The notes under the pieces: generated by a model
The model's database searches: none
Seen by the model: the letters and a program-made list of their open reading frames with translations, nothing else
Told to the model about the DNA's origin: nothing
Assembly (NCBI RefSeq): GCF_003430825.1
Contig: NZ_CP024047.1
Coordinates: 2,542,001-2,606,000 of the forward strand
Direction: 5' to 3'
DNA length: 64,000 nucleotides
Source: Natrarchaeobaculum sulfurireducens
GTDB taxonomy: Archaea; Halobacteriota; Halobacteria; Halobacteriales; Natrialbaceae
Program-made: the position numbers and the translations under genes
Shown: positions 1-64,000 of the stretch, in pieces
How the letters are laid out: every line of letters begins with the position of its first letter
Position numbering within the stretch: position 1 is the stretch's first letter

Positions 1-4
1 AGCC

Positions 5-217
5 GTGCTCGCGCTCGTAATCGGTCTCGGACTCGTTGCGCTCGGGCTCGCTGGCGTTCGGTACGCACCGGCGATCGTCCAGGCCCAGCATCGCCAGCGA
101 ATGACGCCGATCGACGCGGACGAGATAAACGACGAGGATCGCGTCCGCGTCACGAAGGGGACAGCCGTCGCCGTCGCCCTCCTCGGCGTCGGACTCGTCG
201 CCTATACCGTCGTCTAA
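5..217 (+). CDS. Small membrane protein, possibly 5'-truncated by the window edge
   Basis: The frame encodes 70 residues from a GTG at base 5, but it may begin upstream of the window because only four bases precede it. Two hydrophobic stretches (about residues 1-25 and 52-70) flank a polar, acidic loop, so a two-helix membrane protein is predicted. No family is recognised. The acidic loop and GC-rich codon use fit a real haloarchaeal gene. The next gene is convergent and unrelated. Confidence 0.5.
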   Translation: MLALVIGLGLVALGLAGVRYAPAIVQAQHRQRMTPIDADEINDEDRVRVTKGTAVAVALLGVGLVAYTVV

Positions 218-291
218 CCAACTCGAGGCGAACGACCAGTTCCCGATCTCGAGCCGACGCTGGATGGGCCAGTACTCGAGCGATGGGAGCG

Positions 292-756
292 CTATGTCGG
301 CCCTGACCCCCGTCGTTTTCGCTCGCGATGGGCGCTGATCAGATGAAAGACGAGGAGGTAGCCGACGGCCGCGAGGACGAACGCGACCACCACGTTTCCG
401 ACCAGCAGCTGTCGAACGGCAAATCTGGCGGTTTCAGTGGCAGATCCGGCCGACTCGAGCGATGGCGTGTGAACGAACACGCCACCGACCTGAAAGCTCG
501 CGACGTAGACGACGGGTTTGATGAACGGGTTGAGGACCGCCACGGAGGCAAAGAGAGCTGGTTTACTGATCCAGGACCACACCGAGACGAGTACGAGAAA
601 GAGGCCGATCCCTAACCCACCCGTCGGTAGGGTCGTCACGAAGACGCCGATGGCGAAACTGATCGCGACCTCGTGTTCGGTGTGTTCTTCCCGAAACGCC
701 GCGGTGAGTTCGCGGCGGACCCGGTCACGATAACAGGCGACCCGTTCCCGAACCAT
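292..756 (-). CDS. DUF2062 family membrane protein
   Basis: A 154-residue protein with a DUF2062-like layout: an amphipathic N-terminus (residues 1-25), a helix with the PTGG motif (about residues 44-47), a second helix ending in NPFIKP (about residues 76-81), and a C-terminal transmembrane helix followed by a basic tail. DUF2062 proteins are small integral membrane proteins of unknown function, sometimes found with polysaccharide or cell-surface genes; no such context is seen here. The gene is monocistronic and convergent with the small protein at the window start. Confidence 0.75.
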   Translation of the reverse strand: MVRERVACYRDRVRRELTAAFREEHTEHEVAISFAIGVFVTTLPTGGLGIGLFLVLVSVWSWISKPALFASVAVLNPFIKPVVYVASFQVGGVFVHTPSLESAGSATETARFAVRQLLVGNVVVAFVLAAVGYLLVFHLISAHRERKRRGSGPT

Positions 757-933
757 TAGGCTCTGCCAACCGGTGTGCTGCGAATCTGATAAAGATGTCG
801 AGTCGTGCGAAAACGTATCAGCGTACAGCCGCGTTGGGGCGATACTGATACTGTCAGACAGAGATTACTGAAGAGGATTCGCCGGGTGGGTGCGACGAAT
901 TTTCACACTCGTTCTATCCGGCAGTCTGACGAC

Positions 934-2190
934 CTATGGGAACGTCCCAGCTTCGTCGAACGCGTCCGCGACCCGCTGGATCGCCACGACGTACGCAGCC
1001 GTCCGTGGGTTGTCGAGATCGTGTTCTTCGATCGTTCCGACGAGCGCGTCGAAGGCGTCGACGATGATCCCTTCGAGTTCCTCGTTGACTTTCTGTTCGG
1101 ACCAGTAGAACCGCTGACGGTTCTGGACCCACTCGAAGTACGAGACGGTGACGCCGCCGGCGTTCGCGAGAATGTCGGGGATGACGAAGACGTCCTCGTT
1201 CTCGAGTATGCGGTCGGCATCGGGCGTCAACGGGCCGTTAGCGGCCTCAGAGATGACGTCTGCGTTGATGTCGGTTGCGAGGTCGCCGTCGACTGCGTTC
1301 TCGAGGGCGGCAGGGATCAGGAGGTCGACGTCGAGGGTGAGGACCTCGTCGTTGGTGAGTTCGTCCTCGCTCTCCTCGTAGCCGACGATACTGCCGGTCT
1401 CGTTTTTGTACTGTTTGGCGGCGACGGGATCGAAACCGTCTGGATTGTAGATTCCGCCGGAAGAGTCACTCGCCGCGACGACCGTCGCACCCATCTCGTC
1501 GATCAGTTTGGCGGCGATCCAGCCGGCGTTCCCGTAGCCTTGGACGGCGACGGTTGCGCCCTCGAGGTCCTTCCCGAGATACTCGAACGCCTCTCGAGCG
1601 GCGAGGACAGTCGATCGACCCGTCGCCTCGACGCGACCCTCACTACCGCCACTGGCGAGGTGTTTGCCAGTGATGACACCCGGCTCCGTGGTGTTCTCGA
1701 GTGTCTCGTAGGTATCTTTGATCCAGTTCATCTCCCGCTGACCCGTGTTCACGTCCGGCGCGGGGATGTCGCGGTCTTCACCGATCATCGGACGCAACTC
1801 CTTCGCGAACGACCGGGTAAGACGCTCGAGTTCGGCCGTAGAGTATTCGTCGGGATCGACGACGATCCCGCCTTTTCCGCCGCCAAGTGGGATGTCGACG
1901 ATCGCCGTCTTGTACGTCATCCAGCCCGACAGCGCCTTCACTTCGTCGCGAGAGACCTGTGGGTGGTAGCGGATACCGCCTTTGTATGGACCGCGATCGC
2001 CGTTGAACTGCGAGCGAAACGCTTTGAATCGCTCGAGCGAGCCATCGTCGAGCTCGACCGTCAGATTCGTCTCGAGCACGCGCTCTGGATGCTTGAGGCG
2101 CTCGATGACGTCGGCTTCGACGTCGAGATACCCAGCCGCCTCGTCGATCTGCGACTGGAGGCTCTCGAACGGGTTGGCTGTCTCTGACAT
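934..2190 (-). CDS. gdhB: Glutamate dehydrogenase paralogue 1 (Glu/Leu/Phe/Val family)
   Basis: A 418-residue hexameric-type glutamate dehydrogenase, interconverting glutamate and 2-oxoglutarate plus ammonium. The N-terminal domain has the substrate lysine in PLGGGKGG (K106) and the catalytic aspartate in PAPDVNTG (D146). The C-terminal Rossmann domain starts near residue 214 with VQGYGNAG. Length is normal and no active-site residue is missing. A second paralogue lies 1.1 kb away, on the other side of a CitE-like lyase. A TATA-like box at 2214-2222 sits about 28 bases before the ATG, which predicts a leaderless transcript and supports this start. Cofactor preference cannot be settled by eye, and the gdhB symbol is by analogy with multi-gdh haloarchaea. 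Confidence 0.93.
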
Positions 2191-2213
2191 TGTCTGGGGG
2201 TTCCGAGGTCACC

Positions 2214-2222
2214 GAAATAAGC
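2214..2222 (-). promoter_or_regulatory. TATA box of glutamate dehydrogenase 1
   Basis: The minus strand reads GCTTATTTC, centred about 28 bases upstream of the ATG at 2190. That is the spacing of a leaderless haloarchaeal promoter. Confidence 0.5.
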
Positions 2223-2337
2223 ATTTTGAAAGCCAATTAGTAAATAATATCCAATATAAGGTGTAGTGAGATGGTTATATTCTGTGTAGCCGTGGGCGGT
2301 CGTTCCGTTCTAGCGATTCCGCTCGTCCGATGGCGGC

Positions 2338-3198
2338 TTACTTCCGATGGTTGGCGGCACGGGTGCGCTCGAGGATGCGTTCGGCCTGGGCGATCAGCGG
2401 TGCATCGATCATCTCGCCGTCGACCTCGAAGACGCCCCGACCCGCTTTGTCGGCCTCGCGTTTGGCCTCGAGGACGGCTTCGGCCCATTCACGCTCCTCG
2501 ATCGACGGCGTAAACGCCTCGTTGATCGGGGCGACCTGTGCCGGATGGATCGCCAGTTTGCCGTCGTATCCAAGCTGGACGGAAACAGCCGCGTCCTCGC
2601 GCAGTCGCTCGTCGTTCCCGAAATCGGTGACGAGGGTGTCGATCGCCACACAGTCGTGAGCGGCCGCCGCGACCACCGCCCGCTGGCGGGCGTAAAGTAC
2701 CTCCGTCCCCTCCGGCGTTCGAGTCGCACCGAGGTCAGCGGAGAGGTCCTCGGCCCCGAACACCAGCGCGTCGGTCGCCTCGGCGGCGGCGACGTCCGGG
2801 GCAGCGAGGATACCCGCGGCGCTCTCGAGGAGCGCGAGGACGGGGCGGGGTTCGTCGTGGGCCTCGAGTTCGGCTTCGAGTTCGTCGATGTCGGCTGCAG
2901 ACTCGACTTTGGGGAGCATGACACTATCGAGGCGAAGGCTGGTGCTGTCTTCGAGGAGTACCGCGAGATCGTCGCCGAACGCCTCGCTCGAGGCGTTGAG
3001 GCGGACGCAGACTTCACAGTCGGGATCGAACGCGGAATCGGAGAGGACCTCGCGGACCGTCGTCCGGGCTTCGCCCTTTCGATCGGGCGAGACGGCGTCT
3101 TCGAGATCGAAGACGATCACGTCGGCACCGGAGTCGGCTGCCTTGCGAAGCATCTCAGGACGGTCACCGGGTGTAAACAGGACGCTTCTGCGGACCAT
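2338..3198 (-). CDS. HpcH/HpaI-family CoA-ester lyase (CitE-like; malyl-, methylmalyl- or citramalyl-CoA lyase)
   Basis: A 286-residue TIM-barrel lyase of the CitE/L-malyl-CoA lyase group. Visible landmarks in order are RSVLFTPGDRP at the N-terminus, VIFDLEDAV-like VIVFDLEDAV (about residues 28-37), the RLN and PKVES substrate/metal segments (about 65 and 95-100), LLESAAG, FGAEDLSADLG, and GYDGKLAIHPAQ near residue 230. The family cleaves or forms 3-hydroxyacyl-CoA esters with Mg2+. Haloarchaeal members serve in the methylaspartate cycle (methylmalyl-CoA to glyoxylate plus propionyl-CoA) or as thioester-type malate synthase partners. Flanking glutamate dehydrogenases and the nearby MaoC hydratase favour such a route, but the substrate is inferred. 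A TATA-like element at 3218-3225 supports the start. Confidence 0.85.
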   Translation of the reverse strand: MVRRSVLFTPGDRPEMLRKAADSGADVIVFDLEDAVSPDRKGEARTTVREVLSDSAFDPDCEVCVRLNASSEAFGDDLAVLLEDSTSLRLDSVMLPKVESAADIDELEAELEAHDEPRPVLALLESAAGILAAPDVAAAEATDALVFGAEDLSADLGATRTPEGTEVLYARQRAVVAAAAHDCVAIDTLVTDFGNDERLREDAAVSVQLGYDGKLAIHPAQVAPINEAFTPSIEEREWAEAVLEAKREADKAGRGVFEVDGEMIDAPLIAQAERILERTRAANHRK

Positions 3199-3217
3199 AC
3201 GGGAAGTCCACCGGCCG

Positions 3218-3225
3218 TAAATAAA
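3218..3225 (-). promoter_or_regulatory. TATA box of the CitE-like lyase
   Basis: The minus strand reads TTTATTTA about 24 bases before the ATG at 3198, so the lyase has its own promoter and a leaderless start despite standing between two co-oriented gdh genes. Confidence 0.5.
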
Positions 3226-3306
3226 GGAATGCTGGGAAAATCGTATGGGATGGACGTCAGGTCCGATCGAGCGCGGAGAAGACTGATCGAGAGCGAACGG
3301 ACCGAG

Positions 3307-4581
3307 TCAGGGCCAGAGACCGCGAGCGTCGTGCGCTGCCGCGATGCGTGAGAGAGCAACGATGTACGTTGCATCGCGCCACGTGACGTCGCGGGCGTCG
3401 TACTCCGCACAGATCGCGTCCCAGGCGCTGAGCATCTCGGTCTCGAGTTCCTCGTTGACGCGCTCGAGCGACCATTTGCGGCGGTTGATGTCCTGGAGCC
3501 ACTCGAAGTACGAGACGGTGACGCCGCCGGCGTTGGCGATGATGTCGGGAATCACCGCCACGCCGCGCTCTTCGAAGATCTGGTCGGCCGTCGACGTGGT
3601 CGGGCCGTTCGCGCCCTCGACGATCAGGTCGGCTTTGACCTCGCGAGCGTTCTCGGCCGTGAGGACGTTCCCGATCGCCGCCGGGATGAGGATGTCCACG
3701 TCCAGCTCGAGCAGTGCCTCGTTCGAGAGCGTCTCGGGAGCGTCGTAGCCCGAGACCATGCCGGGCGTCTCGTCGTGGTCTTCGACGTCGTTAGTGTCGA
3801 GTCCGTCCGGGTCATAGATTGCGCCGTCCACGTCGGAGACAGCGACGATCGAGGCACCGAGGTCGTCGAGGTAGCGTGCGGCGTTCGCACCGACGCTGCC
3901 GAAGCCCTGGACGGCGATAGTCAGGTCTTCGATGTCCCAGCCGTAGTAGTCGATCGCCTCCCGAGTGATGATGCCGACGCTTCGTCCCGGTGCCTTCTCA
4001 CGTCCGTACGAACCGCCAACGACCGGCGGTTTGCCGGTAACGACGCCCGGCGATGTCTCGCCCTCTTGCATCGAGTAGGCGTCCATGAACCAGGCCATCG
4101 TGGCCGGATCGGTCCCCATGTCGGGGGCAGGGATGTCCTTCATCGGTCCGATGACCGGGCGGAGTTCCTCGGCGAAGCGACGCGTAAGACGCTCTTTCTC
4201 GGCCGAGCTGAGCGTTTTCGGGTTGACGACGACGCCTCCCTTCGCGCCGCCAAACGGGAGGTCCATTACGGCACACTTCCAGGTCATCCACATCGCGAGT
4301 CCCACACACTCCTCTTCGGTCACGTCGGGGTGGTAGCGCAGCCCGCCTTTGTACGGGCCACGAACGCTGTCGTGGTGGGCGCGATAGCCCGTGAACATCT
4401 CCCTGGTCCCGTCGTCGCGTTCGAGCGGGATCGTCACCCGGAAGACGTTCCGGGGATGGCGCAGTCGCTCGACGATGCCCTCGTCGACGTCGAGGTGAGC
4501 AGCGGCCCGCTCGAGCTGTCTGCGGGCTGTTTCGACGGCACTCTCCTCGTTCGGTTCCGATTTCGGGTTAGCTGTTGTCAT
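3307..4581 (-). CDS. gdhA: Glutamate dehydrogenase paralogue 2
   Basis: A 424-residue Glu/Leu/Phe/Val dehydrogenase from the ATG at 4581. The open frame runs upstream to a GTG at 4683, but those extra 34 residues are non-acidic and not family-like, and that GTG lies beside a probable TATA box, so the internal ATG is preferred. The substrate lysine lies in PFGGAKGG (K114), the catalytic aspartate in PAPDMGTD (D154), and the nucleotide-binding motif is VQGFGSVG. It differs from paralogue 1 at many sites, notably [12 protein letters not shown] where paralogue 1 has [12 protein letters not shown], so the two may differ in cofactor or direction. An extra regulatory palindrome lies upstream (4715-4731). 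Confidence 0.92.
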
Positions 4582-4685
4582 ACTGGTGGCCCCCACGTCG
4601 AAGTGCCACCCGGGTTGACGGGAGTCGACAAATCCGTACCCAGGCGACGGCTCGCGGGTTATGGTATGAGAATTTCCGATCACCA

Positions 4686-4694
4686 GCTATAACC
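4686..4694 (-). promoter_or_regulatory. Probable TATA box of glutamate dehydrogenase 2
   Basis: The minus strand reads GGTTATAGC. Transcription would start near 4664 and leave a leader of about 80 bases before the ATG at 4581, unlike the leaderless neighbours. Confidence 0.35.
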
Positions 4695-4714
4695 CTTGTC
4701 ACTGGACGCCGGTT

Positions 4715-4731
4715 CGTGCAATATTTGCACG
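4715..4731. promoter_or_regulatory. 17-bp perfect inverted repeat, candidate operator
   Basis: CGTGCAA-TAT-TTGCACG has seven-base arms that match perfectly around a three-base centre. It lies in the divergent gap between glutamate dehydrogenase 2 and the MaoC gene, about 25 bases upstream of the probable gdh TATA box and about 90 bases upstream of the MaoC TATA box. Size and placement suit a dimeric helix-turn-helix regulator. The regulator is unknown. Confidence 0.5.
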
Positions 4732-4818
4732 ACTCACGTTCGCATCGCGCTGATGGGACACCCTGGAGGGGGGGTAACGGACGCTCGACGGAGACAGCCT
4801 CGCCACGGCCCAACACGC

Positions 4819-4826
4819 TTTAGTAT
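4819..4826 (+). promoter_or_regulatory. TATA box of the MaoC hydratase gene
   Basis: TTTAGTAT lies about 26 bases before the ATG at 4848, so a leaderless transcript is likely. Confidence 0.45.
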
Positions 4827-4847
4827 CGGGTCGCCGACACTGTCGCT

Positions 4848-5306
4848 ATGACTGGGCTCTACTACGAGGAGTTCGAGGTCGGCCGGACGATCGAACACGA
4901 GCGCCGTCGAACGATCAGCGAGAGCGACAATCAGCGTTTTTGTGATATGACGATGAACCAGCAGCCGTTACACCTGGATCAAGAGTTCGCTGCCGACACC
5001 GACTTCGGCGAGCGCCTGGTCAACGGCCTCTACACGATGAGCCTCGCCGTCGGGATCTCCATCCCCGAGACGACCGACGGTACGATCGTCGCGAACCTCT
5101 CGTACGACGACGTCGAACATCCGGCACCGGTCTTCCACGGCGATACCATCCGCGTCCAGTCGACGGTCACCGACAAGCGCGAGACCAGCGACGGCGAACG
5201 CGGCATCGTCACCATGCACGTCGAGGTGTTCAACCAGGACGACGAGCTCGTCTGTGCGTTCGATCGCACCGTTCTCTCGCTGAAACGCCACCGAGCCGAG
5301 ACGTAG
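4848..5306 (+). CDS. Single-domain MaoC-type enoyl-CoA hydratase (mesaconyl/itaconyl-CoA type?)
   Basis: A 152-residue hot-dog-fold protein of the MaoC/R-specific hydratase superfamily. The active-site loop reads TMNQQPLHLD (about residues 31-40). Canonical R-hydratases have an aspartate and histidine in GDxNPxHxD; here the histidine is kept but the aspartate position is asparagine. As I recall, that TMNxxPLH form also occurs in MaoC proteins encoded beside CitE-like lyases, where the pair acts on mesaconyl-, itaconyl- or citramalyl-CoA. Its divergent position next to gdh-citE-gdh therefore suggests hydration of an unsaturated C5 CoA ester feeding the lyase. The substrate is inferred; a generic acyl-CoA hydratase remains possible. 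Confidence 0.8.
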   Translation: MTGLYYEEFEVGRTIEHERRRTISESDNQRFCDMTMNQQPLHLDQEFAADTDFGERLVNGLYTMSLAVGISIPETTDGTIVANLSYDDVEHPAPVFHGDTIRVQSTVTDKRETSDGERGIVTMHVEVFNQDDELVCAFDRTVLSLKRHRAET

Positions 5307-5334
5307 TCGCCGGCCTCGAGACGCGGGGCCGGAC

Positions 5335-5685
5335 TCACACCACTGACGAGATCATATACAGGTTGATACCGACGGCGATCGTCCACGGGATCGCGAGCCC
5401 GGCGGGGACGATCGGTTTGTACACATCGGGGAGGATCGGTCGACAGGCCAGGCCGACACCAACCGCCAACGTCTTCAGTGCGAGCATCCCGGCCAGTCCG
5501 TAGCCGTCGATCGCGCTCCGTGCGATGGGGTTCGATTCTGCCAGTCCAAGGTGGAGGCCCACGAACGTCGTTACGACGTCCCCAACGAGCGAGAGCGCGA
5601 CGAGTGCCCAGAGCGCCCGCTCGAGGGCGGCCGGCGTGACGTCGATGGGAATGCGGTGGTGTGAGTACGCACCGTCGGAACTCAT
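5335..5685 (-). CDS. DUF5658-like small integral membrane protein
   Basis: A 116-residue protein with three to four predicted membrane helices. It begins with a short polar segment, then a helix ending in GDVVTTFVGL, followed by the motif ESNPIARS (about residues 54-61) and two further helices. The D-TT...E-NP pattern is characteristic of the DUF5658 group, whose role is unknown. It is convergent with the MaoC gene, ending 29 bases after it, and is transcribed in the same direction as the carboxylase upstream of it but separated by 286 bases without clear features. Confidence 0.65.
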   Translation of the reverse strand: MSSDGAYSHHRIPIDVTPAALERALWALVALSLVGDVVTTFVGLHLGLAESNPIARSAIDGYGLAGMLALKTLAVGVGLACRPILPDVYKPIVPAGLAIPWTIAVGINLYMISSVV

Positions 5686-5971
5686 AGGCTCCCCGCCGGA
5701 GTCGAACCGGCTGTCGCCGTCGAGAGCGAGTACGCTCCGCTACAGGCGACGTGTGTTTTGTTATGGCAAGCGTAGACGACCGTCACCGATCGGTAAGCAC
5801 TGATAACCGAGACGATGGCGGCCGCTCGAGAACGAGACACAACGAGTAGGCCGTGCTACAAATCGGTTCGACGGGTGGGGCACACTACCGATCTGTGCAG
5901 CGAATGCAGGTTCGCAGGATCAGGGTGGGCGCGACGAGAATCGCCCTCGAGACGAGCCTCGACGGTGCCCG

Positions 5972-7753
5972 CTACAGGATGGTTCCGTGTTTTTTGCTCG
6001 GGAGTGACTTTTCGACATCGGCGTAGAAGTCGAATCGGGCGACGAGTTCCCGGCGCAGCTCGCTCGGGGGAACGATCTCGTCGACGACGACTTCGCTCGC
6101 CATTCGGTGGATGTCGATGTCCTCGCGGTACTCCTCACGGAGTTGTTGGGCTCGGCGGTCGCGTTCGTCGGGATCGTCGATCTCGGCGAGTTTGCGCGCG
6201 TAGACGGCATTGATCGCCGCTTCAGGACCCATAATCGCGATCTCGCCGGAGGGGAGGCCAATGACACTCTCGGGGTCGTACGCCGGGCCGCCCATCGCGT
6301 AGATGCCAGCGCCGTAGGCCTTGCGGACGACGACGGTCTGTTTCGGTACCGTCGCCGATGAGGTGGCGTAGATCATCTTCTTGCCCTGTTCTAAGATCCC
6401 CTCCTTTTCGACCTGTGAGCCGGCCATGAAGCCGGGCGTATCACAGAGGTAGAGTAAGGGGATGTTGAACGCGTCCGACTTCCAGATGAACTCGGCGGCC
6501 TTTTCTGCGGCGTCGGGGAAGATCGCACCCGCGCGGGTGGCGGGCTGATTCGCGACGATACCGACGGGACGGCCGTCGATCCGGGCGTAGGCCGTGATGA
6601 TCTCTGCGCCGTAGTCGGGTCGTAACTCGAAATACGAGCCTTCGTCGACGATCCGATCGATGACGTCCACCATGTCGTATCCCTTGTTCGGCTCCTGTGG
6701 AACGACGGCGTCGATGCCCTCGGGCGACTTCGCGGGCGGTTTACCCGCTTTCTGTGGCGGCGTCTCGTCGGCGTTATCCGGCAGGTACGTAATGAGTTGG
6801 GCGACCAGCTCGCGGGCGTGTTCTTCGTCCCGGGCGACGAGGTCCGCGGAGCCGGACTCGCGGGCGTGGACCTGCGGGCCACCCAACTCCTCGAGGTCGA
6901 TCTCTTCGCCGGTGACCATCTGAACCATCCGCGGGCTGGCGATCGCCATCGCGGACATCCCTTCGACCATGATCGTAAAGTCCGCGAATACCGGCGTGTA
7001 GGCCGCCCCGGCGATACAGGGACCATAAAGGACACAGATCTGGGGGACTCGACCCGAGAGCATCGAGTGGTTGTAGTAGTATTTCCCGATGCCCTCGCGG
7101 TTGGCGAAGAAGCCGGTCTGCTGGTCGATCCGGCCGCCGGAGGAGTCCATCAGGTAGAGGACGGGCTGGCCGGTCTTCAGCGCGCGTTGTTGCATCCGGA
7201 GGAACTTCTCGACGCCTTTTGCGGCCATACTCCCGCGTTTGACGGTGTAGTCGTTGGCCATGAAGTGCAGATCCCGACCCTCGAAGGTCGCTCCACCGGT
7301 GATGAGGCCGTCCGCGGGCAGCCTGTCGTCCGTCTCCTCGCCGACGCCGTCGGGGTGCCAGTCGTCGAAGGCCGCGAACGTGCCGTCTTCGAAGAGAAAG
7401 GCATCGTCTTCGCCACCAAACCAGAGGTCGAGGCGGTCACGGACGAAGAGTTTGTCCTCCTCCGGGAGCTGTTCGCGATACTTCTCTGGCCCCCCCTCGA
7501 GGATGTCTTCGATTTCGTCTCTGAGCCGTCGTTCACGGCTGGTCGGCTCGAGCGCTGGCTCGTCTGAGTCGCCGTCCCTCGCGGTCGACGCGTCGCCGTC
7601 GTCGTTCGAGCGCCCCTCGTGGTCGTAGACGACAGTCGGTTCCGACGCATCACCGACGTATACCTCGACCGAGTCACCGAGGTGTGCGGCCAGGGCAGCC
7701 GCGATCGCCGAGACTTCGTCGTCGGTTGCACCCTGTGCGATACGGATGTCCAT
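5972..7753 (-). CDS. Acyl-CoA carboxylase carboxyltransferase subunit with N-terminal epsilon/PccX-like domain
   Basis: A 593-residue protein. Residues 1 to about 45 (MDIRIAQGATDDEVSAIAAA and following) resemble the tiny epsilon subunit of actinobacterial acyl-CoA carboxylases and haloarchaeal PccX, then an acidic linker (46-75) leads into a complete carboxyltransferase with both crotonase-like halves. The biotin/acyl-CoA loops SSGGRIDQQ and KAYGAGIYAMGGPAYD (about residue 480) are present. The latter resembles 3-methylcrotonyl/geranyl-type subunits (GAGNYxMCGRAY) more than propionyl-type ones (GGAYDVM). The enzyme carboxylates an acyl-CoA using a biotinylated alpha subunit, which is not in the window. 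A TATA box at 7776-7783 supports the start. The usual beta subunit is near 510-530 residues, so this is about 70 longer at the N-terminus. Confidence 0.88.
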   Translation of the reverse strand: MDIRIAQGATDDEVSAIAAALAAHLGDSVEVYVGDASEPTVVYDHEGRSNDDGDASTARDGDSDEPALEPTSRERRLRDEIEDILEGGPEKYREQLPEEDKLFVRDRLDLWFGGEDDAFLFEDGTFAAFDDWHPDGVGEETDDRLPADGLITGGATFEGRDLHFMANDYTVKRGSMAAKGVEKFLRMQQRALKTGQPVLYLMDSSGGRIDQQTGFFANREGIGKYYYNHSMLSGRVPQICVLYGPCIAGAAYTPVFADFTIMVEGMSAMAIASPRMVQMVTGEEIDLEELGGPQVHARESGSADLVARDEEHARELVAQLITYLPDNADETPPQKAGKPPAKSPEGIDAVVPQEPNKGYDMVDVIDRIVDEGSYFELRPDYGAEIITAYARIDGRPVGIVANQPATRAGAIFPDAAEKAAEFIWKSDAFNIPLLYLCDTPGFMAGSQVEKEGILEQGKKMIYATSSATVPKQTVVVRKAYGAGIYAMGGPAYDPESVIGLPSGEIAIMGPEAAINAVYARKLAEIDDPDERDRRAQQLREEYREDIDIHRMASEVVVDEIVPPSELRRELVARFDFYADVEKSLPSKKHGTIL

Positions 7754-7775
7754 ATATCACAGTGAGTATGGGCAG

Positions 7776-7783
7776 GTAAAAAG
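7776..7783 (-). promoter_or_regulatory. TATA box of the carboxyltransferase gene
   Basis: The minus strand reads CTTTTTAC about 26 bases before the ATG at 7753, consistent with a leaderless transcript. Confidence 0.4.
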
Positions 7784-7818
7784 GCATTCAGGTGACGGGA
7801 TCGGTCGGGAGCGAGAAT

Positions 7819-7971
7819 CGAACCGAAAGCAGAGAGTTCGGTTCGCACGGGAGAACCACCGGGCGAGCGCCGCGCCGACGGTCGGGGGAGAGTTGAGTCG
7901 AACCGGGGAGACGAGTCGCTGTCTCCGTGGTCACCAACACGGAGACATCGTACGCTCGAGGCCACTCGAGC
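7819..7971. other. Non-coding stretch with a series of perfect hairpins
   Basis: No credible gene lies between 7754 and 8246. Within it are three perfect inverted repeats: CGAACCGAA/TTCGGTTCG (7819-7827 and 7837-7845, nine-base loop), a ten-base stem TGTCTCCGTG/CACGGAGACA (7920-7929 and 7938-7947, eight-base loop) and GCTCGAG/CTCGAGC (7954-7960 and 7965-7971, GCCA loop). GGAGAC at 7907-7912 can pair instead with GTCTCC at 7921-7926, competing with the second stem. The rest of the gap (7972-8246) shows nothing beyond a weak promoter-like CGTTTTCAAG before the protease gene. It could be a small RNA, a leader or a bidirectional terminator. Confidence 0.45.
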
Positions 7972-8246
7972 ACGAATGTTCGTCTTCGGTCGTTCAGGTA
8001 TTATGTGATGAACAGGCGCAGTGACTTCTGTCCGACAGTACGACACGCGAGCCGGTAACTGGCGACTTCCGTCCACTCGGACCCAACAGAACCGACTGCC
8101 GGAACGGAGACAGCTGACAGCAGGTGCAAGCGCTGTGGCTTTCGACGGTTTTGCACTACCTACCAGTAGCTATCGACCACCCCGTGTACGTGAACATTAG
8201 CTTTGACCGAACGGGGCGCACCGTTTTCAAGCACCGAGACACCGGT

Positions 8247-9419
8247 ATGTCAGGAGAACGTACGGAGCGCTCCGGGAGCCGAGCTGCAGGTCTTCGGAAT
8301 CGACTCGAGTCAGGGATCGACCGTCGGGAGTTCCTTCGGACCGCTGCCAGCGGCGGCTTTGCGGTCGGGCTGGCGTCGGTGCTCGGCGTCGACGACTTCC
8401 TCGCGGCTGACGACGACGAGGTGACCGTCGTCACCGCGGTAGTCCGATCTGATCCCGACGATCCGTTCTCACTCGAGGAACGAACCCGGGACGTCCCAGC
8501 AGGCTGGTACGAGGCCGTCGAGACGGCCCTCGAGGTGAACGAGTTGCTGGCTCGATACGCCTTTACGGGGTATTTCGGCAGCGCGGTGGTCCCCGGAAGC
8601 TACGAGAGCGAAAGCGCGGCCGTCTCGATCGGCGTCTCGACTGAGGGGAGTTCGATTCCCGAGATGGTCCGCGAAGTGGCCGACGGGATCTCGATCAATG
8701 CCGAAACGATCGTCGACATCGACAACCTCGAGGAGGGACCCGACTCGACTCGACCGCGGTTGGCTTCGTCCGTCGACGGCGGGACGGCACCGAGCGGCGT
8801 CGCGTGCGAGACACCCTCGAGTATGGCGACGCTCGCACCGGCGCTTTATCATCCTGACGGGGAGCGGTCGTTCTTCGCCACGGCAGAACACGCGTTCGAG
8901 GCGGTCTCAGACCCAGTCGGTCAGGAGACCTTGCTTCCGGTCGAGGGTGCCGAGTCGATCGAACTCGGGACCGTCGAACGTGCCCACCCCGTCGAAGACG
9001 TCGCTGCGATCGAGCCCACCGGGCCACTCCAACCTGCAAGCTGGATCGACGCTCCGACCACCCGGCGCGTCCGCGGACAGCTCACCCGGTACGGAATCGC
9101 CGATCTCATCGCCCGCGACGAGGAACTCGAGAAAGTCGGTGCGCTTACCGGGCATACGACCGGTCGCATTCAGGGTCTCGACGCTGTCACCTGTTTCACC
9201 GACGAGTTCTGCCGGCGCGGCCAACTGCGCTGGGGTGGCGAGATGGATCTGACCGACGGCGATAGCGGCTCCGTCAGCTACCACTCCGACCCGGAGGGTG
9301 ACGACGAGGACGTCCTCGTCGCGGGATTCAACAACGCCCGCACGTGGTGGCCGGGCCAGAGCTACGTCTGGGGCGTTTCCGCCTACACGCTCACCGAGGA
9401 GTATGGCTATCACTTCTGA
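8247..9419 (+). CDS. Tat-exported trypsin-fold serine protease-like protein
   Basis: A 390-residue protein from the ATG at 8247; an earlier in-frame GTG (8124) adds a non-halophilic extension and is rejected. A twin-arginine signal DRREFLRTAASGG (RR at 26-27) precedes a hydrophobic segment ending near residue 50. The mature part resembles a chymotrypsin-fold peptidase: TAEHAF (His near 214, like the TAAHC box), EDVAAI (Asp near 250) and DGDSGS (Ser near 339, the classic GDSGG-type site). The triad is therefore complete in order and spacing. An acidic, Ser-rich insert (about 165-190) precedes the histidine. It probably acts outside the cell after folded export. A small membrane protein gene follows 30 bases later. 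The protease assignment rests on motifs only. Confidence 0.7.
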   Translation: MSGERTERSGSRAAGLRNRLESGIDRREFLRTAASGGFAVGLASVLGVDDFLAADDDEVTVVTAVVRSDPDDPFSLEERTRDVPAGWYEAVETALEVNELLARYAFTGYFGSAVVPGSYESESAAVSIGVSTEGSSIPEMVREVADGISINAETIVDIDNLEEGPDSTRPRLASSVDGGTAPSGVACETPSSMATLAPALYHPDGERSFFATAEHAFEAVSDPVGQETLLPVEGAESIELGTVERAHPVEDVAAIEPTGPLQPASWIDAPTTRRVRGQLTRYGIADLIARDEELEKVGALTGHTTGRIQGLDAVTCFTDEFCRRGQLRWGGEMDLTDGDSGSVSYHSDPEGDDEDVLVAGFNNARTWWPGQSYVWGVSAYTLTEEYGYHF

Positions 9420-9449
9420 TCGCTCGAGTCGGACGATGAGAACATCACG

Positions 9450-9824
9450 ATGAATAACACCAGAACCGAAAACCGCACCGAAGCGCCCGACGAAGGCACA
9501 CGATCGGCTGACGACGGTACAGCATCAGCCAACGACGCCACACGATCAGCCGACGACCGAACATCATCGACCAGCGACCGACCGTCGAGCGCCGATAGCG
9601 AGCACACAACGCGGCCAACCGGTAGCGTTCGGACGGTCGCCAGAGCTGGATACCGGTTGCTCGCCGATCTGGCGATCATCACGCTCTGGGTCCTGTTTTG
9701 TACGCTGCTCTTTCTCGAGACGGGGTGGCCACGCTGGGCGTTCTACGGAGTGCTCCTGAGTGGCGTCGCTATCTACGTCTCGATCACGGCGCCGTGGGTC
9801 GGTCGATCTCGAGCGACGAGTTGA
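9450..9824 (+). CDS. Small two-helix membrane protein with a Ser/Thr/Asp heptapeptide repeat
   Basis: A 124-residue protein of unknown family. Residues 1-60 are disordered and hydrophilic with a seven-residue tandem repeat (TRSADDG, TASANDA, TRSADDR, TSSTSDR). Residues 70-110 form two membrane helices separated by a short ETGWPRW turn, and the C-terminus is short and basic. It starts 30 bases after the exported protease-like gene, so co-transcription is likely and a functional link possible. The Ser/Thr-rich arm could be a stalk or a target for O-glycosylation, but this is speculation. Confidence 0.65.
   Translation: MNNTRTENRTEAPDEGTRSADDGTASANDATRSADDRTSSTSDRPSSADSEHTTRPTGSVRTVARAGYRLLADLAIITLWVLFCTLLFLETGWPRWAFYGVLLSGVAIYVSITAPWVGRSRATS
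9498..9599 (+). repeat. 21-bp tandem repeat inside a coding region
   Basis: About 4.9 imperfect units of 21 bases start at 9498, 9519, 9540, 9561 and 9582. The period is a multiple of three and encodes the seven-residue repeat of the 9450-9824 protein. Confidence 0.75.
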
Positions 9825-9956
9825 GAGCCTGGTACGGTCGGAAAGAGCACCGGCTGCTCGACGTCGGCATCGACGAGCAATACATCCGTAGCACGTAGAC
9901 GGCACCGGCGATCTGGTGTTACGGACTGTCGCCAGCTCGACACGCGATGAGCGACG

Positions 9957-11168
9957 TCACTGCTCACGCTCGAGCGCCTCGACGCCGACGAGCGGGTCGC
10001 CGGTGAGCGCGCGGACGTACGCGCCGCCGGCGATCGATACCTGTGAAAACTCCGCCTCGTCGAGATCGTACAGTTCGATCGCCCGGGCGGTGTCGCCACC
10101 GCCGACGACCGAGAAGCAGTTGGCGTCGGCGATCGTCGTCAAAACGGCGACGGTACCGTCGGCGAACCGCTCGTCCTCGAAGACGCCGAGGCCACCCTTG
10201 ACGAAGACCGCGGCGGAGTCGGATGCGAACTCGGCGAATCGCCGAGCCGTCTCCGAGCCGACGTCGAGAAACGGACGTTCTTTCGACACCCCCTCGAGCG
10301 CCGTCTCCGCTCGCTCGCCGCCGTCGGCTTCGTAGGCGAGGTCCGTCGGGAGGGAGAGTCGGTCGCGGTCGGCCTCGAGGATGCGTGTGACGTCCGCCTG
10401 GTAGGCATCCCACTGGTGGTCGAACAGCGACGTGTCCGCGACGTCGTAGCCAACGTCGTGGCCGTCGGCCCGCAAGAAGAGTTCCCCGACGACGCCGCCG
10501 AGACAGAACCGATCGACGGTGTCGTCGAGGCACTCGAGGATCGGGATGGTGTCTTCGGCCTTCGTCCCGCCGAGGATCATCGTGACGGGGCCGTCGAACT
10601 CCCGTTCGCGGACGGCCGTGATCGCCGTGTACTCCTGTTCCATCACCCGGCCTGCGTAGGCGTCCATCACGCGCGGAAAGCCGACGATCGAGGCGTGTGA
10701 TCGGTGGGACGCGGAGTACGCGTCCCCGACGTAGGCGTCAAACGCCGGGGCGAGCGTCTGGACGAGGTCCGTCTCGGCTTTGACATCGGGCGCTTCTTCG
10801 GGCAACTCGTCGTCGCACATCCGGACGTTCTCGAGGAGAAGGACGTCGCCGGGCTCGAGGGTGTCGATCGCCTCGAGCGCCTCGTCCCCGTCGGTGTCGG
10901 CGACGAACGCGACGGGACGATCGAGGTGGTCGGCGAGGAGGTCGGCGTGTGCCTCGAGCGAGACGAACGTCTCGCGGCCGGGCCGACCCTGGTGGGCCAG
11001 CAGGGTGATCGCGTGGTCGTCCGCGAGCAACTCCCGGATCGTCTCGGCGTGGCGGGCGAACCGTCGGTCGTCCTGGACGACCCCGTCCTCGACGGCCGCG
11101 TTGACGTCGATGCGGACCAGCAGTCGTCGTTCGGGCTCGAGGTCGTCGATCGTTCGGAACGTAGTCAT
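9957..11168 (-). CDS. pgk: Phosphoglycerate kinase
   Basis: A 403-residue PGK, interconverting 1,3-bisphosphoglycerate plus ADP with 3-phosphoglycerate plus ATP. Landmarks are LVRIDVNAAVEDG (substrate Asp-x-Asn, residues 18-30), LLAHQGRPG near 57, a GGTKAEDTIP segment near 200 and the C-terminal nucleotide site SVVGGGDTARAI near residue 360. It lies 24 bases downstream of gap in the same direction, forming a gap-pgk operon that covers the two reversible steps shared by glycolysis and gluconeogenesis. Length is typical of archaeal PGK. Confidence 0.96.
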   Translation of the reverse strand: MTTFRTIDDLEPERRLLVRIDVNAAVEDGVVQDDRRFARHAETIRELLADDHAITLLAHQGRPGRETFVSLEAHADLLADHLDRPVAFVADTDGDEALEAIDTLEPGDVLLLENVRMCDDELPEEAPDVKAETDLVQTLAPAFDAYVGDAYSASHRSHASIVGFPRVMDAYAGRVMEQEYTAITAVREREFDGPVTMILGGTKAEDTIPILECLDDTVDRFCLGGVVGELFLRADGHDVGYDVADTSLFDHQWDAYQADVTRILEADRDRLSLPTDLAYEADGGERAETALEGVSKERPFLDVGSETARRFAEFASDSAAVFVKGGLGVFEDERFADGTVAVLTTIADANCFSVVGGGDTARAIELYDLDEAEFSQVSIAGGAYVRALTGDPLVGVEALEREQ

Positions 11169-11192
11169 GGCTGTGGGGTGGTCTTCGGGCTG

Positions 11193-12266
11193 TCAGTGGG
11201 AGACGGTCCGTTCGGCGTCGATGCTCTCTGACTCGCTCGCGACGTATCTCGCGAGTTTGATCATCTGGTTCGAGAAGCCGTACTCGTTGTCGTACCAGGC
11301 GAGCACTTTCACCGTGTCGTTGGCTGCGACCATCATGGACTCGAGATCGACGTACGAGGCGAACGGCAGCCCGACGATGTCCCGGGAGACGATCTCGTCG
11401 TCGGTGTAGCCGAGGACGCCGGCCAGCCTGTCGTCGGCTGCGGTCCGGATCGCGTTGGTCACTTCGTCTCGCTCGATGGTCTCCTCGATGTTGACAGTGA
11501 TGTCGGTGACCGACCCGTTCGGCACCGGTACCCGCATCGCCATCCCCTCGAGTTTGCCCTCGAACTCGGGGAGCACGTCGCTGGTCGAACCGGCCGCGCC
11601 GGTCGTCGTCGGAACGATGTTCTCGGCGGCAGCGCGGCCACGCCGTCGTTTCTCGAGGGGGCCGTCCACGAGCGCCTGACTGCCGGTGTAGGCGTGGACG
11701 GTCGTCAAGAATCCAGAGACCACCTCGAACTCCTCGTCGAGAGCCTGCAGGACCGGCGCAACCGAGTTCGTCGTACAGGAGGCGTTCGAGAGGACGTCGT
11801 CACCCTCGTACTCCTCGTGGTTGACGCCGTAGACGAACATCGGGACCGCCGGTTCGCCCGTCGGCGGCGCCGAGATGATCACCTTGTCCGCACCCGCCTC
11901 GAGGTGCTTGGCAGCCTCGTCGTGGGTCCGGAACAGGCCCGTCGCCTCGAAGGCGATGTCGACGTCGAGCCCGTCCCACGGGAGGGCAGACGGCTCGCGC
12001 CCCGAGAGTAACTGAAACTCCTGGTCGTTCACGAAAAGGGTGTCCCCGCGACGAGAGACCCCTTCGAGGTGACCGTGAACCGAATCGTACGTGAGCAAGT
12101 ATGCCATGTCGTCGTCGTCCATCACGTCGTTGATCGCTACGATATCGACGTCGTCGTGAGTTAGCGACGCCCGGAGGAGACACCGTCCGACCCGTCCAAA
12201 TCCGTTGAGCCCGATTCGAAGCGGTTCGTCCGCTCCTGTATGTGTGCCGGTTGGATCGTCACTCAT
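11193..12266 (-). CDS. gap: Glyceraldehyde-3-phosphate dehydrogenase, type I
   Basis: A 357-residue phosphorylating GAPDH of the bacterial/eukaryotic class rather than the archaeal type II class. It has the N-terminal Rossmann motif IGLNGFGRVGR (residues 18-28), the catalytic cysteine in SNASCTTNS (about residue 164), and the C-terminal WYDNEYGFS signature (about residue 327). The first 15 residues are a polar extension. It leads the gap-pgk operon. A TATA box (12291-12297) about 28 bases upstream supports this start. Haloarchaea often carry a second GAPDH, so its preferred direction is not determined here. Confidence 0.95.
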   Translation of the reverse strand: MSDDPTGTHTGADEPLRIGLNGFGRVGRCLLRASLTHDDVDIVAINDVMDDDDMAYLLTYDSVHGHLEGVSRRGDTLFVNDQEFQLLSGREPSALPWDGLDVDIAFEATGLFRTHDEAAKHLEAGADKVIISAPPTGEPAVPMFVYGVNHEEYEGDDVLSNASCTTNSVAPVLQALDEEFEVVSGFLTTVHAYTGSQALVDGPLEKRRRGRAAAENIVPTTTGAAGSTSDVLPEFEGKLEGMAMRVPVPNGSVTDITVNIEETIERDEVTNAIRTAADDRLAGVLGYTDDEIVSRDIVGLPFASYVDLESMMVAANDTVKVLAWYDNEYGFSNQMIKLARYVASESESIDAERTVSH

Positions 12267-12290
12267 GATCCGGACTCCACCTCCGGCGTG

Positions 12291-12297
12291 TATATTT
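12291..12297 (-). promoter_or_regulatory. TATA box of gap
   Basis: AAATATA on the minus strand lies about 28 bases before the gap ATG. It sits in the divergent gap with the trehalose synthase gene, so that short region holds both promoters. Confidence 0.55.
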
Positions 12298-12403
12298 GTT
12301 GGGCCAAAGCGTTAGCAAGCGCTAGTTACAGGCCTTCTAATACGCGAACTCGACATGAATACCCCAACAGATACCACCGTCGTCGTGGAAAGCGGTACGG
12401 ACG

Positions 12404-13645
12404 ATGCACGCCCCCTCGCTCCCGGACCGTTCGATCGAGGCGTACGCCGCCGTGACCGAGCGCGACCTGCTCGAGCAGCTTCGCGAACTCGCCGAAACGC
12501 TATCCGAAGCTCGAATCCTGCACATCAACTCGACCGCGACGGGTGGCGGCGTCGCGGAGTTGCTCCGCTCGATCGTGCCGGTCTGTACCGACCTCGGTAT
12601 CGAGACCGACTGGCTCGTCATGGACGCCGACGACGACTTCTTCGAGGTCACGAAGGCGGTTCACAACGGCCTCCAGGGAAGCGGCGAGCCGGTAACTGAC
12701 GAGATGAAAGTCATTTATCGCGAGGTGACCGCGACCAACGCGGCCGAGATCCAAGCCGAGTACGACCTCGTGCTGGCCCACGATCCCCAGACGCTTGGCA
12801 TGCTCGAGCGACTCGACGAACAGCTGCCAAACGCACCGATAATCTGGCGGTGTCACGTCGATCTCACCGAGCCGGTCGAAGACTATCTCGCGTTCGTCTC
12901 GGCGTACACCGACCCGATCGATCACGCGATCTTCAGCCGTTCGGCGTACGCGGTGGTCGACGTCCCGGCAACGAGCATCGTCTCCCCGTCGATCGATCCG
13001 ATAACGGAGAAGAACCGACCGCTCGAGGACGCCGAGCTGGCGGCCGAACGCGACCGGCTGGATCCGCTCTCGTTCGACGCGCCAGTGGTGACGCAGGTGT
13101 CCCGTTTCGATCCGTGGAAAGACCAGTTCGGTACCCTCGAAGCGTACCGAACCGCCAAGAAAGCGGTCCCGGAGCTACAGTTGGCGCTGGCTGGCGGGAT
13201 GGCTGGCGACGACCCGGAGGGACTGGAGCTGTACGAGCAGGTCGCCGCAGAGGCGGTCGACGACCCGGATGTCCATACCCTGACGGACCTCCCGGACGGA
13301 GCCATAAACGCCCTTCAGCGGCTGTCGGACGTCGTCGTCCAGAAGTCACTTCGCGAGGGGTTCGGTCTCGTCGTCGCGGAGGCGCTGTGGAAGCGCACGC
13401 CGGTCGTCGGTTCGACGGTCGGCGGGATCCCCCTCCAGGTCGAAGACGGCCGAAACGGCTACCTCGTCGAGCCTGACGACGCCATCGGTGCTGGCAATCG
13501 AATCGTCGACCTCCTCGAGAACGACGAACGCCGCCGGTCGTTCGGCGATAACGCCCGCGAGCGCGTCCGGGAACAGTTCCTGCTGCCAAGACAGTTGGTG
13601 GACCTGCTCGAGATCTTCGTCGACTCCCTGGGACTCGATTCCTGA
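12404..13645 (+). CDS. treT: Trehalose glycosyltransferring synthase-type GT4 glycosyltransferase
   Basis: A 413-residue GT-B glycosyltransferase resembling TreT, which makes trehalose reversibly from NDP-glucose and free glucose. The N-terminal domain has the TreT-like HINSTATGGGVAELL (about residues 46-60), which contains the loop for the sugar nucleotide. The C-terminal domain carries QVSRFDPWKD (about 233) and the GT4 acidic motif EGFGLVVAEALWKRTP (about 325). It is divergent from gap-pgk and followed by a universal stress gene, a context that fits making trehalose as a compatible solute. Other GT4 activities are possible, but length and N-terminal motif favour TreT. Confidence 0.82.
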   Translation: MHAPSLPDRSIEAYAAVTERDLLEQLRELAETLSEARILHINSTATGGGVAELLRSIVPVCTDLGIETDWLVMDADDDFFEVTKAVHNGLQGSGEPVTDEMKVIYREVTATNAAEIQAEYDLVLAHDPQTLGMLERLDEQLPNAPIIWRCHVDLTEPVEDYLAFVSAYTDPIDHAIFSRSAYAVVDVPATSIVSPSIDPITEKNRPLEDAELAAERDRLDPLSFDAPVVTQVSRFDPWKDQFGTLEAYRTAKKAVPELQLALAGGMAGDDPEGLELYEQVAAEAVDDPDVHTLTDLPDGAINALQRLSDVVVQKSLREGFGLVVAEALWKRTPVVGSTVGGIPLQVEDGRNGYLVEPDDAIGAGNRIVDLLENDERRRSFGDNARERVREQFLLPRQLVDLLEIFVDSLGLDS

Positions 13646-13750
13646 ACCGATCAGGAATCGGTACGGGAAGTCACGACGAAACCGCACCACCGATCCGACG
13701 AGCCCCACACAGTTATTCCTCGAGCCGGTGAAGCACCCGAAGACTCGCCT

Positions 13751-14644
13751 ATGAGCCGGTTCATCGAATCGATACTGATACCGACCGACGGTAGCGATGG
13801 CGCACTCGCCGGAGCCGGACGCGGGATTGCGCTCGCATCGCGAATCGACGCGGATGTCCATGTACTGTCGATCGTCGAATCCCGACTCCGGGCGGGGGAT
13901 CTCGACGAACTGGATCTCCAGTCGCTCGAGGAGCGCGCCGAGAAGGCGGTCGAAGAGATCGCCCGGCTGGCCGCGGACCACGACGAGGAAATAGCGGTTA
14001 CGACGACGATCAGGAAGGGCACTCCGTTCCAGTCGATCAGGGAGTACGCCACGCGACGCGAGATCGACGTCATCGTTATGGGAACGAAGGGTCGAACGGG
14101 GCTCGACAGGGTACTCCTCGGCAGTGTGACGGAAAACGTTCTCCGGACGGCACGGACTCCCGTACTCGCGGTTCCGCCGAACGCCGACGAGCCTGCCATC
14201 GACAGGGTTCGGTTCGACCGGTTCCTCCTTCCTACGGACGGCAGCGACGGCGCGACGATCGCGGCCGAGTGGGGGATCGAACTCGCGGACCGACTCGAGT
14301 CGTCGATACACGCACTCTACTCGGTCGACATGGGCCCGTTCGCGGATGTGCCGGAAGCGGACGACCTCCTCGAGGCCCTCGAGTACAGAGCAGAGGCGGT
14401 CATCGACGCGGTCCGAGCGCGCGGCGAGGATGCCGGGGTGGGCGTCTCGGGGTCGATTGTGACAGGGTCGCCGATAACCGAGATACCCACGTATGCGACC
14501 GAAAACGACGTCGACGGCATCGTCATGGGAACCCACGGTCGGACGGGAATTGGACAGTGGTTCCTCGGGAGCGTGACCGAAAACGTGGTTCGTCAGGCCG
14601 AGGTGCCGGTGTTTTGCGTACCGGTGAGCGCAAAACACCCGTGA
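13751..14644 (+). CDS. Tandem universal stress protein
   Basis: A 297-residue protein made of two UspA domains (about residues 1-140 and 150-297). Both end with the ATP-binding signature: GTKGRTGLDRVLLGS and GTHGRTGIGQWFLGS. The two halves behave as a built-in dimer. Usp proteins bind ATP and modulate stress survival; the partner is unknown. The gene lies 105 bases after treT in the same direction and convergent with the ADP-dependent kinase, ending 28 bases from that gene's stop. Confidence 0.92.
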   Translation: MSRFIESILIPTDGSDGALAGAGRGIALASRIDADVHVLSIVESRLRAGDLDELDLQSLEERAEKAVEEIARLAADHDEEIAVTTTIRKGTPFQSIREYATRREIDVIVMGTKGRTGLDRVLLGSVTENVLRTARTPVLAVPPNADEPAIDRVRFDRFLLPTDGSDGATIAAEWGIELADRLESSIHALYSVDMGPFADVPEADDLLEALEYRAEAVIDAVRARGEDAGVGVSGSIVTGSPITEIPTYATENDVDGIVMGTHGRTGIGQWFLGSVTENVVRQAEVPVFCVPVSAKHP

Positions 14645-14672
14645 CACCACTCGCAGACACCGTCAGTCACGC

Positions 14673-16046
14673 TTACTGGTCGTTGGCCACGGCGAGTTCC
14701 AGAACGAAACTCGAGGAGGAGACGATGTCGCCGATGCCGACCGTCCCCGCCGGTTCGTCGACGACGCGATTGGGGCAGGCGGCGACGGTGGGCGTGGTGA
14801 GGACGCCGCCGTCGGCCGTCTCGCCGAGGTGATCGGCGAGCAGGCCGATCGCTTCACGTCCCATCGCCGAGGGCTCGTACTCGAGGCCGGTTTCGAGGTC
14901 CGCGGATTCCGAGATGTGTCCCAGCGCCGCCTTGGTAGCGGCGTTGACGGCCGAAAACTCGAGGCCCCGTCGGAGCGCCTTCGGCGAGTGGTACGACTCC
15001 ATCACAGCGAGGTGGTACTCCATCGCGTGGAGCTGGATACAGTCGACGCCGAGTTCCTCGCGAACCGCCTCAAGCATCCGGTAGTGGTCGAGAATCTCGT
15101 CGGGTTCGAACGGCGTTGCCTCCGACGGCGGTTCTGCGACGACCTCCAGGCCCGCGTCGTCGTGCAGTATCGTCAGCTCGTGCGTGTCCGCGCCGACGAC
15201 GGTCGCCTCCGGCAGGATCCACTCGTACATGCTCGCTCTGAGGTCGTCGTCGTGGGTGACGGCGTACTCGACGTGGACGTCGACGTCGCTCCCCGACCGA
15301 AGCCGACGGATGACCTCGCGGGCGTGACGGTGGGTCTCCTCGTAGCCGTCCTCGACGTGGGCAGGGGTGAGGTTGTGATAGCCTGCGAGGAGTGCTCCGT
15401 CGACGGCCTCGCCCACCTGGTCGATCGCCTCGTCGAGTTCCCCCGCAGAGAGGTCGAACTCCGGCGGCCTCGAGGCAGCGATGAACCGGGTGTCTTCGGG
15501 TGCGGTCACGCCGAAAAACTCGTCTCCCGTCCGGAACTCGAACACCCAGTTGATCTTCGTCCGATCCGTGTTGACCGCTTCGGGGAGGGGTACGTACCGT
15601 ACCTGCCCGTCATCGACGGTCGGATAGCGAATCTCGTCAGGGTGGTCGAACATCGATAGCTGTCGGTCCGAGACCAGGTACGTGTACGTGATCGGGGCTG
15701 TTCCCAGCGCGGTGAGCAGGTTCGTCATGATCCCCGTCTGGCCGCCCATCTGCTGGCTGTCGGGCTCGAGATCCGCCTCGAGCGTGGCGGCGAACGCGTC
15801 GGTCATCGCGATCTCGTCCCCTCGGCCAGCCGCCATCGTATGCGTGATCGCCGCGGCGAGTTCCCGTTTCGAGTGCAGCGGACTCGATGGCAGTTCGGAA
15901 CCGGGATCGGACGGCCGCTCGAGAAACGATTCCAGCTCCTCGCCGACGCGGACGACCGCGTCGACGTTCGCGTTGTAGGCGACGAACACCGGCAGACCCT
16001 CGAGCGCGGCGATATCCGCCTCCAGTTGAGAGTGTGCGTCAGACAT
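14673..16046 (-). CDS. pfkC: ADP-dependent glucokinase/phosphofructokinase
   Basis: A 457-residue ribokinase-fold ADP-dependent sugar kinase. The ATG at 16046 is preferred; the frame continues 48 residues upstream but that part is basic and unrelated. Motifs are VAYNANVDAVV (substrate Asn/Asp, residues 20-30), GGQTGIMTN, AGYHNL, HVEYAV (the HxE metal motif) and the catalytic VGIGDIVSS (GxGD, near residue 435). The family phosphorylates glucose or fructose 6-phosphate with ADP, giving AMP. Its neighbours fbp and fba argue for a phosphofructokinase role, while treT argues for glucose. Specificity is not resolved by eye. Named pfkC by analogy with the archaeal family. Confidence 0.88.
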   Translation of the reverse strand: MSDAHSQLEADIAALEGLPVFVAYNANVDAVVRVGEELESFLERPSDPGSELPSSPLHSKRELAAAITHTMAAGRGDEIAMTDAFAATLEADLEPDSQQMGGQTGIMTNLLTALGTAPITYTYLVSDRQLSMFDHPDEIRYPTVDDGQVRYVPLPEAVNTDRTKINWVFEFRTGDEFFGVTAPEDTRFIAASRPPEFDLSAGELDEAIDQVGEAVDGALLAGYHNLTPAHVEDGYEETHRHAREVIRRLRSGSDVDVHVEYAVTHDDDLRASMYEWILPEATVVGADTHELTILHDDAGLEVVAEPPSEATPFEPDEILDHYRMLEAVREELGVDCIQLHAMEYHLAVMESYHSPKALRRGLEFSAVNAATKAALGHISESADLETGLEYEPSAMGREAIGLLADHLGETADGGVLTTPTVAACPNRVVDEPAGTVGIGDIVSSSSFVLELAVANDQ

Positions 16047-16211
16047 GGCACGGCTCCCTCCCAGTCCCAGCGGGATAATCCTGCGGTGGTCGGCGTCCGC
16101 CACCCGTGCGGACTTCCCCGTCGCTCGCGTGGTCAGAACGACGGATCGCTGACACGAAAAGTTATACGCCGATGGCTGGACGGTGGCCATACGACGGCCG
16201 ACAGCCAGTCG

Positions 16212-17069
16212 TTACTCGAGGACGGTCTCGAGTCTGTCGATCAGTTCGGTGTTACCGACGTGGACCGGCACGCGCTGGTGGACGTCGGTCGGTTCGACCT
16301 CGAGGATCGACTGGCTCCCGTCGGAGGAGCGGCCGCCGGCTGCCTCGATGAGGTACGCGATCGGGTTCCCCTCGAACTGCAGGCGGAGTTTGCCACGAGG
16401 TGCCCCCTCGAGAGCGGGATACGCGAAGATCCCGCCGTAGGTCAGCACCTGGTTGACGTCGCCGATCATCGCGCCGCCATAGCGGAGCTTGTGACCCGGA
16501 TCGGACTCGACCTCGCGGGCGTACGCATCGAACTCCTCGGGCCAGTCGGGGACGCGGCCGCCGAAGCCGTAGACGAGCGGATCGGCTGGGATGGTGACGT
16601 TCTCCTCGACGACGGTTCGTTCGCCGCCGGTGAGTTCGTACCTCGTAACCGAGCCGTCGCGGGCGTACGCCATCGTCGTGATCGGCCCGTAGAGGATCCA
16701 GCCCGAAGCGACCAGCGCGGTCCCTGGCGCAGGGAGCGGTTCGTCGTAGATGCCGAACACCGTCCCCATCGTATTGTTCGACTTGAGGTTCGAGGAGCCA
16801 TCGAGGGGATCGACGGCGACGCAGTAGCCCTCACCCTCACAGTCGACGATCTCGGAGCGCTCTTCGCTTGCATACTGGGCGACGCCGTCGATCGACGTCA
16901 GCCGGTCTTCGAGCAACTCGTCGGCCCAGACGTCCGCCTCGGCCTGCGTCTCCCCACTGGGGTTTTCCTCGTCGACGTCGCCTCGACGACCGACCAGTCC
17001 TTGCCGGATCTCCGACGCCGAGCGGGCGATCGTCGCGACCACGTCGTCGACGGGATCGGGACCTGACAT
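16212..17069 (-). CDS. fbp: Class I fructose-1,6-bisphosphatase
   Basis: A 285-residue FBPase/inositol-phosphatase-fold enzyme that hydrolyses fructose 1,6-bisphosphate in gluconeogenesis. The metal-binding motif DPLDGSSN sits near residue 90, and an upstream glutamate-rich SEERSEIVDCEGEG segment provides other ligands. The C-terminal half has KLRLQFEGNPIAYLIEAAGG. It starts two bases after the aldolase stop, so the two are co-transcribed and probably translationally coupled; the aldolase product is the substrate of this enzyme. The ADP-dependent kinase that could oppose it follows 165 bases downstream. Confidence 0.94.
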   Translation of the reverse strand: MSGPDPVDDVVATIARSASEIRQGLVGRRGDVDEENPSGETQAEADVWADELLEDRLTSIDGVAQYASEERSEIVDCEGEGYCVAVDPLDGSSNLKSNNTMGTVFGIYDEPLPAPGTALVASGWILYGPITTMAYARDGSVTRYELTGGERTVVEENVTIPADPLVYGFGGRVPDWPEEFDAYAREVESDPGHKLRYGGAMIGDVNQVLTYGGIFAYPALEGAPRGKLRLQFEGNPIAYLIEAAGGRSSDGSQSILEVEPTDVHQRVPVHVGNTELIDRLETVLE

Positions 17070-17071
17070 TC

Positions 17072-17866
17072 CTACTCGGTCGCCTCGAGTGCGGCGTCGG
17101 CCGTCTCCTCTTCGTAGATGACGAGCTCGAGGGCGTCTAGGATTCGGGTGGGGTCCTCACGCTGCCAGATGTTGCGGCCGACGGCCAGCCCTTTCGCGCC
17201 GGCGTCGACGGCGGCTTCGACCGTCGAGAGGAACTCGTGGTCGGAGGTCTTCGAGCCGCCGCTCATGACGACGTTCATGTCACCAGCACACTGGACGGCG
17301 TGGGCCATCGCGTCCTTGCTGCCGGGGTATTTGACCTTCGCGATGTCGGCACCCAGCTCGAGGCCGAGACGGGTTGCATACGAGATGACGTCCGGCTTGG
17401 TGTCGTTTTTGAGTCCCTGACCGCGCGGGTACGACCACATGACGACTGGCAGGTCGTGCTTGCGGGCGTCTTCCTGGACGTCGCGGAACTCTTCTGCCAT
17501 CTCGACTTCGTGGTTCGACCCACCGTAGAGGGTGAAACCGACGGCGTCGGCGCCGATCTCGGCGGCGTAGTCGACCGAGCAGTTGACCGCCGAGTCGTAC
17601 TCGCCCATCCAGAGGTTCGAGGTGCCGTTTACCTTCAACAGGAGGTTGACGTCGTCCTCGTAGCTCGGGTAGTAACCCTCTGCGATCCCCTTCTGGACGG
17701 CCATACAGGTAACGGCGTCGTGCGTCGCCGTCTCGAAGACCGTCGATGGATCGAGTTTCTCCGGTACCTCTTTGAAGTCGACTGGACCGTGTTCGAGGCC
17801 GTGGTCCATCGCCAAAATCAGTGACTTGCCGTCGCGAACGATCGGAGAGTCGTCGATCGGAATCAT
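17072..17866 (-). CDS. fba: Class I fructose-bisphosphate aldolase, archaeal DhnA type
   Basis: A 264-residue TIM-barrel Schiff-base aldolase condensing dihydroxyacetone phosphate and glyceraldehyde 3-phosphate. Landmarks are ILAMDHGLEHGP (about residues 17-28), VMWSYPRG (about 143), the Schiff-base lysine in ADIAKVKYPG (about 180) and the phosphate-binding VVMSGGSKTS (about 203). The frame is open about 530 bases further upstream with basic, non-halophilic sequence; the ATG at 17866 has a TATA box 28 bases upstream and matches family length. First gene of fba-fbp. Confidence 0.95.
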   Translation of the reverse strand: MIPIDDSPIVRDGKSLILAMDHGLEHGPVDFKEVPEKLDPSTVFETATHDAVTCMAVQKGIAEGYYPSYEDDVNLLLKVNGTSNLWMGEYDSAVNCSVDYAAEIGADAVGFTLYGGSNHEVEMAEEFRDVQEDARKHDLPVVMWSYPRGQGLKNDTKPDVISYATRLGLELGADIAKVKYPGSKDAMAHAVQCAGDMNVVMSGGSKTSDHEFLSTVEAAVDAGAKGLAVGRNIWQREDPTRILDALELVIYEEETADAALEATE

Positions 17867-17890
17867 CTGATAGACGGTCCGACAGGCCGC

Positions 17891-17897
17891 TATAAAT
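17891..17897 (-). promoter_or_regulatory. TATA box of the fba-fbp operon
   Basis: ATTTATA on the minus strand, centred 28 bases before the fba ATG, is a strong leaderless promoter match. Confidence 0.65.
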
Positions 17898-17978
17898 CTC
17901 TGATGGTCCGCTTTCACCGAATTTCTTACTCGAGTAGTACGTAATCGTCGAGCGACGGTTTCGTCGCCGAGGGCCGGC

Positions 17979-18683
17979 TCACTCGAGCAGTTCGCGAGCG
18001 TTGTATCGCCACGTTCGGACGTGTAACACGTCCAGCTCGAGCAGTCTGGCGACCTCGTTCGCATCGACCGTCGCCAACCGCTCGGCTGAGATGATGCCAG
18101 CGTCGGCGAGAACGTCGGCATCGTCGGGACCGACGCCAGCAACGGCCGTGACGGGCGTCGGGCGAGGACAGGGGCGACCAGTCCGGTCGTCGCCTGCAGG
18201 CTCGGTTCGGCCAGCGCCAGCGTGCTCGAACGCCTGCCAGCGTTCGTCCTCGCTCGCAGCGATCCACGCCCGTTCGGCCTCGCCGAGTCCGCGGACTTCG
18301 GTGGATCGTCGATCCAGGTCGCCGTCGGTCTCGAACGACCAGGGAAGCGACAGCCGCCGACGAAGCGCGTCGGCGACCGACTCCTCGACACCCGCATCCA
18401 GTAGCATCCGGTAGGAGTACTCCTTGCTCGAGACGTCGTCCGGATCGAGGCCGGCCTCCTCGAGCGTCTCCTGCTCGTCCTGCCTGATCCGTGAAGCGAC
18501 GCGTTCCGGGGTCGAACCCATACCGAACACCAGCCTGGTTAGCGATCCCTCGTCACCGTCCCGTTCGCTCCTCGACCGACGGTGTGAATCGGCGTCGCTT
18601 CCGACGTCGGCAGTGACCTCGTAGCCGGCGCTCTCACCGGTTTCAGGGTCGGCAGATGCGAATTTCTCACTCACGCGATTCAC
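17979..18683 (-). CDS. Helix-hairpin-helix domain protein, conserved in haloarchaea
   Basis: A 234-residue acidic protein starting with GTG at 18683 (a second GTG at 18674 is also possible). The N-terminal 45 residues are disordered. Residues about 48-160 form a helical region with a repeated DAGVEESVADALRRRL pattern. Residues about 175-234 carry a helix-hairpin-helix-like domain (VTAVAGVGPDDADVLADAGI) of the kind seen in DNA-binding or DUF7409-type haloarchaeal proteins. Function is unknown. It is encoded upstream of fba in the same direction, 112 bases away, with fba using its own promoter. Confidence 0.7.
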   Translation of the reverse strand: MNRVSEKFASADPETGESAGYEVTADVGSDADSHRRSRSERDGDEGSLTRLVFGMGSTPERVASRIRQDEQETLEEAGLDPDDVSSKEYSYRMLLDAGVEESVADALRRRLSLPWSFETDGDLDRRSTEVRGLGEAERAWIAASEDERWQAFEHAGAGRTEPAGDDRTGRPCPRPTPVTAVAGVGPDDADVLADAGIISAERLATVDANEVARLLELDVLHVRTWRYNARELLE

Positions 18684-18796
18684 CAGGGTACGTGATACTC
18701 ACACTGTCCGTTCTTCAAAGTTGCCCCGGAGTCCGTCGTCGACGAACCGGCCGACCTCGAGTCGGACCGATCGCGGACCCATCCAATCGCCCGGTG

Positions 18797-19780
18797 TTAC
18801 TCGTCGACACGTCGGAACGGGACGTCAGTGCCGGCGTCGGTATCGACGGAGCGCTCGTAGACGGTCGTCGCCGCGGTCAGATCCATGACCGCGCTGCCGA
18901 CGCTTTTGACCACGGTGAGCCCGTCGGCTGGCTCGTCGGGTCGATCACCGTCGAACGCCTCCGCAAGCGCCACGAGATCGGCCTCACGGACCGACGTCCC
19001 CTGGAGGTCCCCGGTTTCGATCGCCTCGCCCGGCACGTCCGCGAACACTCGATCGGCCCGCTCGAAGAGTTCGGGCTCGAGTTCCTGCATTGTGGCTTCG
19101 TAAGCGCCAACCGCGACCACGAGTTCGGCGTCCGTCGCGTCGGCCGGGAACACCGGTTCCGTACTCGTCGTCGCAGTTACGACGACTGTCGCGTCCGAAA
19201 CGGCGTCCGCGGCCGTCTCCGCGGTTTCAGCCGGGATTCCGTCCGCCCGAAGATCGTCGGCGCAGTCGTGTTTCGAGTCGCTTCGCGAGTAGACTGTCAC
19301 CGACTCGAGGTCCGACGTCGTGGCGATCGCCCGCGTCTGCCAGCGGGCCTGTGCGCCAGCCCCGATGACCGCGAGACGAACTGGCTCTGCGGCGAGCGCT
19401 CGGGCCGCGAGGCCACCCACACAGCCAGTTCGTACGTTCGTCACCCGCGTCCCGGGCATGTAGGCGACCGGCGTTCCGGTTCGAGCGTCGGTAAGCGCGA
19501 TCTGTGCCTGGATCGTCGGGAGACCGCGGGCCGCGTTTCCTTCGTGAACGCTCGCGAGTTTCGTTGCGTAGTACGGTTCGCCGTGGACGTACGCCGGCAT
19601 GGTCAGTCCCGTCCCGTGGGGAGTGTCGTCGTCGAGTCCCGCACCGACCGGAAAGTGCGGCCGATCGGGTCGTTCGACGGCGCCCGAGGCCTGTTCGACG
19701 AGCGCGGTTTCGACAGCGGGGAGCATCGTCTCTACGTCACACAACGACTCGACGTCGTCAGCGGTGAGAACCGTGACCAT
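18797..19780 (-). CDS. Ornithine cyclodeaminase/mu-crystallin family (alanine dehydrogenase-like)
   Basis: A 327-residue NAD(P)-dependent enzyme of the OCD/mu-crystallin family. The N-terminal half carries the substrate segment PYYATKLASVHEGN (Lys near residue 73) and TRVTNVRTG, and the Rossmann fold begins at LAVIGAGAQARWQ (about 139). The C-terminal VKSVGSAVMDL motif (about 300) is typical. Archaeal members include an alanine dehydrogenase from Archaeoglobus, and others act on ornithine or imines, so the substrate is open. The gene appears to stand alone with its own promoter region. Confidence 0.85.
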   Translation of the reverse strand: MVTVLTADDVESLCDVETMLPAVETALVEQASGAVERPDRPHFPVGAGLDDDTPHGTGLTMPAYVHGEPYYATKLASVHEGNAARGLPTIQAQIALTDARTGTPVAYMPGTRVTNVRTGCVGGLAARALAAEPVRLAVIGAGAQARWQTRAIATTSDLESVTVYSRSDSKHDCADDLRADGIPAETAETAADAVSDATVVVTATTSTEPVFPADATDAELVVAVGAYEATMQELEPELFERADRVFADVPGEAIETGDLQGTSVREADLVALAEAFDGDRPDEPADGLTVVKSVGSAVMDLTAATTVYERSVDTDAGTDVPFRRVDE

Positions 19781-19912
19781 ACAACCACAGATCTACGCGG
19801 CGGTAAAACTCTACCCTCATGACCGACTACCGAAGCAAGAAGAAACCGACTGTCAGTGCCGACACCAGCATCCGACGACTGGACGGTGAAAACGCGTTCG
19901 ACCCCGTCGAAC

Positions 19913-20959
19913 TCAGCGATGGAGTGGCTTTTCAGCCATCTCTTTGCGGAGCTCTTCAAGATGCGACCGTGGGACTCCCTCCTCGAACGTCTGAATCAAG
20001 GCGTACACTTCCGCTCGAGGCACCTTCACGCCACCCTCGCGGACGACGTCTTCGGGCCGCTCGCGCAGTTCGCGCATCGTGCCGACGGCGAGCAGGTAGG
20101 GAATCGCCCAGGCCGACAGGCGGTTGCCGTGTGTCTCCGGGACGGCCTCGAGATAGCGCTGGGCGTCGTCGAGATAGCCCTCGGCACGGCCGGTGACGCG
20201 CTGAATGACGTTCGTAACGGCCCCGTAGTTCTCCTCGTGGGTGACGCCGTCGAGCGGAACGTCCTCCTCTGCGAGCCACTCTGCGGGGAGGTAGACGTTG
20301 TTCTCCTCGTGGTAGTCGGCTTCGACGTCTTTGGCGATGTTGACCAGTTGTAACAGCAAGGCGAACGAGCGGGCGTTGGCGCGCAACTCTGCCGCACGCT
20401 CAGTAGACGTTCCGCGGGCGACGAGTCCGGTGATCAGCGTACCGACGGTCCCCGCGGCGTACCAGCAGTACTCCTCGAGTTCATCGAGCGTCTGGAGGCG
20501 CAGTCCGCCCTCCTCGGCGTAGCGATCGGTGAACATCGCCATCCCGCCGACGAGTTCGCGAACGGGTTCCCGCATGATCTCACGGGGCTCCTCCTCAAGC
20601 GATTCGAACGTTCGGAGGACGCGTGGCGTCTCAGCGACGACCTCCCAGTCGTTCGATCGCTCCTCGGGGATCCAGGGCTCGACGTCGTCCATGAACGACG
20701 ATACCGGAACGTCGTCCGCTGGATCGAGGAGTCGATCGTACTCGTTCAGGAGTTCGGTCTGGGCCGCCGGTGGAATGTGTCCCGCGTCTTCGATCGTGTC
20801 GGCGACCCGACAGAGGAGGTACCCGAGGCAGATGTGACTCGCCATCGGCTCCTCGAGTCGGTCGATAGTGATCGAGAAAGTCCGCGAAACGCCGTGAACC
20901 GCGTCGTAACACCATTCCAGGTCGGCGTCGGTTGTGATTTCGTGCTGGCCGGGGGTCAT
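19913..20959 (-). CDS. Squalene/phytoene synthase family (probably squalene synthase)
   Basis: A 348-residue trans-isoprenyl diphosphate head-to-head synthase. The first aspartate-rich motif is DTIED (residues 54-58), the central motif is YCWYAAGTVG (about 164) and the second aspartate region is NIAKDVEAD (about 207). DTxED is the form found in squalene synthases, whereas phytoene synthases usually show DExVD, so squalene from two farnesyl diphosphates is the likelier product. Squalene feeds membrane polyprenoids in haloarchaea. It is monocistronic, with no carotenoid genes nearby. Confidence 0.85.
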   Translation of the reverse strand: MTPGQHEITTDADLEWCYDAVHGVSRTFSITIDRLEEPMASHICLGYLLCRVADTIEDAGHIPPAAQTELLNEYDRLLDPADDVPVSSFMDDVEPWIPEERSNDWEVVAETPRVLRTFESLEEEPREIMREPVRELVGGMAMFTDRYAEEGGLRLQTLDELEEYCWYAAGTVGTLITGLVARGTSTERAAELRANARSFALLLQLVNIAKDVEADYHEENNVYLPAEWLAEEDVPLDGVTHEENYGAVTNVIQRVTGRAEGYLDDAQRYLEAVPETHGNRLSAWAIPYLLAVGTMRELRERPEDVVREGGVKVPRAEVYALIQTFEEGVPRSHLEELRKEMAEKPLHR

Positions 20960-21172
20960 CTACTCGCGTGTAGTTTGGGCGCATCCCGGAAAAACAACCC
21001 GGTCCCGGCGGGATATTCCAACCGGTGACACGAACCCAGCGAGAAGCGACCGGCCAGTGCTGTCGCACGTCGACTCGAGTCGGTCCGCTTCGTCTCCGTC
21101 CAGGACGCTGTCAGCGCGCCATTCGATCCACTCGTGGGACGCCGAGGCGTCGCTGTCGAGCGTGACGGTCCA

Positions 21173-21212
21173 AAAAATGCAGCAATACTTCGTGTCGCGG
21201 GAAGCGACAGTA
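21173..21212 (-). terminator. Hairpin followed by a T-run downstream of cspA
   Basis: On the minus strand, after the cspA stop at 21224, a GTCGC-TTCCC-GCGAC hairpin is followed about 20 bases later by TTTTTT. This fits a weak archaeal terminator. The rest of the 264-base gap to the squalene synthase start has no other recognised feature. Confidence 0.35.
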
Positions 21213-21223
21213 GAATATCGTAG

Positions 21224-21418
21224 TTAGAGTCGAACGACGTTCTTCGCGCGGGGACCCTTGGGGGCCTGCTCGATGTCGAATTCGATTTCGGTGCCTTCAG
21301 TCAGGTCCTCGCCGCCGACGTCTTCCATGTGGAAGAATACGTCCTCGTCCGCGTCGTCAGTGTCGATGAAACCGTAGCCGCCAGTGTCGTTGAAGAAATC
21401 AACCTTACCGTTTGCCAT
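21224..21418 (-). CDS. cspA: Cold-shock domain protein
   Basis: A 64-residue single cold-shock (OB-fold) protein. RNP1-like KVDFFNDTGGYGFID (residues 4-18) and RNP2-like DVFFHME (residues 26-32) are intact. It binds single-stranded RNA/DNA as a chaperone. Compared with bacterial CspA it is acidic, as expected for a halophile. The larger open frame upstream is a basic, unrelated translation, and the ATG at 21418 gives the standard family length. Confidence 0.95.
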   Translation of the reverse strand: MANGKVDFFNDTGGYGFIDTDDADEDVFFHMEDVGGEDLTEGTEIEFDIEQAPKGPRAKNVVRL

Positions 21419-21642
21419 TGCATCTATACCGAGTGCCACGACACGGATAAGTGTTGGCATTCGTTCGCCGAAGAACGAAATACGAAAACAGAATTGTCGC
21501 AAGTAAGTCTTCGAGCGTTCGTTTGTCCATAAGACGGCGGTCCTGGTCGAGTGTCGTTCCGTCTTTGGGAGAACTGGCGAGAACAGTCGGCAGATCCACA
21601 GTTTGGTGTGCGAGCCACGGAACTGACCGACAGCGGTCCACT

Positions 21643-21939
21643 TCAGCCGTCGGCTCGCCCCTCGAGACAGGACCGTACCCAGGCGTAGTGGTCGTCGACA
21701 CGCTGGCGTCCCGCGTCGGTCAGCGCGTACGCGTCGTGGATCCCCGCGGTGCGCTTCTCGACGAACCCTGCGTCGACCAGCGCCGACAGCGAGCCGTAGA
21801 ACGACTTCGGCTCGATGCGCTCGTCGTAGTGAGACTCGAGTTGGGACTTGAGTTGCTGTCCGCGCAGTTCGTCGCCGTCTGCGGCCGCAAGGAGGTAACA
21901 GACGTCTCGTCGACGGCCGCTCTGGAGCCACTTTCCCAT
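21643..21939 (-). CDS. PadR-like winged-helix regulator
   Basis: A 98-residue winged-helix protein from the ATG at 21939. It has the PadR layout: a short N-terminal segment, a recognition helix region QLKSQLESHYDERIEPKSFY and the wing GFVEKRTAGIHDAYALTDAGR. There is only a short C-terminal helix, so this is the small PadR subtype. The ligand and targets are unknown. It stands alone between cspA and the membrane metalloprotease gene; the gap before that gene (21940-22109) shows nothing else. Confidence 0.75.
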   Translation of the reverse strand: MGKWLQSGRRRDVCYLLAAADGDELRGQQLKSQLESHYDERIEPKSFYGSLSALVDAGFVEKRTAGIHDAYALTDAGRQRVDDHYAWVRSCLEGRADG

Positions 21940-22109
21940 ACGTCCTCTCGAGACGACAGCCGCTCGAACGTTGCGATTCGGGACTCGAGCGGTGGCCCGA
22001 GACACACCCGATCATCGGTGCTGTGCTGAGGTGGATTGCTGTGCCGATTTCCCGGCCCCACCGCAGGCCGGCTCACGGTCGGCTTCGAACCCACGGACAG
22101 CAGTCCGGC

Positions 22110-23015
22110 TCACTCGAGTCCACGAGCCACGGCCGTCACCAGCGCCCAGCCGACGCCACCCACAGCGGACGCGCCGACCACGAACGGCGTTCCGACCTCG
22201 AGTGCGGCACCGCCGCTGGCGAGGCGCTCGTGGCTAAAAACGAACCATCGGCTACCGGGGTCGCCGACGATCACAGTTCCAGAGCCGGCTGCAAGCGAGA
22301 GGAAGACGGCCGCGAGCGCCGTCGCCACGATAACCGCCACCGTCCCGACGGCACCCGCACAGCCCTTCGCGAGGAGTGCCGACCCAGACCGACGAGTCAC
22401 CGCTTCGTCACTCCGTGCGTAGACGGCGAATCCGGCCTCGCTCCCCGCCGGGAGCCCGGCGACACGGGCGTCGGCGGAATACTGCAACAGGACGCCAGCC
22501 ATCCAGAGGTCGCCGATCGAGCCCGCGGCGTTGACCGCGAGCACGAACACGAGCACCGAGGAGGGGACGACGAGTGCCGCGGCGAGACCGGCGGCCGTGA
22601 TCACGACGAACGGCGCGAGCAAGACGACGAGCAACTCCGTACGGGTAAAACTCGAGCCCGTTTCTGCGTAGGCGGTAGGGAAGAAGAACCGAGAGACGCC
22701 CACGCCGTAGCTGGGCCTGCCGCCGTACCGAGCCATGAAAACACCGTGGAGCAACTCGTGGACCGAGACGACGACGGGAACGAGAACGAATGCGGCGACG
22801 AACCGAACCGTCAGTCCAGTCGCCGACAGCGCGGGGATCACAATGGGCTCGAGCGAACGGCCGCCGAGCGCCGCGACGAGGGCACCAAACCCGTAGGCGA
22901 ACGCGAAAAAACCGGCAACGGAGACGAAAAGCCACGTGACGGTCACGGCCGGCGTGAGTCGAAACTCCGCGACCGGATGGTGCGAGACGTTCGAGTCCGT
23001 CCGGCTCACGACCAT
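22110..23015 (-). CDS. DUF3267-type membrane metalloprotease-like protein
   Basis: A 301-residue membrane protein from the ATG at 23015; upstream codons in the frame lack halophilic character. It has about six membrane helices. A zincin-like HELLH motif lies at about residues 86-90 (VSVHELLHGVFM), followed by a second element with NAAGSIGDLWMAG near 171, where the aspartate is a possible third ligand. This is the DUF3267 pattern, thought to be related to site-2 proteases, but the substrate is unknown and catalytic activity is inferred from the motif. Confidence 0.75.
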   Translation of the reverse strand: MVVSRTDSNVSHHPVAEFRLTPAVTVTWLFVSVAGFFAFAYGFGALVAALGGRSLEPIVIPALSATGLTVRFVAAFVLVPVVVSVHELLHGVFMARYGGRPSYGVGVSRFFFPTAYAETGSSFTRTELLVVLLAPFVVITAAGLAAALVVPSSVLVFVLAVNAAGSIGDLWMAGVLLQYSADARVAGLPAGSEAGFAVYARSDEAVTRRSGSALLAKGCAGAVGTVAVIVATALAAVFLSLAAGSGTVIVGDPGSRWFVFSHERLASGGAALEVGTPFVVGASAVGGVGWALVTAVARGLE

Positions 23016-23121
23016 CACTCCCCCGGGCGGTGAAAAAGCGATGTCGGTCTCCGTCGCCACAGTTCGAGGCAATGCAGAACCGAACCGATAGTTTCCCGGT
23101 GGTCCGCCCCATAGAGCAGGT

Positions 23122-23439
23122 ATGGACGAGACCGACGCCGACGAGGACGTTGGCGAACGATCAGCTACGGCAAACGGCATCGAGGCGACCTATCGTGAGA
23201 CCGAGCGCGAACGGCTGCTCGAGTTTACGGCCCAGCCGGACTCGAGTGCACGTGGAACCGCCGCGATCGCACAGAACCGCGAGGGCTATGCCATGTTGAA
23301 GGTGCGACCGACGGCCGACGCCGACGAACTCGAGCGCTACTACGGCTTCGACATGGCACTCGATCACGTCGCGGAGCTACTCGGTGTCTCGACACACGAT
23401 CTGCCCATCCCCGGAGACGCCGAAGATATGGGGATGTGA
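23122..23439 (+). CDS. Conserved haloarchaeal hypothetical protein
   Basis: A 105-residue acidic protein with no recognised domain. The N-terminal 20 residues are acidic and disordered. The middle (about 22-60) looks like a beta-rich segment (EATYRETERERLLEFTAQPD), followed by a YYGFDMALDHVAELLGVS helix and a short DLPIPGDAEDMGM tail. It is divergent from the DUF3267 gene (106-base gap). The composition supports a real cytoplasmic halophilic protein. Confidence 0.6.
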   Translation: MDETDADEDVGERSATANGIEATYRETERERLLEFTAQPDSSARGTAAIAQNREGYAMLKVRPTADADELERYYGFDMALDHVAELLGVSTHDLPIPGDAEDMGM

Positions 23440-23529
23440 GAGTATCCAGACGGCTTGACGCTCAGGCTTAATGGTATTATTATTGAAAATTAAATAATGT
23501 TTATGCTTGGTTGGTGCTCACTACTACCA

Positions 23530-24294
23530 ATGAAAGGTGAGATTTCCGACTCAGACGGTCACGGGCCCCTCGATAGTGACGAACTGTTCTACGCCCTTTC
23601 CAACGCGGGTCGACGAACTGTGCTGTTCCATCTCCGCCAGCACCGGGTCGCGACGCTCGACGAGCTGGTCGACGTGCTCACAGCGGCCAGTACGAAAGAG
23701 GGCAGTGCGGACGACAACACGCACGTGCACAGTTCGTTGCTCCACAGTCATCTTCCATTACTCGAAGACCGCGGGCTGCTCACGTACGACCCGGACGAGC
23801 AGATCGTCGAATCGACCAGCCTCCACGGCACCGTCGGTGCGTGGCTCGACCTCGCCGTCCGCCAGCAACTCCAGTACGAGCGGACGGTCGACGCGGACGC
23901 TCGGACCGACGACGAGGGAATCGCGGTGTTGCTCGTCGACGACGAGCCAGGGCTTCCCGAAACCATCGGGGGCTACATCGAACGCGAGAACGACGATATC
24001 GAAGTGACGACGGCGGCGAGTACGCTCGAGGCAGTCTCGACGCTCGAGGAGGCGTCGTTCGACTGCGTCGTCAGCGACTATCAGATGCCAGCCATCAGCG
24101 GGCTCGATTTTCTGAAGGCTGTCCGCGAACAGGATGTTGACCTCCCGTTTATCGTCTTTACCGCTAAAGGCAGTGAGCGGGTTGCGAGCGAGGCTATCGC
24201 AACCGGTGTCACCGATTACGTCCAAAAAGACCCAGATCCCGAGCAGTTCGATGTCCTGGTCGAACGGATCCGCAAAGCCGTTACCAGCGGCTAA
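23530..24294 (+). CDS. Response regulator with N-terminal winged helix and C-terminal receiver
   Basis: A 254-residue protein from the ATG at 23530. Residues about 13-100 form a DUF7344-like winged helix (ELFYALSNAGRRTVLFHLRQ, then the wing PLLEDRGLLTYDPDEQ). Residues about 133-254 form a CheY-like receiver with the acidic pair VDDEPG, the phospho-acceptor Asp near 182 (CVVSDYQMP), the Thr switch near 207 and the Lys in DYVQKDPDP. Domain order is the reverse of most response regulators. A very AT-rich promoter region (23472-23505) precedes it. A PAS histidine kinase follows 104 bases later and is the obvious candidate partner. Confidence 0.85.
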   Translation: MKGEISDSDGHGPLDSDELFYALSNAGRRTVLFHLRQHRVATLDELVDVLTAASTKEGSADDNTHVHSSLLHSHLPLLEDRGLLTYDPDEQIVESTSLHGTVGAWLDLAVRQQLQYERTVDADARTDDEGIAVLLVDDEPGLPETIGGYIERENDDIEVTTAASTLEAVSTLEEASFDCVVSDYQMPAISGLDFLKAVREQDVDLPFIVFTAKGSERVASEAIATGVTDYVQKDPDPEQFDVLVERIRKAVTSG

Positions 24295-24398
24295 ACCGTT
24301 ATTCACCTGACCCGAGTGCACTCCCGACGTCACTCGGGGATTTCCACACCGGCGAACACGTTCCGCTGTCTCGTCCCACCCGTGGTTTCACTTGATCG

Positions 24399-26522
24399 AT
24401 GACTGACACCCGAACGACGTGCGAAACGGCGTACGAGCGATTGGCAGACCGGATCTCGGACCCGTACTGTGCAGTCGACTCCGAGTGGCGAATCACGTAC
24501 TGGAACGAACGAATGGCGGCAGTGACCGACACTCGAGCGGCGGACGTCGTCGGCGACGTGCTCTGGGACGTCGTCCCGGCCCTTCGTGGCTCACGGTTCG
24601 AGTCCCATTGCCGAGTGGTCATGCGCACGCACGAACCACGCACTGTCGACGTTCGACTCGACGACGTATCCGACGACTGGCTCGAGGCGACCCTCTATGC
24701 CGACGAGGACGGCCTGTCGATCATCACCCGTGACGTCACCGAACGAACGGACCGAGAGGCAGAGGTCGAACTCGCGGAAACCGTCTTCGAGAACACACAG
24801 GATGCGCTGTTTCTCATCGACGTCGACGAAGTCAGAGACGAGTTCCGGCTCGAGCGAGTGAACCCGGTTTACGAAGCCCACACCGGGCTGTCCAACGACG
24901 AACTAAGCGGACGACGACTCCGGGACGTCTTCGGTGACGACCGGGGCGGCACTATCCTCGAGAACTACCGCGAGTGTGTCGCCCGACGTGAGCCACTCGA
25001 GTACGAAGAGACCGCTTCCGTTCCCGACGAGCAGTCCACCTGGGAGACGCGAATTGCGCCAGTCGTCATCGACGGCGACGTCGAAAAGATAGTCGGGGCG
25101 ACACGTAACATTACCGAACTCAAAGAACGCGAACGACGGTACGACGCCATCTTCAACCAGACCTATCAGTTTACGGGCCTGCTCGACCTCGACGGGACGC
25201 TTCTGGAGGCGAACGACTCCGCGCTCGAGTTCGGCGGGTTCGACCGCAGTGATGTCGTGGGCACTCCACTCTGGGAATCGGACTGGTGGCGACACTCCGA
25301 GGACGGCCAGGAGGATCTGAAAGCCGCGATCGAATCGGCAGGCAACGGCGAGTTCGTCCGGTACGATGCGGAGGTCCAGGGTGCCGATGGAACCGTAATT
25401 ATCGACTTCTCACTTCGCCCGATTACGGACGAACGAGGCGAGGTCGACTTACTCGTAGCCGAAGGCCGAGATATTACGGCACACATCCGACGGGCTCAGG
25501 AACTCGAGCAAAAGCGAGAGTTTCTCGGGCAGATCCAGTCGGTCGCAGCGATCGGCGGCTGGGCGGTCGACTTCCGGACGGAAGCGATGCAGTGGACGGA
25601 CGAGGTCTATCGCATCCACGAGCTGCCCCCGGAGTACGAGCCGGCGATCGAAGACGGGATCGAGTTCTACCACCCTCGAGACAGAACAACAATTACGGAC
25701 GCGTTCGAGCGGCTGCAGACGACGGGTGACCGCTACGATCTGGAGTTGCGGATCGTCACGTCTACCGACGAGGTTCGGTGGGTTCGAACGCTTGGTTCGC
25801 CGTGGTACGACGACGATGGGGACCTGATCGGTGCTCGTGGTGCGTTCCAGGACATCACCGACCGCAAGGAACACGAACGGACCCTCCAGCGGACCAACGA
25901 CCGGCTCGAGGAGTTCACTGCCGTCGTGAGCCACGACCTTCGCAATCCGCTCACAGTTGCACAGGCTGCCCTCGAACTGGCTCGAGAGAGCGGGTCGTCG
26001 GAGGACTTCGACCGCATCGAGGCGGCACACCGGCGGATGAACGCGCTGATCACCGACCTGCTGGCGCTCGCACGCAACGGCCAACAGGTCGACGAGACAC
26101 AGCCGGTCGCACTCGGCACGCTCGTCGAGTCGGTCCGTGAGACGATCCCGGCTGACGACGCCACGATCGACGTCGATCTCGACGGATACCGGCTCGAGGC
26201 GGACGAGGTACGGTTACGTCAGCTGATCGAAAATCTGCTGTCGAACGCACTCAACCACGGCGGCGACGACGTGACGGTTCGAGTCGGTCTGCTGACCGAC
26301 GGGACGGGATTCTACGTCGCGGACGACGGACCGGGCATTCCCCCTGCGGTTCGGGACGCAATCTTCGACCAGGGGTTCTCGACGACGACCGATGGAACCG
26401 GCTTCGGCCTCGCGATCGTCAAGGGAATCGCCGAAGCCCACGGCTGGACCGTTGACGTGACAGAAAGCGTCGACGGTGGCGCGAGGTTCGAAGTGGAAAC
26501 CGGACGGTATCGTCCTGAGTGA
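24399..26522 (+). CDS. Multi-PAS sensor histidine kinase
   Basis: A 707-residue soluble kinase with no membrane helices. Four PAS modules (about residues 8-120, 125-245, 247-365 and 370-490) each end with a PAC-like DVTER, NITEL, DITAH or DITDR. The HisKA helix carries the phospho-histidine in VVSHDLRNPL (His near 511). The ATPase domain has the N box ENLLSNALNHGG, G1 DDGPGIPP and G2 GTGFGLAIVKG. It is probably a cytoplasmic sensor of redox or another small signal and may phosphorylate the upstream HTH-receiver protein. No ligand residues can be read by eye. Confidence 0.92.
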   Translation: MTDTRTTCETAYERLADRISDPYCAVDSEWRITYWNERMAAVTDTRAADVVGDVLWDVVPALRGSRFESHCRVVMRTHEPRTVDVRLDDVSDDWLEATLYADEDGLSIITRDVTERTDREAEVELAETVFENTQDALFLIDVDEVRDEFRLERVNPVYEAHTGLSNDELSGRRLRDVFGDDRGGTILENYRECVARREPLEYEETASVPDEQSTWETRIAPVVIDGDVEKIVGATRNITELKERERRYDAIFNQTYQFTGLLDLDGTLLEANDSALEFGGFDRSDVVGTPLWESDWWRHSEDGQEDLKAAIESAGNGEFVRYDAEVQGADGTVIIDFSLRPITDERGEVDLLVAEGRDITAHIRRAQELEQKREFLGQIQSVAAIGGWAVDFRTEAMQWTDEVYRIHELPPEYEPAIEDGIEFYHPRDRTTITDAFERLQTTGDRYDLELRIVTSTDEVRWVRTLGSPWYDDDGDLIGARGAFQDITDRKEHERTLQRTNDRLEEFTAVVSHDLRNPLTVAQAALELARESGSSEDFDRIEAAHRRMNALITDLLALARNGQQVDETQPVALGTLVESVRETIPADDATIDVDLDGYRLEADEVRLRQLIENLLSNALNHGGDDVTVRVGLLTDGTGFYVADDGPGIPPAVRDAIFDQGFSTTTDGTGFGLAIVKGIAEAHGWTVDVTESVDGGARFEVETGRYRPE

Positions 26523-26607
26523 TCAGTACTCACCACGCAAGACGGTGGTCGCGAGAACAGTTCCGTCGGCGAACAGTGCTAAAATGAACTGTGAAACACC
26601 AGAACAG

Positions 26608-28068
26608 TCAGTCCTGGATGACGGTTCGCGACTCGGCGTACTCCATCGCGTGTTCGTCGTAGGTCCACAGACTCACCAGCACGAGCGCCGCGATTGCAGG
26701 CGGCCAGACGAGAATCGGGAAGTACTCGGGGAAGAGATAAAGGTTCCCGATCGAGCCAACGAGACCGACGAGGATCGTCGCGAGGACGGCTTCTGCCGTC
26801 GTCTTCTTCCACAGGACGAGTGCTGCAAGCGGCAAGCCAAGCGAGACGCCGAGACCGACGAACGCGAACTCGATGATCTCGAAGATCGTCCCCGGTCGGA
26901 CGTACGCGAGCGCGATCCCGATGACGGCGGCCCCGACGACGATTCCGCGGCCGAACAGGATCAGTTCGGTCTCGGTCGCTCTCGGATTGACGTGTTCTTC
27001 GTAGAAGCGCGTCACGTCGGCGGAGGTGACGATCATCATCGAGTCCGACGTCGAGAGAATCGCACCGATGATACCGGCGAGCAAGATTCCAGCCAGCCAG
27101 GCCGGGAACAGGTCGATGATGGCGTGCATCGCAACGTTTTCGTGGTGGATGTCGGTGCCTTCGTAGAGCACGCGACCGGCAACACCCATGAGCAGGGGAA
27201 CCGTCAGCCTGAGCGCCTGGAACGCGACGGCGATGACGGATGCCGCACTAATGATCCGCTGTGAGCGGATTGCCTGGAACCGCATCAGGCCGTGGGGTTG
27301 GCCGATAGCGCCCGCGGCGAAGGTGACCCAGGCCAAAATCGCGATCACGAGAGCCATCCCCGCGTCGCCGCCACTCATCGAGAGCAGGTTTGGATCGTTC
27401 GCCGACGCCTCGGCGAGGAACGCAGACCAGCCACCGATCTCGGCGATCATCCCAACCGGGACGAGAATCGCGGCGATGATGACCAGCGATCCCATCAGGA
27501 GGTGAGCCGTCACGGATGCGTTGAAGCCGCCGAGCGTCGTGTAGAACGCGACAGCGATTCCACCGATCAGAATCGCGGTCGTGTAGGGAATTCCGAGCGC
27601 GATATCCATCGCTTCACCGATCGCAATGATCTGGGCGCCGATGTACGACATCATGAAGACGACGATCGTCACCGTCCCGACGAGTCGAATCGCCGGGCCG
27701 AGTCTGTGTTCACCGAACACGACGGAGAGATGATCGACCACGGTCTGACTGCCGAGCTGTTCGGACGTCCCGCGGAAGTTCGGCGCGACGTATCGGTACA
27801 GGAACAACACGAGGAAGATCATCGTGATCGAGAACCAGAGACCACTCAGCCCCACCGTGAAACCGACGCCAACCCAGGCGAAGAACGTCCATCCACTTGC
27901 GATCGCCGTCACTTCGGAAATCGCGATCGGAACCGTACCGACGTCTCGACCCGCGAGCATGTACTCCGACAGCCGCTTCGTCTCGGTTGTCAGGAAAAAG
28001 TACAGTCCGATTCCTGCAAGCGTCAGAATAAACAGTCCGAAGGTGATCTGGAACTGGAGTTCCGCCAT
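26608..28068 (-). CDS. Sodium/solute symporter (SSS family)
   Basis: A 486-residue membrane protein with about 13 helices in the SSS (LeuT-fold) pattern. The GWTFFAWVGVGFTVGLSGLW segment near residue 60 and ILSTSDSMMIVTSADVTRFY near 310 (the SxSD/sodium region) are family marks. It imports an organic solute with Na+; the substrate cannot be told. The ATG at 28068 overlaps the TGA of a 47-residue upstream frame, so the two are translationally coupled. A GTG three bases earlier (28071) is an alternative start. Confidence 0.9.
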   Translation of the reverse strand: MAELQFQITFGLFILTLAGIGLYFFLTTETKRLSEYMLAGRDVGTVPIAISEVTAIASGWTFFAWVGVGFTVGLSGLWFSITMIFLVLFLYRYVAPNFRGTSEQLGSQTVVDHLSVVFGEHRLGPAIRLVGTVTIVVFMMSYIGAQIIAIGEAMDIALGIPYTTAILIGGIAVAFYTTLGGFNASVTAHLLMGSLVIIAAILVPVGMIAEIGGWSAFLAEASANDPNLLSMSGGDAGMALVIAILAWVTFAAGAIGQPHGLMRFQAIRSQRIISAASVIAVAFQALRLTVPLLMGVAGRVLYEGTDIHHENVAMHAIIDLFPAWLAGILLAGIIGAILSTSDSMMIVTSADVTRFYEEHVNPRATETELILFGRGIVVGAAVIGIALAYVRPGTIFEIIEFAFVGLGVSLGLPLAALVLWKKTTAEAVLATILVGLVGSIGNLYLFPEYFPILVWPPAIAALVLVSLWTYDEHAMEYAESRTVIQD

Positions 28069-28211
28069 CACTGACCACCTCTCCCGAAGACAGTAACATG
28101 TCCATCCCCTCTCATCATGTCGATTCGGTACAGCACGTACGTGAGAATTGGAGCCGCGATCATGAAGAGAATCGCGATCGTAGTCCCCACCGGAAGTGTC
28201 GATTCAACCAT
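28068..28211 (-). CDS. 47-residue single-helix microprotein coupled to the SSS symporter
   Basis: This short frame starts with ATG at 28211 and ends at a TGA (28068-28070) that overlaps the symporter ATG. It encodes MVESTLPVGTTIAILFMIAA followed by PILTYVLYRIDM and a short polar tail, so one membrane helix spans about residues 9-29. Small partner subunits encoded just upstream of secondary transporters are known for SSS and NSS families. The frame overlap, the single helix and a TATA-like box at 28253-28261 support a real gene. Its role (assembly, stability or regulation of the symporter) is inferred. Confidence 0.75.
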   Translation of the reverse strand: MVESTLPVGTTIAILFMIAAPILTYVLYRIDMMRGDGHVTVFGRGGQ

Positions 28212-28252
28212 ATTTTAACACACCGTATCACACCACAGTCGAGAATAGCCCT

Positions 28253-28261
28253 GTATAATAT
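28253..28261 (-). promoter_or_regulatory. Probable promoter of the symporter operon
   Basis: GATATTATA on the minus strand would start transcription near 28230, about 20 bases before the microprotein ATG. Confidence 0.4.
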
Positions 28262-28266
28262 CCATC

Positions 28267-28280
28267 CCGGCCATGGTCGG
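28267..28280. promoter_or_regulatory. 14-bp near-perfect dyad between two AT-rich boxes
   Basis: CCGGCCATGGTCGG is self-complementary apart from one G-T pair. It is bracketed by TATAATATCC (28254-28263) and GGAATATTAT (28287-28296), which are themselves near-inverted copies of each other. It lies just upstream of the symporter promoter, as expected for an operator. The remaining bases to the ctaB start (28300-28468) hold only a TATA-like GCTAAATAG at about 28429. Confidence 0.4.
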
Positions 28281-28468
28281 TAATGCGGAATATTATGCAT
28301 TATACATCTACCCACATCGTACGTTCTTCCAAAACGCGGTGAGCCATAATGTTGTTTTGGTAATGTAAAGGTGGAGGAGTGACACGAACGAAACGACGGC
28401 TTCAAAAACAGCTGAGAAAAGCGAGAATGCTAAATAGCCGGAGTCGAACGTTTCAGACAAGAATAGCC

Positions 28469-29884
28469 GTGGCAACCGAGTCGTTTCCCCGACCGATCGG
28501 CACGCGTCGACGATTTTCTGCACTACTCGCAGCGACAGGATTGGGCGTCTACCTCCTGTTGATAATCGGCGCAACCACTTCGTTGACCGACGCCGCCGCG
28601 GCGTGTACAACCTGGCCGACCTGTCATGCGCCGACAGATCCGCTCAACCAGACGCAACTCGCAATCGCCTGGGGCCACCGACTGGCTGCCGTGATCGTCG
28701 GCTTGCTCGTCGCTGCGACGGTCGTCGCCGCCGTCCTCGGAGACGTCTCGAGGCGCGTTCGTGGCGCGATCCTCGCCGGCGGCGTCCTCTACGTCGTCCA
28801 AGTCGGTGTCGGCGCTGCAACGGCGGTCTTCGGTCCCGCGGCGATCACTCCGGGACTGCATCTCGGACTCGGCGTCGCGGTCTTTACGGCCGTCGTCCTC
28901 GCACTGGCCTGGGACCTCGAGTCCTCAACCGGCCAGGCCGACGACGCGATCGACTCGCCCGAACCGCTCGAGGAGACGCCCGCTGCAGCCGACAGAACGC
29001 TTCCCTCGAGCGGCCTCGCTCGCGTCCGACTCACCGCCTACGCCTACTTCAAGATGATGAAGCCACGACTGATGTGGCTGCTCTGTCTCGTCGCCGCAGC
29101 CGGGATGGCACTCGCCGCAGGGCCGGCACTCGATGCCGCCACGATCGTCGCGACACTCGGCGGTGGCGTCCTCGCCATCGGTGCGTCGGGAACGTTCAAT
29201 CACGTCCTCGAGCGCGACGTCGACCAGAAGATGTCCCGAACCGCGGATCGGCCGCTCGCGAACGATCTGATCCCGGTCAACCACGCTCTGGTGTTCGGCG
29301 GCCTGCTGACGGTTGCCTCCCTCGGTGTCTTCCTGACGATCAACGCGCTCGCGGCCGCACTGGGGCTCGCCGCGATCATGTTCTACAGCGTCGTCTACAC
29401 GCTGTTGCTCAAACCGAACACCGTCCAGAACACCGTTCTCGGCGGTCTCGCGGGTGCGTTACCCGCACTCATTGGCTGGGCTGCCGTCACGAACGAGATC
29501 GGCCTCCCCGCACTCGCGCTCGCGGGGGTTATCTTCCTCTGGACTCCAGCGCACTTTTATAACCTCGCGCTGGCGTACAAAGACGACTACGCCCGTGGTG
29601 GCTTCCCGATGATGCCCGTCGTTCGCGGCGAGACCGAAACCAGAAAACACATCGTCTACTACATCGCCGCGACGCTCGTCTCGACGGTCGTCCTCGCCTG
29701 GCTTACCGACCTCGGAGCGCTGTACGCTGCGACGGTCGCAATCTTCGGCGGCCTCTTCCTCTGGGCCGCGATCGTCCTTCACTTCGAGCAGACCGAACGC
29801 GCCGCGTTTCGCTCGTTTCACGCCTCGAACGCCTTCCTCGGTGCCGTCCTCGTGGCCATCGTCGTCGACGCGCTGGTACTGTAA
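28469..29884 (+). CDS. ctaB: Heme o synthase with N-terminal CtaA-like half
   Basis: A 471-residue membrane protein starting at GTG 28469; a TATA-like box near 28429 and loss of halophilic character upstream support this. Residues 1 to about 150 carry four helices resembling half of a heme a synthase (COX15/CtaA), with CTTWPTCHAP cysteines (near residues 46-52) and conserved histidines in GHRLAA and TPGLHLG. After an acidic linker (about 155-185), a UbiA-fold prenyltransferase has the aspartate motif DVDQKMSRTADRPL (near 256) and YKDDYARGGFPMMP. CtaB farnesylates heme b to heme o for terminal oxidases. The fused half-CtaA suggests channelling of heme to the next step. Confidence 0.9.
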   Translation: MATESFPRPIGTRRRFSALLAATGLGVYLLLIIGATTSLTDAAAACTTWPTCHAPTDPLNQTQLAIAWGHRLAAVIVGLLVAATVVAAVLGDVSRRVRGAILAGGVLYVVQVGVGAATAVFGPAAITPGLHLGLGVAVFTAVVLALAWDLESSTGQADDAIDSPEPLEETPAAADRTLPSSGLARVRLTAYAYFKMMKPRLMWLLCLVAAAGMALAAGPALDAATIVATLGGGVLAIGASGTFNHVLERDVDQKMSRTADRPLANDLIPVNHALVFGGLLTVASLGVFLTINALAAALGLAAIMFYSVVYTLLLKPNTVQNTVLGGLAGALPALIGWAAVTNEIGLPALALAGVIFLWTPAHFYNLALAYKDDYARGGFPMMPVVRGETETRKHIVYYIAATLVSTVVLAWLTDLGALYAATVAIFGGLFLWAAIVLHFEQTERAAFRSFHASNAFLGAVLVAIVVDALVL

Positions 29885-29948
29885 GCTTCGTTCGAATTCG
29901 GGTGGCCGATACGACTACGCTCTTCCGTCCAGTAGCGAGCGATAACAG

Positions 29949-30644
29949 ATGGATCGTCGAACGTTTCTCGCGGCAACTGCAGGGACAACACTCGCGGTCG
30001 GCGTCGCCGGCTGTAGCGGATTCAGGGAGATATCGATTCCCGAGGAACTCGAGGGCACCGACGCCGATCGACAGCTCCCCGTCCCTACGCTTGGCGATGG
30101 CGACGTGACGATCGAGGTCTACGAGGATACGGGCTGTCAGGGCTGTCGTGAGTTCCAGGCCGACGTCTTTCCGGTACTCGAAGGTGAGTTACTCGACACC
30201 GGCGAGGCCACCTATCAACACCGCGACTTCGTCGTCGGGGCTGCCGACGAGTCGGCCGAGATGGCAAACGCCGCGCGAGCGGTACAACACGAGACTCACA
30301 CCGACGGCGATCCGAACGGCGACTTCTTCGAGTACAAGGCGGCGGTCATGCGCGCCGACGACTGGAGCGACGACAGGCTCGGCAGGATGGCACAGTCGTT
30401 CGACATTTTACCAGAGCGGATCACGAGCGCCCTCGAGGACGAGACGTTCTACCCGACGCTCGTCGCCGACTGGGAGCGAGGCGAGGCGGCCGGCGTCGAG
30501 GGAACGCCGACGGTCGTCATCGAGGACGAACTGATCGAGGATCCGTTCGACATCGATGAGATCCGTGACCGTGTCTCGGAGTCGTCCGAAGTGGACCCGA
30601 CGACCACTGACAATGCTATCGAGAGTTTTCGAGACGCCCGCTGA
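29949..30644 (+). CDS. DsbA-like thioredoxin-fold Tat lipoprotein
   Basis: A 231-residue exported protein. It has a twin-arginine signal (RRTFLAATAG) and a lipobox ending VAGC (Cys22), so it is probably lipid-anchored outside the membrane. The DsbA/thioredoxin fold has an active-site CQGC (residues 63-66) and a cis-proline in GVEGTPTVV (near 187), with an all-helical insert between. It likely oxidises or reduces thiols of exported proteins. It starts 64 bases after ctaB in the same direction, suggesting a role in oxidase assembly (inferred). Its last 29 bases overlap the end of the convergent ion channel gene. Confidence 0.85.
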   Translation: MDRRTFLAATAGTTLAVGVAGCSGFREISIPEELEGTDADRQLPVPTLGDGDVTIEVYEDTGCQGCREFQADVFPVLEGELLDTGEATYQHRDFVVGAADESAEMANAARAVQHETHTDGDPNGDFFEYKAAVMRADDWSDDRLGRMAQSFDILPERITSALEDETFYPTLVADWERGEAAGVEGTPTVVIEDELIEDPFDIDEIRDRVSESSEVDPTTTDNAIESFRDAR

Positions 30645-31440
30645 CGCTTGAATCGGTCGCATCGTCGGTGTGATCGATTCGAGTGCCACACTGAGGACAC
30701 GCCGTCGCCGACCGGGCCTCCTCGAGGAAGCCCGATGCGATGATCGAGGCGGGAAGTGCGAACAGCCCGATACCAAGGACAGCCGTGATTCCGCCGAGTA
30801 GCTGCCCGAGTGGCGTCACGGGGTACATATCACCGTATCCGACCGTGGTCAGCGTGGCGACGCCCCACCAGAGCGTCTGCGGAATCGACGTAAACGTCTC
30901 CGGCTGTGCCTGGTGTTCAACGAGGTACACGAGGCTGGACACGACGACGAGAACTGCGGCATCAACGACCGTCACGACCACGAGATCGGTTTTCTTCCGT
31001 TTCAGAACGCGGGTGAAAAACGAAAGTGATTGTGAGTATCGGAAGAGCTTGAACAATCGCAGCGCTCGGATGACTCGTAGGTCACCACCGACGCCGAAAA
31101 GCGCCAGATAGAACGGGAGGATCGCGAGCAAATCCACGATCAGTAACGGACGAGACGCGAACCGGACTCGACCGGAGATGGGACCGGAGTATGCAGGGTG
31201 CTCGACGGCACTCCAGACACGGCCGAGGTATTCGACGGTAAAGAGTGCGACACTGCAGATCTCGAGCCAGAGAAAGACCGGTCCGTACTGGCTGGCGACC
31301 GAATCGACCGTCTCCATCATCACGGCAGCGACGTTGACGAGAATAACGGCCATAATGAGCCAATCGACGACGACTCCAGCACGGCCACCACGATCGGGTG
31401 ACAGAAGAGAGAACGTCGTCCGTCGCATTGAATCGAACAT
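30616..31440 (-). CDS. Voltage-gated-type potassium channel subunit with C-terminal CPxCG
   Basis: A 274-residue six-helix ion channel. An S4-like helix has regularly spaced arginines (RVIRALRLFKLFRYSQS, near 125). The pore contains the K+ filter TTVGYGD (near 197), with WW-type pore helix sequence before it. The last 40 residues leave the membrane and hold CPQCG plus a histidine, one half of a zinc ribbon, which could bind metal across subunits of the tetramer. No RCK or nucleotide-binding domain is fused. The gap 31441-31776 upstream shows no gene or clear structure. Confidence 0.9.
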   Translation of the reverse strand: MFDSMRRTTFSLLSPDRGGRAGVVVDWLIMAVILVNVAAVMMETVDSVASQYGPVFLWLEICSVALFTVEYLGRVWSAVEHPAYSGPISGRVRFASRPLLIVDLLAILPFYLALFGVGGDLRVIRALRLFKLFRYSQSLSFFTRVLKRKKTDLVVVTVVDAAVLVVVSSLVYLVEHQAQPETFTSIPQTLWWGVATLTTVGYGDMYPVTPLGQLLGGITAVLGIGLFALPASIIASGFLEEARSATACPQCGTRIDHTDDATDSSVSGRLENSR

Positions 31441-31776
31441 ACAGGTAGCGACGAACGAGACCGGTGTAAAACGTACCCATCCGTCGATACAGGGGCTCGC
31501 TACGGTCGTGGAACGACGCTGTGAGTCGAGTGATGATCTGGCGACCGGAGAGGGGTCGCTCGGTGAGAACCCAACAGGGAAACGAACCGCCCGGTATGGA
31601 TAGGTGTACGGTGTTGTCGGTGACCGCTCAACCGGAGACAGCGATCACCAGTACCGAATCACAATAGACCGGGCCGTATTCACACGCTCAAAACCGTACG
31701 CTTGACGGTCTGAGACCGCTGAATTTAGGTGCCGAAACAAGGCCAATACACCGTATGAACTGACACGGTCGGAGGC
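31441..31776. other. Intergenic stretch with nothing recognised
   Basis: This stretch lies between the start of the channel gene and the end of the aldo/keto reductase gene. Short frames here are basic and not convincing, no strong hairpin or repeat is visible, and it presumably carries the channel promoter near 31450. Confidence 0.5.
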
Positions 31777-32775
31777 CTACTCACTGCTTCGAGCCGCGTC
31801 GATGCGATCGAACTGCTCGTCGGTGAGCTCGAGTTCGATCGCACCGACGTTCTCTGTGAGTTGTCCGGTCGTTCGTGCGCCGACGATGGGGACGCAGGTA
31901 AAGCGCGTCTGGTCCATCAGCCAACGCAGTGAGACCTGTGCAGGCGTGGCGTCGACCTCGTCGGCGACGGAGTCGATGGTCTCGAGAACGTCCCAGGCCC
32001 GATCGGTCGCATAGCGGTCCTCGAACAGGTCGTCGAGGCTCCCCCGCGAGCCATCGGGCGCTTCGACGCCGCCGTCGTCGGTGCGTTCGTACTTGCCGGT
32101 AAGGAACCCACCGGCCAGCGGCGAGTACGGACAGACTGCGAGATCCTGGTCAGCGCAGACGTCGAGATAGTCCCCGACGACGTCGTAGTGGGCGGCGTTG
32201 ACCATCGGCTGAGTGACGTCGAAACGCTCGAGGTCCGCCACGTCTGCGGTCCAAAGTGCCTTCGTTAGCTTCCAGGCGGCCATCGTACTCGCTCCGAGGT
32301 GGTTGACTTTCCCTTCGCGGACGAGGTCCGTAAGCACCGAGAGCGTCTCCTCGATCGGCGTTTCGTCGTCCCAGCGATGGATGTAGTAGAGGTCGAGGTA
32401 GTCGGTGCCGAGGCGCTCGAGCGTGCCGTCGATCTGCCGACGGATGTGTTTGCGACCCAGCCCCGAATCGTTCGGTCGTGGGTCGCCCCAGCCGTCGAAC
32501 GGGAAGTAGACTTTCGAGGCGATCACGAAATCCTCGCGGTCGTACTCGGCGAGCCACTCGCCGATCCACTCTTCGCTGGTGCCGTCGGGATTGCCGTAGA
32601 CGTTCGCCGTGTCGATGAAATTGATTCCCTGGTCCCAGCAGGCGTCGAGCAACTCGTGGGCCTCCTCGCGGTCGGTCTCGTTCTCGAGGTCACCGGTGGC
32701 GCGCCCGAACCGCCAGGTGCCGAAACAGAGCTGTGAGACGGTCGTTCCTGTGTTGCCAAGCGTCGTATACTCCAT
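31777..32775 (-). CDS. Aldo/keto reductase
   Basis: A 332-residue TIM-barrel oxidoreductase of the AKR superfamily (YajO/tas-like, NADP-dependent). The catalytic tetrad is visible: Asp in FIDTANVYG (near residue 50), Tyr in the same motif, Lys in IASKVYFP (near 86) and His in YYIHRWD (near 125). The C-terminus has the cofactor-binding VPIVGARTTGQL loop (near 298). The ATG at 32775 gives MEYTTLGNTGTTVSQLCFG, the usual AKR start; the frame extends 10 residues further upstream without support. The substrate is unknown. Confidence 0.92.
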   Translation of the reverse strand: MEYTTLGNTGTTVSQLCFGTWRFGRATGDLENETDREEAHELLDACWDQGINFIDTANVYGNPDGTSEEWIGEWLAEYDREDFVIASKVYFPFDGWGDPRPNDSGLGRKHIRRQIDGTLERLGTDYLDLYYIHRWDDETPIEETLSVLTDLVREGKVNHLGASTMAAWKLTKALWTADVADLERFDVTQPMVNAAHYDVVGDYLDVCADQDLAVCPYSPLAGGFLTGKYERTDDGGVEAPDGSRGSLDDLFEDRYATDRAWDVLETIDSVADEVDATPAQVSLRWLMDQTRFTCVPIVGARTTGQLTENVGAIELELTDEQFDRIDAARSSE

Positions 32776-32886
32776 AGTAGACAGCCGTTCACGCCAATCG
32801 CGCATAAACGTCCGCCCGACGGCAGGAACTCGGGGGTACCGAAACTCGAGGGATCGGGTGCCCGAATCGGGACGAGCAGCGTGCCG

Positions 32887-33021
32887 TCAGTTACGGGCGA
32901 ATCGCAGACCGGACAGAAGCGTCGCCGCCAGCATGGACAGCACCGCGATGCCGACCCCGAAGCCGGGGGTGCCGTCGTCACCGTTGGTGGTGTTCTCGGC
33001 GTACATCGTCTCGTCTTTCAT
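32887..33021 (-). CDS. 44-residue PGF-CTERM microprotein
   Basis: A minus-strand frame from ATG 33021 (an in-frame TGA stands directly before it) to the stop at 32887. It encodes an acidic N-terminus (MKDETMYAENTTNGDDG), then TPGF, a hydrophobic helix and a short basic end (RFARN). This is the PGF-CTERM tripartite signal that archaeosortase A cleaves to anchor surface proteins, but without a preceding domain or signal peptide. It may be a true free-standing microprotein or the last exon-like remnant of a decayed surface protein. No start of such a protein is visible in this gap. Confidence 0.55.
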   Translation of the reverse strand: MKDETMYAENTTNGDDGTPGFGVGIAVLSMLAATLLSGLRFARN

Positions 33022-33178
33022 TCATCGTCGAACGGTTCCGGGTCCTCGAGCGCACCGATCGGAAGGGAGTGAGATGGCCACCACCACCGGCTCCGTCGAG
33101 ATCGGCCGTTTTCAGATCACTACCAGTTTCGGGAACAGACGATAACACCTTTCGCGGTGGAGCCACAGCCTCGAGACG

Positions 33179-34513
33179 ATGGCTACCGACTCCGATGATC
33201 GGGTCTACTACGTGATCAGTGACCTCCACATCGGCGGCGACGAACAACTCGAGGAAGTCGAGTTTCTCGACGAGCTACTGGCCTTTCTCGAGCGACTGGA
33301 GACGACCGACGAGGACGCCGAACTGATCATCAATGGCGACGCCTTCGGGCTCTGGGAGTTCACGCGAGCCGATGGTATCGAGAAGTTCGACGTGCTCGAG
33401 GAGACGTATCCGGAGCTGTTCGAGCAGTTCCGGGCGACGGGTGAAAACGTGCCCATCACGCTAGTGCCGGGCAATCACGACCACGAACTCGCGGCGTACG
33501 ACGAGTACGTCGACCGGTTCGCAAAATACAACGTCGACCTCGTCCAGGAGCAGTCGATCACCCGGCCGGTCGGCGAGCAGGCGATCCACTTCGAGCACGG
33601 CAATCAGCAAGACCCCAACAACCGGATCGAAGAGTGGGGGGCTCGCTACGCGAGGCCGCTTGGATACTACTACAACACCCTCGTCACGAGCCGTGCGGGC
33701 CAGTTGTCAGACCGTGGACGGTACAACTGGATGAAAGACGTGCAGGCGGTGACGCCGACCGAACGAATGCCGGTCTGGCTCTTCTCGAAGTACTTCTACC
33801 GGGAGATGAACCCCCTGTTGCGGTACTCGCTGGTTCCGTTCCTGTTGTTGTTCAATATCAGCGTCATCCTGGTCGTCCTGTCGGGACTGCATCTGGCGGG
33901 GCTCTGGTCGCTGCCGGTTGAGTGGGCAGGATCGTTCTTCAGCCAGTTCGGACGGGCTGGGGCGGCGGCCTGGTTCTTGCTCACGGTGAACGTCTCCGTC
34001 GTCGGGCTGTTGATGCTCGTGGGAATTCCGCTGTATTTCATCCGTCGAGACGTCAGAAAGACGATCAACCGATTCGGCGTGTTCGAGACCGAACTTACGG
34101 TCGACCCGATCGCGTCCTACGAGGAGGCCGCCCGTGAGATCTTCGCATCGGAACCGGAGACGACGATCTTCTGTTTCGGCCACACGCACCGACCGACGAT
34201 TCAGGAGGTCGACGGCGGATTGCTGGTCAATAGCGGCACCTGGCTGAAACGTCTCCACCGCCGAGACGGGATCATCGGCCTGTTGCCGCCGGTGTTTTAT
34301 CCTTCGTACCAGCTGGCCGTCGTTCGTATCGCCGAGGAGCCGTCGGGCGTTGCCGTCGAGTTCGAGCAGATCACGAAGCCCAGTCCGGCGACGGAGGAGC
34401 TAACGCGCACCGAGCGATTTTTCACCGTCGGTCGGGATCCCGAACCCGAACTGCCCGACCGACACGTCGTCGAGGCCACCGAGACGGTCGCGACGCCGAC
34501 ACCGAGTGATTGA
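33179..34513 (+). CDS. Membrane-inserted metallophosphoesterase
   Basis: A 444-residue calcineurin-like phosphoesterase. Motifs in order are SDLHIGG (Asp15, His17), NGDAFGLWE, GNHDHE, EHGNQQDP, and after a long insertion FGHTHRP (near 337). The insertion (about residues 215-290) contains two membrane helices, so the catalytic domain is anchored in the middle rather than at an end. The fold is used for nucleotides, lipids and diadenosine substrates, and the substrate here is unknown. The ABC transporter genes follow in the same direction after about 100 bases. Confidence 0.85.
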   Translation: MATDSDDRVYYVISDLHIGGDEQLEEVEFLDELLAFLERLETTDEDAELIINGDAFGLWEFTRADGIEKFDVLEETYPELFEQFRATGENVPITLVPGNHDHELAAYDEYVDRFAKYNVDLVQEQSITRPVGEQAIHFEHGNQQDPNNRIEEWGARYARPLGYYYNTLVTSRAGQLSDRGRYNWMKDVQAVTPTERMPVWLFSKYFYREMNPLLRYSLVPFLLLFNISVILVVLSGLHLAGLWSLPVEWAGSFFSQFGRAGAAAWFLLTVNVSVVGLLMLVGIPLYFIRRDVRKTINRFGVFETELTVDPIASYEEAAREIFASEPETTIFCFGHTHRPTIQEVDGGLLVNSGTWLKRLHRRDGIIGLLPPVFYPSYQLAVVRIAEEPSGVAVEFEQITKPSPATEELTRTERFFTVGRDPEPELPDRHVVEATETVATPTPSD

Positions 34514-34611
34514 CCGACCGACTCGAGCCGGACTCGAGCGGCTGGAAGCCGGCGTCGGGTCGACGAGACCGAATCGAACCCCTTACCCGCAACCGGTCGA
34601 TACCACCCTGC

Positions 34612-35616
34612 ATGAAAGCCGTAGTCGACGCGACGGACCTCGAGAAGACCTACGGCGAGACGGTTGCGCTGTCGGGGGCGTCGTTATCCGTCGAGCGTGG
34701 CGAGGTGTTCGCGCTCATCGGCCCGAACGGGGCTGGCAAGACGACGCTCGTGCGTGCGCTCACGGGGACGACCACACCCGACGCCGGGACGGTCAAGATC
34801 CTCGGTGAGTCGCCGACTGCTGTCGACCGGGCCACACTCGGCGTCCTCCCCCAGGACTTCTCGCCGCCGGATAGACTCACCGCCCGCGAACTCGTCGTCT
34901 ACTATGCGGGGCTGTACGACGATCCTCGCGATCCGGACGACGTGCTCGCCGACGTCGGCGTTGTCGACGCCGAAGACACCTGGTACGAGAACCTCTCGGG
35001 TGGCCAGCAGCGTCGCGTCTGCGTCGGCTCGACGCTGGTCAATGACCCCGACGTGCTCTTTCTCGACGAACCGACGACGGGAATCGACCCCGCGGGTCGG
35101 CGAACGGTCTGGCGGCTCATCGAAGAGCTCGCCGCCGCCGGGACGACCGTCCTCCTGACCACACACGATATGGCCGAGGCCGAACGGCTGGCCGACCGCG
35201 TCGGCTTGCTCGCCGACGGCTCGATCGTCGCGGAAGGCACCCCGAAATCGCTCGTCGCCGAATACGGCGGCTCGAGCCGACTCACGATCGAAACCGACGC
35301 CGAGCCGGCTGCTTTCGCCCCCCTCGAGTACCCCACCGAACGAGTCGCCCGGAGCCACGTCGCTGGGGCCTCGAGCGGCCAGAGCGCGGTCGTGGTTCGC
35401 GACGTCCCGCCGGCCGAGATCGGAGGCGTCGTCGACTTCCTCGAGCAACACGACCTCGAGTACACCGGCCTCTCGTGGGCCGAACCAGATCTCGAGGACG
35501 TTTACCTCACGCTGGCGGACGAGACGGAACTCGAGCGAACGAATCGACTCGGTGAGCCAGCCGGTGGGGAGGCTGCACCTGCAGAAGACGCCGTGAGGCC
35601 GGGTGAGACGACGTGA
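34612..35616 (+). CDS. ABC transporter ATP-binding subunit
   Basis: A 334-residue ABC ATPase from ATG 34612; the upstream continuation of the frame overlaps the previous gene and is not domain sequence. Walker A is GPNGAGKTT (near 39), the signature is LSGGQQRR (near 129), Walker B is VLFLDEPTTG (near 150) and the switch His is in TTHDM. The final 100 residues form the acidic C-terminal domain common in drug/lipid exporter ATPases. Its stop overlaps the permease start by four bases (GTGA), so the two are translationally coupled. Confidence 0.93.
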   Translation: MKAVVDATDLEKTYGETVALSGASLSVERGEVFALIGPNGAGKTTLVRALTGTTTPDAGTVKILGESPTAVDRATLGVLPQDFSPPDRLTARELVVYYAGLYDDPRDPDDVLADVGVVDAEDTWYENLSGGQQRRVCVGSTLVNDPDVLFLDEPTTGIDPAGRRTVWRLIEELAAAGTTVLLTTHDMAEAERLADRVGLLADGSIVAEGTPKSLVAEYGGSSRLTIETDAEPAAFAPLEYPTERVARSHVAGASSGQSAVVVRDVPPAEIGGVVDFLEQHDLEYTGLSWAEPDLEDVYLTLADETELERTNRLGEPAGGEAAPAEDAVRPGETT

Positions 35617-36386
35617 GCCGACTCGGTCGCGTTCGGTCGGAGGCCACCGCCGGCTGGCGGTCGTTCGTTCGCCGTCGGACGGCAGTCTTCTTTACGTTCT
35701 TCTTCCCCGTGATCCTGATCGTCATCTTCGGTGCGCTCGTTCGGACCGACCCCACGGGCGAGGGGCTGTTTGCGGAGTCACCGGCGTACTACGTTCCCGG
35801 CTATCTCGCTACCGTCGTCCTCTTTACGCCACTGTCGCGGATGGGCAGCGAGGTCGCCCGCCACCGCGAGGGTAACCGGTTCGAGAAGCTCGCGACGACG
35901 CCACTGTCACGCGCTGAATGGCTCGTCTCCCAGACGATCGTCAACGCCGTCATCATCGCCCTCGCAGGACTGTTGATCCTCGTGATGGTCGTCGCGCTCA
36001 CGGGCGCCCAGATCGTTTACTCGCCGTGGCTCGTGCCGTACGTCCTCGTCGGCGTGATCTGTTTCTGTGGCATCGGGACGATGCTCGGCAGTTACACCGA
36101 CTCACGCGATGGTGCAATCGCTGCTAGCAACGCGATCGCGTTCCCGTTGCTCTTTCTCTCCGAGACGTTCGTCACCCTCGAGCAGCTCCCCGACTGGTTC
36201 GAGCCACTCGTGAACCTCTCGCCGCTGACGTACTTCGCTCGTGGCGTTCGGGCGGCCACCTACCCCGAAGCCGGCACGCCTGCCGTCGCGGGCGTCGATC
36301 CCGTCCTGGCGAACATCGTGATTCTCGCCGCGGTCGCGGTCGTCACGTTCGCACTCGGGGCTCGATCGATTCCTCGAACGGACTGA
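35613..36386 (+). CDS. ABC-2 type permease
   Basis: A 257-residue membrane protein with six helices and an ABC-2 export layout: an N-terminal cytoplasmic helix (SEATAGWRSFVRRRTAVF), a first membrane helix at about 30-50, a conserved extracytoplasmic segment between helices and the family-typical FLSETFVTLEQLPDWFEPLV motif (near 185) before the last helix. GTG start, overlapping the ATPase gene by four bases. It exports an unknown compound. It is convergent with the large histidine kinase gene, ending 47 bases from its stop. Confidence 0.93.
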   Translation: MSRLGRVRSEATAGWRSFVRRRTAVFFTFFFPVILIVIFGALVRTDPTGEGLFAESPAYYVPGYLATVVLFTPLSRMGSEVARHREGNRFEKLATTPLSRAEWLVSQTIVNAVIIALAGLLILVMVVALTGAQIVYSPWLVPYVLVGVICFCGIGTMLGSYTDSRDGAIAASNAIAFPLLFLSETFVTLEQLPDWFEPLVNLSPLTYFARGVRAATYPEAGTPAVAGVDPVLANIVILAAVAVVTFALGARSIPRTD

Positions 36387-36433
36387 TCCCGCTGGCCGAG
36401 TTCTCGGCCATCGACAGTTGCGTCTCGGCGCGA

Positions 36434-39400
36434 TCAGGGGCCGTTTGCCGTCTCAGCTGCCGGAAGGGTGAACGAGAACGTCGCGCCCTCGCCGGGTTCT
36501 GTATCGACCCAGATCTCGCCACCGTGGCGTTCGACGATTCGCTGACACAGCGCCAGGCCGATTCCACTGCCAGGGTGTTCGTCGACGGCGTGTAACCGGT
36601 TGAACAGGCCGAAGATGCGGTCGGCGTCGTCAGGGTCGATGCCGATTCCCTCGTCCGCGACCGAGATGACCCACTGTTCTCCTGCCTGCTGAGACGAAAT
36701 CTCGATTCGAGGCGGCTCGTCGCCAGCGTACTCGATGGCATTCGACAGCAGGTTCTGGAACACCTGGCGCACCTGGTTGCCGTCACCGTCGACGCGAGGC
36801 AGCGACTCCGCCGTGATCTCGGCGCCGGAGGCACCCATCTGAAGTTCGAGATCCCGGCGGACGTCCGCAAGGATGTCGTCGAGCTCGAGCGGCTCGAGTG
36901 GCTCACCCTGCGTTTCGACCCTGGAGAACTCGAGCAGGCCGTCGATCATCTCGCGCATCCGATCGGCACCGTCGACGGCGTACTCGATGAACTCGCTTGC
37001 ATCCTCGTCCAGCTCGTCTCCATACCGACGCTCGACCAGGGTGAGATAGCTCGAGACCATCCGTAAGGGCTCCTGGAGGTCGTGTGAAGCGGCGTAGGCG
37101 AACTGTTCGAGGCGTTCGTTCGACGTCTCGAGTTTTCGCTGGTACTCGACGCGGTCGGAGACGTCCTGGATCATGAGCATTCCGGCGAACACCGACCCCC
37201 GGTCGTCGCGGACCGGAAGCGTGTAAACGTGGAGCTGTCGCCCGTCGTACTCGAACTCGAACGAGTCCGACTCACCGGTGAGTGCCGCGCGGAATCTCGG
37301 CTCGAGTTCGGCGACGACGTCGTCGGGATATCGCTCGAAGATCGAGGTATCGACGAGCTCGGCCGGAGAAACGCCGCGGTCGTCGAGCAGTTCGCCGCCG
37401 ACGAGGGTGTACCGCAACTCGTCGTCGAAGAGGCCAACGGCGCCGTTCGGAAAGTGTTCGACGAGCGTCCGGTAGCGCCGCTCGCTTTCTTCGAGCTGTC
37501 TTTCTCGTTCTTTTCGTTCGGTGACGTCCCTGACGACACCGATCCGCCGGCGTTCGCCGGATTCGTCGTCGACGTGTCCGGCCAGCGTCGCTTCGACCGC
37601 GACCCGGTCGCCCTCGACGGTCTCGATCTCGGCGTCGAGTGTGGCCTCGCTCGGCTCGTCGACAAGCGCTCGAGCGCGGCCGATGGCCGCCTCGTCGGCC
37701 ACCAGCGTCGCAGACGAGCCGAGCAGTTCCGCGCGTTCGTAGCCGGTCAACTCCGTGTAGGCGCGGTTGACCATCGTAAATCGGCCGTCGTCGTCGACGA
37801 TGTAGATCCCGTCGTCGACCGTTTCGACGATCGTCCGGTACTTTTCGAGCGTCCGCTCGCGTTCTTTGCGCTCGGTCACGTCGGCGTCGATCCCGACGAT
37901 TCGCTCGACGCGGCCCTCTTCGTCGGTGACGGCGACCGCACTGGCGTGGATCCACCGTGTCTCGCCGTCAGGACCGACGACGCGGAACTCCTCGTCGTAC
38001 TCGCAGTCGGGGAGTTCGAGGTAGGCCTCGCGGACCCGGTCGCGGTCGTCCGGGTGGACTATCTCGAGCCACGAGAGGCCATCCTCGTATAGCGACTCGC
38101 GGTTCTTTCCGTAGACGGCTTCGTAGGCGGGGTTGACGTAGGCGTACGACGACGGGTCGGCGTCGGCTAGCCAGACGACCTCGTCCAGGTGTTCAGCGAG
38201 CGTCCGGAAGCGCTCTTCGCTCTCGCGAAGGGTCGCCTCCATCTCCCTGCGGTCGGTGACGTCCCGGAAATACACCGACAGTCCGCTCTCGGAGGGGTAG
38301 GCGGTTACCTCGAGCCAGCCGCCGACGACTGGCGAGTACTCCTCGAAGGTGACCGTCTCCTGGCTGTCCATCGCCCGGCGGTACTCCCGGTCGAACCGCG
38401 AGTCGACGGCACTTGGAAACACCTCCCAGACGTTCTCTCCGACCAGGGTGCCGTCATCGTCGCCTAGCAACTCCGCTGCGTGGTCGTTGATGTAGGTGAA
38501 GTTCCAGTCCGTATCGAGTCCGTGGATTGCGTCCGTCACTCGTTCGAGCGTCGTCTCGAGGTCGCTCTCGAGGCGCTTTCGCTCGGTGATGTCTTTGAGC
38601 GCGTACACCGCACCGTCGAAGGCGCCGTCTGTGTCGAACAGTGGCGCACAGTGGGCCGAGAGCCACACCCTCGTGCCATCGGGCTGTTCGATGCCAAGCA
38701 CCTCGTCGTATACCGGCTCGCCGGTCTCCGAGACGGTCGTAAACGGCAAGTCAGCGCCCGCCAACGACTCGCCGTCCTCGTCGATGAGTTCCCAGCGGTC
38801 GTCGTCGTGGGTGTACGTCCTGAGTTCCTCGAGCGAGCGACCGAACAGGTCTTCGGCTTTCTCATTTGCGTAGACGTTCACCCCGTCGGCATCGATCAAC
38901 GTGATGCCGACCGGACTGGTCTCGAGGATCCGGTCTTTCAGCGTGCGTTCGGCCTCGAGTTCTCTCCTGAGCCGGGTTCGCTCGGTGACGTCGCGGATAA
39001 CGCCGATCCGTTTCGCCCCCTCGGCGTCAGTTGGGACGAGCGTAAAACGATTTTCGACCGTTCGGTATCTCCCAGCTCCCTCGAGGATCGTCTCTTCGAA
39101 CACCGGACTCGTCGATCCCACCGTAGATTCACGCTGTTCGGCTTCGATCGACGCGAACTCCTCGCCGTAGACGAGAGACGCGTGACTGCCCAGAAGCTCC
39201 TCGCGAGAGAGTTGCGTTAGTTCGACGAACGCATCGTTCACCAGTTCGAACCGGCGATCCTCGTCGAGGACGTAGATGCCGTCGTGAACCGTCTCGACGG
39301 CCGTTTCGTAGCGCTCGAGTTCTCGTTTCCGGGCCACCCGCTCGGTAATGTCTTCGATCGCGAACACGACGGCGTCGATGGCTCCGGACTCGTCGAACAG

Positions 39401-40252
39401 CGGCGCGCCGTTGACCGAGATCCAGACGCGCTCGCCGTCGGGCCGCAAGACGCCGCTACGCTGGTCATACAGCGGCCCGCCGGTCTCGAGAATTCGTAGA
39501 AACGGCAGCGACTCGCGCTCGAGCGGGGTTCCGTCGAGGGTGATCTCGTCCCACTCGGGATTGTCGAAACTGAGTTCGTCGATCCGTTCTCGTGAGCGGG
39601 CGAAGAGTTCCTCGGCTCGGTCGTTGGCGAATCGCAACTTTCCGTCGCGGTCGACGATCGTGATCCCGATCGGGCTCGTTTCGACGATCGTCTCCGTGAG
39701 CGTAGCCTCAGCGTCGTGACGGCGATTAGCACGGTCGCGCTCGATGGCCAACGTGAGGCTGTTCGCCACGTTCTGGACGAACGCGACCGTCTCTGCGTCG
39801 AACGACTGTCTCGCGCTCGCGTGGGTGGCGAGGACACCCCAGGGGTCGGCTGGCGGTCCGACGAGGACGGCGATTCCACTCGCGACGCGTCGCTCGAGAA
39901 ACGCTGGCCCGTCGACCCGATCGTCGGCATCCAGATCGGTGACGACAACGGATTTCGCCCGCTCGAGAGCGACACCGGCCAAGGTGTCAGGATCTGCGGG
40001 CACCGTCGCCCCCACGCGACACTCGTCACAGCCGTCGCCGCCCTGCAGCCGAAACCCCTCGTCGTCCGACCGTGCCTCGAGAAGCGTACACGAATCCGTC
40101 TCGAGCGACGCCGCCACGGCAGCCGTTGCGTCACGGAAGAGCGACTCGAGGTCGTCGCACTCGAGGGCTCGCGTCCCGAGATCCGCGACGACTCGTTGCC
40201 GGCCCGGCTGTCCCGCCCGGTCGCCGTTGGCCCCGCAGGGCGTAGAGGTCAT
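36434..40252 (-). CDS. GAF-PAS(x7) sensor histidine kinase
   Basis: A 1272-residue soluble kinase. A GAF domain (about 25-175, including a CDEC cysteine pair) is followed by seven PAS domains (starting near 185, 306, 430, 556, 672, 796 and 916), each ending with a DITER, DVTER, DVTDR or DVSDR coupling motif. The HisKA segment has the phospho-histidine in AASHDLQEPLRM (His near 1055), and the ATPase domain ends in GSGIGLALC. PAS1/PAS3 and PAS2/PAS6 are clear sibling pairs, so the array grew by internal duplication. No receiver is fused or adjacent; the output is unknown. Confidence 0.92.
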   Translation of the reverse strand: MTSTPCGANGDRAGQPGRQRVVADLGTRALECDDLESLFRDATAAVAASLETDSCTLLEARSDDEGFRLQGGDGCDECRVGATVPADPDTLAGVALERAKSVVVTDLDADDRVDGPAFLERRVASGIAVLVGPPADPWGVLATHASARQSFDAETVAFVQNVANSLTLAIERDRANRRHDAEATLTETIVETSPIGITIVDRDGKLRFANDRAEELFARSRERIDELSFDNPEWDEITLDGTPLERESLPFLRILETGGPLYDQRSGVLRPDGERVWISVNGAPLFDESGAIDAVVFAIEDITERVARKRELERYETAVETVHDGIYVLDEDRRFELVNDAFVELTQLSREELLGSHASLVYGEEFASIEAEQRESTVGSTSPVFEETILEGAGRYRTVENRFTLVPTDAEGAKRIGVIRDVTERTRLRRELEAERTLKDRILETSPVGITLIDADGVNVYANEKAEDLFGRSLEELRTYTHDDDRWELIDEDGESLAGADLPFTTVSETGEPVYDEVLGIEQPDGTRVWLSAHCAPLFDTDGAFDGAVYALKDITERKRLESDLETTLERVTDAIHGLDTDWNFTYINDHAAELLGDDDGTLVGENVWEVFPSAVDSRFDREYRRAMDSQETVTFEEYSPVVGGWLEVTAYPSESGLSVYFRDVTDRREMEATLRESEERFRTLAEHLDEVVWLADADPSSYAYVNPAYEAVYGKNRESLYEDGLSWLEIVHPDDRDRVREAYLELPDCEYDEEFRVVGPDGETRWIHASAVAVTDEEGRVERIVGIDADVTERKERERTLEKYRTIVETVDDGIYIVDDDGRFTMVNRAYTELTGYERAELLGSSATLVADEAAIGRARALVDEPSEATLDAEIETVEGDRVAVEATLAGHVDDESGERRRIGVVRDVTERKERERQLEESERRYRTLVEHFPNGAVGLFDDELRYTLVGGELLDDRGVSPAELVDTSIFERYPDDVVAELEPRFRAALTGESDSFEFEYDGRQLHVYTLPVRDDRGSVFAGMLMIQDVSDRVEYQRKLETSNERLEQFAYAASHDLQEPLRMVSSYLTLVERRYGDELDEDASEFIEYAVDGADRMREMIDGLLEFSRVETQGEPLEPLELDDILADVRRDLELQMGASGAEITAESLPRVDGDGNQVRQVFQNLLSNAIEYAGDEPPRIEISSQQAGEQWVISVADEGIGIDPDDADRIFGLFNRLHAVDEHPGSGIGLALCQRIVERHGGEIWVDTEPGEGATFSFTLPAAETANGP

Positions 40253-40348
40253 GGTAACCCTCTAGTCGCCAGAAGCGGCTAAAGGGTTTCTGCGCTCGGG
40301 GCCTATTCCACCCCGAACGTTTTGCCAGTGTCCGTGGGAACCACCCAT

Positions 40349-41605
40349 ATGAGCAGCACAGACCCTCGAGGGTTACAGACGTTTCCCGCCGAACTCGAGT
40401 CGCGTTCGGCCTGGCTCGAGCCGTTCGACTGGTATCGCGAGATGCGTGCGAACGCACCGGTCCGGTACGACCCGACGCGACGAACCTGGGACGTCTTCCG
40501 CTACGAGGACGTCAAGCGAGTGCTCGACGACGACGGGACCTTTTCGGTCGATCCGCGCCGGGCCGACGACTACGTCGAGCCCGAACGGGCGGAGGAGACG
40601 CTCATCTTCGAGACGATGCTCTTTACCGACCCGCCGAGCCACGGCGACCTGCGCGGCGTCGTCGACGACGCGTTCGAGCCACGCGCGCTCGGCGACCTCG
40701 AGCCTCGCATTCGCGACCTCGCCGGCGACCTCCTCGAGCGTGCGGACGCCCTCGGTGGCCCGGACGACGAGCTGGACGTCGTCGACGCGTTCGCCTACCC
40801 GTTGCCAGTGATCGTTATCGCCGAACTGCTCGGGATCCCACCGAGCGATCGGGACCGGTTCAAAACCTGGTCAGATACGCTCGTCGAGGCCACGAGTGCC
40901 GACGACGGGGACGAGACCGCCGAGTACCACGAGCGCCAGCAACAGGCGCAGATGGAGATGGCGACGTACTTCCTCGAGGCCCTCGAGGACCGACGCGAGT
41001 CGCCTCGGGACGATTTGTTGACTCAGATCGCAACCGGCGAACTCGAGGATGGGAGCCGACTCTCTCAGGAGGAAGCGCTCGGGACGTGCATCCTGTTGCT
41101 CATCGCGGGCAACATCACGACGACGAACCTCATCACGAACGCCATCCGGTGTTTCGTCGACGACGTCGACGGCGACGGCGACGTTCTCGAGGAGCTTCGA
41201 GACGACGAGCGCGCGTTACGGACGGCCCTCGAGGAGGCCCTACGCTACCGTTCGCCGGTCCAGGCGATGGGACGCGTCGCCACCGAGGACGTCACCGTCG
41301 GCGGCGAGGTAATCGAATCCGGCGACCGCGTGATCGCCTGGCTCGGGTCGGCGAACCGCGACGAGCGGCAGTTCGACGACGCCGACACGTTCGTCCCCGA
41401 CCGAACACCCAACCAGCACCTCGGGTTCGGCCACGGGACCCACTACTGTCTGGGCGCGCCGCTCGCCCGCCTCGAGGCGAACGTGGCGTTCGAGGAACTG
41501 CTGGCCCGAACGTCGTCGATCGACCTCGTCGACGTCGACCTCGAGCCGACACGTAGTTCCTTCGTCTACGGCGTCGAGTCGTTGCCGATCCGCTACGAAC
41601 GCTGA
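40349..41605 (+). CDS. Cytochrome P450
   Basis: A 418-residue bacterial-class P450 from ATG 40349. The oxygen-activating I-helix has AGNITTTN (near 252), the ExxR structural motif is in EALRYRSP (near 299), and the heme-binding loop is FGHGTHYCLGAPLARLE with the axial Cys near 366. Residues of the PERF-like region precede it. The substrate is unknown, and no ferredoxin or reductase gene is next to it. It is divergent from the GAF-PAS kinase and its end overlaps the end of the convergent flavin-type protein by 13 bases. Confidence 0.94.
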   Translation: MSSTDPRGLQTFPAELESRSAWLEPFDWYREMRANAPVRYDPTRRTWDVFRYEDVKRVLDDDGTFSVDPRRADDYVEPERAEETLIFETMLFTDPPSHGDLRGVVDDAFEPRALGDLEPRIRDLAGDLLERADALGGPDDELDVVDAFAYPLPVIVIAELLGIPPSDRDRFKTWSDTLVEATSADDGDETAEYHERQQQAQMEMATYFLEALEDRRESPRDDLLTQIATGELEDGSRLSQEEALGTCILLLIAGNITTTNLITNAIRCFVDDVDGDGDVLEELRDDERALRTALEEALRYRSPVQAMGRVATEDVTVGGEVIESGDRVIAWLGSANRDERQFDDADTFVPDRTPNQHLGFGHGTHYCLGAPLARLEANVAFEELLARTSSIDLVDVDLEPTRSSFVYGVESLPIRYER

Positions 41606-42150
41606 TCGTCGTCGACATCGCCCATCCGGCTCGCATAATCCCAGCCGTAGACGACGGCCGGCTCGAGCGTCAGCGTCACCTCCTCGCGTTCCGGGGCGAG
41701 CAACGTCGTCGCGAGCTGTGAGTCCGTCCCACCGAGATAACGCTCGAGTAGATCCCGAAGCGTCTCCTTCTCTGGATCGGGCTCGATCGAGACCGTCCCG
41801 CGGCCCCTGACGCCCGCATACGGCGGCTGGTTCGTCGACACCTCGAACGCCGCGTTCGGATCGGACTCGAGAAACGAGACGACGTCCGCGCTCGCCGAGG
41901 TGGCACACTGGAGCCGCCAGTTGTCGGCCGTCGCCCCATTGGCTGTCGCTTCGTCGCCCGTCGATCCGCCAGCCGCCGCTTTGTTGCCCGTCGATTCGTC
42001 GTCCACCGCTTCGGCTGTGACGAGCCGAAACCACAGCGAACACATCCAGAGGTTGTCCTGTGGCGTTCGACACGCAAGTCGAATCGGGATCGCCGTTTGC
42101 TCGAGGAACGCCGCCAGGTCGGCCGACGAGAGTTGTCCTCGCACGTACAT
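41593..42150 (-). CDS. Pyridoxamine-5'-phosphate oxidase-like FMN-binding protein with repeat insertion
   Basis: A 185-residue split-barrel protein. The N-terminal strand pattern (LRLACRTPQDNLWMCSLWF-like) and the later STNQPPYAGVRGRGTVSIE segment are PPOX-type. Between them, residues about 52-75 are an Ala/Gly/Thr-rich insertion with a ten-residue tandem repeat (STGNKAAAGG, STGDEATANG), which is longer than expected for the loop joining two strands. Flavin or heme binding is typical, but the substrate is unknown. The last 13 bases overlap the P450 gene on the other strand. Confidence 0.75.
   Translation of the reverse strand: MYVRGQLSSADLAAFLEQTAIPIRLACRTPQDNLWMCSLWFRLVTAEAVDDESTGNKAAAGGSTGDEATANGATADNWRLQCATSASADVVSFLESDPNAAFEVSTNQPPYAGVRGRGTVSIEPDPEKETLRDLLERYLGGTDSQLATTLLAPEREEVTLTLEPAVVYGWDYASRMGDVDDDQRS
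41938..41997 (-). repeat. 30-bp tandem repeat within the PPOX-like gene
   Basis: Two imperfect 30-base units encode the ten-residue repeat in the barrel loop. The coordinates are approximate to within a few bases. Confidence 0.55.
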
Positions 42151-42245
42151 ACCCGATCTGAGGGCGCCAGCCGTAAAATACCAGCAGCGTCGTCGCGTCT
42201 CCCCAAAGACGGCCTATCGGACCGACTCGCGTCAGTCTCGAGTCG

Positions 42246-42845
42246 CTAGAACATCGGCACGAGCATCCCGAACTCGTAGCTGTAGATGTGATTGAGCATG
42301 AGGTAAGTGACGATCCCGAGGACGAGACTCAACAGCCACGAGGCGGCTGCGATCTGACCGACGCGGGCGTGGGCAGTCCGACGCAGTTCCGCAGGCGTGT
42401 GCGTGAGTCCGAGGATCAACGCATAGAGGACGACCGGCACGGCGACGATCGAGAGGATGATATGGATCGCCAACATGATCAGATAGGCGTAGTAGACTGT
42501 GTCGGGCCCGACGAATAGCTTGTCGCCGCCGCCGCCGACCCGGACCAGGTAGACGACCAGGAACAGCAGAATCGTCGCGAACGCGCCGATCATCGCGGCG
42601 CGATGTTTCTCGATCTGCTCGGTTCGGATCCAGTACCAGCCGAGGACGATCAACACCGTCGTCGCGAGGTTGATGACGGCGATCGCGTGTGTCAGGACGT
42701 TCACCTGCGCGTTCGTGAGGTCCGGATAGATCGGAAGGTCGAGCAGGAACGTCCCGATCACCAGTCCATAGCCGACGACCGTCAGAAAGAGCGTGACGCC
42801 GATCGGTCGTTCTCGAAGCCGTCGTCTCGCTGCCACGGTTGCCAT
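42246..42845 (-). CDS. DUF420 membrane protein (CtaM-like)
   Basis: A 199-residue protein with five membrane helices. Features of the DUF420 family include the HAIAVINLATTVLIVLGWYWI helix (near 54-75), an EKHRAAMIGAF turn with a conserved His, and a later YYAYLIMLAIHIILSI helix with a His. Family members act in heme or copper delivery to terminal oxidases (CtaM in Bacillus), consistent with the ctaB and DsbA-like genes 13 kb away. Nothing recognisable lies in the flanking gaps. Confidence 0.85.
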   Translation of the reverse strand: MATVAARRRLRERPIGVTLFLTVVGYGLVIGTFLLDLPIYPDLTNAQVNVLTHAIAVINLATTVLIVLGWYWIRTEQIEKHRAAMIGAFATILLFLVVYLVRVGGGGDKLFVGPDTVYYAYLIMLAIHIILSIVAVPVVLYALILGLTHTPAELRRTAHARVGQIAAASWLLSLVLGIVTYLMLNHIYSYEFGMLVPMF

Positions 42846-42938
42846 TATCGGCCGTTAGGAGAGGCCCCGTATCTGTCTTGCTGTTCTGATCTTCCCGATC
42901 GCGTCCAGAACCCTGCGATACCTCTTCCGCGAGCCGGC

Positions 42939-43238
42939 TCACTCTCGAGCGTCGTCCGAACTCGATCGGCGCTCGAGGGTGACGGATCCGTCGCCGTCGA
43001 CGGTGACGGCGTACCCACAGTACGTAAAGGAGACGGTCCCGTTAGCTCGTGGTGCACCGTCGACGCGGTCGGCGAAGAGGGCGTCGAGCGAGTCCGGATC
43101 GATCACCTCGTGTAAGGGTTGGTACGTTGGGGGTCGCAACGCTCGTGGTGAAACGCCCTCCGCATCGGCGACGGCCTCGACGACCGCCTGACTTGGCGTT
43201 TTCGTTGCTACCCTGTCGATACTGTCGCCACCCGCCAT
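42939..43238 (-). CDS. HalOD1 output-domain protein
   Basis: A 99-residue haloarchaeal output domain, typical in sequence (VVEAVADAEGVSPRALRPP, then DPDSLDALF and a closing strand VSFTYCGYAVTVDGDG). HalOD1 domains are predicted signalling outputs linked to two-component or bacteriorhodopsin-related systems; the molecular action is unknown. The ATG at 43238 is supported by a TATA box (43264-43273) about 30 bases upstream; the longer frame upstream is basic and ignored. Confidence 0.85.
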   Translation of the reverse strand: MAGGDSIDRVATKTPSQAVVEAVADAEGVSPRALRPPTYQPLHEVIDPDSLDALFADRVDGAPRANGTVSFTYCGYAVTVDGDGSVTLERRSSSDDARE

Positions 43239-43586
43239 TCTATCACTCCACTTTCGAAGCCGATTGAATAAAGCTGTCCTTCTGGAGCGGTGTGTCGATG
43301 CCTGAGCCGTTGTGCCCTTCGATATCGAAGCCTCGAGTGTAAAACCAGTCGCCGTCGGGGAGGAGTACCGGTTCGATCCTTCGATTTCGAGAGACATTCG
43401 AGGAGTGTATGGATCGACCGACGACGGGACGTCCTCACCCGTCTGGTGAAGTGGGCGACCACCGCGGCGCTGCCGACGACGGCGAGACGTACCGTGACGC
43501 CGACGACCACGACGAGGACCACCGCGACACTGAGGCGTCGGTGTGGCATGCCCGATTCGTCTGTTCGACTCAAGCGATCCGGTGGC
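43239..43586. other. Intergenic stretch between HalOD1 and leuS
   Basis: This stretch holds the HalOD1 promoter (TTGAATAAAG on the plus strand at 43264-43273) and otherwise no convincing gene. A minus-strand frame (43208-43549) with one hydrophobic N-terminal segment is basic and lacks support. No strong hairpin was seen. Confidence 0.5.
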
Positions 43587-46427
43587 TCAATCGATCCGAA
43601 TAGCGGGTTTTCCCGGTCGAGCTTTCGCCGCCAGGTCGTCGTCGTCCGTCGCTCGTCGAACCACGACGTCGACGTCGAACTCGTCGGTGAGTAGCCAACT
43701 CGTTCGCTCGAGGATCGCACGTTCGTCGCCGGCAGGGAGGAACTGGTCCAGTCCGCTGCGGGTGGTCCGCTCGACCAGATCGCCAACGAACGTTCCCAGC
43801 GTCTCGCGGTCGGGTACATCGATGCCTGCTGTCTGTGCACGCTCTACGATTGCATCGCCTTCGATCGGCTCGCCGTCGGCGCGGTCGGCAGCCAGTTCGG
43901 CGACCCGGTACTTCCACTCGGGGGCGACGACCAGTTCGATCCGCGCCGGTTCGTCGATTGCGGCGACGTCGACGATGTCGCGAACGTCCTCGAGCGTCGT
44001 CTCGACGAACCGTCGTTCCGTCGCGTAGTCGGCAACGTCGGCCTCGGGTTCGGGCCAGTCGGCCTCGACGACCAGGCCGTCGCCGCGGAGTTTGTTCCAG
44101 AGTTCTTCGGCGAGGTGCGGCGCCATCGGCGCGATCAACGCGGCGAGCGTCAGCAGGCCGCGGCGATAGATCTCACCGTGTGGACGGTCGTACGCGCGGT
44201 AGCGTCGCAGGAGTCGGGCCAGTTCCTGAATCTCCGTGGCCGCCCGGTGAAAGCGAAATCGCTCGTACTCGTCGGCGACTGCGGCGATCGTCCGGTCGAT
44301 CTCGCGGGCGACGAACTCGTCGTGGATTTCGGACTCGACGCGGGTGTGTCCTTCGTCGACGAACTCGGTCGCCATCCCATACAGCGTCTGTTGGAGGTCG
44401 TACGCGCCGCGGACGTTATTCGCCGTCCACTCGAAATCCTGCTCGGGGTGAGCCGCCGAGAGAACGAACAACCGGGTCGTCTCCGCACCGTACTCGAGCG
44501 GTGCGACCACGTTCCCCTTCGAGGTCGACATCTTCTCGCCGTCGTACAGCACCGTCCCCTGGCTGATGAGGCGCTCGACGGGTTCACGAACCTCGAGCAG
44601 TCCGAGATCGGCAAGCGCCCGCATCATAAACCGGATGTATAGCAGGTGCAAGACGGCGTGTTCGTCGCCACCGACGTAGACGTCGATCGGCAACGCGTCG
44701 TTCGCCAGCTCGGCGTCGAACGGCGCGTCCTCGAGGTCGGGCGAGAGGAACCGAAGGAAGTACCACGAGGAGTCGACGAACGTGTCCATCGTGTCGGTTT
44801 CGCGCTCGGCTGGGCCGCCACAGTCCGGACACTCGGTGTGGCGAAACGACTCGTGTTCGGCCAGCGGATTCCCCGTCGTGTGGACGAACTCCGGCAACTC
44901 GACGGGCAACTCTTCGTCGGGGACGGGCACGTGCCCGCAATCGTCACAGTGGACGACCGGGATCGGCGTCCCCCAGTAGCGCTGTCTGGAGATGAGCCAG
45001 TCTCTGAGTCGGTAGATGACGTCCTCCTCGATCGCCGCGACGTCCGCGAGGAGTCGCTCACGGGCCGTCTCGCTTTCGAGGCCGTCGTACTCGCCGCTTG
45101 CCTCGAGGATCCCCTCGCCAGTGTAGGGTTCGTCTTCGAGGTCGACGTCGACGGTCGCGTCTTTCGGCGTGATCACGCTCTCGATCGGCAGCCCGTGCTC
45201 GCTAGCGAACGCGTGGTCACGCTCGTTGTGCGCCGGAACGCCCATCACGGCTCCCGTCCCGACGTCCTCGAGGACGTAGCCGGCGACGTACACCGGCAGT
45301 TCCTCGCCGGTCAGGGGGTGGACCGCCGTCGCGTCAGTCGCGATACCCGAGAAGCCGACCGCTTCTGGGGGACGCTCCCTAACCGTCTCGACGTATTCGC
45401 GGACGGCTTCATCGGCGTCGGCCAGTTCCCGTGCGAGGTCGTGACCCGGCGACACCGCGAGGTACGTCGCCCCGTAAATCGTCTCCGGTCGGGTGCTGAA
45501 GACGTCGACAGTGCCGTCGGCGGCATCTGACCCCTGGGTCCCGTTGCCCCGTGGGTCGGCTTCATCCCCGCTCGGCTCCGCCAATCCGTCATGTGGCTCG
45601 CTCACCTCGAACGCGATTCGAACGCCCTCTTGTCGACCGATCCAGTTGCGCTGGATCTCGCGGACACCCTCGGGCCACTCCTCGAGGCCCTCGAGGGCGT
45701 CGTGAAGTTCTTCGGCGTAGTCGGTGATCGCGAAAAACCACTGGTCGAGTTCGCGACGGCCTACCGGCGTCTCACAGCGCCAGCAGACGCGTTCGACCTC
45801 GCGGCTCGCGGCTTCGCCGCTCGCTCCATTCGAGGTCTCACTTTGCTCGACCTCGCGGCCCTCGGCTTCGCCGCTCGCTCTAGTAGCGGCCTCACTACGT
45901 TCGGCCTCTCGTTCCTCCACCTGGGCTTCCGCAAGCACCGTTTCACAGTCGGGACACCAGTTGACCGACGCGGCTTCGTACTCGACGAGCCCTGCCTCGT
46001 AGAGGCGCTTGAAGAGCCACTGGTTCCACTGGTAGTAGTCGGGTTCGCAGGTCGTGATCTCACGCGACCAGTCGTAGCCAAAGCCCATCGTCTCGAGCTC
46101 TTCGCGCATTCGGCGGATACAGGCCTGGGTCCAGGACTCGGGGTCGCTCGCCCGCTCGTAGGCGGCATTTTCTGCTGGAAGGCCGAACGCGTCCCACCCC
46201 ATCGGGTGGAGCACGTCGTCGCCGCACATTCGACGATAGCGGGCGTGGGCGTCCGTAATCGCGTAGTTGCGGACGTGTCCCATGTGGAGCGTTCCCGACG
46301 TGTATGGAAACATCCCGAGGACGTACGTCGGGTCGTCGACGTCGGGGTCGAGCTCGTAGACCTCGTCGCGCTCCCAGACGTATTGCCAGAACTCCTGCAC
46401 CTGCGCGTGATCGTAATGACTCGTCAT
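43587..46427 (-). CDS. leuS: Leucyl-tRNA synthetase with low-complexity insertions
   Basis: A 946-residue class I synthetase that charges tRNA-Leu. It has the HIGH-type HMGH (residues 48-51), a zinc-binding pair (CPDC near 155 and CWRC near 210), the editing domain with DSSWY-type motifs and KMSTS (near 632). Two insertions are unlike usual LeuRS. One (about residues 170-208) sits between the two CxxC of the zinc module and is an 18-residue tandem repeat. The other (about 275-305) is in the linker before the STRPETIYG editing motif. Both are charged, disordered sequence. All catalytic motifs are intact, so the enzyme should be functional. Confidence 0.97.
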   Translation of the reverse strand: MTSHYDHAQVQEFWQYVWERDEVYELDPDVDDPTYVLGMFPYTSGTLHMGHVRNYAITDAHARYRRMCGDDVLHPMGWDAFGLPAENAAYERASDPESWTQACIRRMREELETMGFGYDWSREITTCEPDYYQWNQWLFKRLYEAGLVEYEAASVNWCPDCETVLAEAQVEEREAERSEAATRASGEAEGREVEQSETSNGASGEAASREVERVCWRCETPVGRRELDQWFFAITDYAEELHDALEGLEEWPEGVREIQRNWIGRQEGVRIAFEVSEPHDGLAEPSGDEADPRGNGTQGSDAADGTVDVFSTRPETIYGATYLAVSPGHDLARELADADEAVREYVETVRERPPEAVGFSGIATDATAVHPLTGEELPVYVAGYVLEDVGTGAVMGVPAHNERDHAFASEHGLPIESVITPKDATVDVDLEDEPYTGEGILEASGEYDGLESETARERLLADVAAIEEDVIYRLRDWLISRQRYWGTPIPVVHCDDCGHVPVPDEELPVELPEFVHTTGNPLAEHESFRHTECPDCGGPAERETDTMDTFVDSSWYFLRFLSPDLEDAPFDAELANDALPIDVYVGGDEHAVLHLLYIRFMMRALADLGLLEVREPVERLISQGTVLYDGEKMSTSKGNVVAPLEYGAETTRLFVLSAAHPEQDFEWTANNVRGAYDLQQTLYGMATEFVDEGHTRVESEIHDEFVAREIDRTIAAVADEYERFRFHRAATEIQELARLLRRYRAYDRPHGEIYRRGLLTLAALIAPMAPHLAEELWNKLRGDGLVVEADWPEPEADVADYATERRFVETTLEDVRDIVDVAAIDEPARIELVVAPEWKYRVAELAADRADGEPIEGDAIVERAQTAGIDVPDRETLGTFVGDLVERTTRSGLDQFLPAGDERAILERTSWLLTDEFDVDVVVRRATDDDDLAAKARPGKPAIRID
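45792..45911 (-). repeat. 54-bp tandem repeat in leuS encoding an 18-residue unit
   Basis: Two copies (45858-45911 and 45804-45857) and the start of a third (to 45792) encode REAERSEAATRASGEAEG and REVEQSETSNGASGEAAS. Both contain a small hairpin-forming core, GCTTCGCCGC-like. The period is a multiple of three, so the frame is kept. Confidence 0.8.
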
Positions 46428-46642
46428 GTGGGCTCGAGTACTCCGTTGTCCGTCAGTGGGCGTGCCGGCTATATCATTGTTCGCCCATATCTCGAGGATC
46501 GTCGTCCGTCTGTACGGAGTGGCTGAAACGACGCGTCGACGGCTCGAGCGGTCGATGGGCGACGACTGTGCATACTGACCGCCGCCGGTCGGTGGATGAG
46601 CCGCTGTCGGAGAGTGGCAGCGCTCGAGATGTCTTGGAAAAT

Positions 46643-46658
46643 TGTAAAATATTTTACA
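46643..46658. repeat. Perfect 16-bp palindrome next to a tRNA 3' fragment
   Basis: TGTAAAATATTTTACA is a fully self-complementary sequence in otherwise GC-rich DNA. It ends exactly where the duplicated tRNA-Gln 3' end begins (46659). It may serve as an AT-rich terminator for the tRNA, a protein-binding site, or the scar of an integration. Confidence 0.6.
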
Positions 46659-46682
46659 TAGTCCCGGGCGGATTCGAACCGC
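46659..46682 (-). pseudogene. Orphan copy of the tRNA-Gln 3' end (attachment-site-like fragment)
   Basis: These 24 bases are identical to 46761-46784, the T-arm and acceptor 3' side of tRNA-Gln down to the discriminator base. No tRNA body precedes it. More tRNA-like TTCGA pieces lie between the two copies. Such exact 3'-end duplications are left by integrative elements that target tRNA genes. Confidence 0.6.
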
Positions 46683-46760
46683 GAGGACTCGAATCCTCTC
46701 GTCCTCTGGGCTCGAACCGCCGAGGATACTTGCGCCTCACGAGTTTGTTCGGCGCAAAAG

Positions 46761-46863
46761 TAGTCCCGGGCGGATTCGAACCGCCGTCCTGGGCTTGCTT
46801 CCGTGACGGCCGTAACCGAACACGTCCAAAGGCCCAGATGATTGGCCACTACACCACGGGACT
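46761..46863 (-). tRNA. trnQ: tRNA-Gln (TTG) with a 30-base intron
   Basis: The mature tRNA is formed by 46826-46863 and 46761-46795. The acceptor arms AGTCCCG/CGGGACT pair, and the T arm is GGCGG-TTCGAAT-CCGCC. The anticodon stem TGGGC/GCCCA encloses CTTTGGA with anticodon TTG (glutamine). The intron, about 46796-46825, sits after position 37; the exact boundary can shift by one base. Its CGTG/CACG pairing gives the central helix of the archaeal bulge-helix-bulge recognised by splicing endonuclease. Intron-bearing tRNA-Gln is known from haloarchaea. Confidence 0.9.
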
Positions 46864-46904
46864 TCTTACAACGATCATCAGTAGGCCACCGTCACACAAT
46901 AGTG

Positions 46905-47654
46905 TTACTTTTCGCCGTCGGGCGACAGCGTGATCGCCCCGTCTTCGACACGTCGGTGACAGCTCCGACAGAGTGTAATCACGTTGTCCATCGTATGTGC
47001 CTGTTCGGGCTGATCGAACGACCGAACTGGTCGGCGGTGATGAACGTCTGGGTTTCGGCCGATCTCGTCCCGCCCAATCCCGCAGTGTTGACACTCGTAG
47101 TCGTCGCGCTCGAGCGCCTGACGCCGGATGCGCCACCACGATCGGCCGTACTCGATCGGTCCGCCTTCCCACTGGTGGTGATCGGGGCCGACGACGTTCT
47201 CGGAGAGCCACTCGCTGTGGCATCTCCGTGAGCAGAAACAGCCCTGTGTTCGCTTCTCGAGCAGTCTGGGACGAACCTCGAGTGTCACACCACAGGTTCG
47301 ACAGTCGGTTGTGACGCGCGCTCCCTTTTCAGACGGATTCTCTGGGAGGAGCCCGTCCGCTGTCTCGACGCAGTCCGGACAGTACACACCGGGCTTGTCC
47401 GAGGGGTAGTACTCGAACGCCGAGTCGCACAGTTTACACGACGCCGTCTCCGTGCCACCGTTCCAGTTGCCGTTGTGCTCGCCCGCGTTCGGATTGCAGT
47501 CCGAACAGAATTTCCGGCGGGATTTCGGATCGTAGAACTCGGTCCCACACCCAGTACAGCTGCGGTTTGGGAGCGGTTCGCCGTGGACTTTGGTGTGGTG
47601 CTGGCGCATCCCACATTCCGTCGCGAGAGACGTACCACACGTCGGACACTCCAT
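46905..47654 (-). CDS. Multi-zinc-finger HNH endonuclease-like protein
   Basis: A 249-residue protein from ATG 47654 (the frame continues upstream but overlaps the aminotransferase and lacks fingers). It has a C2H2 finger (CPTC...HHTKVH, residues 3-24), then CTGC/CSDC, CKLC/CPDC and CRTC/CSRRC pairs, and a C-terminal HNH domain with CQHC, the catalytic HHRRPV, DNVITLCRSCHRR. HNH enzymes nick or cut DNA; the tandem fingers probably give sequence or structure recognition. It lies 42 bases upstream of tRNA-Gln, in the same direction. Its target is unknown; its role may be mobile-element related or host defence, which is unproven. Confidence 0.8.
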   Translation of the reverse strand: MECPTCGTSLATECGMRQHHTKVHGEPLPNRSCTGCGTEFYDPKSRRKFCSDCNPNAGEHNGNWNGGTETASCKLCDSAFEYYPSDKPGVYCPDCVETADGLLPENPSEKGARVTTDCRTCGVTLEVRPRLLEKRTQGCFCSRRCHSEWLSENVVGPDHHQWEGGPIEYGRSWWRIRRQALERDDYECQHCGIGRDEIGRNPDVHHRRPVRSFDQPEQAHTMDNVITLCRSCHRRVEDGAITLSPDGEK

Positions 47655-47709
47655 ACCCCCGTTCGCTTCGCTATCGCAGATAAACTCGAGGAGCCGAAAC
47701 CGATCCGGT

Positions 47710-48858
47710 CTAGAGGTAGCCTTCCTCGGCCAGTCGTTCGATGCCCTCGCGGAGGCGCTCCTCGCTTGCGGCGTAGGAGATCCGGGCATAGCCTGGCGTG
47801 CCGAACGCGCTGCCGGGGACGGTCGCGACGTGGGCGTCTTCGATGGCTCCCTCACACCAGGCCTGATCGTCGTCGTCGACGGGGAGCATCATGTAGAAAG
47901 CGCCCTCGGGGACGGCGACGTCGACGTCGTGTTCGGCGAGTAACTCGACGACCAACTCACGCCGCTGTTCGAAGGCCTCGACCATCTCGGCGACGGCGTC
48001 GTCGGTGTTCTCGAGCGCTTCGATGCCGGCGTGCTGGACGAAGTTGACGGCCGAGGAGACGGAGTGGCTGTGGAGCTTGCCAGCCTGGTCGATCAGTTCC
48101 TCGGGGCCGGCGAAGTAGCCGAGCCGCCAACCGGTCATCGAGTAGGCCTTCGAGAAGCCGTTGACCGTGATCGTGCGGTCGGCCATCCCCTCGAGGGCTC
48201 CGAGACTCGTCGGCTCGACGCCGTAGGTAATCTCCTTGTAGATCTCGTCGGAGATGACGGTGATATCGTGTTCGACGGCCAGGTCGCGAACGCCTTCGAG
48301 TGCGGCGTCCGTGTAGACGGCACCGGTGGGGTTCGACGGCGAATTGACGATCAACAGGTCGGTGTCGTCGGAGACGGCGTCGGCGAGTTCGTCGAGTGCG
48401 GGCTCGAGCTGGAAGTCGTGGGGAGAGAGGTCGACGCGGGTGAGATCGCCGCCGGCCATCTTCACCATCGCTTCGTACGAAACCCACGCGGGGTCGAGCA
48501 GGACGGCCTCGTCGCCTTCCTGTACGAGGGCGTGGATGACTTCGTACAGCGCCTGTTTCGCGCCGGGCGTGACGATGACTTCGTCGGTGGTGTGCTCGAG
48601 ACCGTCGTCGGCGAGTTTGTCGACGATGGCTTCACGGAGTGCGAGGATACCGGCGGAGGTGGTGTAGCCGGTGTGGCCGGCGTCCATCGCGGCCTTGCCG
48701 GCCTCGACGACGTTCTCGGGCGTCGGGAAGTCCGGCTCGCCGACGGAGAGGTCGACAACGTCGGCGCCGTCGTTTTCGAGTTCGGTCGCGAGTGCGGAGA
48801 TCGCGAGGGTTGCGGACGGTTCGACTCGGGTTACGCGGTCGGTGAATTCCATGGACAT
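47710..48858 (-). CDS. PLP-dependent aminotransferase (aspartate aminotransferase-like)
   Basis: A 382-residue class I/II aminotransferase. The PLP lysine lies in VNGFSKAYSMTGWRLGYFAG (Lys near 233), and SPSNPTGAVY (near 173) and the C-terminal arginine in YARISYAASEE are family typical. It transfers the amino group between amino acids and 2-oxo acids such as oxaloacetate or phenylpyruvate; the exact substrate is open. The gene begins 13 bases after ribH in the same direction, so the two are likely in one transcript. An ATG two codons later (48852) is an alternative start. Confidence 0.92.
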   Translation of the reverse strand: MSMEFTDRVTRVEPSATLAISALATELENDGADVVDLSVGEPDFPTPENVVEAGKAAMDAGHTGYTTSAGILALREAIVDKLADDGLEHTTDEVIVTPGAKQALYEVIHALVQEGDEAVLLDPAWVSYEAMVKMAGGDLTRVDLSPHDFQLEPALDELADAVSDDTDLLIVNSPSNPTGAVYTDAALEGVRDLAVEHDITVISDEIYKEITYGVEPTSLGALEGMADRTITVNGFSKAYSMTGWRLGYFAGPEELIDQAGKLHSHSVSSAVNFVQHAGIEALENTDDAVAEMVEAFEQRRELVVELLAEHDVDVAVPEGAFYMMLPVDDDDQAWCEGAIEDAHVATVPGSAFGTPGYARISYAASEERLREGIERLAEEGYL

Positions 48859-48871
48859 GGCTGGTTCCGTA

Positions 48872-49285
48872 TTACTGTGGATCGGGAAGTTCGGTTACAA
48901 GGTCGAGTGCGCCGTTGACGGCTTTCGACGCGTTCTCGATGCGTTCTCGCGCCTCGGCAGCGGACATTCCGGGGCCCGTCACGCCGAGGGTAACGGGGGT
49001 GTCACGCTCGAGACTGACGTCGGCGAGTCGCTGGGCCGCAGCGTCGGTGATCACCTGGTCGTGGTCGGTGTCGCCCGTGATGACCGTGCCGACCACGGCG
49101 ACGGCATCGATGTCCTCGAGGCGGGCCAGTCGGTCTGCGGCCAGCGGCGCGTCGTACACGCCGGGGACGTGAACCGTCTCGTACATCTCGGCGCCAGCGT
49201 CGCTCGCGGTCTCGAGAGCGACCTCTTCCATCTGCTCGGTGATCGGCCGGTTGAACTCCGCGACCACCAGTCCGAGCGTGGTCAT
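48872..49285 (-). CDS. ribH: 6,7-Dimethyl-8-ribityllumazine synthase
   Basis: A 137-residue lumazine synthase, joining 5-amino-6-ribitylaminouracil and 3,4-dihydroxy-2-butanone 4-phosphate in riboflavin synthesis. The motifs are VAEFNRPIT (residues 8-16), VPGVYDAPLA (near 41) and GTVITGDTDHDQVI (near 66, with the catalytic His in DTDHD). Length is normal for archaea. It is the first gene of ribH-aminotransferase. Confidence 0.95.
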   Translation of the reverse strand: MTTLGLVVAEFNRPITEQMEEVALETASDAGAEMYETVHVPGVYDAPLAADRLARLEDIDAVAVVGTVITGDTDHDQVITDAAAQRLADVSLERDTPVTLGVTGPGMSAAEARERIENASKAVNGALDLVTELPDPQ

Positions 49286-49376
49286 ATGCGACGCGAAGAG
49301 AGGGTGGGTAAAAGAGGTACCGTTCTCGGCGAACGTCCCCGTCCCCTGGGAATCGAGTCGCGCCTCCGTCGACCGG

Positions 49377-51470
49377 TTACGACTCGTCGCCTGACATTCG
49401 TCGGACGCGGTCGGCGAGTTCGAACACGGCCTGTTCCTGTTGTTCGGTTTCCTCGACGATCTCGTCGGTCGTCTCGGTCACGTTCGTCGAACTCTCGCGG
49501 ACGTCCTCGAGAGTCGCCATGACTTCCTCGACCGAGGCCGCTTGTTTGTCGTTCGCGCCCGCGACTTCCTGGATACCGTCGGCAGCGGACTCGACGCGAT
49601 CGGAGATCGTCTCGAGCGAGACGAGCACGTTGTCGATCTCCGATTCGACCTTCTGGACGTGTTCGTGTGAGGTTTCGACCTCGTCGACGGTCTCGACGGT
49701 CTGGCGTTGGACCTGGTCGATCCGGGTGGCGATCTCGTCGGTGTGCTCTTGAGTCTCCGCCGCCAGATTCTTGACTTCGTTGGCGACGACGGCGAAGCCA
49801 GCGCCCGCTTCGTTAGCTTTCGCGGCCTCGATGTTGGCGTTGAGTGCGAGCAGGTTGGTCTGATCGGCGACGTCGGCGATGACCTCGGCGACCTCACCGA
49901 TTTCGTTCATGTAGTCGTCGAGTTCCTCGACGGTGTCGACGAGTTCGCGGCTGATCTCAGCGACCTCGTCGGTCACGTCCTTTGCGTCCTCGCTCGCGCC
50001 GACGCCCTGCTCGACCTCTTCGAGCGCGGACTCGGCCGCTTCGGCGACTTCTTCGGAGGAGGCGGCGACCTCCTCCATCGTCGCCGAGAAGTCTTCCATC
50101 TCGTCAGCGACCGTCTCGAGCGACTCGCTCTGGTTCGTCGCCTGCTCATCGATCCGATCTGCGTATGTGGTCGCGCGTTCGATCGAGTCGGCGAGGTCCG
50201 TCGTCTTCTCGTCAACGCGGGTGACGACCTCCTCGAAGTTCGTCGCCATCTCGTTGACGTCGCTGGTCAGCGCCAGCAGGTTCGACTCGATTACGTCGTG
50301 ATCGTCGACGAACTCAGCGCGCGCGGAGAGGTCGCCCTCGCCGATTCGCGTGAGGGTGTCGGTCACCTCGGTGATCAACTCCTCGACGGCCCGCTTTCGG
50401 CGCATCTCGTCGCTTCGATCTCGAATCAGCTCGAGGACGGCTAAGAACTCCCCATCGGCGTCGTAGATCGGCATCGCTAGCATCTCGACGTGGGCCTCCG
50501 CACCGGTGTTGTCGACGGTCACGCTCGTGTCCCGGTAGACGACGTTGTCGGTCGCCTCGTGGTCGGCCGCCGTCTCGAGGCCCCAGTCGTCGACCCCTGC
50601 GTGTTCTTCGACGATCTTGTCGGCGAGGCTGTGATGGCGTCGACCGTCGGTGTACGCGGCCGCCGCGATCGTCTCACGGGAGTCCTTGCCGACGTACTCG
50701 CGGTGATCATCTTCGAGGCTGAACAGCCGGTTGAACCCCGAGTTGTACGCCAGTACAGTGTTTTCGTCGTCGATGAGGAACGCGGGTTCGGGCAGGGCGG
50801 CGACTGCGGCCTCGAGACCGATCCCCTCGAGGGAGTCGTCGTCCGAAAGCGGCGCAACCACGTCTTCGTCGGCGAACTCGTCGACGCCGACCTGCATATC
50901 GACGAGCGAGGCGTTGAGCCCGGCGAGCAGCTTCGCTTTGGCCGACTCGAGGTCACCGCCGTCTTCCAGATCGTCGAACGTTCGCTCGACCAGCCGCTCG
51001 AACGCTCGTTCGTAGGTGGCCACGTACGCTGACGGCGGAACCGACGCCTCGGCTTGTTGGCGGGCGATCGAAGCGACCCGACTCGCTCGCTCGGTCCCGC
51101 GGCCCTCTTCGAGGGTGGTCGAGAGGAGTCGCGTGTGTCGTGCGGCTGCATCGATCGGCACCGAAACGGGGTAAGCGCCCTCGAGGTCGGTGACGTCGAG
51201 GCCAAGTTCGTCGGCCGCTGTAGCCTCGAGCGTTCGTTCGGTCTCCCGGTCGTATCGAACCGCTTCGACCGCCCGCTCGAGTCGGGTATCGGCGTCTGGA
51301 GCGTTACCGATCGTCTCGGTCGCGTCCTCGTCGTCTGCGCCGGGGTCGATCGTGACGCCGCCACCGTCCGTCGACGCTCGCCGTTCACCTTCCTGTTCGT
51401 CTCGTTCCGGTCGATTCTCGTTGGCGTCGTTCCCACCTGTGACGCGCCGCAAGTAGTTTTTCGGTGCCAT
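49377..51470 (-). CDS. Soluble halobacterial-type chemotaxis transducer
   Basis: A 697-residue methyl-accepting transducer without membrane helices. The ATG at 51470 is preferred over a GTG at 51518 because an AT-rich promoter box (51500-51513) overlaps that upstream start. Residues about 65-220 are helical sensor sequence of the style found in globin-coupled or similar cytoplasmic sensors, without a heme histidine I can confirm. A PAS-like domain (about 230-370), a HAMP-like region (370-420) and a long coiled coil with the signalling tip ADQTNLLALNANIEAAKANE (near 530) follow. It probably signals to CheA/CheW located elsewhere. Two methylation-type helices flank the tip. Confidence 0.9.
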   Translation of the reverse strand: MAPKNYLRRVTGGNDANENRPERDEQEGERRASTDGGGVTIDPGADDEDATETIGNAPDADTRLERAVEAVRYDRETERTLEATAADELGLDVTDLEGAYPVSVPIDAAARHTRLLSTTLEEGRGTERASRVASIARQQAEASVPPSAYVATYERAFERLVERTFDDLEDGGDLESAKAKLLAGLNASLVDMQVGVDEFADEDVVAPLSDDDSLEGIGLEAAVAALPEPAFLIDDENTVLAYNSGFNRLFSLEDDHREYVGKDSRETIAAAAYTDGRRHHSLADKIVEEHAGVDDWGLETAADHEATDNVVYRDTSVTVDNTGAEAHVEMLAMPIYDADGEFLAVLELIRDRSDEMRRKRAVEELITEVTDTLTRIGEGDLSARAEFVDDHDVIESNLLALTSDVNEMATNFEEVVTRVDEKTTDLADSIERATTYADRIDEQATNQSESLETVADEMEDFSATMEEVAASSEEVAEAAESALEEVEQGVGASEDAKDVTDEVAEISRELVDTVEELDDYMNEIGEVAEVIADVADQTNLLALNANIEAAKANEAGAGFAVVANEVKNLAAETQEHTDEIATRIDQVQRQTVETVDEVETSHEHVQKVESEIDNVLVSLETISDRVESAADGIQEVAGANDKQAASVEEVMATLEDVRESSTNVTETTDEIVEETEQQEQAVFELADRVRRMSGDES

Positions 51471-51499
51471 TGATCTTGGGTGACGATAGTCGCGGGAGT

Positions 51500-51513
51500 C
51501 AAATGCATTATTG
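51500..51513 (-). promoter_or_regulatory. AT-rich promoter of the transducer gene
   Basis: AATAATGCATTT on the minus strand is about 37 bases before ATG 51470. It overlaps the upstream GTG alternative start, arguing against that longer protein. Confidence 0.35.
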
Positions 51514-51732
51514 GCCACAATGTGACACGTTTATCGTGATCCTTGCGAGTAGCGTCGGACCCGGACCGGCGACAATGCCAACAGAAACGGATCGGACACT
51601 GAGTAGGCAGTCCACGTCCGGTCGGGATTACACTGGGTTTCAGCGGCTGTAGGGACCGACGCTCGGTCACGTGGACATCCCGTGGTCGACGATTGGGAAT
51701 CCTTAAGCGGAGGCACGGACAAGCCGCCCGCA

Positions 51733-52893
51733 ATGACGACGTTACGGACGCCCGGACCGACCGTCGGGGTAGTCGGTGGCGGACAGCTCGGTCGGATGCT
51801 CGCCGAGGCCGCCGCCCCACTCGGCGTCGAGGTGATCGTACTCGATCCAACGCCGGACTGTCCGGCGGCGCTCGTCGCGCGCGACCAGCTCGTCGCCGAC
51901 TTCGACGACGAAGACGCCATCCGAGACCTCGCCTCGCGCGCGGACGTTCTCACGTTCGAGATCGAACTCGCCGACCAGACGGCCCTTGACCGCGTTAGCG
52001 AGGACACCGGAACGCCCGTTCACCCGAAGCCGGAGACGTTAGAGACGATCCACGACAAGCTCGTCCAGAAACGCGAACTCGAGGGCGCGGGCGTCCCTGT
52101 CCCGCCGTTTCGCGAGGTCGACGACGCCGACGACGTCCGTGCGGCAATCGACGACTACGGCGGTCCCGTGATGCTCAAAGCCCGCACCGGCGGCTACGAC
52201 GGCCGCGGGAACGTCCCCGTCGAGTCGAAAGCCGAGGCTGAAAAAGCCCTCGAGTCGGTCGCCGGCCCCGCGATGGTCGAGGCCTTCGTCGACTTCGAAC
52301 GTGAGATTTCGGTCATCGCCGTGAAAGGAGACGACGAGATCGCTGCCTTCCCCATCGGGGAGAACGTCCACGAAGAAGAGATCCTGCGCGAGACGGTCGT
52401 CCCCGCCGGCTCGAGTGACGCCGTCGCCGACCGGGCCCGCGATGTGGCCGCGGACGTGCTCGAAGTGATGGAGGGATGGGGCGTGTACGGCATCGAGCTG
52501 TTCGAGACGCGCGACGGCGAGGTGTTGCTCAACGAGATCGCGCCGCGACCACACAACTCGGGACACTGGACGATCGAGGGGGCCCACAGTTCACAGTTCG
52601 AACAACACGTCCGTGCCGTCTTGGGGTGGCCGCTCGGGTCGACCGACCTGCGCGCGCCGACAGTCTCGAAGAACCTGCTGGCCGACGTCGAGGAGCCACG
52701 GGAGGCAGCGCTTTCGGACCTCGATCACATCCTCGAGACGCCCGGCGCAAATCTCCACTGGTACGGCAAGCGGGAGGCTCGCCCGCTGCGGAAGATGGGG
52801 CACGTCACCGTCACTGCACGCGAAAACGAATCGACCGACGATCTGCTCGAGGCCGCGCGCGACCTCGAGGAGGCCGTCACGTTCAGGTCGTAG
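51733..52893 (+). CDS. purK: N5-carboxyaminoimidazole ribonucleotide synthase
   Basis: A 386-residue ATP-grasp enzyme that carboxylates aminoimidazole ribonucleotide (with bicarbonate and ATP) in purine synthesis. Motifs are VGVVGGGQLGRM (residues 10-21), MLKARTGGYDGRGN in the ATP-grasp loop (near 150), and the metal/substrate segment EIAPRPHNSGHWTIEG (near 265). The ATG at 51733 is preferred over the extension from 51682. purE follows 48 bases later, so the pair forms a small operon. Confidence 0.96.
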   Translation: MTTLRTPGPTVGVVGGGQLGRMLAEAAAPLGVEVIVLDPTPDCPAALVARDQLVADFDDEDAIRDLASRADVLTFEIELADQTALDRVSEDTGTPVHPKPETLETIHDKLVQKRELEGAGVPVPPFREVDDADDVRAAIDDYGGPVMLKARTGGYDGRGNVPVESKAEAEKALESVAGPAMVEAFVDFEREISVIAVKGDDEIAAFPIGENVHEEEILRETVVPAGSSDAVADRARDVAADVLEVMEGWGVYGIELFETRDGEVLLNEIAPRPHNSGHWTIEGAHSSQFEQHVRAVLGWPLGSTDLRAPTVSKNLLADVEEPREAALSDLDHILETPGANLHWYGKREARPLRKMGHVTVTARENESTDDLLEAARDLEEAVTFRS

Positions 52894-52941
52894 CCGCGGC
52901 GTTTACCACCGTTTGAAGTTCTTCGCGGATCATCACCATCC

Positions 52942-53580
52942 ATGAGCGAGAGCGTTCGCGATCTCATCGATAGATTGCACCACGAGGCCGAGCAGGATCG
53001 GTCGACTGAGGAGACCCCCGACGTCGGCATCGTCATGGGTTCGGACAGCGATCTCGAGGTCATGCTGACCGGCGGGAAACGCCCCGGCGCGTACGACGCG
53101 TTCGTCGACGAACTCGGCTTTGCCGAACAGACGGACTACGAGGACGCGCCCGACGAGCGGTTCACCTTCGAGACGTACGTCACCTCGGCCCACCGCACGC
53201 CGGATCTGATGACGGCCTATGCCGAGACGGCCGAGGACCGGGGCCTCGAGGTCATCATCGCCGGTGCGGGCGGCAAGTCCGCGGACCTGCCGAACATGAC
53301 CGCCTCGGTCGCCTACCCGCTGCCGGTAATCGGCGTCCCCGTCCAGGAGAAGTCAGTTGACAGCGTTATCGGCATGCCCGCGGGCGCGCCGCTGGTCGCC
53401 GTCGACGCCGGCAAGTCGTTCAACGCCGCACTCTCGGCCGCCCAGATCCTCGCCCGGCAGTACGACGAGGTCCGCGAGCGACTCGTGTCCTATCACGACG
53501 GATTACGTGGTGGCGTCGGCGACGTCTCCCGCGAACTGCACGACGACGGCGTCGAACGCTTCCGGGAACGCGACCGATAG
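52942..53580 (+). CDS. purE: N5-carboxyaminoimidazole ribonucleotide mutase
   Basis: A 212-residue class I PurE that converts N5-CAIR to CAIR. GIVMGSDSDLEVM (near 29), TSAHRTPDLM (near 85) and IIAGAGGKSADLPNM (near 108) are the active-site loops. Compared with bacterial PurE (about 165 residues), it has an N-terminal helix and an approximately 20-residue acidic insertion after the first loop, plus a C-terminal extension, as in other haloarchaeal PurE. Downstream, 53626-53643 forms a GTGATCG/CGATCAC hairpin that may end the transcript. Confidence 0.95.
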   Translation: MSESVRDLIDRLHHEAEQDRSTEETPDVGIVMGSDSDLEVMLTGGKRPGAYDAFVDELGFAEQTDYEDAPDERFTFETYVTSAHRTPDLMTAYAETAEDRGLEVIIAGAGGKSADLPNMTASVAYPLPVIGVPVQEKSVDSVIGMPAGAPLVAVDAGKSFNAALSAAQILARQYDEVRERLVSYHDGLRGGVGDVSRELHDDGVERFRERDR

Positions 53581-54003
53581 TCGGTCGGACCGAATCGACA
53601 AGTAATCCGGTCTTGGGCGTTCTGAGTGATCGTTCTCGATCACGCACGGAGCCGCCAGCGTTTGGCCGGTTTCCCGTCTCGAGTGTGCGAGACCACCCAG
53701 AGACCACCAGAGTCGACACCGTGACGCCAGTCCCGGCTCCGACGGTCGACGGCGTCTCAGCTCCAGCAATCGATAGGCTGCGTCTCGGCCAGTAGAGTCA
53801 GCAGATAACAGGTCCCCTACGAACCGCCCGATCGGTAATCATGTCTTACCGTTTCGTTCACCCCTTTGACCAGTACATATTGTATAAGGCGATTATTCAG
53901 GTAGATCTGCGGACACTGAAGACGGTTTGTAGCCCGTGTTAGGCCGAAAAACGAACAATCAACCCTTATGTGCATGGGGTATGAACGTCCGAACGTTACG
54001 GAG
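53581..54003. other. Intergenic stretch between purE and nuo
   Basis: It holds a perfect seven-base-stem hairpin (53626-53643) after purE, and an AT-rich segment (53870-53900) plus CTTATG at 53965-53970 that is the likely nuo promoter. No credible gene was found. Confidence 0.45.
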
Positions 54004-54405
54004 ATGAACGATTGGATAGCGATTGGGGCGTTAGCGCTCATTGGACTGCTGATACCGCTTGCGATGATGACGGTATCGTACCTCCTGCGGCCGAGCGTCC
54101 CAGAAACGAGCAAACGTGCCACCTACGAGAGTGGCGAGGTGCCGACCGGTGGGACCCGCATCCGGTTCAACATCCAGTACTACATGGTCGCGCTCTTGTT
54201 CCTCGTCTTCGATATCGAAACCGTCCTGCTGTTCCCATGGGCGGTCGTGTATCTGGATGCCATCGAATCCGACGCGGTGTCGACGCTCGAGATTCTCGGA
54301 CCGATGGTCGCGTTCGTCGCGATCCTGCTCGTCGGTCTCGGCTGGGCGTGGCGCAGCGGTGCAGTACAGTGGGCACAAACACCCCGACAGGTGGACGAAA
54401 CGTGA
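54004..54405 (+). CDS. nuoA: Complex I subunit A
   Basis: A 133-residue three-helix subunit of the membrane arm. It has the loop YESGEVPTGGTRIRFNIQYY and the VFDIETVLLFPWAV helix, both diagnostic of NuoA/ND3. The ATG at 54004 fits the TATA-like CTTATG at 53965-53970; an earlier ATG (53968) overlaps that box and is disfavoured. First gene of the nuo operon, followed by nuoB. Confidence 0.94.
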   Translation: MNDWIAIGALALIGLLIPLAMMTVSYLLRPSVPETSKRATYESGEVPTGGTRIRFNIQYYMVALLFLVFDIETVLLFPWAVVYLDAIESDAVSTLEILGPMVAFVAILLVGLGWAWRSGAVQWAQTPRQVDET

Positions 54406-54411
54406 GCGACA

Positions 54412-55119
54412 ATGAGTAACGACGACCCCAGACAATCGATTGAGGCAAGTACCGCCCCGTCGACGGCGACCCAAGACGCCCGAATGGGTGCCGGCGTCGA
54501 CGACCGGTTCAACTCGAAGCTTCGTGAAGCGTTCGGCGCGTCGCCGTTCATCCTCACGAAGTTCGACGAGTTCATGAACTGGGTCCGCGGGAACTCGATG
54601 TTCATGCTGCAGTTCGGAATCGCCTGCTGCAGCATCGAGATGATCCACACCTACGCGATCAAACACGACATCGACCGCTACGGTGCCGGCGTCCCCCGCG
54701 CCTCGCCGCGACAGGCCGACGTCATGATCGTTCCCGGGACGATCGTCTCGAAGTTCGGCCCGCGCATGAAGCGCGTCTACGACCAGATGCCCGAACCCAA
54801 GTTCGTCGTCGGGATGGGTTCGTGTACGATCTCCGGCGGCCCCTTCCAGGAAGGCTACAACGTCGTGAAGGGTGCCGAGGAGATCATTCCCGTCGACATC
54901 CACGTTCCCGGCTGTCCGCCACGACCCGAGGCGCTGATCTACGGCGTCCTCAAGCTTCAAGAGCGGATCCAAAAGGGTGAATCCTCTCCCGTCGTCGTCA
55001 AGCCGTACGAACTCGAGCGCTTCGGCGACCTGCAACGGGACGAACTAGTGCAGAAACTGGCCGACGAGATCAACGAAGACGACCTCGTTATGCGGTATAA
55101 CTGGGCTGATTCACCATGA
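54412..55119 (+). CDS. nuoB: Complex I subunit B
   Basis: A 235-residue iron-sulfur subunit holding the N2 cluster. The ligating cysteines are in ACCSIEM (near 75), GSCTISGG (near 140) and PGCPPRPE (near 170). A polar N-terminal extension of about 30 residues is haloarchaeal style. The stop overlaps the nuoCD start by four bases. Confidence 0.96.
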   Translation: MSNDDPRQSIEASTAPSTATQDARMGAGVDDRFNSKLREAFGASPFILTKFDEFMNWVRGNSMFMLQFGIACCSIEMIHTYAIKHDIDRYGAGVPRASPRQADVMIVPGTIVSKFGPRMKRVYDQMPEPKFVVGMGSCTISGGPFQEGYNVVKGAEEIIPVDIHVPGCPPRPEALIYGVLKLQERIQKGESSPVVVKPYELERFGDLQRDELVQKLADEINEDDLVMRYNWADSP

Positions 55120-56768
55120 GTACGGGAGTCGAAGAGACATCGGACGTCGAACGTGAAGACCAACTCGAGGCGCTACTCGGAGACCGCGTTCTCGCTCGCG
55201 ATGAGCACCTGAACGCACCGGGCGTCGTCGTCAATCCCGGCGACGTCCAGGACGTGCTGTTTACGCTGCGAGACGAGGCGGGCTACGATCACTGCTCGTG
55301 CGTGACCGCCCAGCAGTACGAGGACCGGTACGAGACGATCTACCACCTCAAGAAGTTCGCCGATCCAACCGACGAGGTGAGCGTCGTCGTTCCGACGCCA
55401 CTCGACGCCCCGGTCAGCCAGAGCGCCGAACCAGTGTACCGGACGGCCGACTGGCATGAGCGCGAAGCGTACGATCTGGTGGGGATCGAGTACGACGACC
55501 ACCCGGATCTGCGACGAATCCTGCTTCCCGAGACGTGGCAAGGACATCCGCTCGGTGGCGACTACGACCAGGACAAACCACAGGTCGTGACGCTCTCAGA
55601 GCACGCAAATCCGCTCGCGCCCGACCACCGTGACTCCGAGGGAGACACGATGTTCCTAAACGTCGGCCCTCACCACCCGGCGACCCACGGTGTGCTTCAC
55701 GTCAAGACGGTGTTAGACGGCGAAACCGTCGTCGACGTCGACCCGGACATCGGCTACCTCCACCGCTGTGAGGAGCAGATGTGCCAGCAGGGGACCTACC
55801 GGCATCAGATCATGCCCTACCCCGATCGGTGGGACTACGTCTCCTCTGGTTTGCTCAACGAATGGGCCTACGCGCGAGCGATCGAGGATATGGCCGACAT
55901 CGAGGTGCCCGAATACGCACAGATCATCCGGACGATGGGTTCGGAACTGTGCCGGATCGCCTCACACATGCTCGCGCTCGGAACGTTCGCACTGGACGTC
56001 TACGGTGAGTTCACCGCGACGTTCATGTATACGTTCCGCGACCGCGAGATTATCCAGGATCTCCTCGAGGATCTCACCGGCCAGCGGATGATGTTCAACT
56101 ACTTCCGGGTCGGCGGCGTCGCCTGGGACCTGCCAGAACCCCGCGAGGAGTTCTTCGCACAGGCGCGTGACTTCCTCAATGAACTCCCCTCGAAGGTCGA
56201 CGAGTACAACGACCTGATCACGACTAACGAGATCTTCCAACTGCGCTGTGCCGACACCGGCATTCTCGAGCCCGAGGTCGCAAAGCAGTACGGCTGTACT
56301 GGCCCGGTCGCCCGCGGCTCTGGCATCGACTACGACCTCCGCCGTGACGATCCCTACGGCTACTACGACGAACTCGACTGGGACGTCGTCACGATGGACG
56401 GCTGTGACAACTACAGTCGCGTCCTCGTCCGCATGCAGGAAGTCGAAGAGTCCGCGAAGATCGTCGAGCAGTGTCTCGACGTCCTCGAGAGCTGGCCCGA
56501 AGACGAACGCGACATCCAGGCCAACGTGCCACGGACGCTGAAACCGGACGCTGACGCCGAGATCTATCGCGCCGTCGAGGCCGCAAAGGGTGAACTCGGC
56601 ATCTACATGCGTTCTGACGGCACCGACAAGCCGGCTCGATTCAAGATCCGCAGCCCGTGTTTCTCGAACCTACAAGCACTCGGGGAGATGACCGAAGGGG
56701 AGTACATCCCTGATCTGGTCGCCTCGCTCGGCAGCTTGGACATCGTGCTCGGAGAGGTGGATCGATGA
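55116..56768 (+). CDS. nuoCD: Fused complex I subunits C and D
   Basis: A 550-residue fusion. Residues about 1-160 are NuoC (motifs VYRTADWHEREAYDLVGIEY) and residues about 175-550 are NuoD, including GPHHPATHGVLH (near 180), YLHRCEEQM and the C-terminal RSPCFSNLQAL. NuoD forms the quinone pocket with NuoB. The fusion is known in several bacteria and archaea. The stop overlaps nuoH by four bases. Confidence 0.96.
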   Translation: MSTGVEETSDVEREDQLEALLGDRVLARDEHLNAPGVVVNPGDVQDVLFTLRDEAGYDHCSCVTAQQYEDRYETIYHLKKFADPTDEVSVVVPTPLDAPVSQSAEPVYRTADWHEREAYDLVGIEYDDHPDLRRILLPETWQGHPLGGDYDQDKPQVVTLSEHANPLAPDHRDSEGDTMFLNVGPHHPATHGVLHVKTVLDGETVVDVDPDIGYLHRCEEQMCQQGTYRHQIMPYPDRWDYVSSGLLNEWAYARAIEDMADIEVPEYAQIIRTMGSELCRIASHMLALGTFALDVYGEFTATFMYTFRDREIIQDLLEDLTGQRMMFNYFRVGGVAWDLPEPREEFFAQARDFLNELPSKVDEYNDLITTNEIFQLRCADTGILEPEVAKQYGCTGPVARGSGIDYDLRRDDPYGYYDELDWDVVTMDGCDNYSRVLVRMQEVEESAKIVEQCLDVLESWPEDERDIQANVPRTLKPDADAEIYRAVEAAKGELGIYMRSDGTDKPARFKIRSPCFSNLQALGEMTEGEYIPDLVASLGSLDIVLGEVDR

Positions 56769-57859
56769 CCGCGGCGGCCACCTACCTGCCGTTGCAAAAC
56801 GGCGAGACGGTGTTGCTACCGGAACGGCTGGCCGATCTGACCGGACTCGGTGAGTTCGGCGTGGCCGGCGAGTTGCTCGCGGCGTTCGTCGCGGCGTTCA
56901 TCGTCGCGAACATCATGCTCGCGATGACCGGCGTCGCCGGGCCGTGGGCAAAGCGGAAGATTACCGCGGCGTTCACCGACCGGATCGCGGTCAATCACCT
57001 CGGTCCGGGTGGCATTCTGATCATCGTGGCCGACTCGGTTCGCCTGCTCTCGAAAGAGAACATCATCCCCGAAAACGCGGATCGACCGGCCTACGACCTC
57101 GCACCGATCGTGATCGCTGGCTCGGCGCTGCTCGGCTTCGCCGTGATCCCGATGGGAAGCGGCATCCACCTCGCCGATCCCGAAGTCGGACTGGCGTTCG
57201 TCTTCGCGGTCGCCGGAATCGCCTCCATCGGCCTCATGATGGCCGGCTATGCCTCTGGAAACAAATACTCGATGCTCGGCGGGTTGCGGGCGGTCGCACA
57301 GAACATCGCCTACGAGATTCCGCTCGTCGTGACCGGGATGTCGGTCGTGCTCTTTGCTGGGTCGCTCCAGATGGGGACGATCGTCGAGGCGCAGGCGGAA
57401 CCGCTAGTGACGATCGCGGGTGTAACGATCCCATCGTGGTTCGCACTCGTCAATCCGTTCGCATTCGTACTGTTCCTGATCGCGAACTTCGCGGAAGTCG
57501 GACGAAACCCGTTCGACATGCCCGAAGCGCCGGCTGAACTGATCGCCGGCTACCAGACCGAGTACTCCTCGGTCTACTTCGTGCTGGTCTATCTCGGGGA
57601 GTTCCTCCACATCTTCCTGGGTGGGGCGATCATCGCGACGATCTTCCTCGGCGGACCGGCCGGCCCCGGACCGGCGGAACTGGGCATCGTCTGGTTCCTC
57701 ATCAAGATCTGGGGCGTGTTCCTCCTGACCCAGTGGCTTCGCTCTGCGATTCCACGGGTCAGAATCGACCACTTGATCGAGATCGGCTGGAAGGGGCTGT
57801 TGGTGCTCGCCTTCGCGAACCTCTTCTTGACCGCAGCGATCGTTGGGGTGATAGCATGA
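56765..57859 (+). CDS. nuoH: Complex I subunit H
   Basis: A 364-residue eight-helix subunit linking the arms. The quinone-access loop motifs DLAPIVI and NPFDMPEAPAELIAGYQTEY (near 241) are present. The stop overlaps the ATG of nuoI. Confidence 0.96.
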   Translation: MTAAATYLPLQNGETVLLPERLADLTGLGEFGVAGELLAAFVAAFIVANIMLAMTGVAGPWAKRKITAAFTDRIAVNHLGPGGILIIVADSVRLLSKENIIPENADRPAYDLAPIVIAGSALLGFAVIPMGSGIHLADPEVGLAFVFAVAGIASIGLMMAGYASGNKYSMLGGLRAVAQNIAYEIPLVVTGMSVVLFAGSLQMGTIVEAQAEPLVTIAGVTIPSWFALVNPFAFVLFLIANFAEVGRNPFDMPEAPAELIAGYQTEYSSVYFVLVYLGEFLHIFLGGAIIATIFLGGPAGPGPAELGIVWFLIKIWGVFLLTQWLRSAIPRVRIDHLIEIGWKGLLVLAFANLFLTAAIVGVIA

Positions 57860-58317
57860 TTGGACTTCTCAAATCGATGGCGACGACGATGAAACACGCA
57901 CTGGACGGCTCTACGTTCACCGTAGAGTATCCGAAGACCGCACCGGACGTCTCCCCGCGCTTTCGGGGCGTCCACAAGTTCAGCCAGGAACGGTGTATCT
58001 GGTGTCGCCAGTGTGAGAACGTCTGTCCGAACGACACCATCCAGATCGTGATGGACGACAAGCGAAACGGCGAACAGTACAACCTCCACATCGGCCAGTG
58101 TATCTACTGCCGGCTCTGTGAGGAGGTCTGTCCCGTCGACGCCATCTTGCTCACCCAAAACTTCGAGTTTACGGGCGACACCAAGCAGGATCTGGTCTAC
58201 AACAAAGACCAGCTACGAGCCGTACCGTGGTACAAGGACATCGATCCCCTCGAGTCACGCGAACCCGATCGGGGCGCGTGGATCGGCGAGGGTGAAGGAG
58301 ACGTCGACTACCAGTAA
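57856..58317 (+). CDS. nuoI: Complex I subunit I (2x[4Fe-4S])
   Basis: A 153-residue ferredoxin-type subunit. Two cysteine clusters, CIWCRQCENVCP and CIYCRLCEEVCP, bind the N6a and N6b clusters. The N-terminal amphipathic helix and C-terminal tail are normal. ATG overlaps the nuoH stop. Confidence 0.97.
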   Translation: MIGLLKSMATTMKHALDGSTFTVEYPKTAPDVSPRFRGVHKFSQERCIWCRQCENVCPNDTIQIVMDDKRNGEQYNLHIGQCIYCRLCEEVCPVDAILLTQNFEFTGDTKQDLVYNKDQLRAVPWYKDIDPLESREPDRGAWIGEGEGDVDYQ

Positions 58318-58319
58318 CT

Positions 58320-58598
58320 ATGATGCAAACAATCGCGTTCGCGTTGTTCGCGGCCCTCACCCTCGGGAGCGCGCTGGGGGTAGTGCTCTTGCGTGACCCC
58401 TGGCACTCGGCGCTCATGCTCGGGGTAGCGTTGCTCAGCATCGCGGTCCACTACGTGATGCTGGCGGCGGAGTTCGTCGCCATGATGCAGATCCTCGTCT
58501 ACGTCGGCGGGGTACTCATCCTCATCACGTTCGCCGTGATGCTCACCCAGCGCGAGGAGCCGACAGACGCGGACACCGACGAGGTGGCACAGACATGA
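58320..58598 (+). CDS. nuoJ1: Complex I subunit J, N-terminal half
   Basis: A 92-residue protein covering the first three helices of NuoJ/ND6, including the pi-bulge helix MLAAEFVAMMQILVYVGGVL. It lacks the last two helices, which are encoded in the next frame. The start is two bases after the nuoI stop; the stop overlaps the second half by four bases. Confidence 0.92.
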   Translation: MMQTIAFALFAALTLGSALGVVLLRDPWHSALMLGVALLSIAVHYVMLAAEFVAMMQILVYVGGVLILITFAVMLTQREEPTDADTDEVAQT

Positions 58599-59038
58599 CG
58601 AACCGACCGAGACTCCACACGAGTGGAACCCTCGCACCCGGATTGCTCGCAGTCGTCCTCTTCGGCGTGATGGCGGCGATCGCGTGGACGACCCAGTTCG
58701 GGGAGATGAGCGGCTATCCGGACGGAATCGCCATCACCTCCGAGATCGGATACGCGATGTTCAACTTGGAGGCGCTGCAGTCCGGTGAGGGGGCGATCCC
58801 CGACACCGAGCCGTTCCTCGTCGCGTTCATCCTGATCGCGATCGTCTTAGACGCCGCACTCGACGCGTCGTTGGTCCTCGCAAAGCGCGAGGAAGGCGGC
58901 GAGCCAGTCTCGCCGCTGGCTAGCCAGCGCGATACCCGACCGGCGTCCGGCGGCGCAGTTGCCGACGGTGGTCACGAACCCACCTCGAGGGTCGGCCCCA
59001 CCGACGGGGCTCGAACGGAGGGGGGTGAGTCTCGATGA
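58595..59038 (+). CDS. nuoJ2: Complex I subunit J, C-terminal half
   Basis: A 147-residue protein with two helices (about 14-33 and 71-90) that supply the rest of NuoJ, followed by an unusually long acidic, disordered C-terminal tail (about 97-147). The split of NuoJ into two coupled genes appears to be typical of haloarchaea. Confidence 0.85.
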   Translation: MTNRPRLHTSGTLAPGLLAVVLFGVMAAIAWTTQFGEMSGYPDGIAITSEIGYAMFNLEALQSGEGAIPDTEPFLVAFILIAIVLDAALDASLVLAKREEGGEPVSPLASQRDTRPASGGAVADGGHEPTSRVGPTDGARTEGGESR

Positions 59039-59340
59039 CGATTCCGATCGAGTACTACGTCTTGTTGTCGATGGGGCTGTTCTGTATCGGCCTCTTCGGC
59101 ATCCTGACGCGTCGTAACGCACTGATGTTTCTCATGTCCGTCGAGCTCATGATGAACGCGGCGGTCATCAACCTGATCGCGTTCGCGTTCTATCATGGGA
59201 ACCTCACGGGGCAGGTCTTCGCGCTGTTCGCGATGGCTCTTGCTGCCGCGGAGGTCGCCGTCGGGCTCGGGATCATCCTGGTGTTGTACCGTAACTTCCG
59301 TGACGTCGACGTCACGGTACCGACGACGATGAGGTGGTAA
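59035..59340 (+). CDS. nuoK: Complex I subunit K
   Basis: A 101-residue three-helix subunit of the ND4L type. The membrane glutamates lie in LMSVELMMNAAVINL and ALAAAEVAVGLGII. ATG overlaps the nuoJ2 stop; nuoL follows with no gap. Confidence 0.95.
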   Translation: MTIPIEYYVLLSMGLFCIGLFGILTRRNALMFLMSVELMMNAAVINLIAFAFYHGNLTGQVFALFAMALAAAEVAVGLGIILVLYRNFRDVDVTVPTTMRW

Positions 59341-59341
59341 G

Positions 59342-61378
59342 ATGGAAGGCGCATTCGACTACGCACCGGCGATTGCACTGTTCCCGCTCGTGGCGTTCGT
59401 CGTCGCGCTCGCGTTCGGCAAGTACATGCCGAAGAAGGGCGCGATTGCCGGCATCGCTGCGACGGCTGGCTCGCTGTTGCTCTCGCTGTGGATGCTGGCG
59501 GCCGTCGCGAGCGGTGAGACCTACCACGAGACGCTTTATACGTGGGCGGTCGGTGACGCGGCGAGCCAGACCGGCGTCTCCGGTATCGAGTTCACGTTCG
59601 GTATCCTGATCGATCCGCTCGCGGCCCTGATGCTGGTAATCGTCTCGCTCGTGGCGTTTCTCGTCCACGTCTTCAGCCTCGGCTACATGAACGCCGAGGG
59701 CGAGACCGGCCTCCCACGATACTACGCCGGCCTCGGGCTCTTTACGTTCAGCATGCTCGCGTTCGTCTACGCAGACAACCTGCTGATGGCGTTCATGTTC
59801 TTCGAGCTCGTGGGCCTTTGTTCGTTCCTGCTGATCGGGTTCTGGTTCCGCACGAAGTCGGCCCCGTCGGCGGCGAAGAAGGCGTTCCTCGTCACCCGCT
59901 TCGGTGACTACTTCTTCCTGCTCGGGGTCGTCGCGATCGGCGCGACGTTCGGAACTCTGCAGTTCGCTGGCGACGCCTCGTTCGTTGCCGCAGCAGAGAC
60001 CGCCATCGCCGACGGCGAGACGCTGTTCGGCTTCGGCGCCGAAACCTGGGTGACGATCACGGGACTACTCGTCCTCGGTGGCGTCATTGGGAAATCCGCA
60101 CAGTTCCCGCTGCACACCTGGTTACCGGATGCGATGGAGGGTCCGACCACTGTCTCCGCACTGATTCACGCGGCGACGATGGTCGCTGCGGGTGTCTACC
60201 TCGTCGCACGCATGTTCGGTTACTACGCGCTGTCGCCGACGGCGCTGGCGATCATCGCCTTCGTCGGCGGCTTCACCGCGCTCTTTGCGGCGACAATGGG
60301 TGTCGTCAAAGACGACATCAAACAGGTGCTCGCATACTCCACCATCAGCCAGTACGGCTACATGATGCTCGGACTGGGCGTCGGCGGCTACGTCGCCGGG
60401 GTCTTCCACCTGATGAACCACGCCTTCTTCAAGGCGTTGCTGTTCCTCGGCGCCGGCGCCGTCATCGTCCTCATGCACCACGAACAGGACATGTGGAAGA
60501 TGGGCGGCTTAAAGGACAAAGCGCCGATCACCTACTACACGTTCCTCGCTGGCGCGCTCGCGCTCGCGGGCATCATCCCGTTCTCGGGCTTCTGGTCGAA
60601 AGACGAGATTCTCTTCGACGCCATGATCGTCGGCGTCGAGGAGCCGCTGATCATGGCCGCCTACGCGATGGGACTGCTGGCCGTCTTCTTCACCGGCTTC
60701 TACACCTTCCGGATGGTCTTTTTGACCTTCCACGGTGAGCCCCGGTCGGAAGCAGCCGAAGACCCTCACCCTGTGGGCTGGTCGATCAAGGCCCCACTGA
60801 TCGTGCTGGGCGTGCTCGCGCTCGTTGCAGGCATCGCCAACCTCGCGCCGGTCGCGAAGCTCACCGGCCTCGACATCGAGTTCCTGCGCTTCTGGCTCGA
60901 CGGCGAGTACGGCGCGGTCGAGGGACTCACCTACGGCGCCTACACCGACCTACTGGCCTACGAGACCGGCTACATCGGCTCCGAACAGCTGACCGTCCTG
61001 CTCGCGGCGGGACTCTCGTTGCTGCTTGCGTTCTCCGGGGCCGGGCTCGCCTGGAAGCTGTACAACGTGCCCGAACCGGTCGAGCACAAAGAGAAACTCG
61101 GCTCTGCGGGCAAGGTCGTCGAGGACAACTACTACCAGGACGAGTATCAGGTCTGGCTCGCGGAAGGCGTTACGCTCCCGCTGGCTCGAGCCGCAGATCG
61201 GTTCGACCAGACGGTCATCGACGGCGTCGTCAACGGCGTCTCGACGGTAAGTCTGTTCGGCAGTAACGGGATGAAACGGCTGCAGACCGGTATCGTGACG
61301 AACTACGCGGCGCTGTTGGTGACGGGACTGATCGTCCTGTTGCTCGTGCTCGGATTCCTCGGAGGGTGGTTCATATGA
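59342..61378 (+). CDS. nuoL: Complex I subunit L (antiporter-like)
   Basis: A 678-residue antiporter-like proton-pumping subunit. It has the conserved FFELVGLCSFLLIGFWF glutamate helix (near 155), the QFPLHTWLPDAMEGPTTVSA motif (near 254) and HAFFKALLFLGAG (near 360). The C-terminal lateral helix is present. Its stop overlaps the nuoM start. Confidence 0.96.
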   Translation: MEGAFDYAPAIALFPLVAFVVALAFGKYMPKKGAIAGIAATAGSLLLSLWMLAAVASGETYHETLYTWAVGDAASQTGVSGIEFTFGILIDPLAALMLVIVSLVAFLVHVFSLGYMNAEGETGLPRYYAGLGLFTFSMLAFVYADNLLMAFMFFELVGLCSFLLIGFWFRTKSAPSAAKKAFLVTRFGDYFFLLGVVAIGATFGTLQFAGDASFVAAAETAIADGETLFGFGAETWVTITGLLVLGGVIGKSAQFPLHTWLPDAMEGPTTVSALIHAATMVAAGVYLVARMFGYYALSPTALAIIAFVGGFTALFAATMGVVKDDIKQVLAYSTISQYGYMMLGLGVGGYVAGVFHLMNHAFFKALLFLGAGAVIVLMHHEQDMWKMGGLKDKAPITYYTFLAGALALAGIIPFSGFWSKDEILFDAMIVGVEEPLIMAAYAMGLLAVFFTGFYTFRMVFLTFHGEPRSEAAEDPHPVGWSIKAPLIVLGVLALVAGIANLAPVAKLTGLDIEFLRFWLDGEYGAVEGLTYGAYTDLLAYETGYIGSEQLTVLLAAGLSLLLAFSGAGLAWKLYNVPEPVEHKEKLGSAGKVVEDNYYQDEYQVWLAEGVTLPLARAADRFDQTVIDGVVNGVSTVSLFGSNGMKRLQTGIVTNYAALLVTGLIVLLLVLGFLGGWFI

Positions 61379-62904
61379 TGATCGAGATGCTCATTGCGGT
61401 TGCACTGATCGGCGCGGCGGTCGTCTTCGTTGCGCCGAACCGCGTCGCGGGGAAGCTGGCCTTTGCGATCAGCCTCGTCCCTGCCGCGCTCAGCCTGTGG
61501 ATGTTCACGGCCTTCGACGGCAGCGGCAACGCCTTGCTCGACGGTGAACTGGCCTTCGAGAATCAGGTCGAGTGGATCCAGTTCGGCGACTACGCGATCT
61601 CGTGGTTCGTCGGTCTCGACGGCATTAGCCTGCCGTTAGTCGTACTGACGACGCTACTGACGACGCTTGCGATCATGAGTTCGTGGACGCCGATCGACGA
61701 ACGCGAGTCACAGTTTTACGGACTCGTCTTGTTCATCGAGGCGAATCTGATCGGCGTCTTTGCTGCACTGGACTTTTTCGTCTGGTTCATCTTCTGGGAG
61801 GCCGTTCTGATCCCGATGTATCTGTTGATCGGTATCTGGGGTGGGCCACGCCGGAAGTACGCTGCGATCAAGTTCTTCGTCTACACGAACGTGGCTTCGC
61901 TGGTCATGTTCGGTGCGTTCATCGCGCTCGTCTTCGGGCTCGGTGACGCCGTCACGAGCTTCGCGCTGCCCGAAGTCGCAGATGCGATGCTCGAGGGCGG
62001 CCCCGACGGCTTCCTCGGCGTCGACGGGCCGACGCTGGCCTCACTCGTCTTCGTGGCCATGTTCCTCGGCTTCGCGGTGAAAGTGCCGGTCGTCCCGTTC
62101 CATACGTGGCTGCCGGACGCTCACGTCGAAGCACCGACGCCAGCGTCGGTGCTACTGGCAGGCGTCCTCCTGAAAATGGGGACCTACGCCCTGCTCCGAT
62201 TCAACTTCACGATGTTCCCAGAGCAGGTCGCAGCCTACGCGGTCCCGATCGCCGCGGTCGCGGTGATCAGCGTCATCTACGGCGCGATGCTCGCACTGGC
62301 CCAGACAGACCTCAAACGAATCGTCGCCTACTCGTCCGTCTCGTCGATGGGGTACGTCATCCTTGGACTGATCGCGTACACCCAGTTCGGAGTCGGCGGC
62401 GCAACCTTCCAGATGGTCTCTCACGGCCTCATTTCGGGGCTGATGTTCATGGCCGTCGGCGTTATCTACAACGCCACCCACACCCGGATGGTCACCGATA
62501 TGTCCGGGATGGCCGACCGAATGCCGGTCGCCGTCGGCATCCTGATCGCCGGTGCGTTCGGCTACATGGGTCTGCCGCTGATGAGCGGGTTCGCCGCCGA
62601 GTACTTCATCTTCTTCGGGGCGTTCGGCTCCGAACTGCTCGCGTACGCACCCGTCTTCACGGCGCTGGCGATGTTCGGCATCGTCATCGTCGCGGGCTAC
62701 CTGCTGTTTGCACTTCAGCGGGCTGTCTTCGGGCCGTACAGTCTGGAAACCGATTACGAGGTGAGTCGCGCCCCGCTTCACGACGTCGCACCGATGTTCG
62801 TGTTACTCGGGCTCATCATCGCCCTGGGCGTGGCTCCCGAGTTGATCTTCGAGATGATTACCGACGCAGTCGATCCGATCCTGGCGAACGGAGGTGACCT
62901 GTGA
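61375..62904 (+). CDS. nuoM: Complex I subunit M (antiporter-like)
   Basis: A 509-residue antiporter-like subunit. It has the DGISLPLVVLTTLLT opening, the FWEAVLIPMYLLIGIWG helix and VPFHTWLPDAHVEAPTPASV (near 240). A second start codon (ATG) follows directly; the first is preferred because it overlaps the nuoL stop. The stop overlaps nuoN. Confidence 0.96.
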   Translation: MMIEMLIAVALIGAAVVFVAPNRVAGKLAFAISLVPAALSLWMFTAFDGSGNALLDGELAFENQVEWIQFGDYAISWFVGLDGISLPLVVLTTLLTTLAIMSSWTPIDERESQFYGLVLFIEANLIGVFAALDFFVWFIFWEAVLIPMYLLIGIWGGPRRKYAAIKFFVYTNVASLVMFGAFIALVFGLGDAVTSFALPEVADAMLEGGPDGFLGVDGPTLASLVFVAMFLGFAVKVPVVPFHTWLPDAHVEAPTPASVLLAGVLLKMGTYALLRFNFTMFPEQVAAYAVPIAAVAVISVIYGAMLALAQTDLKRIVAYSSVSSMGYVILGLIAYTQFGVGGATFQMVSHGLISGLMFMAVGVIYNATHTRMVTDMSGMADRMPVAVGILIAGAFGYMGLPLMSGFAAEYFIFFGAFGSELLAYAPVFTALAMFGIVIVAGYLLFALQRAVFGPYSLETDYEVSRAPLHDVAPMFVLLGLIIALGVAPELIFEMITDAVDPILANGGDL

Positions 62905-64000
62905 TGGCGCTAGTCGAACTTCCCGAGTGGGCTGCACTCGCGCCGGCACTGTTGCTCGTCGCAACGGCGATGGTGCTGTTCATCATCGACAGTATCAATC
63001 CGCGATCGACGAACCGAGAGCTACTCGCTGGCACCGCTGTCGTCGGCTCGCTCGCGTCACTCGGCGTCGCCGTCTGGTTTATCTTCGCCGGAGTCGGCCA
63101 ACCCGGTACGGACGGCTTCGGCGTCATCGAACTGTTCGACGGCCAGCTCGTCGTCGACCAGATGGCGCTGTTCTTCATGATCGTCGTCGCGATCGTCACC
63201 GCCCTGGTGTCGGTCGCGAGCTACGATTACATGGATGGCCACTCCTATCAGGCCGAGTACTACTCGCTCGTCTTGCTCGCGGCGACCGGGATGGCGACGA
63301 TGGCTGCCGCCAACAGCCTCGTCACCATCTTCATCGCCATGGAGCTGGCAAGTCTCCCGTCCTACGCGCTCGTCTCGATCCTCAAAGACAACCGTGGAAG
63401 TATCGAAGGGGGCCTGAAGTACTTCCTGATCGGCGCGCTCTCCTCGGCGATCATGCTCTACGGGATCTCGCTGATCTACGGCGCGACCGGTCACCTGCAA
63501 CTCGACGCCATCGCGGCCGAACTCGAGGCGCTTTCGGCCGACGGCGATGCAGGCTACGGTGGCCTGCTCGGACTCGGTATCCTGATGCTGATCGGTGGCT
63601 TCGCGTTCAAGACCGCGAGCGTGCCGTTTCACTTCTGGGCGCCCGAAGCGTACGAGGGTGGTCCTGCGCCGATCAGCGCGTTCCTCTCGTCGGCGTCGAA
63701 GGCCGCCGGCTTCGTGATCGCGTTCCGCGTGTTCACGACGGCCTTCCCGATCGACGTCACGGGCGAGCTGATCGGTATCGACTGGACGCTCGCGTTCGTC
63801 ATCCTGGCGATCGTGACGATGACGGTCGGTAATTTCGCCGCGGCGACCCAGAACAACGTCAAGCGGATGCTCGCGTACTCCTCGATCGGCCACGCCGGGT
63901 ACGCGCTGATCGGGCTCGCGGGCCTCACCGTCGGCGGCGGCGAACTCGTCATGGGTGCGGCGATGATGCACCTGCTCGTCTACGGCTTCATGAACACGGG
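62904..64000 (+). CDS. nuoN: Complex I subunit N, truncated by window end
   Basis: The frame is open from ATG 62904, preceded by GGAGGTGA and overlapping the nuoM stop, to the window end, giving about 365 residues. It shows the third antiporter-like pattern: AMELASLPSYALVSILKDN, PFHFWAPEAYEGGPAPISAF and NVKRMLAYSSIGHAGYALIG. The C-terminus lies beyond the window. Confidence 0.95.
   Translation, partial: MALVELPEWAALAPALLLVATAMVLFIIDSINPRSTNRELLAGTAVVGSLASLGVAVWFIFAGVGQPGTDGFGVIELFDGQLVVDQMALFFMIVVAIVTALVSVASYDYMDGHSYQAEYYSLVLLAATGMATMAAANSLVTIFIAMELASLPSYALVSILKDNRGSIEGGLKYFLIGALSSAIMLYGISLIYGATGHLQLDAIAAELEALSADGDAGYGGLLGLGILMLIGGFAFKTASVPFHFWAPEAYEGGPAPISAFLSSASKAAGFVIAFRVFTTAFPIDVTGELIGIDWTLAFVILAIVTMTVGNFAAATQNNVKRMLAYSSIGHAGYALIGLAGLTVGGGELVMGAAMMHLLVYGFMNT

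Follow-up and report, generated by a model that had tools for sequence, protein, structure and literature searches.

A complete 102-bp unit, in which an 82-bp cassette is followed by the final 20 nt of the adjacent tRNA in a second copy, was found directly behind the tRNA-Gln gene at 46659-46760 (minus strand) of the window, by which we mean the whole stretch of 64,000 nt that was analyzed. Units of the same plan stand behind Leu, Val, Pro and Trp tRNAs in relatives, and altogether units occur behind the tRNA genes for most amino acids. The 82-bp cassette is the element itself and a member of a large family. Judging from sequence comparisons, we regard it as probable, though by a modest degree, that the unit is a gene-less, non-autonomous mobile hairpin cassette of Halobacteriales which is placed at tRNA 3' ends. 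A hairpin element of about 100 letters with a matching local tRNA end, spread across salt-loving archaea, is seemingly undescribed; a literature search, with subscription journals and preprints outside its coverage, returned no description of such units, and an Rfam search of the window and six array loci returned tRNA only and left the unit without a match.

The 24-nt sequence TAGTCCCGGGCGGATTCGAACCGC occurs at 46659-46682 and again, without any mismatch, at 46761-46784 (102 nt from start to start), which confirms the observation of a first-pass annotation that the final 24 bases of tRNA-Gln are repeated exactly at a distance of 102 bases downstream. It is the sole exact 24-mer direct repeat with a spacing of at most 300 nt in the window, and no such repeat within 300 nt was observed in 20 block shuffles of the window. 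One of the copies is the intact 3' end of an intron-containing tRNA-Gln(UUG) gene (46761-46863, minus strand; intron about 30 nt), which was assigned from a match to Rfam RF00005 (45.9 bits), from the sequence and from the intron calls in relatives. With default settings ARAGORN missed this gene in the window; with introns allowed it called the corresponding gene of relatives tRNA-Gln(TTG) and gave it an intron of about 30 nt, and with long introns allowed it misplaced the 3' end of the tRNA-Gln of the window at the outer copy, so that tRNA annotation is affected as well. The perfect 16-bp AT-rich palindrome TGTAAAATATTTTACA, unstranded at 46643-46658, which the annotation had described as touching the outer copy, is present and is not part of the unit: in a genome of the same genus (G002) tRNA-Gln runs straight into TGTAAAATATTTTACA without a unit, and the palindrome is therefore the native tRNA-Gln trailer. 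Taken alone it would be weak evidence, because the window contains six perfect 16-bp palindromes (1.9 per shuffle). Directly upstream of tRNA-Gln lies an HNH endonuclease gene (Pfam HNH; 46905-47855, minus strand) with zinc-ribbon-like cysteines, and DNA similar to this gene region is found upstream of tRNA-Gln in several relatives. In the leuS gene (leucyl-tRNA synthetase frame) an in-frame GC-rich insertion with repeated hairpin sequence of the gcgagcg/cgaagc type was observed at about 45780-45925.

Read along the minus strand, on which all parts of the unit lie, the locus comprises tRNA-Gln, the 82-bp cassette and tRNA bases 54-73 once more. Since the unit starts after tRNA base 73 and ends with the copy of bases 54-73, the tRNA stays intact. 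The cassette opens with hairpin 1 (46729-46758), in which a 7-bp stem is followed by a tandem G.A step, a step of two base pairs and a loop; its pattern GA-AC-loop-GT-GA combines the tandem G.A with a covarying R-C/G-Y pair. Then comes the anti-T (46712-46721), an inverse copy of the T-arm that pairs, according to the fold and to the comparison of own with other tRNAs, with the T-arm copy of its own unit, leaving one bulged base. The inner stem-loop of hairpin 2 (46683-46706) has the stem GAGGAC/GTCCTC and a GA...GA internal loop as in hairpin 1, and such cores are common to units at different tRNAs; the predicted closure of hairpin 2 is the inverse T-arm copy paired with the T-arm copy at the unit end. 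The outer copy itself covers T54-N73 (20 nt, 46659-46678), with exact identity reaching 24 nt (46659-46682). As RNA the 102 nt fold with -55.3 kcal/mol (z -6.03; none of 200 shuffles was as good) and as DNA with a z value of -3.60, and the hairpin of anti-T and T-copy at the cassette boundary is predicted for RNA as well as for DNA. The TTCGA-type tRNA pieces that had been noted between the two copies are indeed there, but they belong to an ordered hairpin element. Units stack in tandem, each with a covarying tandem-GA hairpin, a local inverse T-arm copy and a second hairpin, and the cassette has a median length of 96 bp in the family compared with 82 bp in the window. An ordinary tandem duplication of tRNA-Gln is ruled out, as the unit holds bases 54-73 only, together with a hairpin cassette. 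The apical core loops at many tRNAs (GA-RC-GNA-GY-GA, e.g. GAGCGAAGCGAG and GAACGAAGTGAG) show the tandem-GA design of hairpin 1 once more, and we take them to resemble the very stable DNA mini-hairpin GCGNAGC.

Searching the 231-bp region in 125 genomes of the family gave matches in 124 of them, and tRNA-Gln followed by a unit of the same 102-bp spacing and sequence was counted by hand in about 44 of the 125 among the matches listed. Within the same genus, one relative (G001) carries the unit at tRNA-Gln and the other (G002) represents an empty site, although the latter could also have lost its unit when the two 24-bp repeats recombined. In some relatives tRNA-Gln is followed by a tandem of two different units. 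According to the first-pass annotation the duplicated end was the scar of a lost or nearly lost element, a reading against which the same spacing in relatives without a larger element would speak. Such spacing is found in the part of the family just mentioned. What holds is that the duplicated end marks an insertion at a tRNA gene, as seen from the empty site in the same genus; a remnant of a larger lost element it is not, given the recurrence of the unit in relatives and behind the tRNAs for most amino acids. The reading as a scar was only partly right, and the duplicated tRNA end does not go back to one lost virus. That a single larger integrated element left this scar would agree with the exact 3'-end duplication and with the large elements present at tRNA-Gln in relatives, but we give it hardly any credence, as the unit recurs across many genera and tRNAs and the large elements have different ends.

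Where larger elements were found at such loci elsewhere, they are located between the tRNA and displaced units, so that elements and units are distinct. Two of them, of 19 kb (L051, G007) and 3.6 kb (L047, G053), lie between tRNA-Gln and the units and end with ...CAGCCCCGCCCGGGACTA, a far boundary that differs from that of the units. At G000:C3:1121259-1159881 (L066, L232, L245) a unit stands behind a displaced tRNA-Glu(CTC) 3' end about 38.5 kb downstream of the gene; the region between contains the cas1 gene of the genome (1146659-1147474) and looks like a true integrated island that displaced the unit. In the tRNA-Gln array of another relative (L046, G102) the positions from about 480 to 8300 form an island of 8 kb that contains two DNA methylases together with a restriction gene of the GmrSD type. 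It is flanked by a hairpin-1-like start and an end of anti-T, hairpin 2 and T-copy, and is possibly a gene-bearing version of the cassette. For the unit-less tRNAs of the genome of the window, 20 stretches of about 19 kb, located downstream of 20 such genes, contained no distant copy of the tRNA end.

For the distribution of the units we relied on hairpin 1, of which 38 copies were aligned (two of the 40 found were left out). In these copies 96.5% of 342 pair cells are formed and 71 double changes occur, which none of 500 shuffles equalled, where the preselection of copies for at least 5 of 8 stem pairs inflates the pairing but not the A-U/G-C (R-Y) covariation of the loop, which was left free. 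A covariance model built from the aligned copies (R1) scored hairpin 1 of the window with 46.1 bits (E 9.1e-10) and found 13 matches at E ≤ 0.05 in the genome of the window. Eleven of these lie directly behind tRNA genes or inside a unit array (Gln, His (twice), Lys CTT, Ile, Val TAC, Leu TAG, Gly GCC, Gly TCC, Lys TTT and Glu TTC), and the remaining two lie behind displaced tRNA ends, namely a Glu(CTC) end and a sequence resembling the Trp end. R1 matched 124 of 125 genomes of the family (E ≤ 0.01) and 204 of 293 genomes from 62 of 87 genera of the order (E ≤ 0.001); in a sample of the phylum all 38 matching genomes out of 294 came from the order itself, Halobacteriales, and none from outside. 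Applying the exact pattern to 84,980 species we found 22 loci, all of them haloarchaea by title. Haloarcula japonica and Natrinema thermotolerans are among the species with units. A tRNA on the same strand within 1500 nt upstream was present at 18 of these, and at 3 of the other 4 the match lies less than 360 bases from the edge of the DNA examined. ARAGORN reported a tRNA at 28 of the 30 best-scoring family loci (L079-L108), and of 28 further loci, taken from three genomes that belong to other families, 19 had a same-strand tRNA within 1500 nt upstream. No or very few units were observed in G017 and in the genera g2 and g7 of the family. Two scans of viral contigs gave 8 and 0 pattern matches, none of them found behind a tRNA, and the cassette had no match in phage and plasmid collections.

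Next, we examined how closely the copied end fits the local tRNA. In the genome of the window, 18 of 43 tRNA genes have their own last 20 nt copied within 300 nt (at most 3 mismatches), compared to 1 of 1692 in the swapped control, in which the ends of other tRNAs were searched at the same places. This count includes a correction that again gives 18 of 43: Gly CCC (+123) was dropped as its copy belongs to a neighbouring second tRNA gene, and Gln was added, which the scan had missed because ARAGORN took the outer copy as the gene end. Over all loci 189 unit entries were parsed, a few of them false; the parser is noisy, in that the entries for L112 and L117 include neighbouring tRNA genes, and several Gln genes were mislabelled Glu, Pro or Lys, so that the 31 tRNA labels are an upper bound. 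Exact identity to the tRNA end was seen in 82 of 135 first copies and in 20 of 42 second copies. Inverse stretches that match exactly over 11 nt or more were found in 42 of 186 units when compared with the own tRNA end and in 24 of 1860 comparisons with other tRNAs. In 45 units the copy has changed; of their inverse copies 25 have the better fit to the intact tRNA, 10 have it to the changed copy and 10 fit both equally. As the better fit is more often to the intact tRNA, pairing within the unit is not clearly under continuing selection. One clear compensatory case was observed (Leu GAG, G221 compared with G344). An extra C in the copied T-loop (TTCACAATC or TTCACGATC instead of TTCAAATC) occurs in Thr, Phe, Asp, Trp, Lys, Pro and Arg units (L079, L081, L114, L157, L174, L262, L264 and L275), with the remaining copy largely intact.

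Several observations point to movement. In a genome of another genus (G046) the cassette is 100% identical over 82 bp, while the flank upstream of the gene reaches 74.4% identity over 1116 nt and the flank on the far side does not align with the window. Conversely, two genomes (G028 and G027) have flanks that are 95.1% identical and cassettes that are 85-86% identical, and over 56 non-independent pairs the identity of cassette and flank gave a Spearman coefficient of -0.26. Among units at tRNAs with different ends (at least 5 of 20 positions), 69 pairs have exact stretches of 22-43 nt in common, of which 35 lie in the core rather than in hairpin 1. Between the close relatives G344 and G221 the arrays at Leu(GAG) and Met differ by an extra tRNA-proximal unit in G344; the extra Met unit is a chimaera that combines hairpin 1 and spacer from one neighbour with the core of a different one. 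Compared to G307, a third close relative, G344 has an extra middle unit at Ser(GGA). Taken together, the foreign backgrounds, the differing tRNA ends, the gain or loss of whole units in arrays and the empty site of G002 support, at the level of sequence, a horizontal spread of the cassettes, although the array changes and chimaeric units could stem from ordinary recombination between repeats, and the presence of units in a genome is no proof of present-day movement.

The same data bear on two readings without a dedicated recombinase. The units could be immobile, structured tRNA trailers selected by the host for processing, termination, stability or as small RNA, as might be expected from the strong RNA fold (z -6.03), the covarying stems, the location directly after tRNA base 73 and the order-wide presence. 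We consider this unlikely, as units are patchy at the same tRNA between and within genera, many tRNAs of the same genome have none, copies decay or are repeated in tandem, and cassette identity is unrelated to flank identity. Alternatively, template switching at quasi-palindromic T-arms together with homologous recombination among the copies may have produced the arrays. T-arms are natural quasi-palindromes, the inverse copies fit each tRNA, and the near-identical tandem His units and the chimaeras resemble products of recombination; however, the exact T54 and N73 boundaries across many kinds of tRNA are hard to obtain by random switching, and neither the conserved hairpin 1 with its covarying stem nor the sharp restriction to one order fits well, which leaves this a rather improbable origin.

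A further possibility, which we would not expect to hold, is an integron-like reaction. Here a haloarchaeal tyrosine integrase would use the T-arm (G^TTCRAATC) as double-stranded site and the hairpin of anti-T and T-copy as an attC-like single-stranded site, and cassettes circulating as small circles would be inserted beside the tRNA. In 173 of 189 parsed units a G precedes the copy, the hairpin arm has a recurrent one-base bulge (seen in the fold and in TCACAATC copies), and the chimaeric Met unit of G344 is what one would expect from a one-unit circle reinserted at the tRNA. The attC R box is GTTRRRY, to which the units have no exact match, and they also lack an integrase gene. Moreover, a new type of tRNA would receive the old acceptor strand in such a reaction, whereas foreign ends are practically absent (the 1 of 1692 above). 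That archaeal tyrosine recombinases commonly use tRNA genes as sites, as stated in PMC8371274, speaks in its favour.

For the non-autonomous mobile cassette that we prefer, a putative recombinase supplied in trans would insert the cassette at tRNA base 73, and the insertion would duplicate or regenerate the last 20 nt (bases 54-73). The intermediate may be single-stranded, cruciform or circular. By pairing with the T-arm copy, the inverse T-arm copy would create a folded site of attachment which imitates the end of the tRNA and fits the cassette to its target, the inverse copy serving as part of the folded site or as a guide. The near absence of foreign tRNA ends from the arrays favours a target duplication over a foreign end that is carried in. 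Neither an enzyme for the reaction nor a circular or excised form of the cassette was seen. With respect to the resident enzyme two candidates were rejected. Cas1 occurs in just 40 of 125 family genomes, compared to 124 of 125 with units, and of the 17 family genomes without a Y1 transposase in the order sample 16 carry units; the units are tracked by neither protein, and both are therefore ruled out in this role. The Cas1 count also weighs on a casposon- or CRISPR-like scheme, in which a Cas1-family integrase would duplicate 20 nt, the tRNA acting as the leader and the tRNA 3' end as the repeat. The geometry of leader, repeat, insert and repeat is the same, and according to PMC6614799 the casposase of A. 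boonei has the 3' end of a tRNA-Pro gene as its target and requires an upstream TCAAATC motif, which resembles the T-loop. Casposon duplications are, however, 14-15 bp long with the motif outside according to the same source, while the unit copy has 20 nt with the T-loop inside, and together with the scarcity of Cas1 this makes the scheme very improbable. A more speculative, in our view unlikely form is a guided system of gene-less cassettes, in which the inverse T-arm segment of a structured single strand (DNA or RNA) recognises one tRNA gene and directs a hairpin cassette of about 80-100 nt exactly to the 3' end of that gene. CRISPR- or integron-like arrays would result, headed by the tRNA as a leader and with the tRNA 3' end in the role of the repeat, and a changed guide would re-target the cassette, which would place the same cores behind many tRNAs with matched ends.

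If the preferred reading of a mobile cassette is true, arrays of a tiny, target-matched element stand behind a large share of the tRNA genes in one archaeal order and escaped notice owing to the shortness of the element, its lack of coding sequence and its location within tRNA trailers. The element would represent a new way by which DNA is inserted precisely at the ends of tRNA genes and possibly account for how tRNA 3' ends became hot spots of integration, and a duplicated tRNA end in haloarchaea would not need to signal a lost provirus.

Finally, we compared the unit with known systems, none of which fits as its family. Integron cassettes with attC are likewise arranged in tandem and end in hairpins whose arms are inverse copies of the recombination site; the unit differs in that integrase and open reading frame are absent, its site is the T-arm of many tRNA genes and it copies the last 20 nt of the tRNA. 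We know of no tRNA targeting by the miniature elements called PATEs. Like these IS200/IS605-derived elements, for which PMC3119063 describes small, non-coding members with near-terminal hairpins in haloarchaea, and like REP sequences, the unit is small and non-coding and carries near-terminal hairpins; unlike PATEs, which duplicate no target according to the same source, it has a 20-nt target copy and a strict position at the tRNA end, and it is present in Y1-less genomes (16 of 17). With casposons and CRISPR arrays it shares target duplication and the tandem geometry of repeat, insert and repeat, with casposons also the tRNA 3' end as target; in contrast to them it has neither Cas1 nor terminal inverted repeats, its insert is a conserved hairpin, its copy starts at T54 and includes the T-loop (14-15 bp with TCAAATC outside in casposons; PMC6614799), and most of its hosts lack Cas1. 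In tRNA-targeted integrative elements such as proviruses and plasmids the tRNA 3' end is regenerated and a copy remains at the far side, and the duplicated 3' end of the target tRNA is present at the far boundary of the unit as well. Such elements encode an integrase, whereas the 82-bp cassette contains no open reading frame or gene, and the units form tandem arrays at the tRNAs for most amino acids.
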